Shown piece by piece: positions 1 to 64,000 of a stretch of 64,000 nucleotides of DNA. Every line of letters begins with the position of its first letter. Position 1 is the first letter of the stretch. Source of the DNA: Streptantibioticus parmotrematis. Its GTDB lineage: Bacteria; Actinomycetota; Actinomycetes; Streptomycetales; Streptomycetaceae. The notes below the pieces were generated by a model. The model saw only the letters and a program-made list of their open reading frames with translations, searched no databases and was not told the DNA's origin. A program made the translations under genes and the position numbers. Location: NCBI RefSeq assembly GCF_019890615.1, contig NZ_JAINVZ010000020.1:62001-126000 (forward strand), given 5' to 3'.

Positions 1-88
1 GGCACGAAACACGTAAGGATGCCCGCGCGCCGGGGTGCCGCCACTCCCCCCGGCCGCAGCCCCGAAGCCGCGCCGGAGGCGCCCGCGC

Positions 89-2422
89 CTACGCCCCCGC
101 CGGCTTCGCCACCGCCGCCTGCGGGCGGATCGGCAGCCTGCCCACCGGACGCCCGGTGGCCGCCCGTACCGCCGAGGCCACCGCCGCCGGGGACGCCACG
201 ACCGGCACCGCGCTGACCGCCTTGGCCCCGAAGGGCGCCACGACGTCCCGTTCCTCGACCAGCTTCACGATGCGCACGACCGGCGCGTCCAACGCGGTCG
301 GCAGCGGGTAGCCGGTGAGCGTCGGGCGCTTGACCACGCCACGGGGTGCCCGCAGATCCTCCATCAGGGCCATGCCGACGCCCTGGGTGACCCCGGCCTC
401 GATGCGCGCGGCGACCTGCCGCGGGTTGAGCGCCCGGCCCACGTCCTGGGCGACCGCCATCTCGACCACCCGGACCGTGCCCAGCTCGATGTCGACGTCC
501 ACCACCGCGCGGACGGCGGCGAAGGCCAGGCCCACGAAGGCGTCGCCGTGACCGTATTCGTCCAGGTGTTCGGTGGGGTGCGGGCGGCACTGCGCGGTCG
601 CCCACAGCTCCTTGCCCTCCAGCGCCTCGGCGACCGTGGTGCTCAGCACACCGTCGTACGAGGTGATCTTGCCGTCCGCGATGGCCAGCAGCTCCACCGA
701 CATCCCGAACTGGGCCGCCAGCGGTTGCAGCAGCTGGGTGCGGACCATCTTCGCGGCGCGTTCCACCGCCCCGCCCGACACCCAGGTGTGCCGTCCGCGC
801 GCGGAGGGCCCGGCGGGCGGCTGGTCGGTGTCGGCGGCCACCACCGCGACCTCCTCGACGCCCAGCACCTCCTGGACGATCTGCCGGGCCAGCGTGGCGA
901 AGCCCTGCCCGGTCTCGACAGCCGCGCAGATCACCGTGGCCTCGCCGTCGGCGACCTTCACGGTGGCGGTGGACACCTCGTCGTGGCCCTCGGCGCCGAG
1001 CATGTGCACCATGCCGATGCCGTAGCCCACGCCGCGCCGCACCGCGCCCGGCTCGCCCGCGCCCTCCGGGCCGCCCGGCAGCAGCCACTCCGTCTCGTCC
1101 TCGGCGTCCGGCAGCGGCGGCAGCTCGGCGTCGCGCACCGCGGTCAGCAGTTCGGCGACCGGCGCCGGGCAGGTCACCGCCTGCCCGGTCGGCAGCAGGT
1201 CGCCGGTGGACAGCACGTTGCGCATGCGGATCTCGGCCGGATCGAGCCCGAGGCGGGCCGCCAGCTTGTCCATCTGGCCCTCGTACGCGGCGCACACCTG
1301 CATCGCGCCCTCGCCGCGCACATGGCCCGAGGGCGGGTTGTTGGTGCGCACCGCCCAGCCCTCGACGAAGACGTTGGGCACGACGTACGGCCCGGCGGCG
1401 AAGGCGACCGCGGCGGCCAGCGCCTCGGAGGAGGCGTCCGCGTAGGCGCCCGCGTCCAGCAGCAACTGCGCCTCGACCTTGACGAGCCGGCCCTCGGCGT
1501 CCGCGTGGTGGCGGTAGCGCAGCAGCGCCGGGTGCCGGTGGGCGTGGCCGAGGAAGGACTCCTCGCGGGTCGCCACCAGCTTCACCGGGCAGCCGGTGCG
1601 CAGCGCCAGCAGGCCGAGCGGCAGCGGGAAGCCGGGGTCCTCGCGGTCCGCCATGGCCCCGGGCACACCGGTCACCACGACCTTGACCCGGTCCGGCTCC
1701 AGGGCGAAGCAGGCGGCGGCCAGGTCGCGGTCGGCATGCGGGTCGGTCGAGGCCAGGTACAGCTCCACGCCGCCGTCCGGGCGCGGCACCGCGAGGCCCG
1801 CCTCGGCGCCGACCGGGGCCGGGTCCTGGCGGCCGACCCGGTACAGGCCCTCGACGATCACCTCGCCGACCGCCTCGGGGTCGCCGCAGCGCAGCGGGAT
1901 GTGGCGGATCAGATTGCCGTCGGGGTGCAGCGGCGGCGCCTCGAAGGCCGTCTCCGGGTCGGTGACCGGCTCCAGCACCTCGTACTCGACCGCGATCGCG
2001 GCGGCGGCCAGGCGGGCGGTGTCCGGGTGGTCGGCGGCGATCGCGGCGATCGGCTCGCCGTGGTGGCGTACGACGTCGTGCGCGAAGACCGGGCGGTCGG
2101 CGACCCGGCGGCCGTGCGTGGCGGCGCCGGGGACGTCGGCGTGGGTGACGACCGCGCGCACGCCCGGCATGGCGGCGGCGGCCGTGGTGTCGACGGAGAC
2201 GATGCGCGCGGAGGCGTGCGGGGAGCGCAGGACGGCGGCCCACAGCAGGCCCTCGGCCCACAGGTCGGCGGCGTACGGGAAGACGCCCCTGGCCTTGGCC
2301 TCCGCGTCGGCGGGCGGGACGGACGCGCCCAGGCCGCGCGGGCTCTCCTCGTCCCCGGCGGCCGCCGGGGTTCCGGACGCGACCACAGCGGGCGTCGCGG
2401 TCACCGCGTCGGGTCCAGTCAT
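89..2422 (-). CDS. Xanthine dehydrogenase-family molybdopterin-binding subunit, divergent
   Basis: The 777-aa protein has the layout of a CoxL/XdhB-type large subunit, which binds molybdopterin cytosine dinucleotide and hydroxylates N-heterocycles or aldehydes. The N-terminal a/b hammerhead-like domain is recognisable (GVFPYAADLW, AVLRSPHASARI, residues 47-75), as are the NNPPSGH region (about 361) and the QGVGMALMED stretch. Key cofactor motifs are degenerate. The usual GGAFGGK is PGAMADR near 254-260, RGFG is RGEG at 369-372, and the catalytic Glu of GVGEP is replaced in AVSAVP near 735-740. It is the last gene of a FAD, 2Fe-2S, Mo-subunit operon, 55 nt after the 2Fe-2S gene, with an ATG start. 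Substrate is unknown, and whether it is an active hydroxylase is doubtful. Family assignment is secure. Confidence 0.85.
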   Translation of the reverse strand: MTGPDAVTATPAVVASGTPAAAGDEESPRGLGASVPPADAEAKARGVFPYAADLWAEGLLWAAVLRSPHASARIVSVDTTAAAAMPGVRAVVTHADVPGAATHGRRVADRPVFAHDVVRHHGEPIAAIAADHPDTARLAAAAIAVEYEVLEPVTDPETAFEAPPLHPDGNLIRHIPLRCGDPEAVGEVIVEGLYRVGRQDPAPVGAEAGLAVPRPDGGVELYLASTDPHADRDLAAACFALEPDRVKVVVTGVPGAMADREDPGFPLPLGLLALRTGCPVKLVATREESFLGHAHRHPALLRYRHHADAEGRLVKVEAQLLLDAGAYADASSEALAAAVAFAAGPYVVPNVFVEGWAVRTNNPPSGHVRGEGAMQVCAAYEGQMDKLAARLGLDPAEIRMRNVLSTGDLLPTGQAVTCPAPVAELLTAVRDAELPPLPDAEDETEWLLPGGPEGAGEPGAVRRGVGYGIGMVHMLGAEGHDEVSTATVKVADGEATVICAAVETGQGFATLARQIVQEVLGVEEVAVVAADTDQPPAGPSARGRHTWVSGGAVERAAKMVRTQLLQPLAAQFGMSVELLAIADGKITSYDGVLSTTVAEALEGKELWATAQCRPHPTEHLDEYGHGDAFVGLAFAAVRAVVDVDIELGTVRVVEMAVAQDVGRALNPRQVAARIEAGVTQGVGMALMEDLRAPRGVVKRPTLTGYPLPTALDAPVVRIVKLVEERDVVAPFGAKAVSAVPVVASPAAVASAVRAATGRPVGRLPIRPQAAVAKPAGA

Positions 2423-2477
2423 CCGGCCTTGTCTCCGATCCGGTCGGTGGTCACGGTGGTCTGTTCGGTCGGGGCGG

Positions 2478-3983
2478 TCACGCGGGCGCTCCGCCGCCCT
2501 GGCTCTGCTCTCCGGTGGCCTGGTGCGGGATGCGGGGCAGGCCGTCCTGGGCCGGCTCCCCCTCCTCGCCCGCCTCCGCGGTGGCCTCGCGTTCGGCGAC
2601 CACCTGGCGCACCGCGTCCAGCACGCCCTGGTAGCCCGAGCAGCGGCACAGGTTGCCGCACAGCGCCTGGCGGGTCTCCAGCTCGGTCGGGCGGTGATTG
2701 CCGGCCAGCAGGTCGTGCACGGTCATCGCCATGCCCGGCACGCAGAAGCCGCACTGCACCGCGCCGCACTCGGCGAGCGCCCGCTGCACGTCGGACGGAC
2801 GGCCGGCCTGCGCGAGTCCCTCGACGGTGCGCACCTCGCAGCCCGCCGCGGTCGCCGCGGGCATCAGGCAGGACGCCACCAGACGGCCGTCGACCTGCAC
2901 CGAGCAGGCCCCGCACTCGCCCTGCTCGCAGCCGTCCTTGGCCCCGGCGAGGCCGAGCCGCTCGCGCAGCACGTACAGCAGGGACTCCCCGAGCCACGCG
3001 TCGGTGACCGGGCGGTCGGCGCCGTTGACCCGCAACACGTAGGAGGCGAGCGGGTGTTCGGTGTGCGGATCACCTTCGGCGACGGGGGCGTCGGGGGCGG
3101 CGGCCCGCTCGGGGAAGCCGGGCACGCCCGCGTCTTCGGGGGCACCGGGGTGCTCCGGGGGCTGGAAGGCGTGCGGCTCGGGGATGTCCTCCGCCGGTAC
3201 GGGAGCGTGCTCGACGGGAGCGGGAGCGTGCTCGCCCACGAAGGCGGGGTCCCCGGCGGCCGGGTCCACGGGGTCGTAGCCGCCCTGGCCGTGCCGTGGC
3301 GGCTCGTAGCCCGGGGGTTCGTGGATGGCGGGCTCGTGGGTGACCGGCTCGTGCGTGACGGGTTCGTGCGTGACGGGTTCGTACGGCGGCTGCGCGAGCG
3401 CGTCCGGCTCCGACGCGTACGGGTGCGGCTGCTCGGGCGCGTACGGGGGCTGCGGCGCGCCCTGCCCGCGGTCGATCAGCGCGCCGAGGGAGTACTCCCC
3501 CGACTCCTCCGCCGGGTCGTCGGCCACGAACGGGATCGACCACTGCTGGGTGGCGCCCGGGTCGACTGTGGGCGCGGGGACCGGGGGCACCGACGCGGGC
3601 CCCTGTCCCGGCTCGACCGCGACGGCCTCTATCGGCACCGCCCACTGCCCGGTGGTCTCCTGCGGCTGCGGGGCCGCGGCGGCCTGCGGGTGGTGCTCCT
3701 GCGGTACGTAGCCGTGGCCGGGCGCGGCGAGCGGGTCGGCGCCCGCGCGCAGGGCGACGACGTCGGGGAGCTGGCCGGCGAACGAGACGTGCATCGTCGC
3801 CTCGCCGTCGAACTCACCGCCGGTCGGCAGCGGGTACCACACGCCGTCCCCGGCACCGAAGGCGTCCGGGTGGGCGCCCTCGCCGGTGGCGGGAGCGCCG
3901 CCGTGGCCGGTCGCGCGGTCGTCGGCCCGGTGCTCGTCGGTGCCGTCGGCCGGGTAGTCGTTGGTGCCGAACTCGTCGCTCAC
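2478..3983 (-). CDS. 2Fe-2S subunit of molybdenum hydroxylase with long disordered N-terminal extension
   Basis: The last ~190 of 501 residues form a CoxS/XdhC-type iron-sulfur subunit that passes electrons from the Mo site to FAD. A plant-type ferredoxin cluster is visible (C352, C357, C360, C372) and a second [2Fe-2S] domain (VQCGFC at 409-414, CRC at 446-448), so both clusters look intact. The first ~310 residues are unusual: acidic, Pro/Glu-rich and predicted disordered, with five-residue repeats of the type EPVTH near 195-225. Canonical small subunits are only about 160-180 aa. The GTG start overlaps the stop of the upstream FAD gene (GTGA), implying translational coupling. The extension continues in frame without a stop and has normal codon bias, so it looks translated. 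Confidence 0.87.
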   Translation of the reverse strand: MSDEFGTNDYPADGTDEHRADDRATGHGGAPATGEGAHPDAFGAGDGVWYPLPTGGEFDGEATMHVSFAGQLPDVVALRAGADPLAAPGHGYVPQEHHPQAAAAPQPQETTGQWAVPIEAVAVEPGQGPASVPPVPAPTVDPGATQQWSIPFVADDPAEESGEYSLGALIDRGQGAPQPPYAPEQPHPYASEPDALAQPPYEPVTHEPVTHEPVTHEPAIHEPPGYEPPRHGQGGYDPVDPAAGDPAFVGEHAPAPVEHAPVPAEDIPEPHAFQPPEHPGAPEDAGVPGFPERAAAPDAPVAEGDPHTEHPLASYVLRVNGADRPVTDAWLGESLLYVLRERLGLAGAKDGCEQGECGACSVQVDGRLVASCLMPAATAAGCEVRTVEGLAQAGRPSDVQRALAECGAVQCGFCVPGMAMTVHDLLAGNHRPTELETRQALCGNLCRCSGYQGVLDAVRQVVAEREATAEAGEEGEPAQDGLPRIPHQATGEQSQGGGAPA

Positions 3984-4879
3984 GAAAGCGCCCTCCCCAG
4001 TGCGCGGCGGGCCAGTGCGGCCACGGTACGCCGCAGGTGCGCCACCGCGGGCGGCAGTTCACCCGCGGCGGGGTTCGCCGGATCCGCGTGGTCGGCCGGG
4101 TCCGGGATGCACGCCATCGCCACGTACTCGCCGAACGCGGTGCAGGCCTCGGCCTCCAGCGTGCGGTCGCCGTCCCAGTCGATCAGCCCGGCGACCCACG
4201 CCTCCGCCTCCAGCGGGCGCAGCGGCATCGGGGCGACCGCGCCCACCGCGCACCGCACGCCGCGCCGGGCCGGGTCGAGCACCAGCGCCACGGAGGCGGT
4301 GGCACGGCCGGGCCCGGTGCGGGCGGTGGCCTTCAGGAACGTCTGCGGGGCGTGCAGCAGCGGCGCGCGGACGAACGCCAGCAGTTCGCCGGGGCGCAGC
4401 GGGTCCATGCCGGTCAGCAGGTGGCTCACCGGGACCTCGCGGCTGCCGTCGGGCCCGGCGAGCACCACGGTCGCCTCCAGCGCGGCGAGCACCGGCAGCG
4501 CGTCGCCGGTCGGCGCGGCGGTGACGATGTTGCCGCCGAGGGTGCCCGCGTTGCGGATCTGCGGCGGCCCTGCGGCGCGGGCCGCGGCGGCCAGCGCCGG
4601 GATGAGCGCGGCGAAGTCGGGGCGCCCCATGCGCGCGTGGGTCAGTCCGGCGCCGAGCAGGGCGTGGCCGTCGGCGTAGGACCAGCCGCGGATCTCGCTG
4701 ATCCGGCCGAGCCCGACCAGCCCGGCGGGGCGCAGCAGGCCGGAGTTGACGGCGGCCATCAGATCGGTGCCGCCGGCGACCGGCACGGCTGCGGGCATGG
4801 CGGCGAGCGCCGCCACCGCCTCGTCGAGGGAGGCGGGCAGCGTCACCGTGCGTCCCGTCTGCCGTGCGTACGTGCTCAC
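3980..4879 (-). CDS. FAD-binding subunit M of molybdenum hydroxylase
   Basis: The 299-aa protein matches the CoxM/XdhB FAD subunit, which accepts electrons from the iron-sulfur subunit. The two FAD pyrophosphate-binding motifs are present: AGGTDLM (35-41) and the RNAGTLGGNI stretch near 110. The C-terminal CO_deh_flav_C-like region follows. It is the first gene of the operon. Its stop overlaps the GTG of the 2Fe-2S gene by four bases. The GTG start at 4879 has an AAGGGG-type ribosome-binding site about 8 nt upstream. Length is typical for the family (about 280-300 aa). Unlike the Mo subunit, nothing looks degenerate here. Confidence 0.88.
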   Translation of the reverse strand: MSTYARQTGRTVTLPASLDEAVAALAAMPAAVPVAGGTDLMAAVNSGLLRPAGLVGLGRISEIRGWSYADGHALLGAGLTHARMGRPDFAALIPALAAAARAAGPPQIRNAGTLGGNIVTAAPTGDALPVLAALEATVVLAGPDGSREVPVSHLLTGMDPLRPGELLAFVRAPLLHAPQTFLKATARTGPGRATASVALVLDPARRGVRCAVGAVAPMPLRPLEAEAWVAGLIDWDGDRTLEAEACTAFGEYVAMACIPDPADHADPANPAAGELPPAVAHLRRTVAALARRALGRALS

Positions 4880-5175
4880 GCAGCTGCCCCTTCCACGGCG
4901 CCGGACGGCCGTCGCCGACCTTGCCGGCCTGCCCGGCCCTGTTCGCCGTACGGTACGTGCTGACAGACCGGTGACGGCAACTCTGGCACATGTTCCGGAC
5001 CGATCAACCCGTGGGTCCGTGAAGGGTGGTTCCGTCCCCGGAAGGGACGATCATCCGCTTGACAACCGTCTCACCACTACTCGCTGTTTGCCGCCCTTCG
5101 GACGTGTTGTACGGTTTTCCACCCTTCCATGCTCGCAGGAACAGCGGGCGTTCGGGGGCGTGTTCGGGCCTGTCT
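4880..5175. other. Intergenic region upstream of the Mo-hydroxylase operon
   Basis: About 296 bp between the hydroxylase operon start and the hexosaminidase stop. It must hold the operon promoter and the end of the hexosaminidase transcript. A GTCCC/GGGAC mini-hairpin lies near 5035-5050 and a TTGACA hexamer at 5059-5064 on the plus strand, but neither leads to a recognisable gene. No confident promoter was identified. Confidence 0.4.
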
Positions 5176-6807
5176 TCACACGATCGGGGGCGGACCCTCC
5201 TTCGGGCGTCCGATCACTCCGGGGCGGCGCTGCCACGGGTGCGGGCCGCCGGGCGGACGGTACTCGACGCCGAGGGCGTCAAGTCGGGCCCGGTGCGCGG
5301 CCATCCGGGCGGCGAAGCCGTCGTGGTCGCGCAGCGCGGGAGCGGGCAGGTCGGACCAGACGACCTCGGCGAACGCGGCCAGGCGCGGGAACGTCTGATA
5401 GTCGACGGCCCGCACGGTGTCGAGCACCTCGGTCCACAGGTTGGCCTGGGCGCCGAGCACCCGCGACGTCAACCGGGGTCCCTCTTCGGCGAGTTGTGCG
5501 GGAACCGGTTCGAAGCGGTAGACGTCCTCCTGGGCGCGCACCCATCCGATGGGGACCGGCTCGTCGGGGCCGCCGTCCTGCCGGTGGTCGAAGTAGACGT
5601 GCTGCTCGGGGCACATCACCACGTCGTGCCCGGCGCGCGCGGCGGCGATCCCGCCCGCGTAACCGCGCCAGGAGGAGACGGCGGCGCCCGGCGCGAGGCC
5701 GCCTTCGAGGATCTCGTCCCAGCCGATCAGCCGCCGCCCGCGGTCGGCGAGCCAGCGGTCGAAGTGCCCGATGAACCAGCTCTGCAACGCGTCCTCGTCG
5801 CGCAGCCCCAGCTCCTCGATGCGCGCCTGCACGGTCTTGGAGTCCCGCCACTGCTCCTTGGGGCACTCGTCGCCGCCGATGTGCACGAACGGCGAGACGT
5901 CGGCGGGGAAGAGGTCCAGCACCTCCTCGAGCACGCCCTCGTAGAAGCGCAGGGTGGTGTCAGTGGGGGCGAGTACGTTGGAATTGACGCCCCAAGTGGT
6001 CAGCACGGGAAGGGTGGTGGTGTCGATGACGTCGGTGTTGCCCAGTTCCGGGTACGCGGCGATGGCGGCCTGCGAGTGCCCGGGGATGTCGATCTCGGGG
6101 ACCACGCGGATATGGCGCTCGGCGGCGTAGGCGACGATCTCGCGGATGTCGTCCTGCGTGTAGTAGCCGCCGTGCGGGCGGTCGTCGAAGCGGGTCGACT
6201 CGCGCAGGCCCACCTTGGTCCCGGTCCGCCACGATCCGACCTCGGTCAGCCGCGGGTGGCGCTTGATCTCGATCCGCCAGCCCTGGTCGTCGGTCAGGTG
6301 CAGGTGGAGCACGTTGAGCTTGTGCGCGGCGAGCAGGTCGAGGTAGCGCAGCACGACGTCCTTGGGCATGAAGTGCCGTGCCACGTCGAGCATGAAGCCG
6401 CGCCAGCCGAAGCGCGGCGCGTCCTCGATCGCGACGGCGGGCAGGCGTGCCTCGTGCCCGCCGACCGGCGCCCTGCGGAAGGCGCGTTCCCCGGCGAGCT
6501 GCCGCAGCGTCTGCGCGCCCCAGAAGACGCCCGCCGGGTCGCCGCCGGTGATCTCGACGCCGTCCGCACCCACCTGGAGCCGGTACGCCTCGGCGTCCAG
6601 CCCCGGATCGACCCGCAGCGTGATCCCGCCGGAGGCGTCCGCCCGGTCAGGCAGCGCGATCCCGAAGGCGGCACCGAGGACCCCGCGCAGCCACCGCGCG
6701 ACCCCCTCCGCTCCGGGTCCGGCATGCAGCGGGGTGTCGGGGCCGAGGACGAAGTCTTCACCGGAGAGCGCGGTCCGGACGACCCGGGGCGCGGGGATGA
6801 GATCCAT
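5176..6807 (-). CDS. Beta-N-acetylhexosaminidase, glycoside hydrolase family 20
   Basis: GH20 enzymes release terminal GlcNAc/GalNAc from chitin oligomers and glycans by substrate-assisted catalysis. The sequence shows an N-terminal GH20b domain (to about residue 140), then the TIM barrel with FGWRGFMLDVARHF, HLHLTDDQGW and the catalytic pair in HIGGDE (about D312-E313), and a C-terminal W-rich strand (ANLWTE). At 543 aa it is normal length. I prefer the ATG at 6807 over an in-frame GTG at 6834, because the latter lies inside the operator region and the mature fold begins just after the ATG. No signal peptide is evident, so it may act in the cytoplasm on imported chito-oligosaccharides. Two dre-like boxes just upstream predict DasR control. 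Confidence 0.9.
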   Translation of the reverse strand: MDLIPAPRVVRTALSGEDFVLGPDTPLHAGPGAEGVARWLRGVLGAAFGIALPDRADASGGITLRVDPGLDAEAYRLQVGADGVEITGGDPAGVFWGAQTLRQLAGERAFRRAPVGGHEARLPAVAIEDAPRFGWRGFMLDVARHFMPKDVVLRYLDLLAAHKLNVLHLHLTDDQGWRIEIKRHPRLTEVGSWRTGTKVGLRESTRFDDRPHGGYYTQDDIREIVAYAAERHIRVVPEIDIPGHSQAAIAAYPELGNTDVIDTTTLPVLTTWGVNSNVLAPTDTTLRFYEGVLEEVLDLFPADVSPFVHIGGDECPKEQWRDSKTVQARIEELGLRDEDALQSWFIGHFDRWLADRGRRLIGWDEILEGGLAPGAAVSSWRGYAGGIAAARAGHDVVMCPEQHVYFDHRQDGGPDEPVPIGWVRAQEDVYRFEPVPAQLAEEGPRLTSRVLGAQANLWTEVLDTVRAVDYQTFPRLAAFAEVVWSDLPAPALRDHDGFAARMAAHRARLDALGVEYRPPGGPHPWQRRPGVIGRPKEGPPPIV

Positions 6808-6819
6808 ACGGACGTGCCT

Positions 6820-6835
6820 ACCGGTCCAGACCACT
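6820..6835 (-). promoter_or_regulatory. dre-like DasR operator, proximal
   Basis: The plus-strand sequence ACCGGTCCAGACCACT matches 13 of 16 positions of the DasR responsive element (AGTGGTCTAGACCACT). It lies 13-28 bp upstream of the hexosaminidase ATG. Binding here would block transcription until glucosamine-6-phosphate releases DasR. Based on motif resemblance and target function. Confidence 0.65.
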
Positions 6836-6842
6836 CAGCACA

Positions 6843-6858
6843 AGTGGTCTGGACCAAA
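6843..6858 (-). promoter_or_regulatory. dre-like DasR operator, distal
   Basis: AGTGGTCTGGACCAAA matches 13 of 16 dre positions, with an almost complete TGGTCTGGACCA core. It lies 7 bp from the proximal site in inverted orientation, so the two form a 13-bp perfect inverted repeat around a 7-nt centre (6823-6855). Paired sites would allow cooperative binding. Confidence 0.65.
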
Positions 6859-6905
6859 AACCGGCTGCGATCCGGCCGGGCCCGGACGCGCGGGAGCCTT
6901 CGGGG

Positions 6906-7193
6906 TTACTTCTTGCCGCCCTTGTCCTTGTCGCCGTCGCCGCCGGCTTCCATGGACTCGAAGATCTCCTTGCACATCGGACAGACCGGGTACTTCTTCG
7001 GGTCGCGGCCCGGGACCCAGACCTTTCCGCAGAGCGCCACCACCGGGGATCCGGAGAGGGCGCTCTCCATGATCTTGTCCTTCTGGACGTAGTGGGCGAA
7101 GCGCTCGTGGTCCCCGTCACCGTGCGACACCTGGGGTGTCGGCTCGACCAGGGTTCCGGTACCCGCCCCGCGCTCGGGCTCAAGAGTGCTCAT
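6906..7193 (-). CDS. DUF3039 family protein
   Basis: A 95-aa actinobacterial protein of unknown function. The conserved part runs from about residue 24 (HGDGDHERFAHYV) through ALCGKVWVPGRDPKKYP to CPMCKEIFE. The Cys in ALCGK plus the CPMC pair resemble a treble-clef or zinc-knuckle site, so metal binding is likely but unproven. The tail is a charged GDKDKGGKK. It stands alone between the YqgE gene and the hexosaminidase, both on the same strand. The ATG at 7193 follows a TAGGCT -10-like box by 8 nt, so the mRNA may be leaderless. Confidence 0.8.
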   Translation of the reverse strand: MSTLEPERGAGTGTLVEPTPQVSHGDGDHERFAHYVQKDKIMESALSGSPVVALCGKVWVPGRDPKKYPVCPMCKEIFESMEAGGDGDKDKGGKK

Positions 7194-7201
7194 GTCGAAC
7201 T

Positions 7202-7207
7202 AGCCTA
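7202..7207 (-). promoter_or_regulatory. -10 box for a probable leaderless DUF3039 transcript
   Basis: TAGGCT on the minus strand fits TANNNT and is followed by 8 nt and then the DUF3039 ATG. No purine-rich ribosome-binding site fits in that gap. The -35 is unclear: a TTGGAC lies 20 nt upstream. Confidence 0.4.
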
Positions 7208-7262
7208 ATTGACGGAACCCCGCCGTGGTCCAACCGAAGGGCGCACCCGTGCCGCCCGGCGC

Positions 7263-7841
7263 TCAGTTGAGGGACGGGTCGTCCGGGTAGGTGGCGACCA
7301 TCGCCAGCTCGTTGCGCTGCCGCCGCAGCACCGAACGCCACAGCCGCTCCGGATCCGGCGAGGAGACGTCCCCCGGCTCGGACTCCACCACGTACCACGC
7401 GCCGTCCACCAGCTCGTCCTCCAGCTGGCCGGGCCCCCAGCCCGCGTACCCGGCGAAGATCCGCAACGACCCCAGCTCGGCGGCGAGCAGTTCCGGCGGC
7501 GCCTCCAGGTCGACCAGGCCGATCGCGCCGTGCACCCGCCGCCAGCCCAGCGGCGCCCCCTCGCCCTCACCCCGCGCCTCCCCCGGCACCACGGCCAGCG
7601 CGAGCGCCGAGTCCAGCGCCACCGGCCCGCCCTGGAAGACCACCTGCGGCGACCCCGCGAGCCCCGCCCACGGCTCGAGCACGTCGCCCACGCCGACCGG
7701 GGTGGGCCGGTTGAGGACCACGCCGAGGGTGCCGTCCTCGTCGTGGTCGAGGAGCAGCACCACCGCCCGCTCGAAGTTCGGGTCGGCGAGGGCCGGTGTC
7801 GCGACCAGCAGCCGTCCGGTGAGCGAGGACGCCTCCGTCAT
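7263..7841 (-). CDS. YqgE/AlgH family protein
   Basis: The 192-aa product belongs to the UPF0301 (YqgE/AlgH) family, whose biochemical role is not settled. Visible family features are SLTGRLLVATPALADPNFE at the N terminus, VVLLLDHDEDGTLGVVLNRPT, and the GYAGWGPGQLEDEL block. The frame stays open upstream to 8126, but that stretch is Arg-rich and unlike the family. The ATG at 7841 gives the normal family start (MTEASSLTGRLL). It is divergent from murA and not evidently in an operon with DUF3039. Confidence 0.88.
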   Translation of the reverse strand: MTEASSLTGRLLVATPALADPNFERAVVLLLDHDEDGTLGVVLNRPTPVGVGDVLEPWAGLAGSPQVVFQGGPVALDSALALAVVPGEARGEGEGAPLGWRRVHGAIGLVDLEAPPELLAAELGSLRIFAGYAGWGPGQLEDELVDGAWYVVESEPGDVSSPDPERLWRSVLRRQRNELAMVATYPDDPSLN

Positions 7842-8216
7842 GCCCACATGATCCCGCATCCGGGCGGCGCGCGGGCGTCTCCCGCCCGACGTGACGACCG
7901 CGACACGACGACGCGCACGACCGCGTGCGCGACCACGCGGACGGGCGCCGCGGCGACACGCCGTCCACCCCACGTGTGACCGCCGTGTGATGACCTGTGG
8001 CATACCGCGTGACCGTGCCGTGCCGGTCGTAACGACCGTATGGCGCAGTCGCGTACGGCCTTGACGGGTATGGCCGCCGAGCGCATTACCATTTCTTCCG
8101 GTACCGAGCCCGCGCCCCGTCACCACGGCCCGGCGCGGCGGACACAGGTACCGCTGCGAGACTTACCCAGGCGTCACGCCTTCCCCGTTCTGTCCTTCTC
8201 CAGGAACGCGAGCCTC
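7842..8216. other. Divergent intergenic region between YqgE gene and murA
   Basis: 375 bp holding the murA promoter and probably the YqgE promoter. On the plus strand a TTGACG at 8061-8066 is followed by TACCAT at 8087-8092 (spacer 20 nt, longer than ideal). That would give murA a leader of about 115 nt. No riboswitch was recognised. Confidence 0.35.
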
Positions 8217-9557
8217 ATGACCGACGACGTACTGCTTGTCCACGGCGGCACCCCGCTGGAGGGCGAGATCCGGGTCCGCGGTGCGAAGAACCTCGTGCCG
8301 AAGGCGATGGTCGCCGCCCTGCTGGGCAGCGGCCCCAGCCGCCTGCGCAACGTGCCCGACATCCGGGACGTGCGCGTGGTGCGCGGGCTGCTGCAACTGC
8401 ACGGGGTCACGGTGGGCCCGGGTGACGAGGCGGGTGAGCTGGTGCTCGACCCGTCGCACGTGGAGAGCGCCAACGTCGCCGACATCGACGCGCACGCCGG
8501 TTCCTCGCGCATCCCGATCCTCTTCTGCGGCCCGCTGCTGCACCGCCTCGGCCACGCGTTCATCCCGGGCCTGGGCGGCTGCGAGATCGGCGGCCGGCCG
8601 ATCGACTTCCACTTCGAGGTCCTGCGGCAGTTCGGCGCGGTCATCGAGAAGCGCCCCGAGGGCCAGTACCTGGAGGCGCCGCAGCGGCTGCGCGGCTGCA
8701 AGGTGCGGCTGCCGTACCCCTCGGTCGGCGCGACCGAGCAGGTGCTGCTGACGGCGGTGCTCGCCGAGGGCGTCACCGAGCTCGCCAACGCGGCCGTCGA
8801 GCCGGAGATCGAGGACCTGATCTGCGTCCTGCAGAAGATGGGCGCGATCATCTCGATGGACACCGACCGCACGATCCGCATCACCGGTGTGGACCGGCTC
8901 GGCGGCTACAACCACCGCGCCCTGCCCGACCGCCTGGAGTCGGCGTCCTGGGCGAGCGCGGCCCTGGCCACCAAGGGCAACGTCTACGTCCGCGGCGCCA
9001 GCCAGCGCGAGATGATGACGTTCCTCAACACCTACCGCAAGGTCGGCGGCGCGTTCGACATCGACGAGCAGGGCATCCGCTTCTGGCACCCCGGCGGCGA
9101 CCTGAGCGCGATCGCGCTGGAGACCGACGTCCACCCCGGCTTCCAGACCGACTGGCAGCAGCCGCTGGTGGTCGCGCTGACGCAGGCGTCGGGCCTGTCC
9201 ATCGTCCACGAGACGGTGTACGAGTCGCGCCTCGGTTTCACCTCCGCGCTCAACCAGATGGGTGCCCACATCCAGCTCTACCGCGAATGCCTGGGCGGCA
9301 CGCCGTGCCGCTTCGGCCAGCGCAACTTCCTGCACTCGGCGGTCGTCTCGGGCCCCACCAAGCTCCAGGGCGCCGACCTGGTCATCCCCGACCTGCGCGG
9401 CGGCTTCTCGTACCTGATCGCCGCCCTGGCCGCGGAGGGCACCTCCCACGTCCACGGCATCGACCTGATCAACAGGGGTTACGAGAACTTCATGGAGAAG
9501 CTCAGGGCGCTGGGCGCCAACGTGGAACTGCCCGCGCAGGCGACAACGACCGCGTAA
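8217..9557 (+). CDS. murA: UDP-N-acetylglucosamine 1-carboxyvinyltransferase
   Basis: MurA transfers enolpyruvate from PEP to UDP-GlcNAc, the first committed step of peptidoglycan synthesis, in the cytoplasm. The 446-aa sequence opens with VHGGTPLEGEIRVRGAKN, the inside-out EPT fold start. It carries the PEP-reacting cysteine in LGGCEIGGRPID (C122), so it should be fosfomycin-sensitive rather than the Asp-type resistant form. The frame is open upstream to 8040, but MTDDVLLVHGG at 8217 is the family start. A weak AGGAA lies 12 nt before it. It is a single gene, convergent with the HU gene across a strong hairpin. Confidence 0.95.
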   Translation: MTDDVLLVHGGTPLEGEIRVRGAKNLVPKAMVAALLGSGPSRLRNVPDIRDVRVVRGLLQLHGVTVGPGDEAGELVLDPSHVESANVADIDAHAGSSRIPILFCGPLLHRLGHAFIPGLGGCEIGGRPIDFHFEVLRQFGAVIEKRPEGQYLEAPQRLRGCKVRLPYPSVGATEQVLLTAVLAEGVTELANAAVEPEIEDLICVLQKMGAIISMDTDRTIRITGVDRLGGYNHRALPDRLESASWASAALATKGNVYVRGASQREMMTFLNTYRKVGGAFDIDEQGIRFWHPGGDLSAIALETDVHPGFQTDWQQPLVVALTQASGLSIVHETVYESRLGFTSALNQMGAHIQLYRECLGGTPCRFGQRNFLHSAVVSGPTKLQGADLVIPDLRGGFSYLIAALAAEGTSHVHGIDLINRGYENFMEKLRALGANVELPAQATTTA

Positions 9558-9607
9558 GACGGCAGGCGCCGACGCACGCCCAGCGGCGCGCCGGCGCACG
9601 CGCAACG

Positions 9608-9641
9608 CGAAGGGCGGCCACCTCGCGGTGGCCGCCCTTCG
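9608..9641. terminator. Bidirectional terminator between murA and HU gene
   Basis: A perfect 15-bp stem (9608-9622 with 9627-9641) around a TCGC loop sits between two convergent genes, so it can stop both transcripts. There is no clear U-tract, as is common in Streptomyces. Confidence 0.85.
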
Positions 9642-9677
9642 GGCGTTCCGGCGTCCGTGGGACGCCGGGACGACGCC

Positions 9678-9959
9678 TTACTTGCCCTTCGCGGCTTCCT
9701 TGAGCTTGGAGCCCGCCGAGACCTTCACGGAGTAGCCCGCGGGGATCTGGATCGGGTCACCGGTCTGCGGGTTGCGCGCGGTGCGAGCGGCACGGTGGGT
9801 GCGCTCGAAGGTGAGGAAGCCGGGGATGGTGACCTTCTCGTCGCCCTTGGCGACAACCTCGCCCGTCACCTCGGCGAGGGCGGCCAGAACGGCGTCGGCG
9901 TCCTTGCGGGTCACCTCTGCGCGCTCGGACAGAGCGGCCACCAGCTCACTGCGGTTCAT
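9678..9959 (-). CDS. hup: HU-family nucleoid DNA-binding protein (short HupA type)
   Basis: A 93-aa HU protein that bends and compacts DNA as a dimer. It shows the N-terminal helices (MNRSELVAALSERAEVTRKD), the GFLTFERTHRAARTARNPQTGDPI DNA-binding arm region, and the C-terminal SAGSKLKEAAKGK. The length is that of ordinary HU, without the Lys/Ala-rich tail of the HupS type. The ATG at 9959 follows GGGAG with 8-nt spacing. Upstream in-frame codons lack HU similarity. It is monocistronic, with the malic enzyme terminator 270 bp upstream. Confidence 0.94.
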   Translation of the reverse strand: MNRSELVAALSERAEVTRKDADAVLAALAEVTGEVVAKGDEKVTIPGFLTFERTHRAARTARNPQTGDPIQIPAGYSVKVSAGSKLKEAAKGK

Positions 9960-10231
9960 ATTCGTACTCCCGTGTTCTTCTTGCCATTGAGGCGTATTGC
10001 GATCCTCGGCCGCCCCTGAGGATGGCCGCCGCGTCGAAGCCGATGCTGCCAGGGCCCCCGGACACTTCACGCACCCGGGTCTTTGGCACGAGCTCCCGCC
10101 CGAATACGCATCCTGCCCTTATCAGCGGCGGGAAAGCCAATCCGGCACCCGTGAGAGTCACACGAAAAGCGCCACTGCGACAGCTTGGTGACGCTCCGTC
10201 CGCCCCTGACAGCGCAGCGGATGGTTTGTCC
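9960..10231 (-). other. Upstream region of the HU gene
   Basis: About 270 bp between the malic enzyme terminator and the HU start. It should contain the HU promoter, but I could not choose a -10/-35 pair with confidence. No gene is seen. Confidence 0.4.
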
Positions 10232-10273
10232 GGCCACGGCTGCCGCAACCATAGGGCCCCGGCAGCCGTGGCC
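10232..10273 (-). terminator. Terminator of the malic enzyme gene
   Basis: GGCCACGGCTGCCG (10232-10245) is perfectly complementary to 10260-10273, leaving a 14-nt loop. It lies 25 bp after the malic enzyme stop. Confidence 0.8.
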
Positions 10274-10298
10274 TTCACACGACGCGCGGGCCGCGTGA

Positions 10299-11741
10299 TT
10301 ACTGGACGGCGGTCGCCACCGCGTCGGGTGCGGTGACGCCCTGCGCCTTGGCGGCGTCCCGGACGGCACCGGCGACCGCCCCGGCGACCTTGTCGTTGAA
10401 GACGCTGGGGATGATGTAGTTGGCGTTGATCTCGTCGTCGGCCACGACCTCGGCCAGCGCCCGGGCGGCGGCGAGCATCATCTCGGTGTTCACCGTACGC
10501 GACTGGGCGTCCAGCAGGCCGCGGAAGACACCCGGGAAGACCAGCACGTTGTTGATCTGGTTGGGGAAGTCGCTGCGGCCGGTGGCCACGACCGCGGCCG
10601 TCTCACGGGCGATCGCGGGGTCGACCTCGGGGTCGGGGTTGGCCAGCGCGAAGACGATCGCGCCGTCCGCCATCGCGGCGACGTCCGCGCCGTCCAGCAC
10701 GTTGGGCGCGGAGACGCCGATGAACACGTCCGCGCCGACCACGGCCTGCTTGAGGGTGCCGGTGATGTCCTCGGGGTTGGTGTTGTCGGCGATCCAGCGC
10801 AGCGGCGACTCGGGGTCGGCGTCGACCAGATCGGTCCGCCCGCTGTGCACGACGCCGTGGATGTCGGCGACCACCGCGTGCTTGACGCCCGCCGCGATCA
10901 GCAGCTTGAGGATGGCGGTGCCGGCCGCGCCCGCGCCGGACATGACGACCCGCAGGTCCTCGATCTTCTTGCCGACGACGCGCAACGCGTTGGTGAGCGC
11001 CGCGAGCACCACGATCGCGGTGCCGTGCTGGTCGTCGTGGAAGACCGGGATGTCCAGCGCCTCGCGCAGCCGCGCCTCGATCTCGAAGCAGCGAGGGGCG
11101 GAGATGTCCTCCAGGTTGATGCCCGCGAAGCCGGGGGCGATCGCCTTGACGATCTCCACGATCGCGTCGGTGTCCTGGGTGTCCAGGCACAGCGGCCAGG
11201 CGTCGATGCCCGCGAAACGCTTGAAGAGGGCCGCCTTGCCCTCCATGACCGGCAGCGCCGCCTTGGGGCCGATGTTGCCCAGGCCCAGCACCGCGGAGCC
11301 GTCGGTGACGACCGCGACGCTGTTGCGCTTGATGGTCAGGCGGCGGGCGTCGTCGGGGTTCTCGGCGATCGCCATGCAGACCCGGGCGACGCCGGGCGTG
11401 TAGACCATGGACAGGTCGTCACGGTTGCGGATGGGGTGCTTGGACGCCATCTCGATCTTGCCGCCGAGGTGCATCAGGAACGTTCGGTCGGAGACCTTGC
11501 CGATCGCGACGCCCTCGATGTCGCGCAGCTTGCTGACGATCTGGTCGGCGTGCGCGGTGGACGTCGCGGCCACGGTGACGTCGATACGGAGCTTCTCGTG
11601 GCCCGAGGCGGTGACGTCGAGGCCGGTGACCGACCCGCCGGACGCCTCCACCGCGTTGGTGAGCTGACCGACCGCGGTCCCGCTGGCCGGGACCTCTAGT
11701 CGGACCGTGATCGAGTACGAGACGCTCGGCGCCGTTGCCAT
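10299..11741 (-). CDS. Malic enzyme with N-terminal ACT-like domain
   Basis: This enzyme oxidatively decarboxylates malate to pyruvate, linking the TCA cycle to pyruvate and NAD(P)H supply. The 480-aa protein has an N-terminal ACT-like regulatory domain (residues about 1-90, SYSITVRLEVPA). Then comes the malic enzyme domain (VYTPGVARVC, VTDGSAVLGLGNIGP) and the NAD(P)-binding domain with the GAGAAG nucleotide motif. The HDDQHGT and SDFPNQINN blocks of small bacterial malic enzymes are intact. Cofactor preference cannot be decided from sequence alone. The ATG at 11741 has an excellent GGAGGAAG ribosome-binding site. It is monocistronic, with a hairpin terminator after it. Confidence 0.93.
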   Translation of the reverse strand: MATAPSVSYSITVRLEVPASGTAVGQLTNAVEASGGSVTGLDVTASGHEKLRIDVTVAATSTAHADQIVSKLRDIEGVAIGKVSDRTFLMHLGGKIEMASKHPIRNRDDLSMVYTPGVARVCMAIAENPDDARRLTIKRNSVAVVTDGSAVLGLGNIGPKAALPVMEGKAALFKRFAGIDAWPLCLDTQDTDAIVEIVKAIAPGFAGINLEDISAPRCFEIEARLREALDIPVFHDDQHGTAIVVLAALTNALRVVGKKIEDLRVVMSGAGAAGTAILKLLIAAGVKHAVVADIHGVVHSGRTDLVDADPESPLRWIADNTNPEDITGTLKQAVVGADVFIGVSAPNVLDGADVAAMADGAIVFALANPDPEVDPAIARETAAVVATGRSDFPNQINNVLVFPGVFRGLLDAQSRTVNTEMMLAAARALAEVVADDEINANYIIPSVFNDKVAGAVAGAVRDAAKAQGVTAPDAVATAVQ

Positions 11742-11952
11742 GCCGACTTCCTCCGCTGTTCCGCGTTGTCCGCGCCCGTGCCCATGGGTCGGGCACGAGA
11801 CATCCGATCGTCCCACCTACCGGTGAGTAGGCGGTAACTGGGCCACCATCTTTATGGAAACAATATTCCACCATGCGGTAGATCCGGAGTGGACAGGGGT
11901 CCGATCCGGTGACCGCCGGAGCCCGGAAGACGCCCAACTTCCGCGACAGGAA

Positions 11953-11979
11953 TGGACATCGCGAGTCGTTTGTTAGTCT
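11953..11979 (+). promoter_or_regulatory. Candidate promoter of the intergenic sRNA
   Basis: TGGACA at 11953-11958 (5 of 6 to TTGACA) and TAGTCT at 11974-11979 (TANNNT) lie on the plus strand with a 15-nt spacer, a little short. Initiation near 11986 would start the RNA just before its closing stem. Confidence 0.45.
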
Positions 11980-11985
11980 GGATAC

Positions 11986-12110
11986 GGCACCGGCTCGATC
12001 CAAGCCCCCGGGCCCAACCATTGTCGCTACGAGCGACCGCTAGCCGCGAGGCGAGCATGGCGGGCCGGTGTCACAGACGAAGACGAAGGGGCCCGCGAGG
12101 GCCCCTTCGT
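11986..12110 (+). ncRNA. Candidate structured small RNA between malic enzyme and helD
   Basis: There is no coding frame here, but several elements nest. A 10-bp closing stem pairs 11988-11997 with 12061-12070 (one G-U). A 6-bp hairpin GTCGCT/AGCGAC lies at 12023-12037. A GNRA-type hairpin (GCC GCGA GGC, extended by GCU/AGC across an A-G mismatch) lies at about 12040-12057. A C-rich single-stranded run (AAGCCCCCGGGCCC) precedes them. A strong hairpin at 12083-12110 could end the RNA. With the promoter-like boxes upstream this makes a transcript of about 125 nt. The strand is inferred from the order promoter, fold, terminator. Similarity to known RNA families could not be tested. Confidence 0.55.
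12083..12110. terminator. Terminator for helD and possibly for the sRNA
   Basis: ACGAAGGGGCC (12083-12093) pairs with GGCCCCTTCGT (12100-12110) around a short loop. On the minus strand it follows the helD stop by about 125 nt and is trailed by a pyrimidine-rich run. On the plus strand it would end the sRNA candidate. Confidence 0.75.
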
Positions 12111-12235
12111 CGTTGTGGGCAGTCGTTCCTCCCCCAGCCGACGCCGGGGCTGCCCCCTGCGGGACGGGTGGGCACCACCGCCCCACCGGCCCGCACCCGG
12201 CGACGAAACGCCCACCCCGAACCAAGCGAAGCCGC

Positions 12236-14542
12236 CTACTCCCGCAAAAGATCCGGCACCCCGCCCCCATCCGGCTCGTCCCGCACCCCCGCCACCACGG
12301 TGAGCCGTTGCGTGGCCCGCGTCAGGGCCACGTACAGCACGCGCAACCCCGCCGGCGACTCGTCCGCGATCTCCGCCGGTGAGACGACGACCGTCGCGTC
12401 GTACTCGAGTCCCTTCGCCTCCAGGCTCCCGAGCGGCACGACCCGCTCCCCCAGCCCCGTGAGCCATTCGCGCGCCTGCGCCCGCCGTCCCATCGCGACG
12501 ACCACCCCGATGGTCCCCTCGACCTCGTCCAGCAGCCGCGCCGCGCACTCCCGCACGCTCGCGCCCAGGTCGTCGCCCGCGACCTCGAACCGGGGCACCA
12601 GCCCCGTCGACCGCACGGCGGACGGGGGCCGCGTCCCGGGCATGGCGAGGCGCAGCACCTTGGACGCCAGTTCCGCGATCTCCGCCGGGTTGCGGTAGTT
12701 GACGGTCAGTTCGAAACGCCGCCGCACGCGTGCGCCCAGCGCCTCGTCGCGGGCCCGGGTCGCCTCGTCCACGTCCGCCCAGGAGCTCTGCGCCGGGTCG
12801 CCGACCACGGTCCACGTCGCGCTGGTACCGCGCCGGGCGACCATCCGCCACTGCATGGGCGTGAGGTCCTGCGCCTCGTCGACGATGACGTGCGCGTACT
12901 CGGCGCGTTCCTGCTCACGGCGCTCGGCGCGGGTGCGGCGCCCGGCGGACATGCGGTCCGCGTACGTCGTCACCTCCTCCAGGCCGGTCAGCTCGTCCAG
13001 CGGGTCGGCCTCACGCGGCCGGACCGGCTCCGGGGGCGTGCCGAGCAGGATCCGCAGCTCGTCCAGGAGCGCCACGTCGTGCACCGACAGCGGTCCCTGC
13101 CCGGCCGCGTCCAGCCGCCGCAGCGAGCGGGCCAGCTGCCGTACCTCGCGCTGCGCCAGCACCCGGCGCGCCCAGCGCCCGAGCCGCCGTTCCTCGGCCA
13201 TCGTGGCGAGCACCCCGCGCGGGGTGAGCACCGGCCACCACCGGTGCAGGAACCCGGTGAACGCGTCCTCGCCGGAGACGTCCTCGTCGAACGCGGCCCT
13301 GGCCTCCGCGATCAGCTCCGGGTCGACCAGGTGCCTGCCGCGGCCCGACTTCTCCCACAGGGCGTCCAGCAGCAGCCTGCGGGCCCGCGGGCGCATCAGG
13401 TTCAGCGGCGCGGTGCCGCCCAGCGCGGTGTGGCGGATCGCGGCCAGTTCCTCGCCGTCCAGCTCCAGGCGGGCGCCGAAGGCGACCACCCGCAGCGAGG
13501 TCGGTACGCGTTCCCCCAGCTCCAGCGCGCCCCGGGCGGCCCGGCGCAGCACCGGCAGCATCCGCGAGGAGCCCTTGACCCGGGCCACCTGCGGTTCGTC
13601 GTACGTCGTGGCCTCGGCGCCCTCGACCAGCGAGCCGACCGCGCGGATCGCGACCTGCCCCTCCTCGCCCAGCGACGGCAGCACGCCCTCGGTGTACGAC
13701 ACCAGCAGCGGCGTCGGCGAGACGACGAGGATGCCGCCGGAGTAGCGCCGCCGGTCCTGGTAGAGCAGGTAGGCGGCACGGTGCAGGGCGACCGCGGTCT
13801 TGCCGGTGCCGGGGCCGCCGGTGACCTCGGTGACCCCCGGTGCGGGGGCGCGGATCACCATGTCCTGCTCGGCCTGGATGGAGGCGACGATGTCGCGCAT
13901 GGAGTGACTGCGGGCCCGGCCGAGCGCCGCCATCAGAGCGCCGTCGCCGACCACGGCCAGATCCTCGCCGTCGAGGGTGGCCTCGACCTCAGGCCGCATC
14001 AGGTCGTCCTCGACGCCCAGCACCCGCCGCCCCCTGCTGCGGATCACCCGGCGGCGCACCACCCGGCCCGGATCCTTGGGCGTGGAGCGGTAGAACGGCG
14101 CGGCGGCCGGCGCGCGCCAGTCGATGACCAGCGGCGCGTAGTCCGCGTCGAGCACGCCGAGGCGGCCGATGTGCAGCGTCTCGGCGATGCCCGCGGTGCC
14201 GTCCGGGGCGATGGCGTCCTCGGCGACCTCGGTGGCGGTGAAGGCACCGTCCGGGCCGCGCTTGCCGTCCTTGCCGCGCAGCAGGTCGATGCGGCCGAAG
14301 AGGAAGTCCTCGAACTCCGAGTTGAGCCGGTTGAGATGGACCCCGGCCTGGAAGACCTGCGCGTCGCGCTCCGCGAGCGCGCCGGGCGTGCCGACCTGAC
14401 CGCGCTTCTCGGCGTCGTCCACCAGGAACTCGGCCTCGTGGATCTTCTCCTCCAGGCGGCGGTACACCCGGTCCAGGTGTGCCTGCTCCACCGCGACCTC
14501 ACGGTCCCGGAGTGCCTCCCGGACTGCGTCCTGCGCTGCCAC
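12236..14542 (-). CDS. helD: HelD-type UvrD-like ATPase acting on RNA polymerase
   Basis: HelD proteins are UvrD/Rep-fold ATPases that prise stalled RNA polymerase off DNA; some actinobacterial members (HelR) give rifamycin tolerance. The 768-aa sequence has an N-terminal coiled-coil arm (residues about 1-80), which in the family enters the secondary channel. It also has Walker A GGPGTGKTAVALHR (about 240), Walker B VIVDEAQDLTPMQW (about 555), SNF-like motif TVNYRNPAEI and motif VI YVALTRATQRL near the C terminus. The GTG start follows a GAGGGGG-type site. No rifamycin-associated inverted repeat was seen upstream, so I call it HelD and leave rifamycin protection open. It is divergent from the KTSC gene. 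Confidence 0.88.
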   Translation of the reverse strand: MAAQDAVREALRDREVAVEQAHLDRVYRRLEEKIHEAEFLVDDAEKRGQVGTPGALAERDAQVFQAGVHLNRLNSEFEDFLFGRIDLLRGKDGKRGPDGAFTATEVAEDAIAPDGTAGIAETLHIGRLGVLDADYAPLVIDWRAPAAAPFYRSTPKDPGRVVRRRVIRSRGRRVLGVEDDLMRPEVEATLDGEDLAVVGDGALMAALGRARSHSMRDIVASIQAEQDMVIRAPAPGVTEVTGGPGTGKTAVALHRAAYLLYQDRRRYSGGILVVSPTPLLVSYTEGVLPSLGEEGQVAIRAVGSLVEGAEATTYDEPQVARVKGSSRMLPVLRRAARGALELGERVPTSLRVVAFGARLELDGEELAAIRHTALGGTAPLNLMRPRARRLLLDALWEKSGRGRHLVDPELIAEARAAFDEDVSGEDAFTGFLHRWWPVLTPRGVLATMAEERRLGRWARRVLAQREVRQLARSLRRLDAAGQGPLSVHDVALLDELRILLGTPPEPVRPREADPLDELTGLEEVTTYADRMSAGRRTRAERREQERAEYAHVIVDEAQDLTPMQWRMVARRGTSATWTVVGDPAQSSWADVDEATRARDEALGARVRRRFELTVNYRNPAEIAELASKVLRLAMPGTRPPSAVRSTGLVPRFEVAGDDLGASVRECAARLLDEVEGTIGVVVAMGRRAQAREWLTGLGERVVPLGSLEAKGLEYDATVVVSPAEIADESPAGLRVLYVALTRATQRLTVVAGVRDEPDGGGVPDLLRE

Positions 14543-14714
14543 GCAAGGACCCCCTCTTCTTGCTTCCGCGTGCGCCCCGTGCGCTCAAGCGACCTGCAAC
14601 CGTACGCGAACGGGTGGCATCGATGCACGTAATCCATGGTGACGCGCCCCTCTCACGTGCCTCCGCGCACGATCCGAGGCTGCGGAAGCGCGTTCGCACG
14701 CGCACGCTGGGGAG

Positions 14715-14930
14715 GTGCACCGGACACCCGTGGAGTCGTCGGCGCTGAGGTCGGTGGGCTACGAGAAGCGCGTCCTGGAGATCGAGTACGTCCAGGGCCA
14801 GGTCTACGACTACCTGGACGTCCCCCGGCCGGTCTACGACGCGTTGATGACGGCGCAGAGCAAGGGCCGCTATGTCAACGCCCAGGTCAAGACCCACTAC
14901 CGCTACCAGCGCATCACCAACGATCCCTGA
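14715..14930 (+). CDS. KTSC domain protein
   Basis: A 71-aa protein that is essentially one KTSC domain, a small fold of unknown function often linked to lysyl-tRNA synthetase-like or phage proteins. Family signatures seen are ESSALRSVGYEKRVLEIEY, YDYLDVPRPVYDAL and KGRYVNAQVKTHYRY. The start is uncertain. GTG at 14715 overlaps its own GGGGAGG site, while GTG at 14730 lies 14 nt beyond that site. It is divergent from helD. About 175 bp separate them and contain no other gene. Confidence 0.75.
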   Translation: MHRTPVESSALRSVGYEKRVLEIEYVQGQVYDYLDVPRPVYDALMTAQSKGRYVNAQVKTHYRYQRITNDP

Positions 14931-15104
14931 AGCCCCGCCGGCGCCCCACTGCTCCGGCAACACCCCGACCGCGGTGCCCCCGCCTCCCGGCTCGTACGAC
15001 ACCACGGCTCCGACAGCACCCCGACCGCGGCGCCCCGCCTCCCTGAGGGGGGTGCGGGTGGGCGAAGCCCCCCGCCACGCGCGGCGAAGCCGCGCAAAAC
15101 AGAA
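14931..15104. repeat. Imperfect 30-bp direct repeat in the KTSC-ssrA gap
   Basis: Two copies of a GCTCCGRCARCACCCCGACC-type sequence (near 14950-14980 and 15007-15037) lie downstream of the KTSC gene, 57 bp apart. No gene or hairpin role is apparent. Confidence 0.5.
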
Positions 15105-15148
15105 GAGGGCGAAGTGGCTCGCGTTTTCTGCGAGCACACTTCGCCCTC
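15105..15148 (-). terminator. tmRNA terminator
   Basis: An 18-bp stem, with one bulged base, pairs GAGGGCGAAGTGGCTCGC (15105-15122) with 15130-15148. On the minus strand it directly follows the tmRNA 3' end and is trailed by a TTCTGTTTTG run. Confidence 0.85.
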
Positions 15149-15155
15149 GACCTCG

Positions 15156-15533
15156 TGGAGATGGCGGGAATCGAACCCGCGTCCTACGGTGCGGAACCAG
15201 GGCTTCTCCGAGCGCAGTCCGCTGTGCTTTTCTCGGCCCCGGCAGTCACGCGGACAAGCCGCCGACGGGCCCAGCCACTGTGTGGTTTTCCACTAGCCCC
15301 CGTGGCCGGGCCTAGTGGTGGAGTTCCCTAGCTGATGCCAGGATCCGGGTCGGGAACAGCCCCGGGCTGACACTTCGCGAAGTCGCTGTCTGTTAGATCA
15401 GGCAGCGAGGGCGAAGGAATCGCGCTTGGTGTTGGCGATTATTGTTTTGCGGCACGTGGTTTACGAGATCATTGCCGCGTTCCTCGGCTCGCTTCCCCTG
15501 CCTCGACAACCGCAGTCGAAACCGATCATCCCC
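15156..15533 (-). ncRNA. ssrA: tmRNA (transfer-messenger RNA)
   Basis: tmRNA rescues stalled ribosomes together with SmpB. The 5' end GGGGATG (15533-15527) pairs with CATCTCC (15163-15157) to form the acceptor stem. The T arm GCGGGTTCGATTCCCGC lies just before it. The tag frame starts at the GCC resume codon at 15436 and reads ANTKRDSFALAA before TGA at 15400-15398, with the usual LAA degron. The discriminator A is at 15156 and CCA is not encoded (CGA follows), so the tail must be added. Mature length is about 378 nt plus CCA. smpB lies 145 bp upstream on the same strand. Confidence 0.95.
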
Positions 15534-15678
15534 ATGTTCTCTTCTCAAGGTGCGCAGCGGGACCTGGGCCCCGCTGGTGCACTGTCATCGTACGGGAACA
15601 ACGCCCCGCACGGCCAGCGCATTCCCGCGCCCGGCCACCCGTCCGGGGCGGCTGGTGCCGGGGGTCAGGCGCGCGGGG

Positions 15679-16158
15679 TCAGGCGCGCTGCCTGCGGCGG
15701 GCCGACGAGATCGCGCGGTCCGCCTCGCGGCGGTCCTGCTTCTCGCGCAGCGTCTGCCGCTTGTCGTAGTCCTTCTTGCCCTTGGCGAGCGCGATCTCGA
15801 CCTTGGCGCGGCCGTCCTTGAAGTACAGCTGGAGCGGCACGAGCGTGTGCCCGGTCTCCTGGGTCTTGCCGACCAGCTTGTCGATCTCGGCGCGGTGCAT
15901 CAGCAGCTTGCGCTTGCGGCGCGCGGAGTGGTTGGTCCACGTCCCCTGGCTGTACTCGGGGATGTGCACGTTGTGCAGCCACGCCTCGCCGCCGTCGAGC
16001 TGCGCGAAGCCGTCCACCAGCGAGGCACGCCCCTGGCGCAGCGACTTGACCTCGGTGCCGGTCAGCACCAGGCCCGCCTCGTAGGTGTCGAGGATGTGGT
16101 AGTCGTGCCGCGCCTTCTTGTTCTGCGCGATCAGCTTGCGACCCGTCTCTTTAGCCAT
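15679..16158 (-). CDS. smpB: SsrA-binding protein SmpB
   Basis: SmpB binds the tRNA-like domain of tmRNA and delivers it to stalled ribosomes. The 159-aa protein has the OB-fold signatures [50 protein letters not shown] and the basic C-terminal helix ([20 protein letters not shown]) that enters the mRNA channel. The length is typical. It sits immediately upstream of ssrA on the same strand and 18 bp downstream of the S41 protease gene. That fits the conserved ftsE-ftsX-S41-smpB-ssrA order of actinobacteria, probably one transcription unit in part. Confidence 0.96.
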
Positions 16159-16176
16159 AGCGTGGCCATTCTCGCA

Positions 16177-17436
16177 CTACGGCCCGGTGTCGAGGCCACT
16201 CAATACCGCCTCGCCCTCGGCCCGGGCGTCCTGCCCGCCGCCGACCGTCACGTCCGGGCGGATGCCCACGCCGTCCACCGCCCGCCCGGTCGGGGTGCGG
16301 TAGTGGCCGACCGTCAGCTCGGCGGCGGAGCCGTCCGGGAGGGTGGAGGGCATCTGCACGGAGCCCTTGCCGAAGGTGCGCGAGCCGACGACCACCGCCC
16401 GCCCCCGGTCCTGCAGCGCGCCGGTGAGCAGCTCGGCGGCGCTCATCGTGCCGCCGTCGACCAGCACGACCAGCGGCGTCATGGTGTCGGCCGGGCCGCG
16501 CGCCGCGTACAGGGAGTGCTCGGTGCCGTGGACGTCGTAGGTGGCGACCAGGCCTCCGTCGAGGAACGCGGACGCGGTGGCGACCGCCTCGGTGACCAGG
16601 CCGCCGGAGTTGCCGCGCAGGTCGAGCAGGACGCCGTCGCGGTGGTCGCCGTGGTCGAGGGCGGCGCGCACCTGCCCGCCGACACCGTGCACGAAGGAGT
16701 CGACGGCGATGTCGGTGACCCCGGCTTCGGGCTGGGTCACGGTGACCGCGTCGGCGGGCAGGACGGCCCGGCGCAGGCTCACCGTCCAGGACCGCCCGGC
16801 GCGTTGCAGCGCGAGGCGCACGGTGCTGCCGGGGCGCGGCGCGGGCGCGTCCTGCGGGTCGTCGGGGTCCGCCGGGTCGACGCCGCGCAGCCGGGCCACG
16901 ACCTCGGTCACCGGCAGGCCGGTCACCGGGTGGCCGTCGATCGCGGTGAGCAGGTCGCCGACGCGCAGCCCGGCGCGCTCGGCGGGGCTCGCGGACTGCA
17001 CGCGGGAGACCGACACCACGCCGTCCGGCGCCCGCCGCACCCACAGGCCGACGCCGGTGTACGTGCCGTTCAGCTCCTGCTGGAAGCCCTCGTACTGCTG
17101 GGCGGTGTAGAACGCGGACCAGCGGTCGCCGCTGCGGCTGACCAGCTGGGCGGCGGCCTGCGGGCCGACCCGGCCGTCGTCGATGGCGCGGGCGATCTCG
17201 GCGGTGTCGAGGCCGGTGCCGGACGCGGACGCGGGCTCGGCGGCCGGGCGGCTGCCCGCGGCCCGCCTCCCGTACGCGCCGGGCCGGCCGTCGTACGCCG
17301 CTCGGTGGCCGCCGATCGAACCGGTGGCCGCGCCGGTCGCCAGGACGGCGCCGAAGACCAGGGTCAGCGTCACTCCCTGGCGGATCCGCTGCGGGCCCCG
17401 GTACACCTCGGGACCGTACGTCGTGGGGCCGGACAT
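16177..17436 (-). CDS. S41 family carboxyl-terminal processing peptidase
   Basis: CtpA-type proteases cleave near protein C termini in the envelope, using a Ser/Lys dyad. The 419-aa protein has an N-terminal membrane anchor (VTLTLVFGAVLATGAATG, about 22-39), an Ala/Gly-rich linker, a PDZ domain (GVGLWVRRAPDGVVSV to GLPVTEVVARLRG, about 125-205), and the protease core. Catalytic residues are S332 in GGTMSAAEL and K357 in TFGKGSVQ, with the conserved 25-residue spacing. It lies between ftsX and smpB on the same strand. The active site probably faces outward. Its position beside FtsEX suggests, without proof, a role in cell-wall hydrolase turnover. Confidence 0.9.
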   Translation of the reverse strand: MSGPTTYGPEVYRGPQRIRQGVTLTLVFGAVLATGAATGSIGGHRAAYDGRPGAYGRRAAGSRPAAEPASASGTGLDTAEIARAIDDGRVGPQAAAQLVSRSGDRWSAFYTAQQYEGFQQELNGTYTGVGLWVRRAPDGVVSVSRVQSASPAERAGLRVGDLLTAIDGHPVTGLPVTEVVARLRGVDPADPDDPQDAPAPRPGSTVRLALQRAGRSWTVSLRRAVLPADAVTVTQPEAGVTDIAVDSFVHGVGGQVRAALDHGDHRDGVLLDLRGNSGGLVTEAVATASAFLDGGLVATYDVHGTEHSLYAARGPADTMTPLVVLVDGGTMSAAELLTGALQDRGRAVVVGSRTFGKGSVQMPSTLPDGSAAELTVGHYRTPTGRAVDGVGIRPDVTVGGGQDARAEGEAVLSGLDTGP

Positions 17437-17493
17437 GCTGGCGAGTCTAGGCCAGAAGGGCGGTGCGCACGGCGGCCGGTGACGGGCCGTTCG

Positions 17494-18411
17494 TCACACC
17501 TTCAGGTACTTGCGCAGGGTGAAGAACGCTGCCAGCGCGGGCATCAGCACGCCGACCGCCAGCACCAGCGGCAGCACCTTGACGACGTCGCCCCAGCCCA
17601 GGAACTGGATGAGCTTGATCTTGTCCTGGAGCGCGAGGCCGCCCTCGATCAGGAAGTACCGTCCGGCCAGCAGCATGCCGCAGGCGAGGCCGCCGCCGAT
17701 CAGACCGGCGAGCGCGGCTTCCATGATGAACGGCATCTGGATGTAGAAGCTGGACGCGCCCACCAGCCGCATGATCCCGGTTTCCCGCCTGCGGCTGAAC
17801 GCCGAGACGCGCACGGTGTTGACGATCAGCAGCATGGCGACGGTGAGCATGAACGCCAGCACCGCGAGCGCCACGTACGTCATGCCGTTGAGCAGACCGA
17901 AGAGGTTCTCCAGCAACTGCCGCTGGTCCTGCACCGACTGGACGCCGGGACGGCCCTCGAAGGCGCTGGTGATCACCTGGTACTGGTTGGGGTCCTTGAG
18001 CTTGACGCGGTACGAGTACTGCATCTGGTCCGGCGTCAGCAGGTCGATGCCCGCCTGCCCCTTGAACTGCTGCTGGTAGCGGACGTAGGCCTGCTGCGGG
18101 GTCTCCTCGTAGACCTTCTCCACGATCGGCAGTTTGACCAGGTCGGAGTGGATCTGCGCCATCTGCTGCGGGGTGACGGCGCCCTTGGAGCAGTTGGCGG
18201 TGTCCGTGCCGTCGGTCTTGTTGCACAGGAAGATCGAGACCTCGACCTTGTCGTACCAGTAGCCCTTCATGTGGCTCACCTGCTCCCGGCCGAGCCAGGA
18301 GCCGCCGGCGAGCGCGAGGGACAGGGCGACGGAGACGATGACCGCGAAGGTCATGGTGAGGTTGCGCCGGAGGCCTACGCCGATCTCCGACAGGACGAAC
18401 TGCGCGCGCAT
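17494..18411 (-). CDS. ftsX: Cell division permease-like protein FtsX
   Basis: FtsX forms an ABC-like complex with FtsE that passes conformational signals across the membrane to peptidoglycan hydrolases. The 305-aa protein has the standard design. A short cytoplasmic N terminus precedes TM1 (about 21-45). A large extracellular loop follows (to about 175), with two Cys at positions that could form a disulfide (FLCNKT, ANCSKG). Then come three TMs (MTYVALAVLAFMLTVAMLLI; the GGGLACGMLLAG region; the LVLAVGVLMPALAAFF tail). It ends LRKYLKV. It lies 143 bp downstream of ftsE, with an ATG start. Confidence 0.95.
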   Translation of the reverse strand: MRAQFVLSEIGVGLRRNLTMTFAVIVSVALSLALAGGSWLGREQVSHMKGYWYDKVEVSIFLCNKTDGTDTANCSKGAVTPQQMAQIHSDLVKLPIVEKVYEETPQQAYVRYQQQFKGQAGIDLLTPDQMQYSYRVKLKDPNQYQVITSAFEGRPGVQSVQDQRQLLENLFGLLNGMTYVALAVLAFMLTVAMLLIVNTVRVSAFSRRRETGIMRLVGASSFYIQMPFIMEAALAGLIGGGLACGMLLAGRYFLIEGGLALQDKIKLIQFLGWGDVVKVLPLVLAVGVLMPALAAFFTLRKYLKV

Positions 18412-18554
18412 GGTGACGTGGGGGCCTTTCTGCTGGGCGGCGGGACGGGTGCGACGGGCCCGGGGGCGGCGCGGGAGGCGCGGCCGCGGACGCGCTCAGG
18501 CGCGGGCGGGCTCGGCGCGGGTGGACGGTCCCGGACGGACCCGGGGAGCCGCAC

Positions 18555-19244
18555 TCAGTGCTGGTAGCCGTACACGCCGCGCGACTGGTCGCGCACCAGA
18601 CGCCCCTGCTCCAACTCGATGACGCGCTTGCGCATCTGGTCGACGATCTGCTGGTCGTGGGTGGCCATCACGACCGTGGTGCCGGTCCGGTTGATCCGGT
18701 CCAGCAGCTTCATGATGCCGACCGAGGTCTGCGGGTCGAGGTTGCCGGTCGGCTCGTCCGCGATCAGCAGCAGCGGACGGTTGACGAACGCGCGGGCGAT
18801 GGCGACGCGCTGCTGCTCACCGCCGGACAGCTCGCCCGGCATGCGGTCCTCCTTGCCGGCCAGGCCGACCAGGTCGAGGACCTCGGGGACGGTCTTGCGG
18901 ATGGTGCCGCGCGGCTTGCCGATGACCTCCAGCGCGAACGCGACGTTCTGCGCGACGGTCTTGTTGGGCAGCAGGCGGAAGTCCTGGAAGACGGTGCCCA
19001 CTTGGCGGCGCATCTGCGGCACCTTCCAGTTGGACAGCCGGCCCAGGTCCTTGCCGAGGACGTGCACCGCGCCGGTGTCGGTGCGCTCCTCGCGGAGCAT
19101 CAGGCGCAGGAACGTCGACTTCCCGGAGCCGGAGGAACCCACCAGGAAGACGAACTCGCCCTTCTCGATCTCCAGCGACACGTCCCGCAGTGCGGGACGG
19201 TTCTGTTTGGGGTAGGTCTTGCTGACATTGTCGAATCGGATCAC
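18555..19244 (-). CDS. ftsE: Cell division ATP-binding protein FtsE
   Basis: FtsE is the ATPase partner of FtsX at the division septum. All ABC motifs are present in 229 aa: Walker [10 protein letters not shown] (36-44), Q-loop VFQDF (85-89), signature [14 protein letters not shown] (139-152), Walker B LLLIADEP (158-165) and the H-loop THD. The C-terminal VYGYQH tail is unremarkable. The GTG start at 19244 has only a weak GGTG upstream. It begins the ftsE-ftsX-S41-smpB run. The accessory block of the window begins on the other side of its promoter region. Confidence 0.96.
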
Positions 19245-19543
19245 AGCTGCACCAGGATGGGTCTGGAGGGGACGGACAGCCGTCAGCGCGGCTCTCCCGG
19301 TGGCCAGACCTTACGCGAAGCGGCCATGACGGCGCAGGCGGCGTACGGGGAGGGTGGGTTTCCTCACCCGCTAATCGGGGACAAAGGGCGCATCGGCCGC
19401 GTACGGCGTCGGCGGGGCGCGCCGGATCGGCCGGAAACTGGCACAGTGGAGTTCAGCGGTGTACGAGGCGCCGCGGTACGGCGCAGTCGCCTCGGGAACC
19501 CGTGGACGCCTGGCGGCGTTGTCAAGGGTGAGGAGGACATCGC
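19245..19543. other. ftsE promoter region and left edge of the accessory block
   Basis: About 300 bp between divergent genes. It contains no recognisable ORF, tRNA or att-like repeat. The ftsE promoter must lie here on the minus strand. Confidence 0.4.
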
Positions 19544-19732
19544 ATGACATGCGACCGACTGGTGTGCGCGAACTGCGCGAACCCCGTATCCGAGGGCCGC
19601 TGCCCGGTCTGCCGGGCCAGCCGAGCCCGCCTGCACCAGCAGTCCCCCTTCGCCAACCTGACCCCGGCCACGCTGGTCGCTTTGCTGGTGGCGCTGATAG
19701 CGGTGGCTTTGGTGATCCACCAGGCGGCGTAG
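19544..19732 (+). CDS. Small zinc-ribbon membrane protein
   Basis: A 62-aa protein with two CxxC pairs (CANC at 8-11, CPVC at 20-23) that would fold as a zinc ribbon, followed by a basic linker (RASRARLHQQ) and one C-terminal TM helix (TLVALLVALIAVALVI). The predicted topology is a cytoplasmic zinc ribbon tethered by a tail anchor. The ATG has a GGTGAGGAGG ribosome-binding site 8-10 nt upstream. Function is unknown. It could be a redox or adaptor module near the division genes, but nothing in the context proves this. Confidence 0.7.
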   Translation: MTCDRLVCANCANPVSEGRCPVCRASRARLHQQSPFANLTPATLVALLVALIAVALVIHQAA

Positions 19733-19904
19733 GGGATGCCGGGGGCCTGAGGGCGCGGAGGCGATGGTCCGCGGCGACAGATCGGCAACTTGCTCGACCT
19801 GCCTGTAGCTGGACGGAGACGTCATATCTGGCACGTTCGCGGAAGTCTGCTGGTGTCCGCAGCCGGAAGGCCCGCTTGCGGTCAGCGCAGCCGCCGGACG
19901 CCAT

Positions 19905-20468
19905 CTACTGCCGAGAGAGTCCGGCCGGGTCGATCGCGATGGGGAACGGGGTGTCCAGGTGTGTGGTCGCGCCGGCGAGTGCGGTGGTCCGCTGCACGTA
20001 CTGGCCACTCTCCAGCTCGTAGATGGCGAGCATAGGGGCGGGATCAAACTCGAGTCGCCAGAAGTGCGGGATGGCGGCCTCGGCGTAGAGCATGGGCTTG
20101 ACCTTGCGGTCCATGGTGCTGTTGCCGGGGGAAACGAGTTCGACGACAAGCCGGACCGCTTCGACGTCGACGGTGACGGGATCGTCGGCGGTCGCGCCGG
20201 CATCGGCCACAACCAGGTCGGGCACGACCAAGCCCGACGGCAGGACAACGTTGACTCCTTCCAGGACTTCCACTGGTGCGCCAGCGGCCCGGGCAGCCAC
20301 ATCCAGGGCGACATGGAGACGGAACGAGGCCCGTTGGTGGCGGACTCCGGGTGCGGGGGACATTACGAGGGATTCCCCCAGCAGCTCGTAGCGAATAGTG
20401 CGATCTTCGGGCAGGGCGAGGACGTCAGCGACGGTCCAGGGCCCCGTGTGGTCGATGGCAACGGTCAT
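19905..20468 (-). CDS. Uma2 family (PD-(D/E)XK fold) putative endonuclease
   Basis: The 187-aa product belongs to the Uma2/DUF820 family, predicted restriction-like nucleases that are abundant in streptomycetes and cyanobacteria and have unclear function. Visible signatures are YELLGESLVMSPAPGVRHQR, the active-site Asp strand LVVPDLVVAD, the ELVSPGNSTMDRKVK motif carrying E and K, and AAIPHFWRLE. The start ATG follows a near-perfect AGGAGGTGA site. It lies at the edge of the accessory block and points the same way as the toxin operon, but 317 bp separate it from the immunity gene, so it need not be part of that system. Confidence 0.85.
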   Translation of the reverse strand: MTVAIDHTGPWTVADVLALPEDRTIRYELLGESLVMSPAPGVRHQRASFRLHVALDVAARAAGAPVEVLEGVNVVLPSGLVVPDLVVADAGATADDPVTVDVEAVRLVVELVSPGNSTMDRKVKPMLYAEAAIPHFWRLEFDPAPMLAIYELESGQYVQRTTALAGATTHLDTPFPIAIDPAGLSRQ

Positions 20469-20785
20469 TCCCTTTCACCTCCTCGTCCACCCGGCAGGGC
20501 ACGGTGTCACCTCAGCAAGCGGTACACGGCCAGCATACGGGCGCTGCCACCTGCCGACACCAGCTTCCGCTGCGGGGGTTCAGGCCAAGGCGCCCCCGTC
20601 AGCCACAACGCTGAGCGCGCCGGACGATCAGTGCGGGGCGCTGACGCGAGGGCGACTTGGGAAGTCCACCTGCACAACGGAGCTTCGTTGCGTACGACCA
20701 GCCCTGGCATCGTCCCCGTGAGCTGAGGTGTTGCGACGACCACTAGAATTCACCCCCCCAGGGTTTCACATTTCCACTGCTACAT
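20469..20785. other. Intergenic stretch between immunity gene and Uma2 gene
   Basis: 317 bp. A minus-strand frame spans 20507-20743 but matches no family I recognise and lacks a convincing ribosome-binding site. AT content rises near 20740-20790. The toxin-operon transcript probably ends here, although no strong hairpin was found. Confidence 0.35.
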
Positions 20786-21046
20786 TTATTCGTACACGAG
20801 ACCCGCCGAGAAAATCATGGCAATGGTCGACCAGCTCGGAATTTCGGGATCAACCCCTTCCGCGTAACGATGAAGGAATGAATCTAGACCATCCAGCCAA
20901 GCACTCGACGCTTCGACAAAGTCAGGGGTGCTTGGGTTCTCGACGAGAACCAACCCTCGCCGAGCCTTCTCTGCGAGATTAGCGAGATACGCCACCAGTT
21001 CCTGGCGCGAAGTCACGGCCAGCGCCGCATCGATAGGGCTGGTCAT
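20786..21046 (-). CDS. DUF7660-like protein, putative immunity protein
   Basis: An 86-aa acidic protein whose pattern (SRQELVAYLANLAEKA near the start, then ASSAWLDGLDSFLHRY and PSWSTIAMIFSAGLVYE at the end) matches the DUF7660 family as I remember it, which often follows polymorphic toxins. Its ATG at 21046 overlaps the toxin stop codon (ATGA, 21046-21043), a coupling that ensures immunity is made with the toxin. An in-frame GTG at 21055 is less likely. The base composition is less GC-rich than flanking genes. I infer it neutralises the C-terminal toxin tip of the upstream gene. Confidence 0.7.
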   Translation of the reverse strand: MTSPIDAALAVTSRQELVAYLANLAEKARRGLVLVENPSTPDFVEASSAWLDGLDSFLHRYAEGVDPEIPSWSTIAMIFSAGLVYE

Positions 21047-24000
21047 GGGGCCCACACCTCTCCAGTACCTCGAATCTTAATGGACGTCCCAGCAGCATCA
21101 GGGTCGAACTTCCACGCCTCACCGGCAGCCTCTTCGGGCGTCGCCATCACATACGGGATTTGCTCGAGTCCAGCCTTCTGGAAAGTTACCAGCCGGCGAT
21201 TGTCGAGCGTGTGAAAATCGCCATCACGCTCTACGAGGCGGACCGGTGGAAAGTCATTCGGGTCAATTTCGCCAGACTTGATACCGGCCGCCGTATCTTC
21301 GATCGTATTTCCATTCTTGAATCGGGCAGACACTCCACGCTGCGAAAACTTGACAGTCTTCGGATCAATTGTGTTGCAGTTGTGCACCAGCACCGGCGTG
21401 CTGCCCGCCAGCACATAGTACGAGTGCAGGTCCGCGATCGTCAGGTCGTAGGTGACTGCTCTGCTGACGTAGTTGTGGATTCGGGTGACCACCGCCGGCT
21501 TGCCGTTGGGCTGGGTCAGGTGGGTGCCGGGGGTGAGGTGCGACGCGTCGGTCCACGTCTTCGTCGTGGCGTCCCAGAAGGGGTGGTGCCAGGTCGTCGT
21601 CAGAGTGGCGGGCTTGGCTCCCGGTGCCGCGATGGTCAAGGCCGTGAACTGGCGGTCCGTGGTCGTCCTGATGACGTTCTGGACCGTGTGCGCGGCCTTC
21701 CGGCCGGTCAGCGGGTCGGTGGCCATGACCTTGTCGCCGACGTGCACGTTCTGGATCGGGGCGGTGCGCCCGTTCGCCTCCAGCACCCTGGTGGCGCCGA
21801 CGAAGCTGTGCGGCACGGCCGACGCCGCGCAGCTCGCGGCGTCCTCACCGAGTGACGCTCCCTCGTCGGCCGCGAGTTCCTCCCCCTCCCGTGCCGCCGC
21901 GATCTCCAGCTCGTCCTCGCCGCCCGTGAGCAGCGCCCCGCCGACGATCGTCGCCGCCTGCACGCAGCCGCCGACCGACGGGTTCGTCACGCAGCCGACG
22001 ACCGTGTCGGCGCCCGACAGGTGGTAGCCGATCCTGGCCGCGTCCTTGAGGTAGTCGAAGAAGGACGGGTGGCTCGGCTTGGGGGCGGGGTGGTAATAGA
22101 CGGGATCACCGAAGGTCGCGCTGTTGTGGTAGACCTCCATGTCGAACTGGTAGGAGGGCGAGGACGGGTCCCTCGGCGGGCCGCTGTGGGTGACCTGCGG
22201 ATTCGACTGGAACCACGCCTCGCTGCCGACGTATCCGTCGCCTCCGATGAGCATCGTGCCGTCGGGGTCGGAGCCGGTCACCGGGTCGTTGCCCGCGTAG
22301 TCGTAGCCGCCCAGCTGGGTCGGATCGGAGGCCTCGAAGACGGGGTCGGCGGACAGGAAGCGCCCGGTGTTCGGGTCGTACTCGCGCGCCCCGAGGTTCT
22401 CCAGGCCCGTGTCGGGGTCGGGCGTTCCGCCCACGTAGCCGTCGTCGCCGGGCCAGGAGGAGGGTGCGGTCCCCCGGGCCTGGCCGAACGGCAGGTACGC
22501 GCGGCGGGTGACGCTCATCGAGGGGAAGTCCACCGCGAGGGTGTCGGTCCCCTGCCGGTCCGGGATCAGGTACTGGACGTCCCCGGTGCTGGAGCGCTCG
22601 GCGACCGTCTCGCCGCCGATCTCGTAGTAACGGGTGCCGGACAGCGCGCTGTTGGAGAGGTTTTCGGTGACCTGCTGGTCGTCGGCGAGGAAGAGCGTCG
22701 CCTGGTGTGCGTCGGTGCGCAGGACGAGGTTGCCGTCGGCGTCGTAGAGGTAGCCGGTCGTGCCGCCGGTGGCGGTGTCCGCGAGGGAGGCGAGCTTGCC
22801 CTGGTCGTTCCAGGAGAGCGTCTGGGTCCCGCTGTCGGTGGTGATGGAGGTGTTGTCGCCGGACGCGTCGTACTTGTAGCTCGCCGTCCCGGCCGTCTCA
22901 CCAGGGCCGGTGGCGGTGGTGTTGCTCAGGGTGTGCGGCTGGTCGCCGGACGAGCCCTGGTTCGGGTACGCGTACGTGGTCGTCGTGTCGTCGGCGGTGT
23001 CGCCGCCGGTGTCGTGGTCGGTCTGGGTCTGCCGGTCGCCCGCGGCGTCGTAGGTCCAGCTCTGCCAGTAAGGCTGCGGCCCGCCGACCGTGGAGCTGCT
23101 GCCGGCGGTGGGGGTCGCGGCGCACTTGTCGGTCGCGGTCCAGGCGGCGGTCAGACGGGTGGCGTAGTCGTACTGGAAGCACTGGGTGTCGGTGACGGCA
23201 CCGCCGTTCTGCGCGTCCGTCGTCGAGGTGACCAGGCCGGAGCCCGCCGACACCTGGCCGTCGCCGTACGTGTACTGGGTGTCGTCGACGGTGGTGGACG
23301 CGGCGGAGTCGGTGGTGCGGGCGTCGGTGAGCCGCTGGGTCTGCTGGTCGTAGCCGAGGTCGAGCGCGACCCAGTCACCCGAGGTGCCCATGGTGTACTG
23401 CGACGGCTTGCCGAACTCGTCGTACCCCAGGGCACTGACGTAGTCGGCGGAGACTGTACTGCTGTTGCTCTCGGCGCTGGTGGGATCGCCGTAGGTGTCG
23501 TGGCCGTAGTAGACCTGCTCGCCGGGCAGCCCGCCGACGGCCGCGTAGCTCTGGCTCGCCAACAGTCCGGTGCCCGCGGTGAAGGTGTCGCTGCTGACGT
23601 AGCCGCCGGACGGCTCCAGCACGGCTTCCGAGGGCGGCAGGTTGGCGAGGGTCTCGCGCTGGGCGACGGCGGTGCCGAAGGTGTTGTACGCGAGGACGGT
23701 GCTGGTGACCGAGGGGCTGGAGGTGCCCTCCTGGTACGAGGTGGAGGCGGTCGGCAGGCCCTTCTTGAGCGTGTCGTACGTCCACGCGTCGATCTGGTCG
23801 GATGCCGAGGGGGTCGCGCCTCCGGTGGTGTCGTAGGCGGCGGTCTTCCGGCCGTCCGCGTCGTACTGGTAGGTCGTCTGCTTGCCCCGGGCATCCGTGG
23901 TGGTGAGCAGCTGCCCGGCGTTGTCGTAGGTCGACATGGTGGTGCCGGTGTCCGGGTCGGCCTGCGAGGTGTCGTCGCCGAGCAGGTCGTAGGACCAGGA

Positions 24001-27000
24001 CCAGGAGTTGCCGGCGGCGTCGGTCTCACCCGTGCGGTGGCCCGCTGCGTCGTAGGCGTACTTGGTGACCGAGTAGTCGGCGGCCGGATCGCTCGGGTCG
24101 TCGGGCACGCCCTGGTGGTATTGGTACTGCGCGGTGGTGTTGCCGCGGGCGTCGGTGAACACGCTCTGCGCGGTGCCGCCGGCGGGCGGGACGGTCGTGG
24201 TGACGTCGCCGCCGTAGGAGGTGGTGGTCCGCCAGGTCTCGGTGCCGAGGGCGTACGAGACCGCGGCCGTCCGGCGGCCCGCGCCGTCGTAGAGGTAGCC
24301 GGTCTCCGACGGGACGTCGCCGTCCTGCGCCTGCACGAGCGTGGCGGAGGGCGCGCCACCCGCGTAGTAGGGGCTGGTGGACTTCGCGGCCAGGCCGTCG
24401 GTGTCGTAGACGGTGTCGGACACGAGCCGTCCGCCGTCCATGGTGGAGCTCTGCGTCTCGCGCTGCCGCAGCATCGCGTCGTAGAGCACCTCGCTGGTGC
24501 GGTACGACTGGTCGTCGTCGAGGGTCTGCGTGGTGACGACGGACGGCGCGCTGTTCGACACCGCGTAGGTGTACTTGTCGTACGCGGCGGTGATGCCCGG
24601 CTTGAAGTCGGCGGTGACCCGGCCGAGGGCGTCGTACTGCTCCTTGGTGACGTAGCCCGCGGGGTCGGTGGTCTGGGTGGTCAGCTCCCGCAGCGGATCG
24701 TACGTGGTGGTCGTGACGTGGGTGAGCGGGTCGGTGACCGTCTCGGAGGTGGGTTCCGCGCCGGTGGCGGGGGTGTATGCGGTCTTGGTGGTGCGGCCGT
24801 CCGCATCCGTGGCGGCGAGCGTGCGTCCGTACTCGTCGACCTGGCTGGAGGTGGTCGTGGTGTAGACGGGCGTGGAGCCGTTGTAGGAGGTCGCCTTCTG
24901 CTGCGAGGTCACGTCGCCCGCGGTCGGCGGTGAGCCGAACGTCGTGGAGCCGTCGTAGAACCGCCGGACGTCGGAGACCGCGTCCCCGGGCAACGACACG
25001 GCGGCGCCGCACTTCACCGAGACGGTGTCGGTCTCGTCGGGGGTGTCGAGGATCCAGGCGTCGGTGTTGTCGTCGTAGGTGACCGTGGTGCACAGGTCGT
25101 CGGAGGAGACGGCGGCGTCGCCGAGGTCGTCGGTCTGGGTCACCCGGCCGTGGCTGTCGTGGGTGTAGGAGACCTCGGTCTCCCGGGTCGAGCCGCTGGA
25201 CAGCGGTGTGTAGACGCGCTGTTCGGCCTCGCCGGTGATGTACGCGACCTGGTCCGGCAGGGACCCGCCGGGTTTGTGGGTGGCGGTCGGCGCGGACGAC
25301 CACGGGTCGGTGATCGTGTCGGTGACGACCTTGCCGCTGCCCGCGCCGTCGTACTGGATGGTCTCGTACGTCGTGCCGGCGTACTGCTCGGAGTCGGTGA
25401 CCGCGGTGTCCTTGCGCGAGTCGGTGATCGTCGCCGACCGGGTGGCGCCGCCTGGCAGCGTGTCGCCGTCCATGCCGCGGAAGTAGGTGTAGTCGGTCTC
25501 GGTCACCGGGTCGGGCGCCGTGCCGGTGGTGACCTTCATGCCCTGGTAGCCGCGCCACTGGTTCCAGGTGCGCTGGGCGGTGGGGGTGAGCGGGTTGTCG
25601 TCGTAGTGCCAGGCGGGCGTGCCCACCGGCTGGTAGTGGGTGGTGATGGTGTCGTTCACACCGCCGCCGGTGGGGTCCTGCTGGGTGACTCCGGTGACGA
25701 TGTACTTGTTGAACCAGTCTTCCTTGGGGGAGGTGACTCCGGCGGGGGTCCAGTAGGCCGGATAGCACAGGCTGGTGTTCTGGCTGGCATCGGAGGGGGT
25801 GCCCGAGCCGCAGGCGGCGGTCGAGTAGGCGACGTCGATGATCTCGCCGGTCTCGGTGGTGATGCCGTTGAGGCGGTGCCGGGTGATCGGCGGGTACCCG
25901 TCGGTGACGTCGACACGGTTGGACAGCGCGGTGCCGGTCAGCGTGACGGGCGGCATCGTCAGGGACGCGGTGGAGCCGCCGCCGGAGGTGTCCTGACCGG
26001 TGCGGGTGATGGTGGACAGCCACAGGGAGGGCGTGGTCGAGTCACCGGTCGCCGGGAACGTGTGGGCCAGGCTCCAGGAGTCCACGTCGGTCTCGGTGGT
26101 GCCGACCAGCGCCTGCGTCTGGATGGTGGTCAGTTCGTTCTCCGACCAGAAGGTCGGAGAAGTGACCGAACATGCCTTTCCGTTGGTGCAGTTGAGGTCG
26201 TAGGGCACGTCGGGCCACTGCGCGGCGCTGGACGAGGTGAGCCCCGAGGTGGCACAGCCGCTCTGCGACGTGTCGCATCTGCCGTTGACCTTGAACGTGA
26301 CCTGGGCGGCCGGGGAAGTGGCGTACACCTGGCCCGCCCGCTGGCCGTACTGGATCTTGTCCAGGTAGCCGTCGCGCGTGTAGGCGGTGTTGGCGGTCGT
26401 GCCGTTGTCCCGCGCGTAGTAGCCGGTGTCGGTGGTGTAGTAGTACGAGATGGCGTCCTGGTGCGGGTCGACGACGTAGTCGAGGTTCCAGCGGTAGGCC
26501 TGCTGGCACCAGGAGTTGGCGAAGGTCGCGTTGTAGCAGGGCTGGCCGGACGCGGTGGCGTACACCGGCTCGGTCCAGACCGAGTTGGTGGCGGTGTCGC
26601 CCGACGCGTAGCCGGGCAGCTGGTCGAGGCCGAAGTAGTACTGGGTGCCGTCGTCGGTGGTGACCACCCAGTACTCGCCGTTCTGGGCGCCGTTGACCGC
26701 CCCGGTCTTGTACTGGACGCGTTCGTCGCCGTCGTGTTCCGCGTGCCAGGTGCCGGTGGTGTCGTCCTTGACGAGCGTCGCCGAGGTGCCGTTGAGCGAG
26801 AGCGTGATGGTGTTCTCGTCGGACCAGCAATTGTCCGCGGTCTTGGTCGGTCCCGAGGGGTTCTGCTCGCAGGACTGGTAGGAGCGCTCGATGAAGCCGG
26901 GGTTGTAGTCGAAGCCGTCGCCGATCCAGGAGGCCTGGTTGTTGGTGGACGAGGTGAGGCCGTCCTGGGACTGGGAGTCGTAGCCGAGCGCGATCTTCGG

Positions 27001-27990
27001 CGCGAGTCCGCCGGGCACGCCGGGGACGCTGATCGGGTAGGACCACTGGAAGGCGTCCGAACTGCCGCCCGCCTGCCAGGAACTGGAGGGCGTCAGCGAG
27101 GTCGCGGTGAAGTCACCGCCGCCACCGCCCGGCGCGGAGGTGGCGGCCAGCACCCGGGTCGACTGGTCGGCACCGGTCAGCACCGCGGCGGAGGCGCGCG
27201 AACCGGTGGCCGGGGTGACCGCGCTCCCACCCGCCGCGCCGGACAGCGTCACGTCGGCGGTCACGGTGTGCGTGGAGGCGTCGTTCGAGGAGGCGACCGG
27301 GGTCTCGGTGCGGCAGGAGGCAAGCGTGGGCGTGGCCAGGGCGCAGGAGGGCAGCGAGACCAGGCGCAGTCGCGATGCCCAGTCGCCGCCGAAGGCCGAG
27401 GTGAACGAGGAGTAGTCGAAGGTGACTCCGACGTTCGTCCCCGTCCGGCCCGCGTCCGCGCGGTTCAGGGTGAGCAGCACGCCGTCGGCACCGACCGCGG
27501 TGGCCCGGTCGCGGGGCAGGACGTCGACGTCGACGGCCGTGGTGGCCGCCGCCGCGGTGGCCGAGGACGGAACGGCGGTGTGGCCCCGGGGGACGGGCGC
27601 GGCCAGCCAGACGGGAAGGGCGCCCGCCCTGGCACCACGCGCCGCGCTGCTCCTGGTGTCCGTGTCGGGGGACGCCGCGTCCTTCTGCCCGAGCGTGACC
27701 TTCGCCCGGCCGGTCGGCCAGGCCACCGCGGACGGGTGGTAGGCGGGCATCGTCTTCGGCCGCTGGTAGTGCGACGTGACCGGGGCGACGGGAACGGGCT
27801 TGTCCTTGGCCGCGACCGGCGGGCGGCGGTGCGCCGTCGCCGCCTCGGCCGGTGCCGTCAGCTGCGACAGGTAGCTCAGCAGGGCGAGGACGAGCAGCGC
27901 GACCGCCGAACGCCACAGGAGTGTGGCGCCTCCCGGCCGGCGCGGGTCCCTGAAGAGTCCGGGTCTGTGCGTGCTCCCGCGTGACGTCAC
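21043..27990 (-). CDS. Rhs/YD-repeat polymorphic toxin with Hint domain and C-terminal toxin tip
   Basis: The 2315-aa protein has a signal/TM segment (about 25-50), a long N-terminal b-rich region containing WIGDGFDYNPGFIER, dozens of YD repeats (for example YDALGRVT, YDADGRKT), and the Rhs core end GAREYDPNTGRFLSADP. The repeats would form a shell encapsulating the tip. A Hint domain follows (about 2058-2205, ending TPVLVHNC), and then a 110-aa tip. The tip has a ParB-like pattern (FPPVRLVERDG, TLDNRRLVTFQKAG, IPYVMATPEE) and may be a nuclease. The nucleophile position of Hint is Ser (HSFVGAT), with a Cys 7 residues earlier. GTG start; GGGGGG site 8 nt upstream. The DUF7660 immunity gene overlaps the stop. 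Confidence 0.88.
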   Translation of the reverse strand: MTSRGSTHRPGLFRDPRRPGGATLLWRSAVALLVLALLSYLSQLTAPAEAATAHRRPPVAAKDKPVPVAPVTSHYQRPKTMPAYHPSAVAWPTGRAKVTLGQKDAASPDTDTRSSAARGARAGALPVWLAAPVPRGHTAVPSSATAAAATTAVDVDVLPRDRATAVGADGVLLTLNRADAGRTGTNVGVTFDYSSFTSAFGGDWASRLRLVSLPSCALATPTLASCRTETPVASSNDASTHTVTADVTLSGAAGGSAVTPATGSRASAAVLTGADQSTRVLAATSAPGGGGGDFTATSLTPSSSWQAGGSSDAFQWSYPISVPGVPGGLAPKIALGYDSQSQDGLTSSTNNQASWIGDGFDYNPGFIERSYQSCEQNPSGPTKTADNCWSDENTITLSLNGTSATLVKDDTTGTWHAEHDGDERVQYKTGAVNGAQNGEYWVVTTDDGTQYYFGLDQLPGYASGDTATNSVWTEPVYATASGQPCYNATFANSWCQQAYRWNLDYVVDPHQDAISYYYTTDTGYYARDNGTTANTAYTRDGYLDKIQYGQRAGQVYATSPAAQVTFKVNGRCDTSQSGCATSGLTSSSAAQWPDVPYDLNCTNGKACSVTSPTFWSENELTTIQTQALVGTTETDVDSWSLAHTFPATGDSTTPSLWLSTITRTGQDTSGGGSTASLTMPPVTLTGTALSNRVDVTDGYPPITRHRLNGITTETGEIIDVAYSTAACGSGTPSDASQNTSLCYPAYWTPAGVTSPKEDWFNKYIVTGVTQQDPTGGGVNDTITTHYQPVGTPAWHYDDNPLTPTAQRTWNQWRGYQGMKVTTGTAPDPVTETDYTYFRGMDGDTLPGGATRSATITDSRKDTAVTDSEQYAGTTYETIQYDGAGSGKVVTDTITDPWSSAPTATHKPGGSLPDQVAYITGEAEQRVYTPLSSGSTRETEVSYTHDSHGRVTQTDDLGDAAVSSDDLCTTVTYDDNTDAWILDTPDETDTVSVKCGAAVSLPGDAVSDVRRFYDGSTTFGSPPTAGDVTSQQKATSYNGSTPVYTTTTSSQVDEYGRTLAATDADGRTTKTAYTPATGAEPTSETVTDPLTHVTTTTYDPLRELTTQTTDPAGYVTKEQYDALGRVTADFKPGITAAYDKYTYAVSNSAPSVVTTQTLDDDQSYRTSEVLYDAMLRQRETQSSTMDGGRLVSDTVYDTDGLAAKSTSPYYAGGAPSATLVQAQDGDVPSETGYLYDGAGRRTAAVSYALGTETWRTTTSYGGDVTTTVPPAGGTAQSVFTDARGNTTAQYQYHQGVPDDPSDPAADYSVTKYAYDAAGHRTGETDAAGNSWSWSYDLLGDDTSQADPDTGTTMSTYDNAGQLLTTTDARGKQTTYQYDADGRKTAAYDTTGGATPSASDQIDAWTYDTLKKGLPTASTSYQEGTSSPSVTSTVLAYNTFGTAVAQRETLANLPPSEAVLEPSGGYVSSDTFTAGTGLLASQSYAAVGGLPGEQVYYGHDTYGDPTSAESNSSTVSADYVSALGYDEFGKPSQYTMGTSGDWVALDLGYDQQTQRLTDARTTDSAASTTVDDTQYTYGDGQVSAGSGLVTSTTDAQNGGAVTDTQCFQYDYATRLTAAWTATDKCAATPTAGSSSTVGGPQPYWQSWTYDAAGDRQTQTDHDTGGDTADDTTTTYAYPNQGSSGDQPHTLSNTTATGPGETAGTASYKYDASGDNTSITTDSGTQTLSWNDQGKLASLADTATGGTTGYLYDADGNLVLRTDAHQATLFLADDQQVTENLSNSALSGTRYYEIGGETVAERSSTGDVQYLIPDRQGTDTLAVDFPSMSVTRRAYLPFGQARGTAPSSWPGDDGYVGGTPDPDTGLENLGAREYDPNTGRFLSADPVFEASDPTQLGGYDYAGNDPVTGSDPDGTMLIGGDGYVGSEAWFQSNPQVTHSGPPRDPSSPSYQFDMEVYHNSATFGDPVYYHPAPKPSHPSFFDYLKDAARIGYHLSGADTVVGCVTNPSVGGCVQAATIVGGALLTGGEDELEIAAAREGEELAADEGASLGEDAASCAASAVPHSFVGATRVLEANGRTAPIQNVHVGDKVMATDPLTGRKAAHTVQNVIRTTTDRQFTALTIAAPGAKPATLTTTWHHPFWDATTKTWTDASHLTPGTHLTQPNGKPAVVTRIHNYVSRAVTYDLTIADLHSYYVLAGSTPVLVHNCNTIDPKTVKFSQRGVSARFKNGNTIEDTAAGIKSGEIDPNDFPPVRLVERDGDFHTLDNRRLVTFQKAGLEQIPYVMATPEEAAGEAWKFDPDAAGTSIKIRGTGEVWAP

Positions 27991-28415
27991 CGTGTTTTCC
28001 CCCCAGCCCGCCCCGTGATCAAAGGTCGACCGGAAGCTACCAACCCCTCACCTTCTGGAGCTTTTTGCAACCAACTACGGACAGACTCTTTACCGGCGGC
28101 GCGCTTTCACAGCAGTGAAGTTGGCGGGTTCACGCCGACCCATAAGCCACAACTACCGGTAAATCCATCGTCGTTGAGTGAGTCACCTGTCAACAGGCCC
28201 ACGGAAGGGTCGCTTGGCGGTTGGCGGTCGATCGCTTTACGTCGCCAACCGGACACTTGACGCTCTTGAAAAGACTTTTACCTCCACAGAACCGGCACAC
28301 TTACCGCACAATGCACATCAACCCCCCATGTGGGCAGTGGACGCGCGCTGACACGGGCACCGGCCCGCTCCTAGCTTCGAGAGCGGCCGGGCCCGCCGGC
28401 CCGACGAGTCACCGC
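27991..28415. promoter_or_regulatory. Divergent promoter region of the Rhs toxin and the SGNH/LamG protein
   Basis: 425 bp, AT-richer than its surroundings. On the plus strand TTGACG (28257-28262) with TACCTC 16 nt on is a possible promoter for the LamG gene, giving a leader of about 130 nt. An imperfect inverted repeat GTTGAGTGA / TCACCTGTCAAC spans 28173-28194 and could be an operator serving both genes. A 7-bp hairpin GTTGGCG/CGCCAAC lies at about 28220-28249. Confidence 0.4.
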
Positions 28416-31400
28416 ATGGGAGCAGGCACCACGATGCACACGACCCCGAGACCCGGGACGCGACCAAGACTCAAACGCGGCAGGATCACCGCCGGACTGA
28501 CAGCGGCCCTCCTGATCGGCCCGCTGGGGCTGCCGGCCGCGCACGCGGTCACCGCGCCCGCCGGACAGCACCCCCGCTACGCGTCCGGCCAGCCGGCACC
28601 GGAGCCGCGTTCCGGCGGGAACACGTCCAACCTGCTGCCGTTGTCCGACGGTTACGGGGCGACGGCCGCGCAGGACTCGGCCATGGCCTCGGCGGCGGCG
28701 CGGGCGACCGGCAGCGGCAAGACGGCCGTGGTCGACGCGCTGACCACCCCCGTGCAGCAGGTGACCGCGGACCCGCGCGGCGGCTTCGAGCTGACGTCCA
28801 GTCCCGAGCCGGTCCGCACCCGCCAACACGGGTCCTGGGTACCCGTGAGCCTGTCCCTCCGCCAGGGAGCGGACGGCTCGTGGTCCCCGGCGGCGACGGC
28901 CTACGGAACCGTCTCCTTCTCGCCGGGCGGCAGCGGCCTCCTGGTCACCACACGTTCCGGCGGCACCACGCTGGCGCTCTCCTGGCCCGGCAGGCTCCCG
29001 AAGCCGGTGGTCGACGGCTCCACCGCCACGTACCGTTCGGTGCTGCCCTCGGTGGACCTCGTGATGACGGCGACCGCCAGCGGCGGCTTCTCCGACACCC
29101 TGGTCGTCCACGACGCCAAGGCCGCGGCGAATCCGGCGGTACGCGAGCTGCGGCTGACGACGCACGTGTCCGGCGGCCGTCTCGACTCCACCGGCAACGG
29201 CGCCCTCAGCGTCGTGGACAAGCGGGGCCGGGACCTGCTGGACGCCGCGAGCCCCCTGATGTGGGACTCCAACACCCGGCTGACGGCGTCCAAGGGCGCC
29301 TCCCGGGGCGCCGTCGCGGCCGACGCCTCCGACCCGGGCCACCCCGGGCTCGCCGCTCGGGTCGCACCGGTGGGCGCCGAGGTGTCGGGGAACGCGCTGT
29401 CGCTGAAGCCCAGCGGCTCCCTGCTGGCCGCGCGCTCCACCGCGTATCCCGTCTACATCGACCCCACGTTCAACTGGCACCCGGAAGACCCCGCGGCGCC
29501 CGCCTTCGACGAGGTCAAGCAGGGCTGCTCCAGTACGTCGTTCTACGACAAGTCCTCCGACGTGGCGGACGACGGTTACCTGGGCGTCGGGTACAACGGC
29601 TGGATCGAGGGCGACTGCGACACCGGCGACGAACACGCCCTCTACCAGTGGAACCTGCCGTCACTGCTGTGGGGCGCGCACGTCAACAGCGCCACGGTGA
29701 AGGCCACCGAGGTCTACTCGGCGTCGTGCACCGCGGGCTCGTACACGGTCAACCTGCACTGGTCCAAGGGCATCGGATCCGGAACGGACTGGAACAACCG
29801 CCCCGGGTACAACAGTTACTCGACATCGGCGGACTTCGGTCGCGCGTACAACCCGAAGTTCTGTCCCGACAGCGGCAGCGTCAGCGAGGGCTTCAACGTC
29901 CTGACACCGATCAAGGACGACGCGGCGGGCCACTCGTCGTCGTTCACCGCCACCCTGTCCGAGGACTCGGCGGAGTCCCGCCACGACGACGACGGATTCT
30001 CCCGCTTCGCCCACAACCCTTCCCTGGAGATCCAGTTCAACCGCGTCCCGACGACGCCCACGCCCGCCACCATGACGGCGGTCTCCGGCGCCGACAACGC
30101 GGCCTGCGACACCTCGGCCCCCTACCCGTACATGGGCAAGACGATCGCCAGCACGCCGCCGGTCCTGAAGGCCAAGGTCTCCGACCCGGACGGCGACAAG
30201 CTTCAGGCCACCTTTCAGTACTGGGTCGACGGCTCGTCCACCAAGGCCACCGGAGTCAGCGGTGACAACCTCGCCAGCGGCAGCTACGCGGCGTACAGCC
30301 TGCCGGCGAGCTTCATCTCCTCGCTGACCAGCGGGCAGGTCGTCGATTGGCAGGCCAAGGTGACCGACGGCGAGGACACCAGCGCCTACTCGTCCGTCTG
30401 CCACTTCACCGCGGAGCCCACGGCACCCGACACTCCCGGGGTCAGCTCGAAGGACGGCCTGTACCCACAGACCAACAACGGCGCGGACGGCACCAAGGGC
30501 GCCACGGCCGGCACCTCGGGGCAGTTCACCCTGACCGCGGGCAGCGGAACGAGCGTGTCGAAGTTCGTCTACCGCCTGGACACTCCTCCGGCGACCAGCA
30601 ACCCGCCGGCCAGTGAAGTGGCCGCCGCCAGCAGCAATACGGCAACGATCTCCATCGCCCCGCCCTCCCCCGGCCCGCACACGCTGTGGGTGTACTCCGT
30701 GGACGCGGCAGGCGACATCGACGTGTCCGGCGCGTACGGCTACGGATTCGTCGCGGCCAACCACGCCGCGAAGACCTGCGCGAGCCTCGCGGCCTGCCTC
30801 GACAACACCGCGATCAGCTCCGACACGAACACCTCGGCCGGAGACGCGGACGGCTCCAACAGCTTCTCCGCCGGGGACCTGACGACGTCCGGGTGGAACA
30901 GCGGCGGCAAGGTCACCATCGACGGCGCCACGTTCTCGCTGCCCGCGTACGGTTCGGGCCAGAAGGACAACGTCCTGGCCGCCAACCAGACCATCACCTA
31001 TAGCGGTTCGGGCAACGCGCTGATGTTCCTGGCGACGTCGACGCACGCCACGGCTGCGGACCCGGGAGCGATCAGCGGCGACGCGACGGCGCCGTACGTG
31101 CCCCAGGGCACGGCGGTGACGGGGTCGTACTGCTTCTCGGGCACGGACACCGGCCAGGCATGCCCCGCCACGGGATTGATCACGTACACGGACGGGACGA
31201 CGGCTTCATACGACTTGACGGTGCCGGACTGGATCGCGGGACCCGTGTCACTGGCCGGCGCCTATCTCCCGCACTGGAACACGTCTTCGGGACAGTCGAC
31301 GGACACGACCAAGCAGCCGAAGATCTATCCCTTCGCGGTCCCCATCGACCCGTCGAAGACCATCGCGTCGGTGACCCTGCCGGACGTGTCGCAGTCGGCC

Positions 31401-33362
31401 GACAACAACACACCGGCATTGCACATCTTCGGAATGGCGACGCGCGACACGACCGCAGGAACGCCGAAGGCGGACGGCTCGATAGCGACCCCGCCCAGCG
31501 GGCAGAGCTGGACGGGGGCGTGGGCGAGCCCCAATGAGGGCCAGTACAACTTCGAAGGCACGAGCTTCGGCAACCAGACCTTCCGGATCGCGATGAAACC
31601 CTCGATCGCGGGCAACACGGTGCGGATCAAGCTGGACAACGCTCTGGGCTACAGCAAGTTGGTGATCGGCCATACCACCATCGCGCCGGATGCCGGATCG
31701 CCCTCGCCCTCACCGGCCTCGGCGCCGTCGACGCTGACCTTCGGAGGCAGCCAGAGCGTGACCGTCCCGGCCGGCGGCATGGTCTACAGCGACCCGATTC
31801 CGTTCACCGTGGACCCCACCAAGTACCTCCTGGTCTCGTTCCAGTTGTCGAACTCCGTCCCCTATCTGGTACAGCACCCCTTCGCGGACGGTGACACCTA
31901 CCAGTACGTCACGGCCATCGGCGCCGGGGACCACACCGCCGACACGACCGGAGCCCCGTTCACCGCGACCGGCAGTGTCAGCGGCGGGTTCACCGACCTG
32001 GTGACCAACCTCGACGTCGCCTCGTCCGGCACACCCACCGACGCGGTCCTCGGGGACGGGCTCGTCGATCCCCTTCAGCCGCACGCAAAGCCCGTCGGCG
32101 ACGGCCACTACGTCTCCGCGATCCTCACCGACGACGAGCCGACCACTCCCACGCCGTACGGCAGCGTGGCCGAGGGCATGCAGGCCAACGAGGTGATGAC
32201 CGACTTTCCCGAATCGAATCCCAACGGCGGCACGTACGGCGGCCCGGCGGCCCTGTCACGCATCGATCGCGACATCCTGGATGATCCTGGAATCAGCAGC
32301 GTCATCGTCAACGAGGGACTCGAGGATCTCCTGAACGGAACGAGCGACAGTGACCTGGTAGGGGCCTACAGTGCCCTGCTCCAGCAGCTGGAATCCTGGG
32401 GCATCACCCCGATCCTCGCCTCCCTGACGCCCTGCCTGCAGTATGCGGGCGACGGCGCCGCCTTCAATGACCAGTGCACCACCGGCAACTCGGTGGACCT
32501 GTACCGCACCAACGTCAACGCTTGGCTCGGCAGCCAAGGCAATCCCTGGGCGACGACGAACCCCACGTACAACGCCGACTTCGACGGCGCCGTCGCCACC
32601 CAGCAGTCCGACGGCACGGAAGAGCTGAGCCCGGGCTTCGACAACGGCGACCACGTCAATCTCACCAATGCCGGATTCGGCGCAGAAGCCAACACGTTGT
32701 TGCCGCCACACGACACCTGGGGCTTCGACGACGGCACCGGCTACACGACGGTCTCCGACACGGCGCCCAACGACACCGGGTTCGCGGACAACGACGCCAC
32801 GGTGGGCACCAACCCGCTCACCCTGAACGGCACGACAACCTGGACCGACGACCCCACGCGGGGCGAAGTCCTCTCGCTCGACGGCACCAGCGGTTACGCC
32901 GCGAGCGCAGGACCGTTGCTCAACACGTCGCAGAGCTATTCCATCTCGGCATGGGCGAACCTGTCCTCCCTGCCAACGGGTGACGCCACACTCGCCGCGC
33001 AGGGCGACGCACAGCAGAGCGCCTTCGTGCTGGTGTGCAACAAGTCGGTCTGGTCCTTCTCCGTATCGTCAGCGGACTCATCGACGGCGACTTGGACCGA
33101 CGCGTACGCAGCCGGAGTCACCGCGAACACCTGGACCCACCTGGTCGGTGTCTACAACGCGGCGACCAGGACGGCCGAGTTGTACATCAATGGGAAGTTG
33201 GCCGCGTCGCAGTCCAACGTCACCTCGTGGAACGCGTCCGGCGCTCTCACCGTGGGCGAAGGCAAATACGCGGGAGGCACGTTCTACTTCCCGGGCATGG
33301 TGAGCACCGTGCAGACATGGGACTACGCACTCGATCCCAACCAGGTGGCGGCGTTGCAGTGA
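28416..33362 (+). CDS. Large secreted protein with DNRLRE-like, SGNH-like and LamG domains
   Basis: The 1648-aa protein starts with a Sec signal peptide (ITAGLTAALLIGPLGL, cleavage after AHA). Then comes a region like the N termini of Rhs-associated wall proteins, with VYIDPTFNW and a DNRLRE-type domain (about 380-540). Fibronectin-like and b-rich segments follow. An SGNH-hydrolase-like domain (about 1180-1430) keeps the Asp-His block (GDHVNLTNAGF) but reads GDG, not GDS, at block I (about 1213). The C terminus is a LamG/concanavalin domain (SISAWANLSSL, WTHLVGVYNAATRTAELYING). Either ATG 28416 or ATG 28434 may be used. Divergent from the Rhs gene. Probably a cell-surface binding partner; catalytic activity is doubtful. 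Confidence 0.8.
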   Translation: MGAGTTMHTTPRPGTRPRLKRGRITAGLTAALLIGPLGLPAAHAVTAPAGQHPRYASGQPAPEPRSGGNTSNLLPLSDGYGATAAQDSAMASAAARATGSGKTAVVDALTTPVQQVTADPRGGFELTSSPEPVRTRQHGSWVPVSLSLRQGADGSWSPAATAYGTVSFSPGGSGLLVTTRSGGTTLALSWPGRLPKPVVDGSTATYRSVLPSVDLVMTATASGGFSDTLVVHDAKAAANPAVRELRLTTHVSGGRLDSTGNGALSVVDKRGRDLLDAASPLMWDSNTRLTASKGASRGAVAADASDPGHPGLAARVAPVGAEVSGNALSLKPSGSLLAARSTAYPVYIDPTFNWHPEDPAAPAFDEVKQGCSSTSFYDKSSDVADDGYLGVGYNGWIEGDCDTGDEHALYQWNLPSLLWGAHVNSATVKATEVYSASCTAGSYTVNLHWSKGIGSGTDWNNRPGYNSYSTSADFGRAYNPKFCPDSGSVSEGFNVLTPIKDDAAGHSSSFTATLSEDSAESRHDDDGFSRFAHNPSLEIQFNRVPTTPTPATMTAVSGADNAACDTSAPYPYMGKTIASTPPVLKAKVSDPDGDKLQATFQYWVDGSSTKATGVSGDNLASGSYAAYSLPASFISSLTSGQVVDWQAKVTDGEDTSAYSSVCHFTAEPTAPDTPGVSSKDGLYPQTNNGADGTKGATAGTSGQFTLTAGSGTSVSKFVYRLDTPPATSNPPASEVAAASSNTATISIAPPSPGPHTLWVYSVDAAGDIDVSGAYGYGFVAANHAAKTCASLAACLDNTAISSDTNTSAGDADGSNSFSAGDLTTSGWNSGGKVTIDGATFSLPAYGSGQKDNVLAANQTITYSGSGNALMFLATSTHATAADPGAISGDATAPYVPQGTAVTGSYCFSGTDTGQACPATGLITYTDGTTASYDLTVPDWIAGPVSLAGAYLPHWNTSSGQSTDTTKQPKIYPFAVPIDPSKTIASVTLPDVSQSADNNTPALHIFGMATRDTTAGTPKADGSIATPPSGQSWTGAWASPNEGQYNFEGTSFGNQTFRIAMKPSIAGNTVRIKLDNALGYSKLVIGHTTIAPDAGSPSPSPASAPSTLTFGGSQSVTVPAGGMVYSDPIPFTVDPTKYLLVSFQLSNSVPYLVQHPFADGDTYQYVTAIGAGDHTADTTGAPFTATGSVSGGFTDLVTNLDVASSGTPTDAVLGDGLVDPLQPHAKPVGDGHYVSAILTDDEPTTPTPYGSVAEGMQANEVMTDFPESNPNGGTYGGPAALSRIDRDILDDPGISSVIVNEGLEDLLNGTSDSDLVGAYSALLQQLESWGITPILASLTPCLQYAGDGAAFNDQCTTGNSVDLYRTNVNAWLGSQGNPWATTNPTYNADFDGAVATQQSDGTEELSPGFDNGDHVNLTNAGFGAEANTLLPPHDTWGFDDGTGYTTVSDTAPNDTGFADNDATVGTNPLTLNGTTTWTDDPTRGEVLSLDGTSGYAASAGPLLNTSQSYSISAWANLSSLPTGDATLAAQGDAQQSAFVLVCNKSVWSFSVSSADSSTATWTDAYAAGVTANTWTHLVGVYNAATRTAELYINGKLAASQSNVTSWNASGALTVGEGKYAGGTFYFPGMVSTVQTWDYALDPNQVAALQ

Positions 33363-33391
33363 TACGTCAGGAGGACCTGACCTCATGAGAA

Positions 33392-33430
33392 GGGGCCCGG
33401 GGCGCGCGAAGTCCGCGCGCCCCGGGCCCC
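33392..33430. terminator. Bidirectional terminator, 17-bp perfect stem
   Basis: 33392-33408 pairs perfectly with 33414-33430 around AAGTC. It lies between the convergent LamG and LAETG genes and should stop both. Confidence 0.9.
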
Positions 33431-33463
33431 AGGGCTTCAGCCCGTGTCCCGTTGCCGTGCCGT

Positions 33464-34471
33464 TCAGGCCGCCGTGCGGCGGCTGGTCAGGCGGGGCATG
33501 ACGCGGAAGGCGATGCCGCCCGCGATCATCGTCGCGGCGCCCACGATCAGGAACGTGGTGTCACCCGCGCCGGTCTCGGCCAGCTGCTCCTTGGCCTGGC
33601 CCTGCGCGACCTGGGACGTCGCGGTGTTGTCGGTGCTGGCGTTGTTGCCACCGCAGGTCACGCTGTCCTGGGACAGCGTGCAGGTGCTGTCGCCACCGGT
33701 GGACGACGAGCCGCCGCCGGTGGAGGAGCCACCGCCGGCGGACGAGGACCCGCCACCGCTGGACGAGCCACCGCCGGAGGTGCCGCCCTGGCTCGAGCCG
33801 GAGGAGGAACCGCCGCCGGTCTGCCCCTGCGAGGAACCAGAGGTCGAACCGCCGGTCTGTCCGGCCGACGTGCCGGAGGTGGACCCGGCGGTCTGACCCG
33901 ACGTCGTGCCCTCGGTGGAACCGGCGGTGGAGCCCGCGGTGGAACCGGCAGTCTCGCCGCCCGTCTGGCCCGCGTTCTGGCCGGAGGTCGAGCCCCCGGT
34001 CTGGCCCGCGGACGTGCCGGAGGTCTGGCCCTGCGTCTCGCCACCCGTCGGGCCGGCGCTCTGGCCGTCCGTCGAACCGGCGCTCTGCCCGGCGGACGTT
34101 CCCGAGTCCTGGCCCTGGGTCTGCCCCTGGGCCTCACCGGCGGTCTGCCCGACGCTCGTCCCCTCGGTCTGGCCCGCGGACGTGCCGGAGTCCTGACCCT
34201 GGGTCTCGCCACCCGTCGGACCGGCGTCCTGGCCGTCCGTCGAGCCCGCGTTCTGCCCGGCGGTCGTACCCGAGTCCTGGCCCTGGGCCTCACCGGCGAC
34301 AGTGCCCTGGTCGTCGTTGCCGCCCAGTTGGACGCCCACCTGGGTGCCGCCGACGCCGACGCCGATGCCGACCGCCTGGGCCGTGCCGACCGCGGTCAGG
34401 GACGCGCCGGCCAGGAAGACCGTTCCGGCGGCTATGCGTGCCATGCGCACGCGAGTCTTACGATTGGTCAT
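33464..34471 (-). CDS. LAETG-anchored, Ser/Gly/Gln/Thr-rich repetitive cell-wall protein
   Basis: The 335-aa protein has a signal peptide (RIAAGTVFLAGASLTAVGTAQA) and a short Gly/Val stretch. About 200 residues of low-complexity repeats follow, built from units such as TSAGQT, GSTDGQ and GGETQGQ, which become Ser/Gly runs. A 2-Cys segment (CTLSQDSVTC) precedes a sortase signal: LAETG, a hydrophobic helix (TTFLIVGAATMIAGGIAF) and a basic tail (RLTSRR). LAXTG is the site preferred by class E sortases, as for long chaplins. It is probably a flexible stalk coupled to peptidoglycan. No catalytic domain is seen. Repeats suggest length variation between strains. It lies alone between the LamG gene and prfB. 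Confidence 0.8.
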   Translation of the reverse strand: MTNRKTRVRMARIAAGTVFLAGASLTAVGTAQAVGIGVGVGGTQVGVQLGGNDDQGTVAGEAQGQDSGTTAGQNAGSTDGQDAGPTGGETQGQDSGTSAGQTEGTSVGQTAGEAQGQTQGQDSGTSAGQSAGSTDGQSAGPTGGETQGQTSGTSAGQTGGSTSGQNAGQTGGETAGSTAGSTAGSTEGTTSGQTAGSTSGTSAGQTGGSTSGSSQGQTGGGSSSGSSQGGTSGGGSSSGGGSSSAGGGSSTGGGSSSTGGDSTCTLSQDSVTCGGNNASTDNTATSQVAQGQAKEQLAETGAGDTTFLIVGAATMIAGGIAFRVMPRLTSRRTAA

Positions 34472-34730
34472 TCGCCAACTACCCCCAGCAGCTGATCACA
34501 TCGAATACGGGGCAGCTATGACCGAAGCGGCGACATCTCGGGGCGCTTCGAACCCCGGGGACCGCCTCCGGTCCCCCCGCCCCCGTTCGCCCGCGCCCCG
34601 CCATACGCTTGCCGCGCGCCAGCCTTCCCATTTTCCATGGCACCGTCAAGGTCGTTCAGCGCGTGATGCCCGGAATTGACAACGTTTGCCGGGCAGTTGG
34701 GTATAGGGCTGTGATAAAGAACTCCAACTT
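34472..34730. other. Upstream region of the LAETG gene
   Basis: About 260 bp between the LAETG gene and the prfB terminator. A GGGGG purine run precedes the LAETG start by about 10 nt. A less GC-rich patch lies near 34640-34730. No gene or confident promoter was identified. Confidence 0.35.
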
Positions 34731-34760
34731 CCGCACAAACGGCACGAGTTGTTCGTGCGG
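34731..34760 (-). terminator. prfB terminator
   Basis: CCGCACAAAC (34731-34740) pairs with GTTCGTGCGG (34751-34760), one mismatch, loop of 10. It lies 30 bp past the prfB stop and is followed on the minus strand by a T-rich run (TTGGAGTTCTTTATC). Confidence 0.7.
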
Positions 34761-34790
34761 AAGCCTTTTCGGCGAAAGCCGCAGGCGGGA

Positions 34791-35897
34791 CTACTTCTCC
34801 TGCTGCTTGCGCCAGCGGATGCCCGCCTCCAGGAAGCCGTCGATCTCGCCGTCCAGCACCGCCTGCGGGTTGCCGACCTCGAACTCCGTGCGCAGGTCCT
34901 TGACCATCTGGTACGGGTGCAGCACGTACGAACGCATCTGGTTGCCCCAGGAGTTGCCGCCGTCGCCCTTGAGGGCGTCCATCTTGGCCTGCTCCTCCTG
35001 GCGGCGCCGCTCCAGCAGCTTGGCCTGCAGGACGTTCATCGCGGAGGCGCGGTTCTGGATCTGTGAGCGCTCGTTCTGGCAGGAGACCACGATGCCGGTC
35101 GGCAGGTGGGTGATGCGCACCGCGGAGTCCGTGGTGTTGACGCCCTGGCCGCCGGGGCCCGAGGAGCGGTAGACGTCGACGCGCAGCTCGGACTCGTCGA
35201 TCTCGACGTGGTCGCTCTGCTCCACCACCGGCAGCACCTCGACGCCCGCGAACGACGTCTGGCGGCGGCCCTGGTTGTCGAAGGGCGAGATGCGCACCAG
35301 GCGGTGGGTGCCCTGCTCGACGGAGAGCGTGCCGTAGGAGTACGGGGCCTTGACCGCGAAGGTCGTGGACTTGATGCCGGCCTCTTCCGCGTACGAGGTG
35401 TCGAGGACCTCGGTCGGGTAGCCGTGGCGCTCGGCCCAGCGCAGGTACATCCGCTGAAGCTGCTCGGCGAAGTCGGCGGCGTCCACGCCGCCCGCCTCGG
35501 CGCGGATGTTGACCAGCGCCTCGCGCGCGTCGTACTCGCCGGACAGGAGGGTACGGACCTCCATCTCGTCGACCGCCTTGCGCACGGCGGTCAGCTCCGT
35601 CTCGGCCTCGGCGCGGGTGTCGGCGTCGTCCTCCGCCTCGGCCAGCTCGAACAGCACCTCGAGGTCGTCGATCCGGCCGCGCAGCGCCTCGGTCTTGCGC
35701 AGCTCGCCCTGGAGGTAGGACAGGCGGCTGGTGATCTTCTGGGCGCTTTCGGGGTCGTCCCACAGCGAGGGGGCCGCGGCCTGCTCCTCGAGCACGGCGA
35801 TGTCGGCCCTCATCTTGTCGAGGTCGAGAACGGCCTCGATGGACTCCATGGTGGAGGAGAGGGACTTCAGCTCTTCGGATGCGTCGAGGATTGCCAC
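34791..35897 (-). CDS. prfB: Peptide chain release factor 2
   Basis: RF2 reads UGA/UAA stop codons and triggers peptide release. The 368-aa protein shows the stop-codon recognition tripeptide SPF (204-206) and the catalytic GGQ (249-251) in [10 protein letters not shown], with standard domains 1-4. The reading frame is continuous, so the programmed +1 frameshift of enterobacterial prfB is absent, as usual in actinobacteria. The GTG start at 35897 has no ribosome-binding site. A TACCCT box ends 7 nt upstream, so the mRNA is probably leaderless. The pkaB-like kinase gene lies 155 bp upstream on the same strand. Confidence 0.96.
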
Positions 35898-35904
35898 GGG
35901 GTTC

Positions 35905-35910
35905 AGGGTA
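35905..35910 (-). promoter_or_regulatory. -10 box for a probable leaderless prfB mRNA
   Basis: TACCCT on the minus strand (TANNNT), then 7 nt (GAACCCC), then the GTG start. The spacing places transcription start at or next to the first base of the start codon. The -35 is poor. Confidence 0.5.
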
Positions 35911-36052
35911 CCGGTTCGCCCCGGAAGGCGGCCCCGGGCGGGCGATCAACGGCCCCGGCCGCCGCCTTGCACGGTCCCGGCCGCCACTCGCGCCCCGACC
36001 GGCCGTCCCAGGTACCCCGCCCGGCCGCCCCCGTTCTCCCGCGCGAGGCGCC

Positions 36053-38230
36053 CTACAGCCGTCCCGACGCCCACGCCAGGCTGCCGTCCGCGGTGGTCAC
36101 CCATACGTCCGCGGTGCCGCCGGAGGCGGTCAGTGCCACGCCCGACGAGGCGGGCTCGCGCAGCGGCTGCACGGCCCACACGCCCGCCGGTGAACTGACC
36201 GCCTGCGTCAGCGAACCGCCCGGCGCCGGGGCCAGCAGGCAGGTGTGCCCGGCGAGGGTGACCGGCTCGACCCGGCCGGAGGCGGGCATGCCCTGGACGA
36301 CCTGCGTGGGCCGCCACGCCCCGTCCGCGTACGGCAGTCGCAGCACGGCGCCGTCCGCCTTGCGCACCACGAACGCCTCCAGCGTGCCGCCGCGGCGGGA
36401 GACCAGGCCGGGGGCGCCGGTGATCTGGCCGGGGGTGGGGACGACCGCCCAGGCGTTCCAGCGGCCGTCCACCAGGGAGGCGGTGACCAGGTCGCCGCCG
36501 GTGCGGCCGACGAGGTCGATGCGGCCGGGTTCGCTGGACGCGGCGGCGGGGGCCGCGTCGAACTTCGTGCGCTCGTCCACCTGGAACCACTCGCTCCAGC
36601 CGCCGCCCGTGGTGCCCAGGGTCCTGCGGTACAACAGCCCGTCGGTGCCGAGCCCGAACAGGTCGAGCGTGCCGGGGGAGGCCGACACCACGGCCGGGTC
36701 GTCGGCGACGTGTATGCCGGTCAGCCGCTGCCAGAAGCCGTAGCGGCCGCTCGCGTCGTCCCTGGTCACGTACCAGATGTTCTGGTCGGTGCCACGGGCG
36801 AAGACGTACGTGGTCCCGGCCAGGTCGAGCGCGCGGGGGCCGCCGGTGAGGGAGACGCCCGCTCGCGGCAGGTCGTGGAACGCCGACCAGCGCGGCAACG
36901 CGACCGGCGCGCCGGTGCCGCCCTGCGGGGAGGCCGCGGTGCCGGTGGGAGCGGTGGGGATCGCGTGATCGGGGGCGCCGGAGCCGGGGGCGTCGTCCTG
37001 GCGCGAGTGGTGCTTGCCGCTGTCGCCCCCGGAGGCCAGCGCCCAGCCGCCGAGCCCGGCCGCGACCACGGTGGCGGCGGCCGCGGCGGCCAGCTTCAGC
37101 CTGCGGCGCCGCACGGCCGCGGGCACCGCCCGGTGCTTGTGGCCGTGGCCGGTGCCGCGGTCGGACGGGTCGCGGCGGGCGCCGGGCGGGCCCGCGGCCA
37201 GTTCCTCGGCGGTCGGCAGCTTGATGCTGGTGTGGGTGTCGCGGCTGGAGTCGGGGGCGGCGGCGCGCACCAGCGGTACGGCACCGCGCCGGGCGCCCTC
37301 GGGCCGGTCGCCGTACGCCGCGTCGTCCGCCTCGTCCCCGTCGTCGTACGCGTCCCTGCTCTCGTCACCGCGGCCGTCCGGCGCGGCGACCTCGATCGGC
37401 GGCACCCCGGCCAGCAGCGGCAGCGTCCCGCGCAGGCGGTCGCCGAGTTCGCCCGCGGTCAGCCGGGAGGCGGGCGCCTTGGCCAGGCACTGGGCGAGGA
37501 TCTGCCACAGCGGCTCGGGGATACCGGGCAGCGGGGTGACGGTCTCGGTGACGTGCCGCCGCAGCACCGCTCCGGGGTGGCCGCCGCCGAACGGCGTGAA
37601 GCCCGCCAGCAGTTCGTACAGCACGGTGGCGAGCGCGTAGATGTCGACGCTGGCGCGCGGCGGCAGGCCCTCGATGATCTCGGGGGCCAGGTAATCGGGT
37701 GTGCCGATGATGCGGGTGGCGCGGGTGCGGCGCGGGGCGTCCACGAGGCGGGCGATGCCGAAGTCGGTGAGCAGCGCGGGCGGGGCGCCGCCGGGACCGG
37801 TGGGCGCGGCGGCGTCCAGCAGCACGTTCTCCGGTTTGACGTCGCGGTGGACGACGCCGGCGGCGTGCGCGGCGGCCAGCGCGTCGGCGACGTCGGCGGT
37901 GACGGCGACGGCGGTCTCGGGGGCGAGGCGGCGGTCGCGTTCGAGCCGGGAGCGCAGGTCGGAGCCGCGCACCAAGTCCATCACCAGGGCGAGGTCGGTG
38001 CCGTCGACGACCAGGTCGCGGATGCCGACGATGCGGGGGTGGTCGAGGGAGAGCAGCGCGGTGCGTTCCTGCACGAAGCGGCCGACCAGGTCCTGGTCGG
38101 AGGCGAGGTCCTCGCGCAGCAGCTTGATGGCGACCGGACCTTCGGGTCCCTCGCCCAGCCATACCGTTCCGGCGGATCCCCGCCCGAGGACCTGCTGGGC
38201 GGTGTACCGGCTGCCGATCTTCCGTGCCAA
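36053..38230 (-). CDS. pkaB: Transmembrane Ser/Thr protein kinase with extracellular b-propeller-like repeats (PkaB-like)
   Basis: A Hanks-type kinase of 725 aa. The N-terminal kinase domain (about 1-275) has the P-loop GRGSAGTVW, VAIKLL lysine, catalytic HRDVKPENVLL, DFGIARL and the GTPDYLAPE activation segment. A charged linker, one TM helix (LKLAAAAAATVVAAGLGGWAL) and an extracellular half follow. The outer half is built of Trp-rich repeats (QNIWYVTRDD, LLYRRTLGTTGGGW, WNAWAVVP) like a PLL/sialidase-type propeller rather than PASTA. I chose the TTG at 38230 (LARKIGSRY) with GGAG upstream; the frame stays open to 38392. Position next to prfB and a second kinase matches the Streptomyces pkaB/pkaA pair. 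The ligand is unknown. Confidence 0.85.
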   Translation of the reverse strand: MARKIGSRYTAQQVLGRGSAGTVWLGEGPEGPVAIKLLREDLASDQDLVGRFVQERTALLSLDHPRIVGIRDLVVDGTDLALVMDLVRGSDLRSRLERDRRLAPETAVAVTADVADALAAAHAAGVVHRDVKPENVLLDAAAPTGPGGAPPALLTDFGIARLVDAPRRTRATRIIGTPDYLAPEIIEGLPPRASVDIYALATVLYELLAGFTPFGGGHPGAVLRRHVTETVTPLPGIPEPLWQILAQCLAKAPASRLTAGELGDRLRGTLPLLAGVPPIEVAAPDGRGDESRDAYDDGDEADDAAYGDRPEGARRGAVPLVRAAAPDSSRDTHTSIKLPTAEELAAGPPGARRDPSDRGTGHGHKHRAVPAAVRRRRLKLAAAAAATVVAAGLGGWALASGGDSGKHHSRQDDAPGSGAPDHAIPTAPTGTAASPQGGTGAPVALPRWSAFHDLPRAGVSLTGGPRALDLAGTTYVFARGTDQNIWYVTRDDASGRYGFWQRLTGIHVADDPAVVSASPGTLDLFGLGTDGLLYRRTLGTTGGGWSEWFQVDERTKFDAAPAAASSEPGRIDLVGRTGGDLVTASLVDGRWNAWAVVPTPGQITGAPGLVSRRGGTLEAFVVRKADGAVLRLPYADGAWRPTQVVQGMPASGRVEPVTLAGHTCLLAPAPGGSLTQAVSSPAGVWAVQPLREPASSGVALTASGGTADVWVTTADGSLAWASGRL

Positions 38231-38493
38231 GGCTGCTCCGACTCGTCCCACGCCCGCGGATGTCGTACGACGGTCCGCCGCGGCGAATGCGTTGGCGACA
38301 AAGCTACGCGGAGGAGCGGGTGTTGGGGGCACCGGAGGGTGGTGAGTGCGGCTTCTGCGCGGGAAATCACCCTCAGGAAGTCGATAAATCACCTCAGTGA
38401 GCGTCTCCGGCGGGGCAGTTGAACCCCCGCCGGAGCACGCCGGTGCCCCCCGCCGAAGTACGCCGGTGAACGCTGCCGGAACGCGCCGGGCGT

Positions 38494-38555
38494 CCTACCG
38501 GCCGTAGGCCGGGCACCCTACTGGCCGTAGGCCGGGCGTCCTACTGGCCGTAGTT
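38494..38555 (-). repeat. 23-bp tandem repeat crossing the pkaA stop codon
   Basis: Units start at 38494, 38517 and 38540, consensus CCTACTGGCCGTAGGCCGGG plus three variable bases. The last, partial unit holds the pkaA 3' end (YGQ-stop). The others repeat it downstream. A more degenerate 23-24 bp pair lies at about 38427-38475. Confidence 0.75.
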
Positions 38556-40304
38556 GGTCGGCACGTTCTGGCGCACCGTGCTGGAGGAGTTGCCGAGGTT
38601 GGAGGCCCAGTGCCAGGCCGTGCGGACCCAGTCGCTGCTCGCCTGCCACCAGCTGCGGCCGTCGGCCACCCACTGCGGCACCGGCGTGAAGTTCCACACC
38701 AGCACGCCGATGACCACAATGATCGCGACCATGAACAGGCAGCCCTTGAGGCAGCCCGCGCCGGGGACGCGCATGCGGCTGCGCGGCCTCGGCTCACGGC
38801 GCGGCGCGGGCTCGCGCTCCGGGCGGCGCTGCGGCTCGGCGTAGCGCTGCGGCTGCGGTTCGGCGTACCGCTGGGACTGCGGGGCGCCCGCGTACTGCTG
38901 GGGGCGACCGGCGTACTGCTGCTGCCCGCCGCCGTACTGCTGTCCGCCGTACGGCTGTTGGGGGCGGGCGAGGTCCGGGGGCAACTGGCCCTGTCCCGGC
39001 CTGCGGCGCGGGCGGTGGCGCAGCGGGTCCTCGCTGGGGTCGAGGTAGCGCACCTCGGTCTGCTCGTTGCGGCTGCGGGCCGCGCTCAGCTGCGACTCCC
39101 ACGGGTGCGGGCCCTGCGGCTGCGGCGGGGCGCCGTCCGGCATCGGCGGCATGACCCGGGTGCCCGCCGCGTCGCCACCGCCGCCGTTGCCGTTGGCGTT
39201 GCCGGAACCGGAGCCGGTGCTGGGCAGCACGCTGGTGGCCGCGTTCGGGTCGCCGGGGCCGAAGCCGCCGGGCTGCGGGCCGCGGCTGCCGCCGGGCAGC
39301 ACCTGCGTGGGGGCGGCCTCGCCGGAGCCGCCTCCCGCGCCGAGACCGGTGCCGCCGGCGGTGCCGGTGCCGGGCACGCGGGCCGGATCGGGGTCGGGGA
39401 CGAGCAGCGCGGCGACGCCGAGGGCGGCCTCGGCCTGCTGGGGAGTGGCGTGCACCCCGACGCCGTGGCCGACGACGCGCAGCGCGCGGGCCAGGTTGAC
39501 CGCGCTGGGGCGCTCCCCGGGGTTCTTGCGCAGGCAGCGCTCGATCACCGTCCACAGCGGCTCGGGCACGGTGGACGGGCGGCGCGGTTCGGCGCTCAGG
39601 TGCTGGTGGAGCACTTCGAGCGCGCTCTCGCCGCGGAACGGCGGCTGGCCGGTGACCAGCTCGTACATCAGGACACCCGCGCCGTAGACGTCGACGGCGG
39701 AGGTCTGGGGGCGGCCCTCGGCGGACTCCGGGGCGACGTACGCGGGCGTGCCGACGAATTCGTGCGTTCGGGTGACGCCGGGCGAGTCCGCGAGGCGCGC
39801 GATGCCGAAGTCGGTGAGCATCGGGTGCATCTCGGAGCCGTCCGCGCTGGTCGCCAGCAGCACGTTGGCGGGCTTCAGATCGCGGTGCACGACGCCGTCC
39901 GCGTGGCTGGCGGCCAGGGCGTCGGCGATGCCCGCGGTCAGCAGTGCGGCGCCCATCGGGCTGAAGGGGCCGTTGTCGCGTACATAGCGGTGGAGATCCG
40001 GGCCGTCGACCAGGTCCATCACCAGCGCGAGCAGGTCGCCCTCGACCACCAGGTCGCGGGTGCGCACGATGTTCGGGTGGGTGAGCCGCAGCAGTACGGA
40101 ACGCTCGCGCAGGAAGCGCATCACCACGTCCGGGTCGCCGGCCAGCTCCTCCTTGAGCACCTTGATCGCCACGACCTCGCCGGGCCGCGACTCGACGCCT
40201 TCGACCGGCTCCGCGGCCTCGCGTACCCGGGCCCGCCAGACGGTGCCCGTGGCTCCTCGCCCGAGCGGCTCCTCCAGCAAGTACTTGCTGCCTACCGGCC
40301 GCAC
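38541..40304 (-). CDS. pkaA: Transmembrane Ser/Thr protein kinase (PkaA-like)
   Basis: The 587-aa kinase has a domain of about 270 residues with LGRGATGTVWRAR, the VAIKVLKEE lysine, HRDLKPANVLL, DFGIARLAD and GTPAYVAPE, all catalytic residues intact. A long Gly/Pro/Gln-rich linker (about 290-510) includes QQYAG-type repeats. One TM helix (CLFMVAIIVVIGVLVW) then leads to a short Trp-rich outer tail of about 45 residues. The GTG at 40304 is preferred because GGGAG lies 8 nt upstream and VGSKYLLEEPLGRG is the normal kinase start. pkaB lies 310 bp downstream, and an FHA-FtsK gene is divergent. Substrates are unknown; FHA proteins nearby are natural candidates. Confidence 0.87.
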   Translation of the reverse strand: MRPVGSKYLLEEPLGRGATGTVWRARVREAAEPVEGVESRPGEVVAIKVLKEELAGDPDVVMRFLRERSVLLRLTHPNIVRTRDLVVEGDLLALVMDLVDGPDLHRYVRDNGPFSPMGAALLTAGIADALAASHADGVVHRDLKPANVLLATSADGSEMHPMLTDFGIARLADSPGVTRTHEFVGTPAYVAPESAEGRPQTSAVDVYGAGVLMYELVTGQPPFRGESALEVLHQHLSAEPRRPSTVPEPLWTVIERCLRKNPGERPSAVNLARALRVVGHGVGVHATPQQAEAALGVAALLVPDPDPARVPGTGTAGGTGLGAGGGSGEAAPTQVLPGGSRGPQPGGFGPGDPNAATSVLPSTGSGSGNANGNGGGGDAAGTRVMPPMPDGAPPQPQGPHPWESQLSAARSRNEQTEVRYLDPSEDPLRHRPRRRPGQGQLPPDLARPQQPYGGQQYGGGQQQYAGRPQQYAGAPQSQRYAEPQPQRYAEPQRRPEREPAPRREPRPRSRMRVPGAGCLKGCLFMVAIIVVIGVLVWNFTPVPQWVADGRSWWQASSDWVRTAWHWASNLGNSSSTVRQNVPTNYGQ

Positions 40305-40876
40305 GTCATGCGCTCCCAGATCGTGGTGGTCATCGTTCGGGGGCCGGTGTCGGCCCGTCCGCCCCACTGTAGTGCGGGACGCTGCGCGGGGGCCGGTCGT
40401 GCGAACGGTCGGCGGTCGTCACGACCGGCTCCCGCGTCGGCTCCGCTGGGATCGAGGACGTCATCGCGGCGGCGTTGGTTGCCCGGACGGGCGGAGGCGG
40501 CGGCGAGGAGGCGGATTTCCTCGGCCGTTCGGGGGCGCTCGGGGGCCGCTCGGGGCGCCGCTTCGGGACGGCGCGTGAGGCCACGCGGGCGCCGCTTCGG
40601 GCCGCTTCGGGACGGCCTCGGGACGGCCTCGGGAGCCGCTCGGCCGCCGCTTCGGGCTGCTTCGGGACCGCGTCACGTTCCGTCCGAATTCGTCCGCTCA
40701 CGGTCCGTGTGCGGTCCACCCTTGATCCACTGGTGATCCACCCGTGACCGGACAAGATCGTTCCGGGGGATGCCGAGGGCGGGGTGTCAGTGGCGGGTGG
40801 GAGGATGCCTTCCGTACGACGCGGTGGGGGAGACAGCGCCCCCGCCGGGCTTCCTGGTGAAGGGACGCGGACGACG
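40305..40876. other. Divergent intergenic region with GC-rich degenerate repeats
   Basis: 572 bp between pkaA and the FHA-FtsK gene. The middle (about 40490-40680) is a run of degenerate GCCGCTTCGGGACGGC-type repeats in direct order. At 40720-40750 the phrase GATCCAC occurs twice within 20 bp. No coding evidence was found on either strand beyond composition-driven open frames. Promoters for both genes must lie here. Confidence 0.5.
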
Positions 40877-43800
40877 ATGCAGATCCGGCTGACCGTCCTG
40901 GGGCCGCGCGGTGCTCGCGCCCGTGACGTGCTGGTGACCGCCCCCGCGGGCACGGCGCTCGGCGCGGTGGCGGGCGCGCTCGCGACGAGCGCCGGATCCG
41001 GACAGCCGGTGCGCTCGTCCGGTTCCGGTTCCTCCGTGGTGCTCTACGCGGGCACCCGGCGCCTGGATCCCAACGCCTCGGTGCTGGGCGTGCCGCCGCT
41101 GGTGGACGGCGCGGTGCTCTCCCTGCACGCCCCGGCCGACCCGGGTCACGAGGGCCCGCTGCACGCCGGGCACCCGACGCCCGCCGCCCCGGCCCGGCTG
41201 CTCGTCGTGGGCGGGCCCGACGCGGGCGGCGTCCATCTGCTCCAGGGCGGCCAGGTGCGCATCGGCAGGTCCGCCGACGCCGACGTGCCGCTGGACGACC
41301 CGGACGTCTCCCGGCTGCACTGCGTGGTCACGCTCGACGCGGACGGCCGCTTCTCCGTCGCCGACCTGGGCTCGACCAACGGCACGTACCTCGACGGCCG
41401 CCCGGTCGGACCGCGTCCGGTGCCGCTGGCCCCGGGGGCGCTGCTGCGGACGGGCGAGACCACGCTGCGGCTGGAGCCGGCGGCCGCGCACGACGGCGGT
41501 ACGCCTCCGCTCCCTCCGGGGCCTCCCGTGGTGCCCGACGCCGAGGGACACCTTCGGGTGACTCCGGGCTCAGGCGCGGGCCGGGTCCCGGCGCCGCGCG
41601 GACCGCTGGGGTCGGGCGGCCAGGGCGGGCCCGGCGCCCCGACCGCGCGATGGTCCGGCGACGGGCGCGCGTCCGGGTCCGGTACGGGGGCCGACGCGGC
41701 GAGCGGCGCGGGGGCCCGCACGACGTCCGGCGATACGCCGCTCTCCGACGCGGGCCCGGGCCCCTCTGACGCGAGCCCGGGCCTCTCCGACGCGGACGCC
41801 CGCCTCTCCGACGCGGATGCCCGCCGCCCCGGCCCCGGTGTCGCGGGCTCCGCTCCCGGCGGGGCGTTCGGCGGTGACGGGCGGGCGGACACCCGGGACC
41901 GGCTGCCGTCGGCGAGCCGGGACGCCGTCACGCTCGCCGGACGCGGGGACGCGCCGGGCCGGACCGGTACAGGACGCGACGCCGCCTCCCCCGGCCAGGA
42001 CACCGGCCGCGGCGGTGCCATAGGCGCCTGGGCGCGGCGGATCACCTCCGGGCGGCCGGGCGGCGGGCGCGCCGGGTCGGGCCGCGAGGACGCCGACCGG
42101 CTCGCCGCCGAGGCCGCCGCGCTGCGCGAACGGTCGCCGGATCCGGCCACCGTCCTGGTCACCGCGATCGGCCCCGGCCCCCGCCTGTGGGAGCGCGGCC
42201 CGGACCACCCGGCGGCCCTGACCGTGCGGCTGGGCACCGCCGACCTGCCCACCGCGCTCGGCACCCTGCCCGCCGTCCCGGTCACCGTCGACCTGCGGCG
42301 TACCGGTTCGCTGGCGCTGACCGGCCCGCGCCCGAGGCTGAGCGGCCTGGCCCGCGCGGTCGTCGCGCAGCTGTGCGCGCTGCACTCCCCCGCCGCCCTG
42401 GAGGTCGTGCTGCTCAGCGCGGACCGCGCGCGCCCGGCCGAGCAGCGCGTCGAGGAGTGGTCGTGGCTGACCTGGCTGCCGCACCTGCGTCCGGCGCACG
42501 GCCAGGACTGCCGTCTGCTGCTCGCCTTCGACCGCGACCAGGCCGAGGCGCGCACCGCCGAGCTGGCCCGGCGGCTGGAGGACGGACCGCTGGGCCCGGG
42601 CTGGGCGACGGCGGCCGAGAGCGCGGTCGCCGAGGCCGCGGCCCGGCGCTGCGGCCCGTCGACCCTGCTCGTGGTGGACGGCGACCCGGGTTCCGCGGCG
42701 CTGCGCGAGAGCGTGGCGCGGCTGGCGCAGGCGGGTCCCGCCGCCGGGGTGCACGTGGTGTGCCTGGCCGCCGCGCCGCAGGAGCCGGTCGCCCGGTGCG
42801 GCGCGACGGCCCGGCTGGACGGTGAGGTGGCGACCACGCTGAGCCTGTCGCCCGGCGGCCCGTCGCACGTCACGGTGGACGCGGTCTCGCCCGCCTGGGC
42901 CGAGCGGTTCGCGCGGGCGCTGGCGCCGTTGCGGGAGTCCGACCGGGCGGGGCGTGCGTCGCGTACCGCGTTGCCGACGTCGGCCCGGTTGCTGGACGCG
43001 CTCGATCTGGCGGTGGCCACGCCGTCGAAGGTCGCGGCGCGCTGGAGCGCCGGGGCGGACGCGCCGCGGGCCGCGCTGGGCACGGGGCCCGAGGGTCCGG
43101 TGACCGTGGACCTGGCCGCCGAGGGCCCGCATCTGCTGGTCGGCGGGGCGCCCGGCTCGGGCAAGACGGAGTTGCTGCGGTCGGTGGCAGCGGCGCTCGC
43201 CGCCTCCGCCCGCCCGGAACGGCTGGAACTGGTGCTGGTCGACGGCGCGCCGGAGCGCGGCGAGGGCCTGCGGGTCTGTACCGACCTGCCGCAGGTCGGC
43301 ACGCATCTGGCGGCCGGTGACCCGGTCCGGATGCGGGAGTTCGCGCAGGGTCTGACGGCTGAGCTGAAGCGGCGCGAGGAGGTGCTGGACGGCATGCCCT
43401 TCGACCGTTGGCAGGCCGAGCGGGCGCTCGCCGGGCAGCTGGCCGCCCCACGCGCCCGGGCCGACGCGGGACCCGCCGAGCGTTCCGCGCAGGCCCCGGA
43501 GGCGGGCCGCTCGCCCTCGGCGCGGGAATCGGCTCGGGGATCGACGCGGGAATCGGCGCGGGAATCGGCGCTGGAGATGGCGCGGGGATCGGCGCAGGGG
43601 TCGCTGAAGCTGCGCACCCGTACGGGTGAAGAGCTGCCCCGGCTGGTGGTCGTGGTCGACGACTTCGACGCGCTGACCGCGCCCGCGCTGGGCAGTCCTG
43701 GGCGGCCCGCGGCGGGTTCCGTGGTCCGCGCGGTGGAGGCGGCGGCCCGGGCGGGTGCCCGCCTCGGGGTCCACCTGGTGCTGTCCACCGGGCGCCCGGA

Positions 43801-44155
43801 GCGCACCGCGGGCACCGAGGCGGACGAGCTGTCGCGGCTGCGGATCGCGCTGCGCACCGAGGACCCGGAGTCGGCGGCGCTGCTGGTGCACGTCGAGGAC
43901 CCGGCCGGGCTGGACGAGGCGGTCCCGGGGCGGGGCTATCTGCGCAGGCCGGACGGCGGGGTGACGCCGTTCCAGGCGGGCCGGGTCAGCGGCCGCATCC
44001 CGCGTACGGCGACGCTGCGGCCCACGGTCGTGCCGCTGGAGTGGGAGCGGATGGGCGACCCGCCGACCCGCAGGACGCCGCGCGAGCTGGGCAACGGCCC
44101 GACCGACCTGGCCCTGCTGGCGAGCGCGCTGGTCCGCGCGGCGGAGTCGTCGTAG
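40877..44155 (+). CDS. FHA domain FtsK/SpoIIIE-type ATPase
   Basis: The 1092-aa protein combines an N-terminal ubiquitin-like region (about 1-85, MQIRLTVLGPRGARARDVLV) and an FHA domain (about 110-185) with intact phosphothreonine-binding residues (IGRSADAD, SRLHC, DLGSTNGTYLDG). A 230-residue disordered linker with SDA repeats follows, and then an FtsK/EssC-like ATPase module with Walker A GAPGSGKTE (about 757) and Walker B LVVVVDDFD (about 920). Only one canonical Walker A is seen. A 12-bp-repeat insertion (RESA units, 883-910) sits between the Walker motifs. This design resembles type VII secretion EccC/EssC motors, but no Esx or other T7SS gene is nearby. Divergent from pkaA. ATG at 40877 after AAGGGA. 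Confidence 0.83.
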   Translation: MQIRLTVLGPRGARARDVLVTAPAGTALGAVAGALATSAGSGQPVRSSGSGSSVVLYAGTRRLDPNASVLGVPPLVDGAVLSLHAPADPGHEGPLHAGHPTPAAPARLLVVGGPDAGGVHLLQGGQVRIGRSADADVPLDDPDVSRLHCVVTLDADGRFSVADLGSTNGTYLDGRPVGPRPVPLAPGALLRTGETTLRLEPAAAHDGGTPPLPPGPPVVPDAEGHLRVTPGSGAGRVPAPRGPLGSGGQGGPGAPTARWSGDGRASGSGTGADAASGAGARTTSGDTPLSDAGPGPSDASPGLSDADARLSDADARRPGPGVAGSAPGGAFGGDGRADTRDRLPSASRDAVTLAGRGDAPGRTGTGRDAASPGQDTGRGGAIGAWARRITSGRPGGGRAGSGREDADRLAAEAAALRERSPDPATVLVTAIGPGPRLWERGPDHPAALTVRLGTADLPTALGTLPAVPVTVDLRRTGSLALTGPRPRLSGLARAVVAQLCALHSPAALEVVLLSADRARPAEQRVEEWSWLTWLPHLRPAHGQDCRLLLAFDRDQAEARTAELARRLEDGPLGPGWATAAESAVAEAAARRCGPSTLLVVDGDPGSAALRESVARLAQAGPAAGVHVVCLAAAPQEPVARCGATARLDGEVATTLSLSPGGPSHVTVDAVSPAWAERFARALAPLRESDRAGRASRTALPTSARLLDALDLAVATPSKVAARWSAGADAPRAALGTGPEGPVTVDLAAEGPHLLVGGAPGSGKTELLRSVAAALAASARPERLELVLVDGAPERGEGLRVCTDLPQVGTHLAAGDPVRMREFAQGLTAELKRREEVLDGMPFDRWQAERALAGQLAAPRARADAGPAERSAQAPEAGRSPSARESARGSTRESARESALEMARGSAQGSLKLRTRTGEELPRLVVVVDDFDALTAPALGSPGRPAAGSVVRAVEAAARAGARLGVHLVLSTGRPERTAGTEADELSRLRIALRTEDPESAALLVHVEDPAGLDEAVPGRGYLRRPDGGVTPFQAGRVSGRIPRTATLRPTVVPLEWERMGDPPTRRTPRELGNGPTDLALLASALVRAAESS
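43523..43606 (+). repeat. 12-bp minisatellite inside the FtsK ATPase
   Basis: Seven in-frame units encode RESA, RGST, RESA, RESA, LEMA, RGSA and QGSL. The insert is in a loop between Walker A and Walker B and could vary in length without shifting the frame. Confidence 0.75.
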
Positions 44156-44234
44156 CGCGCGGGAGCGACCGGCCGCGCGAGGCGGCCCGGCAACGCGAAG
44201 GCCCGGCAACGCGAAGGGGACGGTCCCGGCAATG

Positions 44235-44273
44235 CGAAGGGGCGCGGACGTCATCGACGTCCGCGCCCCTTCG
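44235..44273. terminator. Bidirectional terminator, 18-bp perfect stem
   Basis: 44235-44252 pairs with 44256-44273 around a 3-nt loop, between the convergent FHA-FtsK and acyltransferase genes. Confidence 0.9.
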
Positions 44274-44305
44274 AGACTTCCGGACTCAGCGGCCCTCGCG
44301 AGGGC

Positions 44306-45394
44306 TCAGCGGCCCAGCAGCGCCCTGGGGCTCGGCGGGCGCGGCACCGACGGCTCGACCGCCCAGTGCGCCAGCTTCCGCACCGGCGGGGAGGCCAGCA
44401 CCAGTGCCAGCAGTACCGCGCCCGCGGTCAGCGAGACGATGGCGAGCGGCCCGTCCTTGGCGACCGCGTTGTGCACGCCCGCCCACTCGCCGGCCTGCAC
44501 CACCAGCCCGTGCAGCAGGTACGGGTACATGGTGACCGCGCCGAGCGCGGTGAACCACAGCTTGCGGCGCGGGACCAGCGCCAGCACCGAGATCACCATG
44601 ACCGTGCTGGCCAGCAGCAGCGCGAGCCGTATGCCGACGTACTCCGCGTCGCCGACGCCGAGGGTCTCGGTGCCCCACTCGTTGTCCAGCCACTTGACGT
44701 TCGCGGCGGGGGCCAGCAGGTAGGCGACGGGCAGCGCGACCAGCACGGCGGCGGCGCTCCAGCGGCGCACCGACGAGCGCCGCAGCCACTGGAAGTGTTC
44801 CGGCTTCATGGACAGCCCGGCCACGAACCAGGGCAGGAACTCCAGGATGCGGGCGGAGGCGAAGTCCACGCCTACGTTCATCAGACCGGCGACGATGGAG
44901 ACGAGCACCGCGATCACGATGGGCTGCGGCAGCGCCTTCCACAGCGGCGTGGTCAGCCGCCAGGCGAACAACGCGACCAGGAACCAGCACAGATAGCTGG
45001 GGTAGTTCCAGTTCATCGTGAAGTGGGTGCCGTTGATCCGGTCTATGACGGCCAGGTAGATGGCCTGGAAGATCAGGTAGGGCAGGAGCACGGACTTGAC
45101 GAGCCTGCGCACCTGGTCGGGGCGGGCCTCGAAGTTCCGGGAGAAGTAGCCGCTGAGCAGGATGAACGCGGGCATGTGGAACGCGTAGACGACCATGTAC
45201 GCGGCCTTGACCGCGCGTGACTCGCCGATGAGCGGATACCAGTTGTGGCCGATGACGACCAGGACGACCAGCAGGAACTTCGCGTTGTCGAAGAACGGGT
45301 CACGGGCGGGGCGAGGTCTTGGCGGCACCGCTGCTTCCGCCGGTGGTTCTCCCGCGACGGGGTCGCTCTTGCGCAAGGTGTCCGCTGTAGTCAT
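44306..45394 (-). CDS. Acyltransferase family 3 membrane protein
   Basis: A 362-aa polytopic protein of the acyltransferase-3 family (OafA/NodX type), which O-acylates sugars or lipids. It has about ten hydrophobic helices, beginning FFDNAKFLLVVLVVIGHNWYPL with the family His (IGHNW), then AFHMPAFILLSGYFSRN (the family HMPAFF/GY block), and an ending rich in Pro/Arg. The cytoplasmic N terminus is Pro-rich. The ATG is at 45394. It is divergent from a GT-C-like membrane protein across 249 bp, so both may modify the same envelope glycan. That link is only contextual. It could equally be a fucose 4-O-acetyltransferase-type enzyme. Confidence 0.88.
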   Translation of the reverse strand: MTTADTLRKSDPVAGEPPAEAAVPPRPRPARDPFFDNAKFLLVVLVVIGHNWYPLIGESRAVKAAYMVVYAFHMPAFILLSGYFSRNFEARPDQVRRLVKSVLLPYLIFQAIYLAVIDRINGTHFTMNWNYPSYLCWFLVALFAWRLTTPLWKALPQPIVIAVLVSIVAGLMNVGVDFASARILEFLPWFVAGLSMKPEHFQWLRRSSVRRWSAAAVLVALPVAYLLAPAANVKWLDNEWGTETLGVGDAEYVGIRLALLLASTVMVISVLALVPRRKLWFTALGAVTMYPYLLHGLVVQAGEWAGVHNAVAKDGPLAIVSLTAGAVLLALVLASPPVRKLAHWAVEPSVPRPPSPRALLGR

Positions 45395-45643
45395 CGGCTC
45401 GACGCTAGTCAGAACCCACCGGGGGTACGCAAGTGCGAGGGGCCGCGCAACCCCGACGGGTGACCTGATTCACAGGATGAAGCCCACGAACCAGCGCCAA
45501 TCGGACACATGGCCGCGCCCCAAAGCTTCCCGCACGTCACAAAACATACCGCCGGGCGTCGGACGCCCGCAGCCCGCGCGCCCCCTGCCCGTAACCCTGG
45601 CGCGGTCATCCTTCTCGGTGCTGGGCGAGAGGGTGGGAGACCC

Positions 45644-47233
45644 ATGACAGACGCCACGACGGACACCCGCACGATCGGCGCGGACCACGCGCGGGACGCG
45701 GACCACGCGCGAGACCCGGACACGGCCGACCGCGGGCCCCAACCGGGCTGGCGCGAGCGGTACTTGAGGCCGCGGCGGCCGAGCCCGTACGTCGTCGTGG
45801 CGGGCGTCTTCTTCGTGCTGGTGAACGTGCTGGCGTGGCGCAACAACATCATCTCCGACTTCGGCCAGCACGCCTCCGCCGTCGAACGTGTCAAGGCGCA
45901 CCCGCTGCATCCGGCCAATCCGCTGGTCGACCTGCCGGGCACCGACAGCCCCTACTACTCGCCGCTGATCGTGGTGTTGGGCGTCATCGCCAAGGCGACC
46001 GGGCTGGCGGGCTGGCAGGTGCTGCGCGGCTGGGGCGCGGTGAACCTCGCGGTGCTGCTGACGGGCGTCGCCGCGTTCTCCCGCACCCTCAGCCGCAACC
46101 GCTGGGTGCCGGTGCTGGCGCTCGCCGCGATGATGCTGCTGTGGGGGATCCGCCCGGCCGCCTGGAGCGGGTTCCTCAACGTCAGCGCGATGACGCGCAA
46201 TCTGACCTTCCCGTCCGCGTTCGCCATCGGACTGACCCTGCACACCTGGGCGCTGACCGCCCGCGCCGCGCGCCGCCGCTGCTCGCCGCTGACGCATGCG
46301 GTGGTGGGCGTGAGCATGGGCCTGATCCTGCTGATCCACCCGATCACCTCGATCGGCGCGGCGGCCGGCATCGCGGCGATCGTCGCGGGCTGGCAGCGCG
46401 GCTGGGACCGCCGGGTGGTGGCGCGCTGGCTGCTGACGGTGGGCGTCGCGGTGGCGATCGCGGTGCTGTGGCCGTACTACGACGTCTTCGGGCTGGCCGG
46501 CGACACCACCGTCGACAAGTTCCACAAGGCGCTGTACGGGCGGCGGTTGGTCACCTGGTACGGCCTGAGCGCCGTCGGCATCCCGGCGTTGGTGATGCGC
46601 TGGCGGCGGCACCGGATGGATCCGCTGCCGCTGCTGTGGCTCGCCGACATCGCCATCGCCGCGTACGGCTGGTTCAGCGGGCACTACACCTACGGGCGGA
46701 TCTTCGGACTGCTGCTGTTCCCGCCGCAGTTCGCGCTGGCGGTCGAGCTGACCCGGGCCCGGCCGTGGCCGGTCGCGCGCAAGGTGCTGGCCGCGGTGGC
46801 GGCGGCCGCCGCGTGCCTGGGGCTGCTGGTGCAGACCGCCGCGATCGTGAGGCTGCCGCCGATCGGGCCGGTGCGGCTGACGCACCTGGTGACGTGGCCG
46901 AGCTACGCGTGGGTGGCGGACCGCGTGCCGGTGGGCGACACGGTGCTCACCGACGACTTCCACGCCACCCACGTGCTGCCCGCGTACGGGATGTTCCTGG
47001 TCTCCGACACCTGGCCGGACCCCTCGCTCACGCCCCAGGTGCGCGACCGCCGCGCCCACGACGTGCGCGTCTACTTCTCGCCGCACGCCACCGCGTCCGT
47101 GCAGCGGCTGATCGCCACCCGCTACCACGCGCGCTGGGCGTTCCTCGACCGCGGCCAGCCCGTGCCGTACGGGGGCAGGGTCGTCGCGGTCCATCACGCC
47201 ACCGGCGAACGGCTGGTGAGCCTCACGCCGTAG
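45644..47233 (+). CDS. Polytopic membrane protein, GT-C glycosyltransferase-like
   Basis: A 529-aa membrane protein with a charged 60-residue N-terminal tail containing two DHARD repeats, a first helix (YVVVAGVFFVLVNVLAW), a long first loop with Asp residues (NNIISDFGQHASAVERV) typical of GT-C enzymes, eight to ten further helices and an outer C-terminal domain (from about 440, YARW-type fold RYHARWAFLDRG). GT-C enzymes use lipid-linked sugars on the outer membrane face. I do not recognise a specific family, so this is a fold-level guess. The ATG follows GGGAG by 6 nt. It is convergent with NAD-GDH and divergent from the acyltransferase. Confidence 0.65.
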   Translation: MTDATTDTRTIGADHARDADHARDPDTADRGPQPGWRERYLRPRRPSPYVVVAGVFFVLVNVLAWRNNIISDFGQHASAVERVKAHPLHPANPLVDLPGTDSPYYSPLIVVLGVIAKATGLAGWQVLRGWGAVNLAVLLTGVAAFSRTLSRNRWVPVLALAAMMLLWGIRPAAWSGFLNVSAMTRNLTFPSAFAIGLTLHTWALTARAARRRCSPLTHAVVGVSMGLILLIHPITSIGAAAGIAAIVAGWQRGWDRRVVARWLLTVGVAVAIAVLWPYYDVFGLAGDTTVDKFHKALYGRRLVTWYGLSAVGIPALVMRWRRHRMDPLPLLWLADIAIAAYGWFSGHYTYGRIFGLLLFPPQFALAVELTRARPWPVARKVLAAVAAAAACLGLLVQTAAIVRLPPIGPVRLTHLVTWPSYAWVADRVPVGDTVLTDDFHATHVLPAYGMFLVSDTWPDPSLTPQVRDRRAHDVRVYFSPHATASVQRLIATRYHARWAFLDRGQPVPYGGRVVAVHHATGERLVSLTP

Positions 47234-47252
47234 GGCGCCCGGCGACGGCGAA

Positions 47253-47280
47253 GGGGCCCGCGGCGTGTGCCGCGGGCCCC
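47253..47280. terminator. Bidirectional terminator between the GT-C-like gene and gdhB
   Basis: A perfect 12-bp stem (47253-47264 with 47269-47280, loop GTGT), extended by flanking CGACG/CGTCG. Both convergent genes end within 35 bp. Confidence 0.85.
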
Positions 47281-47313
47281 TCGTCGTTTCAGCGGGACAG
47301 CTGCTTCAGCGGG

Positions 47314-50300
47314 TCAGCTGTGCGTGCGCAGCAGGGTGCGCATGGTCCGCATCGCCACCGAGAGGTTCGCCAGGTCGAAGGACTCCGAGCCCTGGATCTC
47401 CTCCAGCGTGGTGCGGGCACGGCCCAGCAGCGCCGCGTTCTTGCGCTCCCACTCCTCGAAGCGCTGCTCCGGCGTGGAGGCGTCGTTGCCGGCCGACAGC
47501 ACGTCCTGGGTCAGCGCCGCGTGCGCCGCGAACAGGTCCTCGCGGATCGCCGCCCGCGCCATCGACTGCCAGCGGTCGGCCCGCGGCAGCTCGATGATGC
47601 GGTCGAGCAGCTTCGTGATGGACAGCCGGTCGGCCAGGTCGTAGTAGACCTCGGCGACGTCCAGCGCGTCCTTCTCGACCCGGTCGGCGACCGCGACGAT
47701 GTCGAGCGCGGGGAAGATCGAGGAGAAGCCCGCGACCCGATTCGCCAGTTCCTCCGGGACCCCGGCGCCGGTCAGCTCGTCGTGGATGCCCTGGTACCAG
47801 TCCAGGTCGGCGCCGCGCATCAGCTTGGGCAGCTGCGCCCAGACCGCCGCGACGCGCTCGCCGAAGAACTCGATGGTCTCGGCGATCTGGAGCGGCTGCG
47901 GGCGGTTGTTGAGCAGCCAGCGGGTGCCGCGTTCGACCAGCCGCCGCGAGTGCAGCCGGATGCGGGTCAGCGCGTCGGCCGCCACCACGTTGTCCAGCGC
48001 CTCGACGTCGTCCCAGATCCGGGCCAGGTCGAAGATGGCCCGGGCGGCGGTGTGCGCCCGCACGATCTCCTCGGTGGACGCGCCGGTCTCCTCGCGCAGC
48101 CGGTGCAGGAACGTCGTGCCACCGGTGTTGACGGTGTCGTTGACCAGCAGCGTGGTGATGATCTCGCGGTGCAGCGCGTGCCCGTCGACCTGGGTGGCGA
48201 ACCGTTCACGCAGCGCGTGCGGGAAGTACGCGTGCAGCAGCGAGCGCAGGTACGGGTCGTCCGGCAGGTCGGTGGCGATCAGCTCGTCGGCCGCCGTGAT
48301 CTTGGTGTAGGCGAGCAGCACGCTGGTCTCGGGGTCGGTCAGCCCCTGCCCCGCGCTGAGCCGCTCGCGGATCTGGCGGTCGGTGGGCAGGAACTCCAGC
48401 GCCCGGTCCAGGTGGCCGTCGCGCACCAGGCGGCGCATGAAGCGCTGCTGGGCGGGGAGCAGGCTGTGCGCCTGGGCCATGGAGTTGGCGAGCGCCACGT
48501 TCTGCGCGTAGTTGTTGCGCAGCACCAGCGAGCCGACCTCGTCGGTCATCTCCGCCAGCAGCGAGTTGCGCTGCTTGACGGTCATGTCGCCGTCCGCGAC
48601 GACCGAGTTGAGCAGGATCTTGATGTTGACCTCGTGGTCCGAGGCGTCCACGCCCGCGCTGTTGTCGATGGCGTCGGTGTTGATCCGGCCGCCGTTGCCG
48701 CCGGGGCCGCCGCTGCGGGCGAACTCGATGCGGCCCAGCTGGGTCAGGCCCAGGTTGCCGCCCTCGCCGACCACCTTGACGCGCAGCTCGTCGCCGTTGA
48801 CGCGGATCGCGTCGTTGGCCTTGTCGCCGACGTCGGCGTGCGACTCGGTGGACGCCTTCACGTACGTGCCGATGCCGCCGTTCCACAGCAGGTCCACCGG
48901 GGCCTGGAGGATGGCCTTCATCAGTTCCGCGGGCGTCATCTTCGCGACGCCGGACTCGATGCCCAGCGCCCTGCGCACCTGCGAGGTGATCACGATGGAC
49001 TTGGCGGTGCGCGGGTGCACGCCGCCGCCGGCCGAGATCAGCTTGGTGTCGTAATCGGCCCAGCTGCTGCGCGGCAGTTCGAACATCCGGCGCCGCTCGG
49101 CGTACGAGGACGCCGCGTCGGGCTCCGGGTCGAGGAAGATGTGCCGGTGGTCGAAGGCCGCGACCAGGCGGATGTGCTCGCTCAGCAGCATGCCGTTGCC
49201 GAACACGTCGCCGGACATGTCGCCGACGCCGACGACCGTGAAGTCCTCTTCCTGGGTGTCGTGGCCCATCTCGCGGAAGTGCCGCTCGACCGACTCCCAG
49301 GCGCCCTTGGCGGTGATGCCCATCTTCTTGTGGTCGTAGCCGACCGAGCCGCCGGAGGCGAAGGCGTCGCCGAGCCAGAAGCCGTAGGAGATCGCGACCT
49401 CGTTGGCGATGTCGGAGAAGGCCGCGGTGCCCTTGTCGGCGGCGACCACCAGGTAGGTGTCGTCGCCGTCGTGCCGCACGACGTCCTTGGGCGGCACGAC
49501 CTCGCCGCCGACCAGGTTGTCGGTGATGTCGAGCAGACCCGAGATGAACGTCTTGTACGAGGCGATGCCCTCGGCCAGCCACGCGTCACGGTCGGCCGCC
49601 GGGTCCGGCAGCCGCTTGCCGACGAAGCCGCCCTTGGCGCCGACCGGCACGATGACGGTGTTCTTGACCATCTGCGCCTTGACCAGGCCCAGGACCTCGG
49701 TGCGGAAGTCCTCCCGGCGGTCCGACCAGCGCAGGCCACCGCGGGCGACCTTGCCGAACCGCAGGTGGACGCCCTCGACGCGCGGCGAGTAGACCCAGAT
49801 CTCGTAGGCCGGGCGCGGCGCGGGCAGCTCCGGGATGGCCTGCGGGTCGAACTTCATCGACAGGTACGGGCGGGCGTGGCCGTCGCCGTCCAGCTGGAAG
49901 TAGTTGGTGCGCAGCGTCGCCTTGATCAGGGTGAGGAACGCGCGCAGGATGCGGTCCTCGTCGAGCGAGGCGACCTGGTCCAGCGCGCCGTCCAGCTCCT
50001 CCAGCAGCCCGTCGGTCAGCTCGGCACCGGCCCGCTGGTGGTCGGGCGACATGCGGGCCTGGAAGAGGTTGACCAGCAGCCGGGTGGTGTGGACGTTGGT
50101 GCGGAGGGTCTCCTCCATGTACTCCTGGCTGAAGGTGGCGCCGGCCTGCCGCAGGTACTTGGCGTACGCGCGCAGCACCATCGCCTCGCGCCAGGTCAGC
50201 CCGGCGCGCAGCACCAGCGCGTTGAAGCCGTCGTTCTCCGCCTCGCCGGTCCAGGTGGCGGAGAACGCCTCCTGGAAGCGCTCGCGGGCGTCGTCGCCCA

Positions 50301-52284
50301 GGTCGCCGAGCGAACGGTCCAGGCGCAGGCCGAAGTCGTAGATCCACGCCTTGGAGTGGTCGGCGCGCTTGAGCTCGTACGGCCGCTCGTCGACGACCTC
50401 GACGCCGAGGCGCTCCAGGACCGGCAGTACCTCGGTGAGCAGGACCGGGGCGCCGGTGCGGTAGATCTTGAAGCGGCGCTCGCCCGGTCCGGCGCCGACC
50501 GGCTCGTAGAGGCTGAGGGTGAAGTCGCCCTCAGGGGCGAGCTGTTCGAGGTGCTGGAGGTCGGCGACCGCGGTGCGGGCGGAGAAGTCGGCCTTGTAGC
50601 CCTCGGGGAAGGCGTGTGTGTAGCGGCGGGCGAGTTCGGCGGCGCGCTCCTCGCCGCACTCGGCGCCGAGCGCCTCGGTGAAGCCGTCCTGCCAGGAGCG
50701 GGCGGCCTCCACCAGGCGGGCCTCGATGCGGTCGATCTCGCTGTCGGTCAGTTCCGGCAGGCGGGTGCCGGGGGCGACGCGGATGACGAAGTGCAGCCGG
50801 GAGAGCACCGATTCGGTGTTCCAGGCGGTGAAGTCGACGGTGCGGCCCTGGAGTTCCTCGCGCAGGATCTCGGTCAGCCGCAGCCGCACCTCGGTGGTGT
50901 AGCGGTCGCGCGGCAGGTAGACCAGCGCCGAGTAGTAGCGGCCGTATTCGTCCTGGCGCAGGAACAGCCGCAGCCGGCGGCGTTCCTGGAGGTACAGGAC
51001 GCTGGTGACGATGGGCCGCAGCTCGTCCGCACCGGTCTGGAACAGCTCGTCGCGCGGGTAGGTCTCCAGGATCTGCAGCAGGTCCCGGCCGTCGTGGCTG
51101 TCGGGGCCGAACCCGGCGCCCGCCAGCACTTCCTGCACCTTGCGGCGGACCACGGGCACCCGGGTGACGGACTCGGTGTACGCGGCGGAGGAGAACAGCC
51201 CGAGGAAGCGGCGCTCACCGGTGACGTTGCCCTCGGAGTCGAAGGTCTTGACGCCCACGTAGTCGAGGTACGAGGGGCGGTGCACGGTGGAGCGGCTGTT
51301 GGCCTTGGTGAGGATCAGCAGGTGCGGCTCGCGGGCCTTGGCGCGGGCGTCGGCGGGCAGCCGGTTGAACGAGGAGGCGATCGGCTTGCCGCCCTCCTCC
51401 TCTCGGTGCACCGGGTCGGAGCGCAGGATGCCCAGGCCGGTGCCGGGGACGGCGGTCAGCACGTCCTCCTCGGTGCCGTCCGCGGTCGTCCCGGTCGTCA
51501 GCTTGTACTCGCGGTAGCCGAGGAAGGTGAAGTGGTCGTCGGCGAGCCAGCGCAGCAGCTCCCACGCCTCACCGACCTCCTGCTCCGGCAGCGCGGGCGG
51601 GGTGGCGGCCAGCTCGTCGGCGATGCGCAGCGCGGCGTCGCGCATCTTGGTCCAGTCCTCGACGGACTCGCGCACGTCGGACAGCACGCGGCGCAGGTCG
51701 GAGGTGATCTGCTTGAGGTCGGCGCGGTCGGTCTCGCGGTCCACCTCGACGTGGATCCACGACTCGATCAGCGCGTCGTGCGGCAGCTGGGCGCCGGGCA
51801 GACCGGCTCCGGCGGCCTCGACCAGGTTGCTGGTGCCGAGGATCTCCAGCAGCTTGCCGGTGACGTCACGGCGGACGACGACCTGCGGGTGGATGACGAC
51901 GTGGATGGCGCGGTCCTGGCGGGACAGCTCGTTGGTGACCGAGTCCACCAGGAAGGGCATGTCGTCGGTGACGACCTCGACGACGGTGTGACTGCAGGTC
52001 CAGCCGTTCTCCTCGACGGAGGGGGTGTGGACCCGTACGTTCGCCGTGCCCTGCGGGCGGACCTCGGCGAGGCGGTAGTGCGACAGCGCGGCGCCGTAGA
52101 CGTCCACCGGGTCACGGTGCACGACGTCCTCGGGTGCGGTGTGCAGGTAGTAGCGCTGGAGGAACGTTCCGATGGCCTCCGCGTCGAGGCCCTCGTCAGG
52201 TAGTCCCCCCGCCGGGCTGTTCTCAGCTACCCGTGCCGCCCGGTCGAGCAGCTCGGCCTTGGCTTCGTCCAGCTTGGTCTGCAT
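47314..52284 (-). CDS. gdhB: NAD-dependent glutamate dehydrogenase, 180-kDa class
   Basis: This very large GDH converts glutamate to 2-oxoglutarate and ammonium with NAD+ and is a catabolic enzyme. At 1656 aa it fits the 180-kDa family known from Streptomyces and Caulobacter. It has N-terminal ACT-like regions (MPFLVDSVTNELSR, about 115), a helical middle, and the catalytic core (VARGGLRWSDRREDFRTEV, VPVGAKGGFVGK, about 840-910, then NAD-binding VVGVGDMSGDVFGNGML and PVDLLWNGGIGTYVK). The frame is open to 52764, but the ATG at 52284 has an AGAGGAC site and is the family start. It is a single gene. Confidence 0.95.
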   Translation of the reverse strand: MQTKLDEAKAELLDRAARVAENSPAGGLPDEGLDAEAIGTFLQRYYLHTAPEDVVHRDPVDVYGAALSHYRLAEVRPQGTANVRVHTPSVEENGWTCSHTVVEVVTDDMPFLVDSVTNELSRQDRAIHVVIHPQVVVRRDVTGKLLEILGTSNLVEAAGAGLPGAQLPHDALIESWIHVEVDRETDRADLKQITSDLRRVLSDVRESVEDWTKMRDAALRIADELAATPPALPEQEVGEAWELLRWLADDHFTFLGYREYKLTTGTTADGTEEDVLTAVPGTGLGILRSDPVHREEEGGKPIASSFNRLPADARAKAREPHLLILTKANSRSTVHRPSYLDYVGVKTFDSEGNVTGERRFLGLFSSAAYTESVTRVPVVRRKVQEVLAGAGFGPDSHDGRDLLQILETYPRDELFQTGADELRPIVTSVLYLQERRRLRLFLRQDEYGRYYSALVYLPRDRYTTEVRLRLTEILREELQGRTVDFTAWNTESVLSRLHFVIRVAPGTRLPELTDSEIDRIEARLVEAARSWQDGFTEALGAECGEERAAELARRYTHAFPEGYKADFSARTAVADLQHLEQLAPEGDFTLSLYEPVGAGPGERRFKIYRTGAPVLLTEVLPVLERLGVEVVDERPYELKRADHSKAWIYDFGLRLDRSLGDLGDDARERFQEAFSATWTGEAENDGFNALVLRAGLTWREAMVLRAYAKYLRQAGATFSQEYMEETLRTNVHTTRLLVNLFQARMSPDHQRAGAELTDGLLEELDGALDQVASLDEDRILRAFLTLIKATLRTNYFQLDGDGHARPYLSMKFDPQAIPELPAPRPAYEIWVYSPRVEGVHLRFGKVARGGLRWSDRREDFRTEVLGLVKAQMVKNTVIVPVGAKGGFVGKRLPDPAADRDAWLAEGIASYKTFISGLLDITDNLVGGEVVPPKDVVRHDGDDTYLVVAADKGTAAFSDIANEVAISYGFWLGDAFASGGSVGYDHKKMGITAKGAWESVERHFREMGHDTQEEDFTVVGVGDMSGDVFGNGMLLSEHIRLVAAFDHRHIFLDPEPDAASSYAERRRMFELPRSSWADYDTKLISAGGGVHPRTAKSIVITSQVRRALGIESGVAKMTPAELMKAILQAPVDLLWNGGIGTYVKASTESHADVGDKANDAIRVNGDELRVKVVGEGGNLGLTQLGRIEFARSGGPGGNGGRINTDAIDNSAGVDASDHEVNIKILLNSVVADGDMTVKQRNSLLAEMTDEVGSLVLRNNYAQNVALANSMAQAHSLLPAQQRFMRRLVRDGHLDRALEFLPTDRQIRERLSAGQGLTDPETSVLLAYTKITAADELIATDLPDDPYLRSLLHAYFPHALRERFATQVDGHALHREIITTLLVNDTVNTGGTTFLHRLREETGASTEEIVRAHTAARAIFDLARIWDDVEALDNVVAADALTRIRLHSRRLVERGTRWLLNNRPQPLQIAETIEFFGERVAAVWAQLPKLMRGADLDWYQGIHDELTGAGVPEELANRVAGFSSIFPALDIVAVADRVEKDALDVAEVYYDLADRLSITKLLDRIIELPRADRWQSMARAAIREDLFAAHAALTQDVLSAGNDASTPEQRFEEWERKNAALLGRARTTLEEIQGSESFDLANLSVAMRTMRTLLRTHS

Positions 52285-52744
52285 GTCCTCTGACTCCTGT
52301 CGCGCGCCGTTGCGTGACGTCGGGATTGATGTGCGCGTCGCCCCGGCGCGGTGTTGCCGTTCGGGGACGACGTTATGCCTCGAAAGGGCCGATCCGGGTG
52401 CGCGTTCGGTGTTGTGACCCGGATGTGACGACCAGCGGGGCGCCGGGCGGGATTCCGCCGGCGGCGCAGCTCGACGGCTTCGTCGCCGTCGCTCGGTATC
52501 GCGCTGATCACCAGGTAAGGCTATCGCTCCTGGGAGGGGAGCTGTCAGGGACCGTTTGTGTACAAGGCCACATCCCCGTCTTCGACGCTTTGGACAGTGC
52601 GCCGAACGCGCGCCGGGACGCGCCCCGCGTACGCCCCCTCCGTCCCCGAGGTCCCGCCCGCGGCCCCGGTTGGCAAAGGGCGCCGGGCGGTGCAGCGTGG
52701 AGCGTGAGGGCGGGAGCGGTGTGACGGGAAGGCGGGAGGACGCC
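52285..52744. other. Divergent intergenic region between gdhB and the DJ-1/PfpI gene
   Basis: 460 bp. The AGGAG/AGAGGAC site of gdhB is next to its start. A TTGTGTACAA element (near-palindrome) lies at 52555-52564 on the plus strand. No gene was seen and promoters were not resolved. Confidence 0.35.
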
Positions 52745-53311
52745 ATGGCACCGAAGGTTCTCATCGTGACCGGCGACGCGGCGGAGTCGCTGGAAGTGCT
52801 CTACCCGTACCAGCGGCTGCGCGAGGAGGGGTACGAGGTCCACCTCGCGGCGCCGTCCGCGAAGAAGCTGCGGTTCGTCGTGCACGACTTCGAGGAGGGC
52901 TTCGACACCTACACCGAGAAGCCCGGCTACACCTGGCCCGCCGACCTGGCCTTCTCCGAGGTCGACGCCGGCCAGTACGCGGCCGTGGTGATTCCCGGCG
53001 GCCGGGCCCCGGAGTACCTGCGCAACGACCCGCTGCTGCGCAAGATCCTCAAGGCCTTCTTCGACGCCGACAAGCCGGTCGCCCAGATCTGCCACGGCCC
53101 GCTGATCACGGCGGCGGTCGGGGCGCTCCACGGTCGGCGCACGGCGGCCTACCCGGCGCTGGAGCCGGACATGGAGAGCGCGGGCGCGAGCTTCCACGAC
53201 GCGGAGGCCGTGGTCGACGGCGTGATGGTCTCGGCCCGCGCCTGGCCAGACCACCCGGCGTGGATGCGGGAGTTCCTGAAGGTCCTGCGCGAGAAGGCAC
53301 CGGTCGACTGA
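52745..53311 (+). CDS. DJ-1/PfpI family protein
   Basis: A 188-aa class I glutamine amidotransferase-like protein. Family members are glyoxalase III/deglycase-like stress proteins or proteases. It has the nucleophile elbow AQICHGPL (C116, H117), the N-terminal KVLIVTGDAAESLE strand with its conserved Glu (about E17), and the VVIPGGRAPEYLR loop. The length is typical. The ATG at 52745 follows GGGAGG by 7 nt; the frame is open further upstream, but this is the family start. It stands alone and is convergent with the HAD gene. Which reaction it performs cannot be told from sequence. Confidence 0.9.
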   Translation: MAPKVLIVTGDAAESLEVLYPYQRLREEGYEVHLAAPSAKKLRFVVHDFEEGFDTYTEKPGYTWPADLAFSEVDAGQYAAVVIPGGRAPEYLRNDPLLRKILKAFFDADKPVAQICHGPLITAAVGALHGRRTAAYPALEPDMESAGASFHDAEAVVDGVMVSARAWPDHPAWMREFLKVLREKAPVD

Positions 53312-53406
53312 GGGCGGTCACGGCGGTCACGTGAGGGCGGTCGCGGCGGGCCCGGCGGTCGGACGATCAGGCCGTGGAGCCGCCGGGGCATCAGGCGGCC
53401 GGGGCA

Positions 53407-54069
53407 TCACGCCGTCAGGCGCAGCGCTTCCCTGACCGCTTCGGCGAGCGTGTCGACCACGGGGACCCCGGCCGCCTCCAGGCTGGCCCTGCTGTGCGAA
53501 CCGCCGGTGTAGAGCACCGCCAGCGCGCCCACGTGCTCGGCCGCCACCGCGTCGTCGACCGCGTCGCCTATGACCACCGTGCGCCGCGCCCGGACGCCGC
53601 CGAGCGCAGCGAGGTGGCGGGCCATGTGCTCGGCCTTGCCGGTGCCGGAGGGCCCGGTGGCGCCGTCCACCCGGACGAAGCGGCCGGTGATGCCGTGCGT
53701 GTCCACGATCGGTATCAGCCGGTCGTGCGGGGCCAGCGAGCACAGCGACTGGGTGTGCCCGGCCGACTGGTGGGCGGCGAGCAGCTCGGCGGCGCCCTCG
53801 GCGAGCCCGCAGGTGCCGGCGAGGGTCCAGTAGTGGCGGTGGAAGATCCGGTCCATCACCAGCCACTCGTCGTCCGTGGGCAGCCGCCCGAGCAGCCGTT
53901 CGTAGAACCTCGGCACCGGCACGCAGTACAGCTCGCGGTACCGATCGAGGGTGATCGGCGGCAGGCCGAGCTCGCCGAACGCGGCGTTGGTCGCCTCGAT
54001 GACGGCGTCGATGTCGTGGAACAGCGTGCCGTTCCAGTCCCACACGATGTGGGTCAGGTCCTTGGCCAT
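53407..54069 (-). CDS. HAD-superfamily hydrolase, phosphoglycolate phosphatase-like
   Basis: The 220-aa protein has the HAD core with nucleophile D11 in VWDWNGTLF, the SLAPH motif II region, a lysine (TGKAEHM) and VVIGDAVDDAVAAEHVG motif IV. The residue two after the nucleophile is Asn (N13), where most HAD phosphatases have the acid/base Asp. The helical cap follows residue 16. The promoter is the noteworthy point. A perfect RecA-independent DNA-damage promoter lies 6 nt before the ATG, so the mRNA is probably leaderless and induced by DNA damage. It follows the DUF6912 gene by 101 bp on the same strand but has its own promoter. The substrate is unknown. Confidence 0.87.
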   Translation of the reverse strand: MAKDLTHIVWDWNGTLFHDIDAVIEATNAAFGELGLPPITLDRYRELYCVPVPRFYERLLGRLPTDDEWLVMDRIFHRHYWTLAGTCGLAEGAAELLAAHQSAGHTQSLCSLAPHDRLIPIVDTHGITGRFVRVDGATGPSGTGKAEHMARHLAALGGVRARRTVVIGDAVDDAVAAEHVGALAVLYTGGSHSRASLEAAGVPVVDTLAEAVREALRLTA

Positions 54070-54075
54070 GCGACG

Positions 54076-54098
54076 ACCCTACTCGGGGCCACCGACAA
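54076..54098 (-). promoter_or_regulatory. RecA-independent DNA-damage (PafBC-type) promoter of the HAD gene
   Basis: TTGTCGGTG (54098-54090), 8 nt, then TAGGGT (54081-54076) on the minus strand match every specified base of the RecA-NDp consensus TTGTCRGTG, N8, TANNNT. The ATG follows 6 nt later. Confidence 0.85.
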
Positions 54099-54170
54099 GG
54101 AATCCGGCCCGCTCCCGGGCCGTCCGCGAGGACACCGGCCCGCCGCCTTCTCAGCCGATCAGGCCAGGGA

Positions 54171-54677
54171 TCAGCCGACCAGGCCGGGGATCTCCTGGGT
54201 CGCGAACCACAGCAGCTCGTGGTCCTCCGCGCCGTCCACGGTGAAACGCGCGTCGTCGTCGCCCGCGTCCGCCGCGCCCAGCGCCGCCGCCGCGGCGGTC
54301 ACGTCGTCGCGCGCGTCGTCGGCGTCCACGTGCACCGCGGCGGCCTTGGCCAGCGGCACGGCGGAGTCCAGCCGGACCGCGCCCAGCGCGGCGGGGTCGA
54401 GCCCGCGGTCCGGGTCGAACGCGGCGTCCTGGTCGGGGACGTCGACGGCGACCACGACGCGCCGCCGGGCCGCGTCCGGCTGCCCGGCGAGCAGGCGCAG
54501 GCTGGCCTGCGCGGCGCGGGTCAGTGCGGCGTACTCCAGCTCCTCGATGTCGTCGGAGACGTACCACTCGCGCAGGGCGGGGGTGACCGCGTAGGCGTCC
54601 AGCGGGGCCGGGCCCAGCTCACCCGCCCGGTGGGCCTCGGCGAGGGCGGGCAGGGTGGTGGGGATGTAGACGCGCAT
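54171..54677 (-). CDS. DUF6912-like protein
   Basis: A 168-aa actinobacterial protein that I recognise as DUF6912-like. It begins MRVYIPTTLPALAEAH and keeps the segment YAVTPALREWYVSDDIEELEYAAL, then an acidic second half (AAFDPDRGLDPAALGAVRLDSA) ending with DHELLWFATQEIPGLV. There are no catalytic motifs or membrane segments. The function is unknown. It lies upstream of the HAD gene on the same strand. A tandem 16-bp direct repeat sits 14 bp before its start and might be a control site. Confidence in the family name is moderate, but the gene is real by codon bias and conserved ends. Confidence 0.7.
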   Translation of the reverse strand: MRVYIPTTLPALAEAHRAGELGPAPLDAYAVTPALREWYVSDDIEELEYAALTRAAQASLRLLAGQPDAARRRVVVAVDVPDQDAAFDPDRGLDPAALGAVRLDSAVPLAKAAAVHVDADDARDDVTAAAAALGAADAGDDDARFTVDGAEDHELLWFATQEIPGLVG

Positions 54678-54690
54678 CGGTGCCGCTCCG

Positions 54691-54718
54691 GTGACCTGCG
54701 TAAGGCGTGACCTGCGTA
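54691..54718. repeat. Two tandem GTGACCTGCGTA repeats before the DUF6912 gene
   Basis: GTGACCTGCGTA occurs at 54691-54702 and 54707-54718, a 16-bp period, just upstream of the minus-strand ATG at 54677. The spacing near one and a half helical turns suggests a possible activator or repressor site. Confidence 0.45.
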
Positions 54719-55028
54719 CGGGGACGGTCTCAGCATACGGTCGGACCGGCCGCCGCGGTCAGCCGCGGTTCTCCGCCAGGTACCCCTTCGGGCGGATCCG
54801 CGCGACCGCGGCGGTCCGGGCGCCGTACTCCCCGTCCCGCACCGGGGCCGGTGGTACGGGCCCCGGTTCACCCCGGCGGACCACGAATCACCCTGATAGG
54901 TGAACTTGCGGCCCCCCTGACACAGGCCCGGTCCTCCCTTGTCGGCCGCGCCCCGCAGTCGTTAGAAGTCTGACATCGAGACGATCACGCAGAGCGACCA
55001 CGACTGCCGACGGCAAGGGGCAAGGGCC
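54719..55028. other. Divergent intergenic region before the Rv3235-like gene
   Basis: 310 bp between the DUF6912 repeats and the Rv3235-like start. No gene or hairpin stands out. A CGTTAGAAGTCTGACATCGAGAC segment near 54960-54985 looks promoter-like (TAGAAG/TTAGAA) but the spacing is not convincing. Confidence 0.3.
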
Positions 55029-55586
55029 ATGACGACCACCACGATGACCAGTACCTCCGCCGCTTCGGCCACGACCGACTCGGCGGGGACGGCCGGGCGG
55101 CGGGCGCCGCGACCACTGCGGCGGACACCCTCCGTCACCGCTCCCCCGAGCCGCCGCGACGCCCGCCGCCCCGGGGCGCTCCCCGTACGGCAGGGAACGC
55201 GCGGGGCGGCCCCAGCGGCAGCGGCTCCGGACGCGGTACGGCGGGACGCGCGGCGCGCGCAGCCGCACCGCTGGTTCGCCGACCGGCTGCTGGAGGTCTT
55301 GAGCGGGCAGCGCCCGGTCGCCTGGATGCTGGGCCACACCGCGGGCGAGGCCGCGTACGATCGGCTGTGGCAGCTGGCCTCGCAGGGCGTACTGCGTCCG
55401 CCGAAGGGGCGGCCGGTGCCGCTGGTGCGCGGCTGCGGCTGCCGGGCGGTGGCGCCGGGCGTGCTGGAGGCGTTCGCCCGGGTCGCCTCGGGGGACGCCT
55501 CGCGCGCCCTGGCCTTCCGGCTGGAACGCGGCATCGACCTGCGCTGGCGCTGCACGGCCGTGGACACGGCGGGCCCGTCATGGTGA
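55029..55586 (+). CDS. Rv3235-family protein
   Basis: The 185-aa protein has a low-complexity Thr/Ala/Arg/Pro N-terminal half and a conserved C-terminal half: RWFADRLLEVLSGQRPVAWMLGHTAGEAAYDRLWQL is one block and VRGCGCRAVAPGVLEAFARV another. These are the marks of the actinobacterial Rv3235 family, of unknown function and found next to secA, as here. The Cys pair in GCGC is notable. The ATG follows AAGGGGCAAGGG by a few nt. The gene is convergent with secA across a hairpin. Confidence 0.75.
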   Translation: MTTTTMTSTSAASATTDSAGTAGRRAPRPLRRTPSVTAPPSRRDARRPGALPVRQGTRGAAPAAAAPDAVRRDARRAQPHRWFADRLLEVLSGQRPVAWMLGHTAGEAAYDRLWQLASQGVLRPPKGRPVPLVRGCGCRAVAPGVLEAFARVASGDASRALAFRLERGIDLRWRCTAVDTAGPSW

Positions 55587-55630
55587 CGTACGCGGCCCGT
55601 ACGGCCGCCCGGCGAGGCTCCCCGCACGGG

Positions 55631-55670
55631 CGAGGGGCCGGACCCCGCCGTAACGGAATCCGGCCCCTCG
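55631..55670. terminator. Bidirectional terminator between the Rv3235-like gene and secA
   Basis: CGAGGGGCCGGA (55631-55642) is perfectly complementary to 55659-55670, loop of 16 nt, between convergent genes. Confidence 0.82.
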
Positions 55671-55696
55671 GGCCGCGGGCGCGTCGCGCGCTCGCG

Positions 55697-58477
<2,781 letters not shown>

Positions 58478-58813
58478 GTAGGCTGGCTCCTTGCCGGTCG
58501 GGCCTGGCACGCTCTCTCGCGCTGGGCGCGGCGGGCCCCTCCTTGCCGTGGGCACCTGACCGCACCGGCCATCGTAAGCGAAGGGGCCACCCCGCCGGGA
58601 GGTCCGGCGGCGCACCGGCGTTCCATCACTCCGTACGGTGACGCGCGCGCCCTCGCGCGGTGCGTCGGGGGACGCTCGCGTGGCGTGCCCGGGGTCGCTC
58701 GCGCGGCGTGCCGGGGGACAGCGATGTCCGGTGTCGGCGGGCGCGGATCTCGGGTGTCGGCGGGCTGGGATATCCGGTGTCGGCGGGCGCGGGCGCTCAG
58801 GAATACTTCCTGG
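58478..58813. other. Divergent secA/GNAT intergenic region with repeats
   Basis: 336 bp. It holds the secA promoter and, near the GNAT start, a 23-bp tandem repeat (58731-58799) preceded by two more degenerate units (about 58662-58720). Nothing coding is seen. Confidence 0.5.
58731..58799 (+). repeat. Three 23-bp tandem repeats upstream of the GNAT gene
   Basis: Units begin at 58731, 58754 and 58777, each starting GTGTCGGCGGGCNSGG. They end 15 bp before the GNAT ATG. More degenerate copies lie upstream. The period equals that of the pkaA 3' repeat. Confidence 0.75.
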
Positions 58814-59401
58814 ATGGAACCGGTAACGCTCACCACGGAACGACTGCTGCTGCGCCCCCTCGGCCCCGCCGACGCCGACGCGCTCCACCTGGCCTGCCAG
58901 GACCCGGAGATCCCGCGCTGGACCACCGTGCCGTCCCCTTACTCCCGTGCCGACGCCGACACCTTCGTCGCCACCTCCCAGCGGGGCTGGCAGGACGAGT
59001 CGCTGCTGAACTTCGGGGTCTTCACCCGCGGCGGTGGCGAACTCGTGGGGTCGATGGGGCTGGTGCGGCTGGCGTTGCTGCGGGCGCCGGAACGTCAGGC
59101 GGAGCTGGGCTACTGGACGGCCAAGGAGCAGCGCGGTCGCGGCTACACCGTGGAGGCGGCCCGGGCGGTCATCCGCTGGGCCTTCACGGACCTGGGCGTG
59201 GAACGCCTGGAGTGGCACGCGGAGGCGGGCAACGCCGCGTCCCGGGCGGTGGCCCTCAAGACGGGCTTCCGCATGGAGGGCACGCAGCGCGCCAAGGCCC
59301 TGCACGGCGGCACCCGCCGCGACATATGGACCGCCGCCCTGCTGCCGTCCGACCTGGGCCTGGCCTCCGGGACCGCGTACCTGCCGTACGAACGGGACTG
59401 A
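58814..59401 (+). CDS. GNAT family N-acetyltransferase (RimJ/RimL-like)
   Basis: A 195-aa acetyl-CoA-dependent transferase of the RimJ type: [19 protein letters not shown] at the N terminus, [22 protein letters not shown] containing the acetyl-CoA loop (RGRGY), and [20 protein letters not shown] (motif B) at the end. Length and motifs suit acylation of a small molecule or protein N terminus, but the substrate is unknown. The ATG at 58814 has only a weak AGGA upstream. The repeats just before it might affect expression. Divergent from secA. The YcaQ-like gene follows after 87 bp but has its own DNA-damage promoter. Confidence 0.88.
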
Positions 59402-59458
59402 CGGCGGCGAGGTGGTGGTGTGGCCGGTCGGGCGGTGCGGCCTTGCCGCGGGCCGGCG

Positions 59459-59481
59459 TTGTCAGTGGTGGCTCCTAGGCT
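59459..59481 (+). promoter_or_regulatory. RecA-independent DNA-damage (PafBC-type) promoter of the YcaQ-like gene
   Basis: TTGTCAGTG (59459-59467), 8 nt, then TAGGCT (59476-59481) match every specified base of the RecA-NDp consensus TTGTCRGTG, N8, TANNNT. The ATG at 59489 follows 7 nt later, implying a leaderless mRNA. Confidence 0.9.
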
Positions 59482-59488
59482 GAGGGCC

Positions 59489-60673
59489 ATGACGACGACG
59501 CCGACGCTGCCGCCCCCGCGCACCGAGTTGTCCGCCGACGAGGCCCGCCGCATCGCGCTGCGCGCGCAGGGCCTGCTCGGGGCGCCGGACCGGCGGGCCG
59601 GGGTGCGCGGCGTGCTGCGTTCGCTGGGCGCGGTGCAGCTCGACACGATCTCGGTGCTGGCCCGCTCGCACGAGCTGATCCCGTACGCCCGCCTCGGCGC
59701 CGTGGGCCGCGAGGCCGTGGAGGAGGCGTACTGGAGCGGGAATCACGCTTTCGAGTACTGGTCGCACGCCGCGTGCGTGCTGCCCATCGAGGAGTGGCCG
59801 CACTTCGCGTTCCGCCGCCGCGCCCGCCGGGCCCGGGGCCACCGCTGGCACGTGATGGCGGACGCCGACCGCTCGTGCGCCGCGGTCCTGGAGCGCCTGA
59901 CCGCCGAAGGCCCGCTCACCTCCACGGAGTTGGGCGGCGCCAAGAACGGCGGACCGTGGTGGGACTGGTCGGAGACGAAGATCGCGGTCGAATGGCTGCT
60001 GGACACCGGTGACGTGGTGTGCGTCCGGCGGCGCGGCTGGAAGCGGGTCTACGACCTCGCCGAGCGTGCCGTGCCCGGCGCGCTCCTCCACGACGACCTG
60101 GACGACACCGAGTGCGTGCGGCGCCTGGTCGCGCTGGCCGGGCGTTCGCTGGGGGTGGCCACCCGCGCCGACCTCGCCGACTACCACCGGCTCACCGGCG
60201 CCCAGGTCGACGCGGTGATCGCCGACTCGGGGCTGGTCCCGGTCGAGGTGCGGGGCTGGGGCAAGCCCGCCTGGGCCGACCCGGCGGCGCTGCGGGAGGC
60301 GCCGCGCGGCCGTCACCGCACGACGTTGCTGTCCCCGTTCGACTCCCTGGTGTGGGACCGCGCCCGCACGGAGCGGGTCTTCGGCTTCACCCACCGCCTC
60401 GAGGCGTACGTGCCGAAGCCCAAGCGGATCCACGGGTACTTCGCGATGCCGCTGCTGTCGGGCGGCAGGCTGATCGGCCGCGTCGACCCGGCCCGCGAGG
60501 GCGATACGCTCGTGGCGCGGCAGTTGTCGATGGCGGGTCCCCGGGCGGTCGAGCCGATGGCCCAGGCGCTGCGCGAGGCCGCCGCGTGGGTGGGGTGCGA
60601 GGCGGTACGCGTCGAGCAGGTGGACGACGCGCGACTGAAGGAGGCCCTGATCACGGAGCTGGGAGGGTCCTGA
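59489..60673 (+). CDS. YcaQ/AlkX-type winged-helix DNA glycosylase
   Basis: HTH_42 (YcaQ) proteins excise alkylated bases and unhook interstrand crosslinks. The 394-aa protein has the catalytic QFD-type motif Q50-L51-D52 in GAVQLDTISVLARSHEL, where QxD marks the YcaQ/AlkX branch and QxQ the AlkZ self-resistance branch. Tandem winged-helix regions follow (SETKIAVEWLLDTGDVVCV, ADLADYHRLTGAQ) and then a b-barrel end (SPFDSLVWDRARTERVFGF). The ATG at 59489 is preceded by a perfect PafBC-type promoter, which independently supports a DNA repair role. The frame is open upstream to 59420 but the promoter fixes the start. No biosynthetic cluster is nearby, so general repair fits better than self-resistance. 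Confidence 0.9.
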   Translation: MTTTPTLPPPRTELSADEARRIALRAQGLLGAPDRRAGVRGVLRSLGAVQLDTISVLARSHELIPYARLGAVGREAVEEAYWSGNHAFEYWSHAACVLPIEEWPHFAFRRRARRARGHRWHVMADADRSCAAVLERLTAEGPLTSTELGGAKNGGPWWDWSETKIAVEWLLDTGDVVCVRRRGWKRVYDLAERAVPGALLHDDLDDTECVRRLVALAGRSLGVATRADLADYHRLTGAQVDAVIADSGLVPVEVRGWGKPAWADPAALREAPRGRHRTTLLSPFDSLVWDRARTERVFGFTHRLEAYVPKPKRIHGYFAMPLLSGGRLIGRVDPAREGDTLVARQLSMAGPRAVEPMAQALREAAAWVGCEAVRVEQVDDARLKEALITELGGS

Positions 60674-60694
60674 GCCGGGGGCGGGACCGGCTCA
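60671..60694 (+). terminator. Hairpin at the YcaQ-like gene stop
   Basis: TGAGCCGG (60671-60678) pairs with CCGGCTCA (60687-60694). The stem begins in the stop codon. A modest but plausible terminator. Confidence 0.55.
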
Positions 60695-60824
60695 CGGTTG
60701 GCCGAAATCCGCCGGGGCACGTCCGATCGCGACGGTGATGCGGGGAGCGCGAGCGCCGGACAGGCCCGTGCGGGGTCGGCCGGAGGGGTGGGCACGCGGA
60801 CAGCCGGAGAGGCGGGCGAGCGCC

Positions 60825-61589
60825 TCAGCGGATCTCCAGTATCTTCTCCCGCATCGCGTACACCACGGCCTCCATCCGGGAGTGCAGCTGGAGCTTCTCC
60901 AAGATGTTGCGCACGTGGTTCTTGACGGTGTTCTCGCTGATGAACAGCTCTTTCGCGATGTCGCGGTTGTTCATGCCGGTCGCGACCAGCTTGAGCACCT
61001 CCAGCTCCCGGTCGGTGAGCCGGGGGGCCGGGACGAGGCGGCGCTCGTCGGTGCGCTGGATCATCGACTTGAACTCGGTGAGCAGCTTGGACGCCATCGA
61101 CGGGCTGATCTGCGACTGGCCGTCGACGACCGCGCGGATGGCGGTCGATACCTCGTCCGTGGAGATCTCCTTGAGCAGATAGCCCGTGGCTCCGGCCTTG
61201 ATCGCCTCGTAGAGGTCGGCCTCCTCGTCGCTGATCGTCAGCATGATGATCTTCGCGCTCGGGGCCACCTCCTTGATGGACGTGCACGCCTCGATCCCGC
61301 CGCGACGTGGCATCCGCACGTCCATGAGAACGATGTCGGGCAGCAGGTCAGCGGCCTTGTCGACGGCCTCCGCGCCGTCCCCCGCCTCGCCGACGACCTG
61401 GATGTCCTCCTCCGCGGCCAACACGATCTCCAGACCGCGCCGGAAGAGCGCGTGGTCGTCGACGACCAGGACTCTGATGGGCTCGCTGCGCCGCGTGCCC
61501 GTCCCCGGGCCGTCCGGGCCCTCGTCGGTGCCGATGGCGTCGGCGGCGCCCATGGCACCGACGGCCGCCGCATCGAAGCTGTCCGGCAT
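60825..61589 (-). CDS. NarL/LuxR-family response regulator, orphan
   Basis: A 254-aa DNA-binding response regulator. After a 37-residue acidic leader the receiver domain (about 38-160) has acidic pocket D44-D45, phospho-acceptor D90 in VLMDVRMPRRGG, Thr near 118 (MLTISDEE) and Lys in GYLLKEIS (about 140). The C-terminal GerE/LuxR HTH (LTDRELEVLKLVATGMNNRDIAKEL, ENTVKNHVRNILEKL) occupies about 190-254. The ATG at 61589 has a strong GGGGAGGGG site. No histidine kinase gene lies within the window beside it, so it is an orphan. It lies between the convergent YcaQ-like gene and hpf. Confidence 0.92.
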   Translation of the reverse strand: MPDSFDAAAVGAMGAADAIGTDEGPDGPGTGTRRSEPIRVLVVDDHALFRRGLEIVLAAEEDIQVVGEAGDGAEAVDKAADLLPDIVLMDVRMPRRGGIEACTSIKEVAPSAKIIMLTISDEEADLYEAIKAGATGYLLKEISTDEVSTAIRAVVDGQSQISPSMASKLLTEFKSMIQRTDERRLVPAPRLTDRELEVLKLVATGMNNRDIAKELFISENTVKNHVRNILEKLQLHSRMEAVVYAMREKILEIR

Positions 61590-61819
61590 CGGTTCCCCTC
61601 CCCTCGAGCCGGTCCCCCACCGCATCGCACGCACGGCGACGGGCCAACGCGGCTGCGCTGCCCGGCGGTTGACTCTCATCATGATTTCATGCCCGGGCGG
61701 CGTACCGGCGATTCCGCGGCAGCCGGAGGCGGCCGGTTGACGGCCGTCGGCGGCGCACTCCACGCTCCGCGCGCCCCCTGCGCCGAGGCCCCCGCGCTCT
61801 CCCCGACTACCACGGAACG

Positions 61820-61852
61820 GCGGTGCCCCCGGCCGCTCGCCGGGGGCACCGC
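61820..61852 (-). terminator. hpf terminator
   Basis: A perfect 14-bp stem (61820-61833 with 61839-61852, loop CGCTC) 20 bp past the hpf stop. Confidence 0.85.
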
Positions 61853-61873
61853 GTGCGTCGGATCACCGGCGGC

Positions 61874-62548
61874 TCACCGGTGCAGCATGCCGCCCGCGCC
61901 CGAGGGCGGCTCGGCGGACGGGTCCTCCTTGAGGTAGATGACGCCGTAGTCGTAGCCGTGGCGCCGGTAGACGACGCTCGGCTGGTTCCGCTCCGAGTCG
62001 ACGAACAGGTAGAAGTCGTGCCCGACCAGCTCCATCTCGTAGAGCGCCTGGTCGAGGGTCATCGGGGAGGCGGCGTGCGTCTTCTCGCGGACCACCAGCG
62101 GCCCGTCGCCCTGGACGTCGAGCGGGCCGACCTTCGTGGTGGGCACCTCGCCCGCCCCCGCGGAACCGTCCTCCACGGCAGGCGTGGCGAGCGGCGCGGT
62201 GTACGCGGCGACACTGACCGCGGTCCGCCCGCCGCGTCGGGCCATGTGCCGCTTGTCGGCGTGCTTGCGCAGTTGCGCGTCCAGCTTGCTGGTCGCCGCG
62301 TCCAGCGCCGCGTACGGGTCACCGGCGGCCGCCTCGGCCCGCACGACCGGGCCCCGGGAGCGCAGCGTGATCTCCACCCGGTCGGAACGGTCGGCGAGAC
62401 GCGGGTTGTGCTCCTTGGAGAGTTCGACATCGAGGCTGATGACCTTGCCGTCCAGCTTCTGGATCTTCTCCAGGTTCAACTTCTCCGCGACGTGCTTGCG
62501 GAACCGCTCGGGCACTTCGGTCTTACGGCCCTTGACGACGATGTCCAC
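61874..62548 (-). CDS. hpf: Ribosome hibernation-promoting factor, long form
   Basis: Long HPF dimerises inactive 70S ribosomes into 100S in stationary phase. The 224-aa protein has the N-terminal RMF/HPF domain (about 1-100: VDIVVKGRKTEVPERFRKHV, ISLDVELSKEHNP), a variable linker, and the C-terminal dimerisation domain (about 165-215: KTHAASPMTLDQALYEMELVGHDFYLFV, YDYGVIYLKEDP). The GTG at 62548 has GGAG 7 nt upstream; the frame is open to 62788 without family similarity. It is the family's usual neighbour of comF in Streptomyces. Confidence 0.94.
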   Translation of the reverse strand: MDIVVKGRKTEVPERFRKHVAEKLNLEKIQKLDGKVISLDVELSKEHNPRLADRSDRVEITLRSRGPVVRAEAAAGDPYAALDAATSKLDAQLRKHADKRHMARRGGRTAVSVAAYTAPLATPAVEDGSAGAGEVPTTKVGPLDVQGDGPLVVREKTHAASPMTLDQALYEMELVGHDFYLFVDSERNQPSVVYRRHGYDYGVIYLKEDPSAEPPSGAGGMLHR

Positions 62549-62972
62549 GCAGAACTCCGTTCCCGGATCGCCCCGCCGCGCGGGGCACATCCCTTGCGCT
62601 AAGGCCGGCGGGCACCGGTCCCGTCCGGCACTGCGTTCACAGCTGCATCCGCGGGCTCCGGACGCCTCCGGAGCGGCGGGGTCGCGGCTTTCACCTCCTC
62701 TTCCCCCAAGGGGAAGATCAACACCCCACGCGATGCGTGGAATCCACCGGGATCCCGGGGAAATGCCCGGGGGACCGCTAGCGAACACCGGGATACGACA
62801 GGGTTACGACGAAGCCTCCGCGCTCCTCATACCCGAACATATCCCCCTGGGGTGATGGTCGGCACCCCCTGCGGTGCTATACCTCCGTTCGGGTGAACAG
62901 CACCCTGTACCAGCAGGAACGAAGCACGTCCGCGATCGGTTCCGGCACCGTCCCGCCTCGTCCTGTGGCGTC
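62549..62972. other. hpf upstream region
   Basis: 424 bp between comF and hpf. It must contain the hpf promoter, which in this genus responds to stress and stationary phase. A TATAGC-like -10 lies near 62878 on the minus strand. A CCCGGGGA/TCCCGGG palindromic patch lies at about 62752-62775. Nothing firm could be fixed. Confidence 0.35.
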
Positions 62973-63863
62973 TCACGTCCACCGTCGACCGCCTCCGTCC
63001 CCCATCCTCCGCCGTACCGCCGGGTACGGCGATCCGTCGCCTGCCCAGACCCGGCCCGCGCACACCCGCACCGGCTCCGGCACTTCCCAGGACCGCGGTG
63101 GAACCGCGATCACCGCCGCCCCGCACACCGCCCCGCCGGCCTCCCGGACCGCCCGGGACGCCTCGGCCAGCGACGCACCGGTGGTCATCAGGTCGTCGAC
63201 CACGACCACCGGGCCGTGCGCCAACAACCGTTCGCCACCCGCGACGGTGCCCAGCGCACCGCTGAGGTTGGCCATCCGCCCGGCCGCCGAAAGACCCGTC
63301 TGGTCGGCGACCGGCCGCCGCTGCCGCAGCACCGCGAGCACCCGCGCGGGCACTCCCGCGCCGCGCAGCGCCCGCGCCGCCCGCAACGCGATCCGCCGCG
63401 CCGGATCGTGCCCCCGGGCCGCCACCGCCCGCCGCGACGACGGCACCGGAACCAGCAGCAGCGGTGCACCCGGCCCCGGCGGCCCCGCACTGCGCCGGAC
63501 TCCGGCCCGCACCCCGGACCCGGCGCCGACCCGCGCGTCCGCACCCCCGCTGTCACCGGCGACCAGCCCGCCCGCCGCACGCACCGCGCGCGCCAGGGCG
63601 TCCCCCAGCGGCCCGGCCAGCCGCAGGGCGCCGCGCTCCTTGTGGGCCAGCAGCACGGCGCGCACCGTGTCCTCGTACGCCCCGGCCGCGTACACCTCGG
63701 GCAGACCCGCCGGCTCGGGGTCCGGTCTGACGCGGCGCGCCGCCCCCGCACCGGTCAGCCGTCCGTCGCACCCCTCGCACAGCGCACCGCCGCCGGCCCG
63801 GCCGCACCCCGCGCAGTCGACCGGGAGCACCAGGTCCGCCAGCTCCCGCCACATCCCTTTCAT
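62973..63863 (-). CDS. comF: ComF-family phosphoribosyltransferase
   Basis: ComF/GntX proteins combine a zinc finger with a type I PRTase fold and are linked to DNA uptake in some bacteria. The 296-aa protein has the four-Cys finger CAGCGRAGGGALCEGC near the start, the linker, and the PRPP loop VVVVDDLMTTGAS (about 240). HKERGALRLAGPLGDAL is the other family block. The start is uncertain. ATG 63863 has GGAG only 2 nt upstream, while ATG 63854 would use the AAAGGG. hpf lies downstream. The gene itself is unambiguous, although an antisense frame also stays open. Confidence 0.88.
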   Translation of the reverse strand: MKGMWRELADLVLPVDCAGCGRAGGGALCEGCDGRLTGAGAARRVRPDPEPAGLPEVYAAGAYEDTVRAVLLAHKERGALRLAGPLGDALARAVRAAGGLVAGDSGGADARVGAGSGVRAGVRRSAGPPGPGAPLLLVPVPSSRRAVAARGHDPARRIALRAARALRGAGVPARVLAVLRQRRPVADQTGLSAAGRMANLSGALGTVAGGERLLAHGPVVVVDDLMTTGASLAEASRAVREAGGAVCGAAVIAVPPRSWEVPEPVRVCAGRVWAGDGSPYPAVRRRMGDGGGRRWT

Positions 63864-63951
63864 GGCTCCACTGTGCCCACTCGGGCCCCACCCCACCAGC
63901 CCTGTGGACAACGCCTGTGGACAACTCCCCGCAGCCACAAGCGCGATGGGG

Positions 63952-64000
63952 TCACAGCAGGTCAGAGGGTTCGGCTGCGCCGGGGCCAGGGGCCAGGGGC
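63952..64000 (-). CDS. 3' end of an incomplete gene at the right edge (possibly lpqB)
   Basis: A minus-strand frame open to the window edge ends at TGA 63954-63952 and encodes only 15 residues (ends AAEPSDLL). In Streptomyces the mtrA-mtrB-lpqB-comF order makes lpqB the expected neighbour. Too short to verify. Confidence 0.3.
   Translation of the reverse strand, partial: PLAPGPGAAEPSDLL

Follow-up and report, generated by a model that had tools for sequence, protein, structure and literature searches.

A putative PafBC-type promoter directly before the gene of a YcaQ-like DNA glycosylase, conserved in Streptomycetaceae

The window, by which we mean the whole 64,000-nucleotide stretch of DNA analysed here, carries a gene for a YcaQ-like (YQL) DNA glycosylase that is immediately preceded, on the same strand, by a promoter-like site, and it holds a second site of the same type on the opposite strand. 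The features are the following:

59459..59467, plus strand: PafBC-type -26 box TTGTCAGTG, an exact match to the RecA-NDp/PafBC consensus
59468..59475, plus strand: spacer GTGGCTCC, 8 nt, a length kept in orthologous loci
59476..59481, plus strand: -10 element TAGGCT (TAnnnT), its T, A and final T invariant across loci
59489..59491, plus strand: ATG start and probable transcription start (predicted leaderless mRNA), 7 nt past the -10
59489..60673, plus strand: YcaQ-like (YQL) HTH_42 DNA glycosylase, 394 aa (PF06224, E = 4.8e-67)
59636..59644, plus strand: codons of the catalytic motif Q50-L51-D52, read from the translation
54076..54098, minus strand: second PafBC-type site of the window, TTGTCGGTG-N8-TAGGGT, a relaxed-pattern match

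The sequence-only reading had assigned the gene product to the HTH_42/YcaQ family with a QLD catalytic motif. This assignment was borne out by a Pfam profile search, in which PF06224 (AlkZ-like) was covered over its full length (positions 1-329 of 329), and by the presence of Q50-L51-D52 in the translation. The closest solved chain was 9zd6_A (E = 3.5e-56), and an NCBIfam search with the glycosylase protein gave no match. PMC9040887 gives Q-aliphatic-D as the defining motif of the YQL clade, describes a near-invariant Streptomyces YQL neighbourhood (an acetyltransferase, a two-component regulator and ComF) located outside gene clusters, and reports that two other actinobacterial YQL proteins excise N7-alkylguanine and unhook crosslinks. 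The same neighbourhood type was found at the window gene, whose neighbours, judged from ORF translations, are an acetyltransferase (from 58814), a LuxR-type response regulator (60825-61763) and a ComF-like ORF (62973-63938). With the YQL subfamily as presented there (E. coli YcaQ and the T. curvata and T. fusca YQL proteins), the gene thus has in common the Q-aliphatic-D motif, PF06224 and the type of neighbourhood; it encodes a Streptomyces YQL glycosylase, with crosslink unhooking as its predicted activity. A self-resistance glycosylase of an antibiotic cluster was considered and rejected, since such an enzyme would have (Q/H)-aliphatic-Q where this one has QLD, and since the gene lies among the conserved YQL neighbours. 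We take SCO3007 to be a possible orthologue in S. coelicolor; the literature search found no paper on it.

At positions 59459-59481 of the plus strand the sequence reads TTGTCAGTG-GTGGCTCC-TAGGCT, and is followed by GAGGGCC and by the ATG at 59489. The consensus of LexA/RecA-independent damage promoters is tTGTCRgtg-8nt-TAnnnT (PMC5656591). A perfect fit to this RecA-NDp pattern had been claimed from the letters and was found at each specified position, with a spacer of 8; likewise, the 7 nt counted between TAGGCT and the ATG are exactly the GAGGGCC stretch. The strict pattern matched once in the window and the relaxed pattern three times, as compared to no match of either in 100 dinucleotide shuffles, which excludes a chance origin of the site. 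The second site of the window, TTGTCGGTG-N8-TAGGGT, stands upstream of the gene for a HAD-family hydrolase (about 53407-54069; Pfam, L111), 6 nt from its ATG (54069); this gene is predicted to be another leaderless damage gene. The third relaxed match, GTGTCAGTG-N8-TACGTT at 5957-5979 of the plus strand, lies inside a long ORF of the opposite strand, antisense to it, and has no evident target; as its 22-mer recurs identically in S. olivoreticuli (G199:C1:4172022), this match may represent conserved coding sequence.

In the 7.4-Mb source genome the strict pattern was found six times and its reversed control not once. The spacer was 8 at all six sites, even though 6-9 was allowed in the search. 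The genes behind them, identified by sequence, are recA, a SWIM zinc-finger protein gene, the YQL glycosylase gene, an ABC transporter gene, an ABC permease gene and rarA/mgsA; at three of the six (SWIM, ycaQ and rarA) the gene starts exactly 7 nt past the -10. The relaxed pattern gave 45 sites in the genome versus 0 in the control, and 23 of them are followed at 6-9 nt by the first codon-like start. At least 16 of the relaxed-site targets are DNA repair or replication genes, as judged by Pfam or direct reading: those for RecA, DnaX, a DinG-like DEAD helicase, O6-methylguanine methyltransferase, UvrB, an RNase T-type exonuclease, a UvrD-type helicase, XseA, the YQL glycosylase, an HhH-GPD glycosylase, RarA, RuvC, a PD-(D/E)XK nuclease, a RecD2-HHH protein, an exonuclease III-type enzyme and a uracil-DNA glycosylase (ung). 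A relaxed site is also present upstream of rpsF, whose operon usually contains ssb. The O6-methylguanine methyltransferase gene and uvrB each have a PafBC-type site 6 nt from the start; the two sites are divergent and separated by about 130 bp (G000:C8:51102-51276; L099 and L100).

Conservation of the site before ycaQ orthologues, a check proposed in the sequence-only reading, was followed in 80 named YQL loci sharing 75-94% identity, which comprise Streptomycetaceae plus one record titled Streptosporangium and one actinomycete MAG; 79 of them were testable and one was cut by a contig end. All 79 showed the same architecture, with a spacer of 8 and the ATG 6-8 nt past the -10, and 72 scored at least 11 of the 13 specified positions, the best reversed upstream control reaching 9/13. 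Among the 71 non-redundant Streptomycetaceae loci, the TGTC of the box and the T, A and final T of the -10 were found in every one, and the AGTG of the box in 65 (A), 70 (G), 64 (T) and 67 (G), an invariance of single columns that is partly selected, since the site was taken as the best match of each upstream region. This way of picking sites affects neither the constancy of the start distance nor the low scores of the controls. The spacer was mostly weakly conserved, with the exception of the C adjoining the -10 (67/71). In these 71 loci the footprint is limited to the box, the C adjoining the -10, the three specified bases of the -10 and the start region; over the 50 bases upstream, conservation does not rise above background. 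A 4-nt Shine-Dalgarno core between the -10 and the start was present in only 14 of the 79 loci. In some Streptomyces (L060, L075, L082, L086, L125, L127 and L128) ycaQ is preceded by the degenerate box CTGTCAGAC and TATCGT; because of this degeneration, strong regulation of ycaQ may have been lost in them, as a possible lineage-specific weakening within the CTGTCAGAC group. Three of the genomes with this box retain 8-10 strict sites elsewhere.

LexA/SOS control of the glycosylase gene was considered and rejected: its best SOS box scores 6/10, which is the background level (the region upstream of recA reaches 8/10), and the scores upstream of the 80 loci were not clearly different from those of the reversed controls. 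That the gene has no SOS box is compatible with RecA/LexA-independent induction.

A search of the genome with PF19187 (PafC HTH) revealed one strong match and two further weak ones. The locus, read from translations, has the order pafA, FKBP-type genes, pafB, pafC, tatC. PafB matched the M. smegmatis chain of 7p5x with E = 2e-58 and PafC its partner chain with 2.7e-51 (7p5x/9fnd); in the alignment, the segment RMFERDK of the PafB HTH region is identical to that of the M. smegmatis chain. Work on the M. smegmatis complex has shown that the -26 motif is bound by the HTH of PafB and domain 4 of SigA is contacted by PafC, and that single-stranded DNA on the WYL domains activates PafBC (PMC11804915).

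The site, the genome-wide regulon, the conserved spacing and start distance, the gene family, the catalytic motif and the PafB-PafC pair were all observed here, and they led us to propose that the site is very probably a PafBC-dependent promoter of the RecA-NDp/P1 type giving rise to a leaderless mRNA for the YcaQ-like glycosylase. DNA damage would expose single-stranded DNA, to be bound by the PafBC WYL domains; PafBC would then allow the housekeeping RNA polymerase (HrdB) to read the -26 box TTGTCAGTG instead of a -35, together with the -10 TAGGCT. Both the activation by single-stranded DNA and the adaptation of the sigma factor come from papers on relatives, and the binding of PafBC at 59459-59481 is our extension of them to this locus. 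Transcription would begin at the ATG or within one nucleotide of it. In S. lividans the distance from the -10 to the transcription start has a mean of 6.3 nt and is 5-7 nt in 88.7%, and 17% of the transcripts are leaderless (PMC8079986). The -10 lies 7 nt from the ATG, and therefore the predicted transcription start is at or beside this codon, which predicts a leaderless transcript and, with it, leaderless translation. The glycosylase, whose chemistry is likewise taken from its relatives, would then excise N7-alkylguanine lesions and unhook interstrand crosslinks, acting alongside the products of the other site-bearing repair genes. The crosslinks on which YcaQ-type enzymes act are those at guanine N7, whereas mitomycin C attacks guanine at N2 (PMC11323726). 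Because the damage switch is conserved directly before the gene, the enzyme is very probably made on demand upon damage.

Among the alternatives, the one that survives best accepts the promoter as real and attributes its activation to ClgR or another WYL-domain regulator, or to PafBC jointly with one of them. In mycobacteria, recognition of the RecA-independent motif has been reported for ClgR (Wang et al. 2011, as cited in PMC5656591), and the two weak PafC-HTH matches would leave room for a further regulator in the source genome; however, the regulator that structures of M. smegmatis show in contact with the -26 motif is PafBC (PMC11804915), and the RMFERDK segment of PafB is conserved here, so that we consider another activator unlikely. 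Still less likely is a constitutive promoter of the usual housekeeping type, with TAnnnT as its -10, in which the upstream TTGTCA would be a misread -35. TAnnnT is indeed the general Streptomyces -10, and leaderless transcripts are as frequent in S. lividans as stated above, but TTGTCA is separated from the -10 by only 11 nt, where the S. lividans norm is 15-19 nt (PMC8079986). Moreover, it is the entire nine-base box that is conserved and not a -35 hexamer, the spacing is exact even in distant families, and the motif set is dominated by repair genes. That the motif is a chance match or a coding artefact inside a CDS starting at GTG 59420 is hardly credible: although the longest mechanical ORF of the glycosylase gene does begin at this codon, 5' of the site, the motif and the ATG are fixed in 79 loci and the sequence upstream of them is conserved no better than background, which rules out GTG 59420 as the translation start in favour of ATG 59489, and the shuffles gave no match.

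The proposed PafBC-dependent promoter shares with the PafBC (RecA-NDp, P1) promoters of M. tuberculosis and M. smegmatis the tTGTCRgtg box, the 8-nt spacer and TAnnnT; common to the mycobacterial system are also the sites at recA and many repair genes, and PafB and PafC being encoded near pafA. It differs from that system in its Streptomycetaceae host, in having a YQL glycosylase gene as a target and in the many sites located 6-9 nt before a start, and it is known here from sequence. In mycobacteria the lhr-nei2 crosslink-repair operon is under PafBC (PMC11323726) and would be the nearest parallel to a PafBC-type site before a YQL gene. Within Streptomyces, recA and SCO6735 of S. coelicolor have RecA-NDp promoters, and SCO6735 was reported to be UV-inducible (PMC5087735); the motif is the same, but SCO6735 is a macrodomain protein and not a crosslink glycosylase. 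The motif, PafBC, RecA-NDp sites in Streptomyces and the YQL enzymes were thus already known. What appears to be new is the link between the PafBC-type promoter class and a YcaQ-like glycosylase gene. In the open-access literature we found no paper joining PafBC to YcaQ/HTH_42; Gamulin et al. 2004, which is outside that scope, may list related genes. The accessible part of PMC9040887 describes no promoter or regulation of the YQL gene and calls the pathway of these glycosylases unknown; to this our analysis adds a conserved damage-type promoter, and with it a prediction of their regulator and of the moment at which they act.

Strict sites were present in 52 of the 61 sampled Streptomycetaceae genomes and absent from the other nine, and the control gave no match in any of the 61. 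The relaxed pattern occurred 21-75 times per genome, with 0-3 control matches each, in six Streptomyces genomes (S. olivoreticuli, S. nigrescens, S. albus, S. natalensis, S. noursei and S. chattanoogensis). According to an initial motif search reported in PMC9380542, S. venezuelae does not conserve the PafBC motif of M. smegmatis. Our motif counts contradict this for most of the Streptomycetaceae, as a general inference that does not concern the S. venezuelae genome itself. They also bear on the question raised in that paper of a RecA/LexA-independent damage response in Streptomyces, as the motif is abundant in most of the family and points at repair genes. No strict site was found in the seven sampled genomes, of 8-12 Mb, of two genera of the family, g83 (G149, G164 and G173) and g86 (G152, G166, G175 and G181), in which the motif may have shifted.

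Across the class, an AlkZ-like match was found in 115 of 148 genomes. Outside the Streptomycetaceae, TGTC-N12-TAnnnT precedes an in-frame start by 5-10 nt in 29 of 90 AlkZ-like genes; with 16 other spacings between TGTC and TAnnnT, not one of the 90 had a match. Genes with the site belong to the QLDT as well as the Q-I/V/M-DS clade, the two deep clades of the tree, and the site label requires 13 changes on this tree versus 31.7 for shuffled labels, which indicates that presence of the site is clustered, with several gains or losses. No recognisable site was detected before the AlkZ-like genes of families f4, f13, f14 and f28. Other families have few or none and the downstream half of the box is variable, and for this reason the class-wide pattern may partly reflect a diverged PafBC specificity. 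On balance we lean towards the idea that control of AlkZ-like crosslink glycosylases by PafBC through a leaderless promoter is old, or has evolved repeatedly, across Actinomycetes and in both deep Q-aliphatic-D clades. If this idea holds true, Streptomyces would possess a complete LexA-independent damage regulon that includes unhooking by a glycosylase, in parallel to the mycobacterial lhr-nei2 crosslink operon. The genomes of one further genus (g38, of family f19) each have 31-53 relaxed sites, a number similar to that in Streptomyces, which suggests that this is another lineage with a large PafBC-type regulon.
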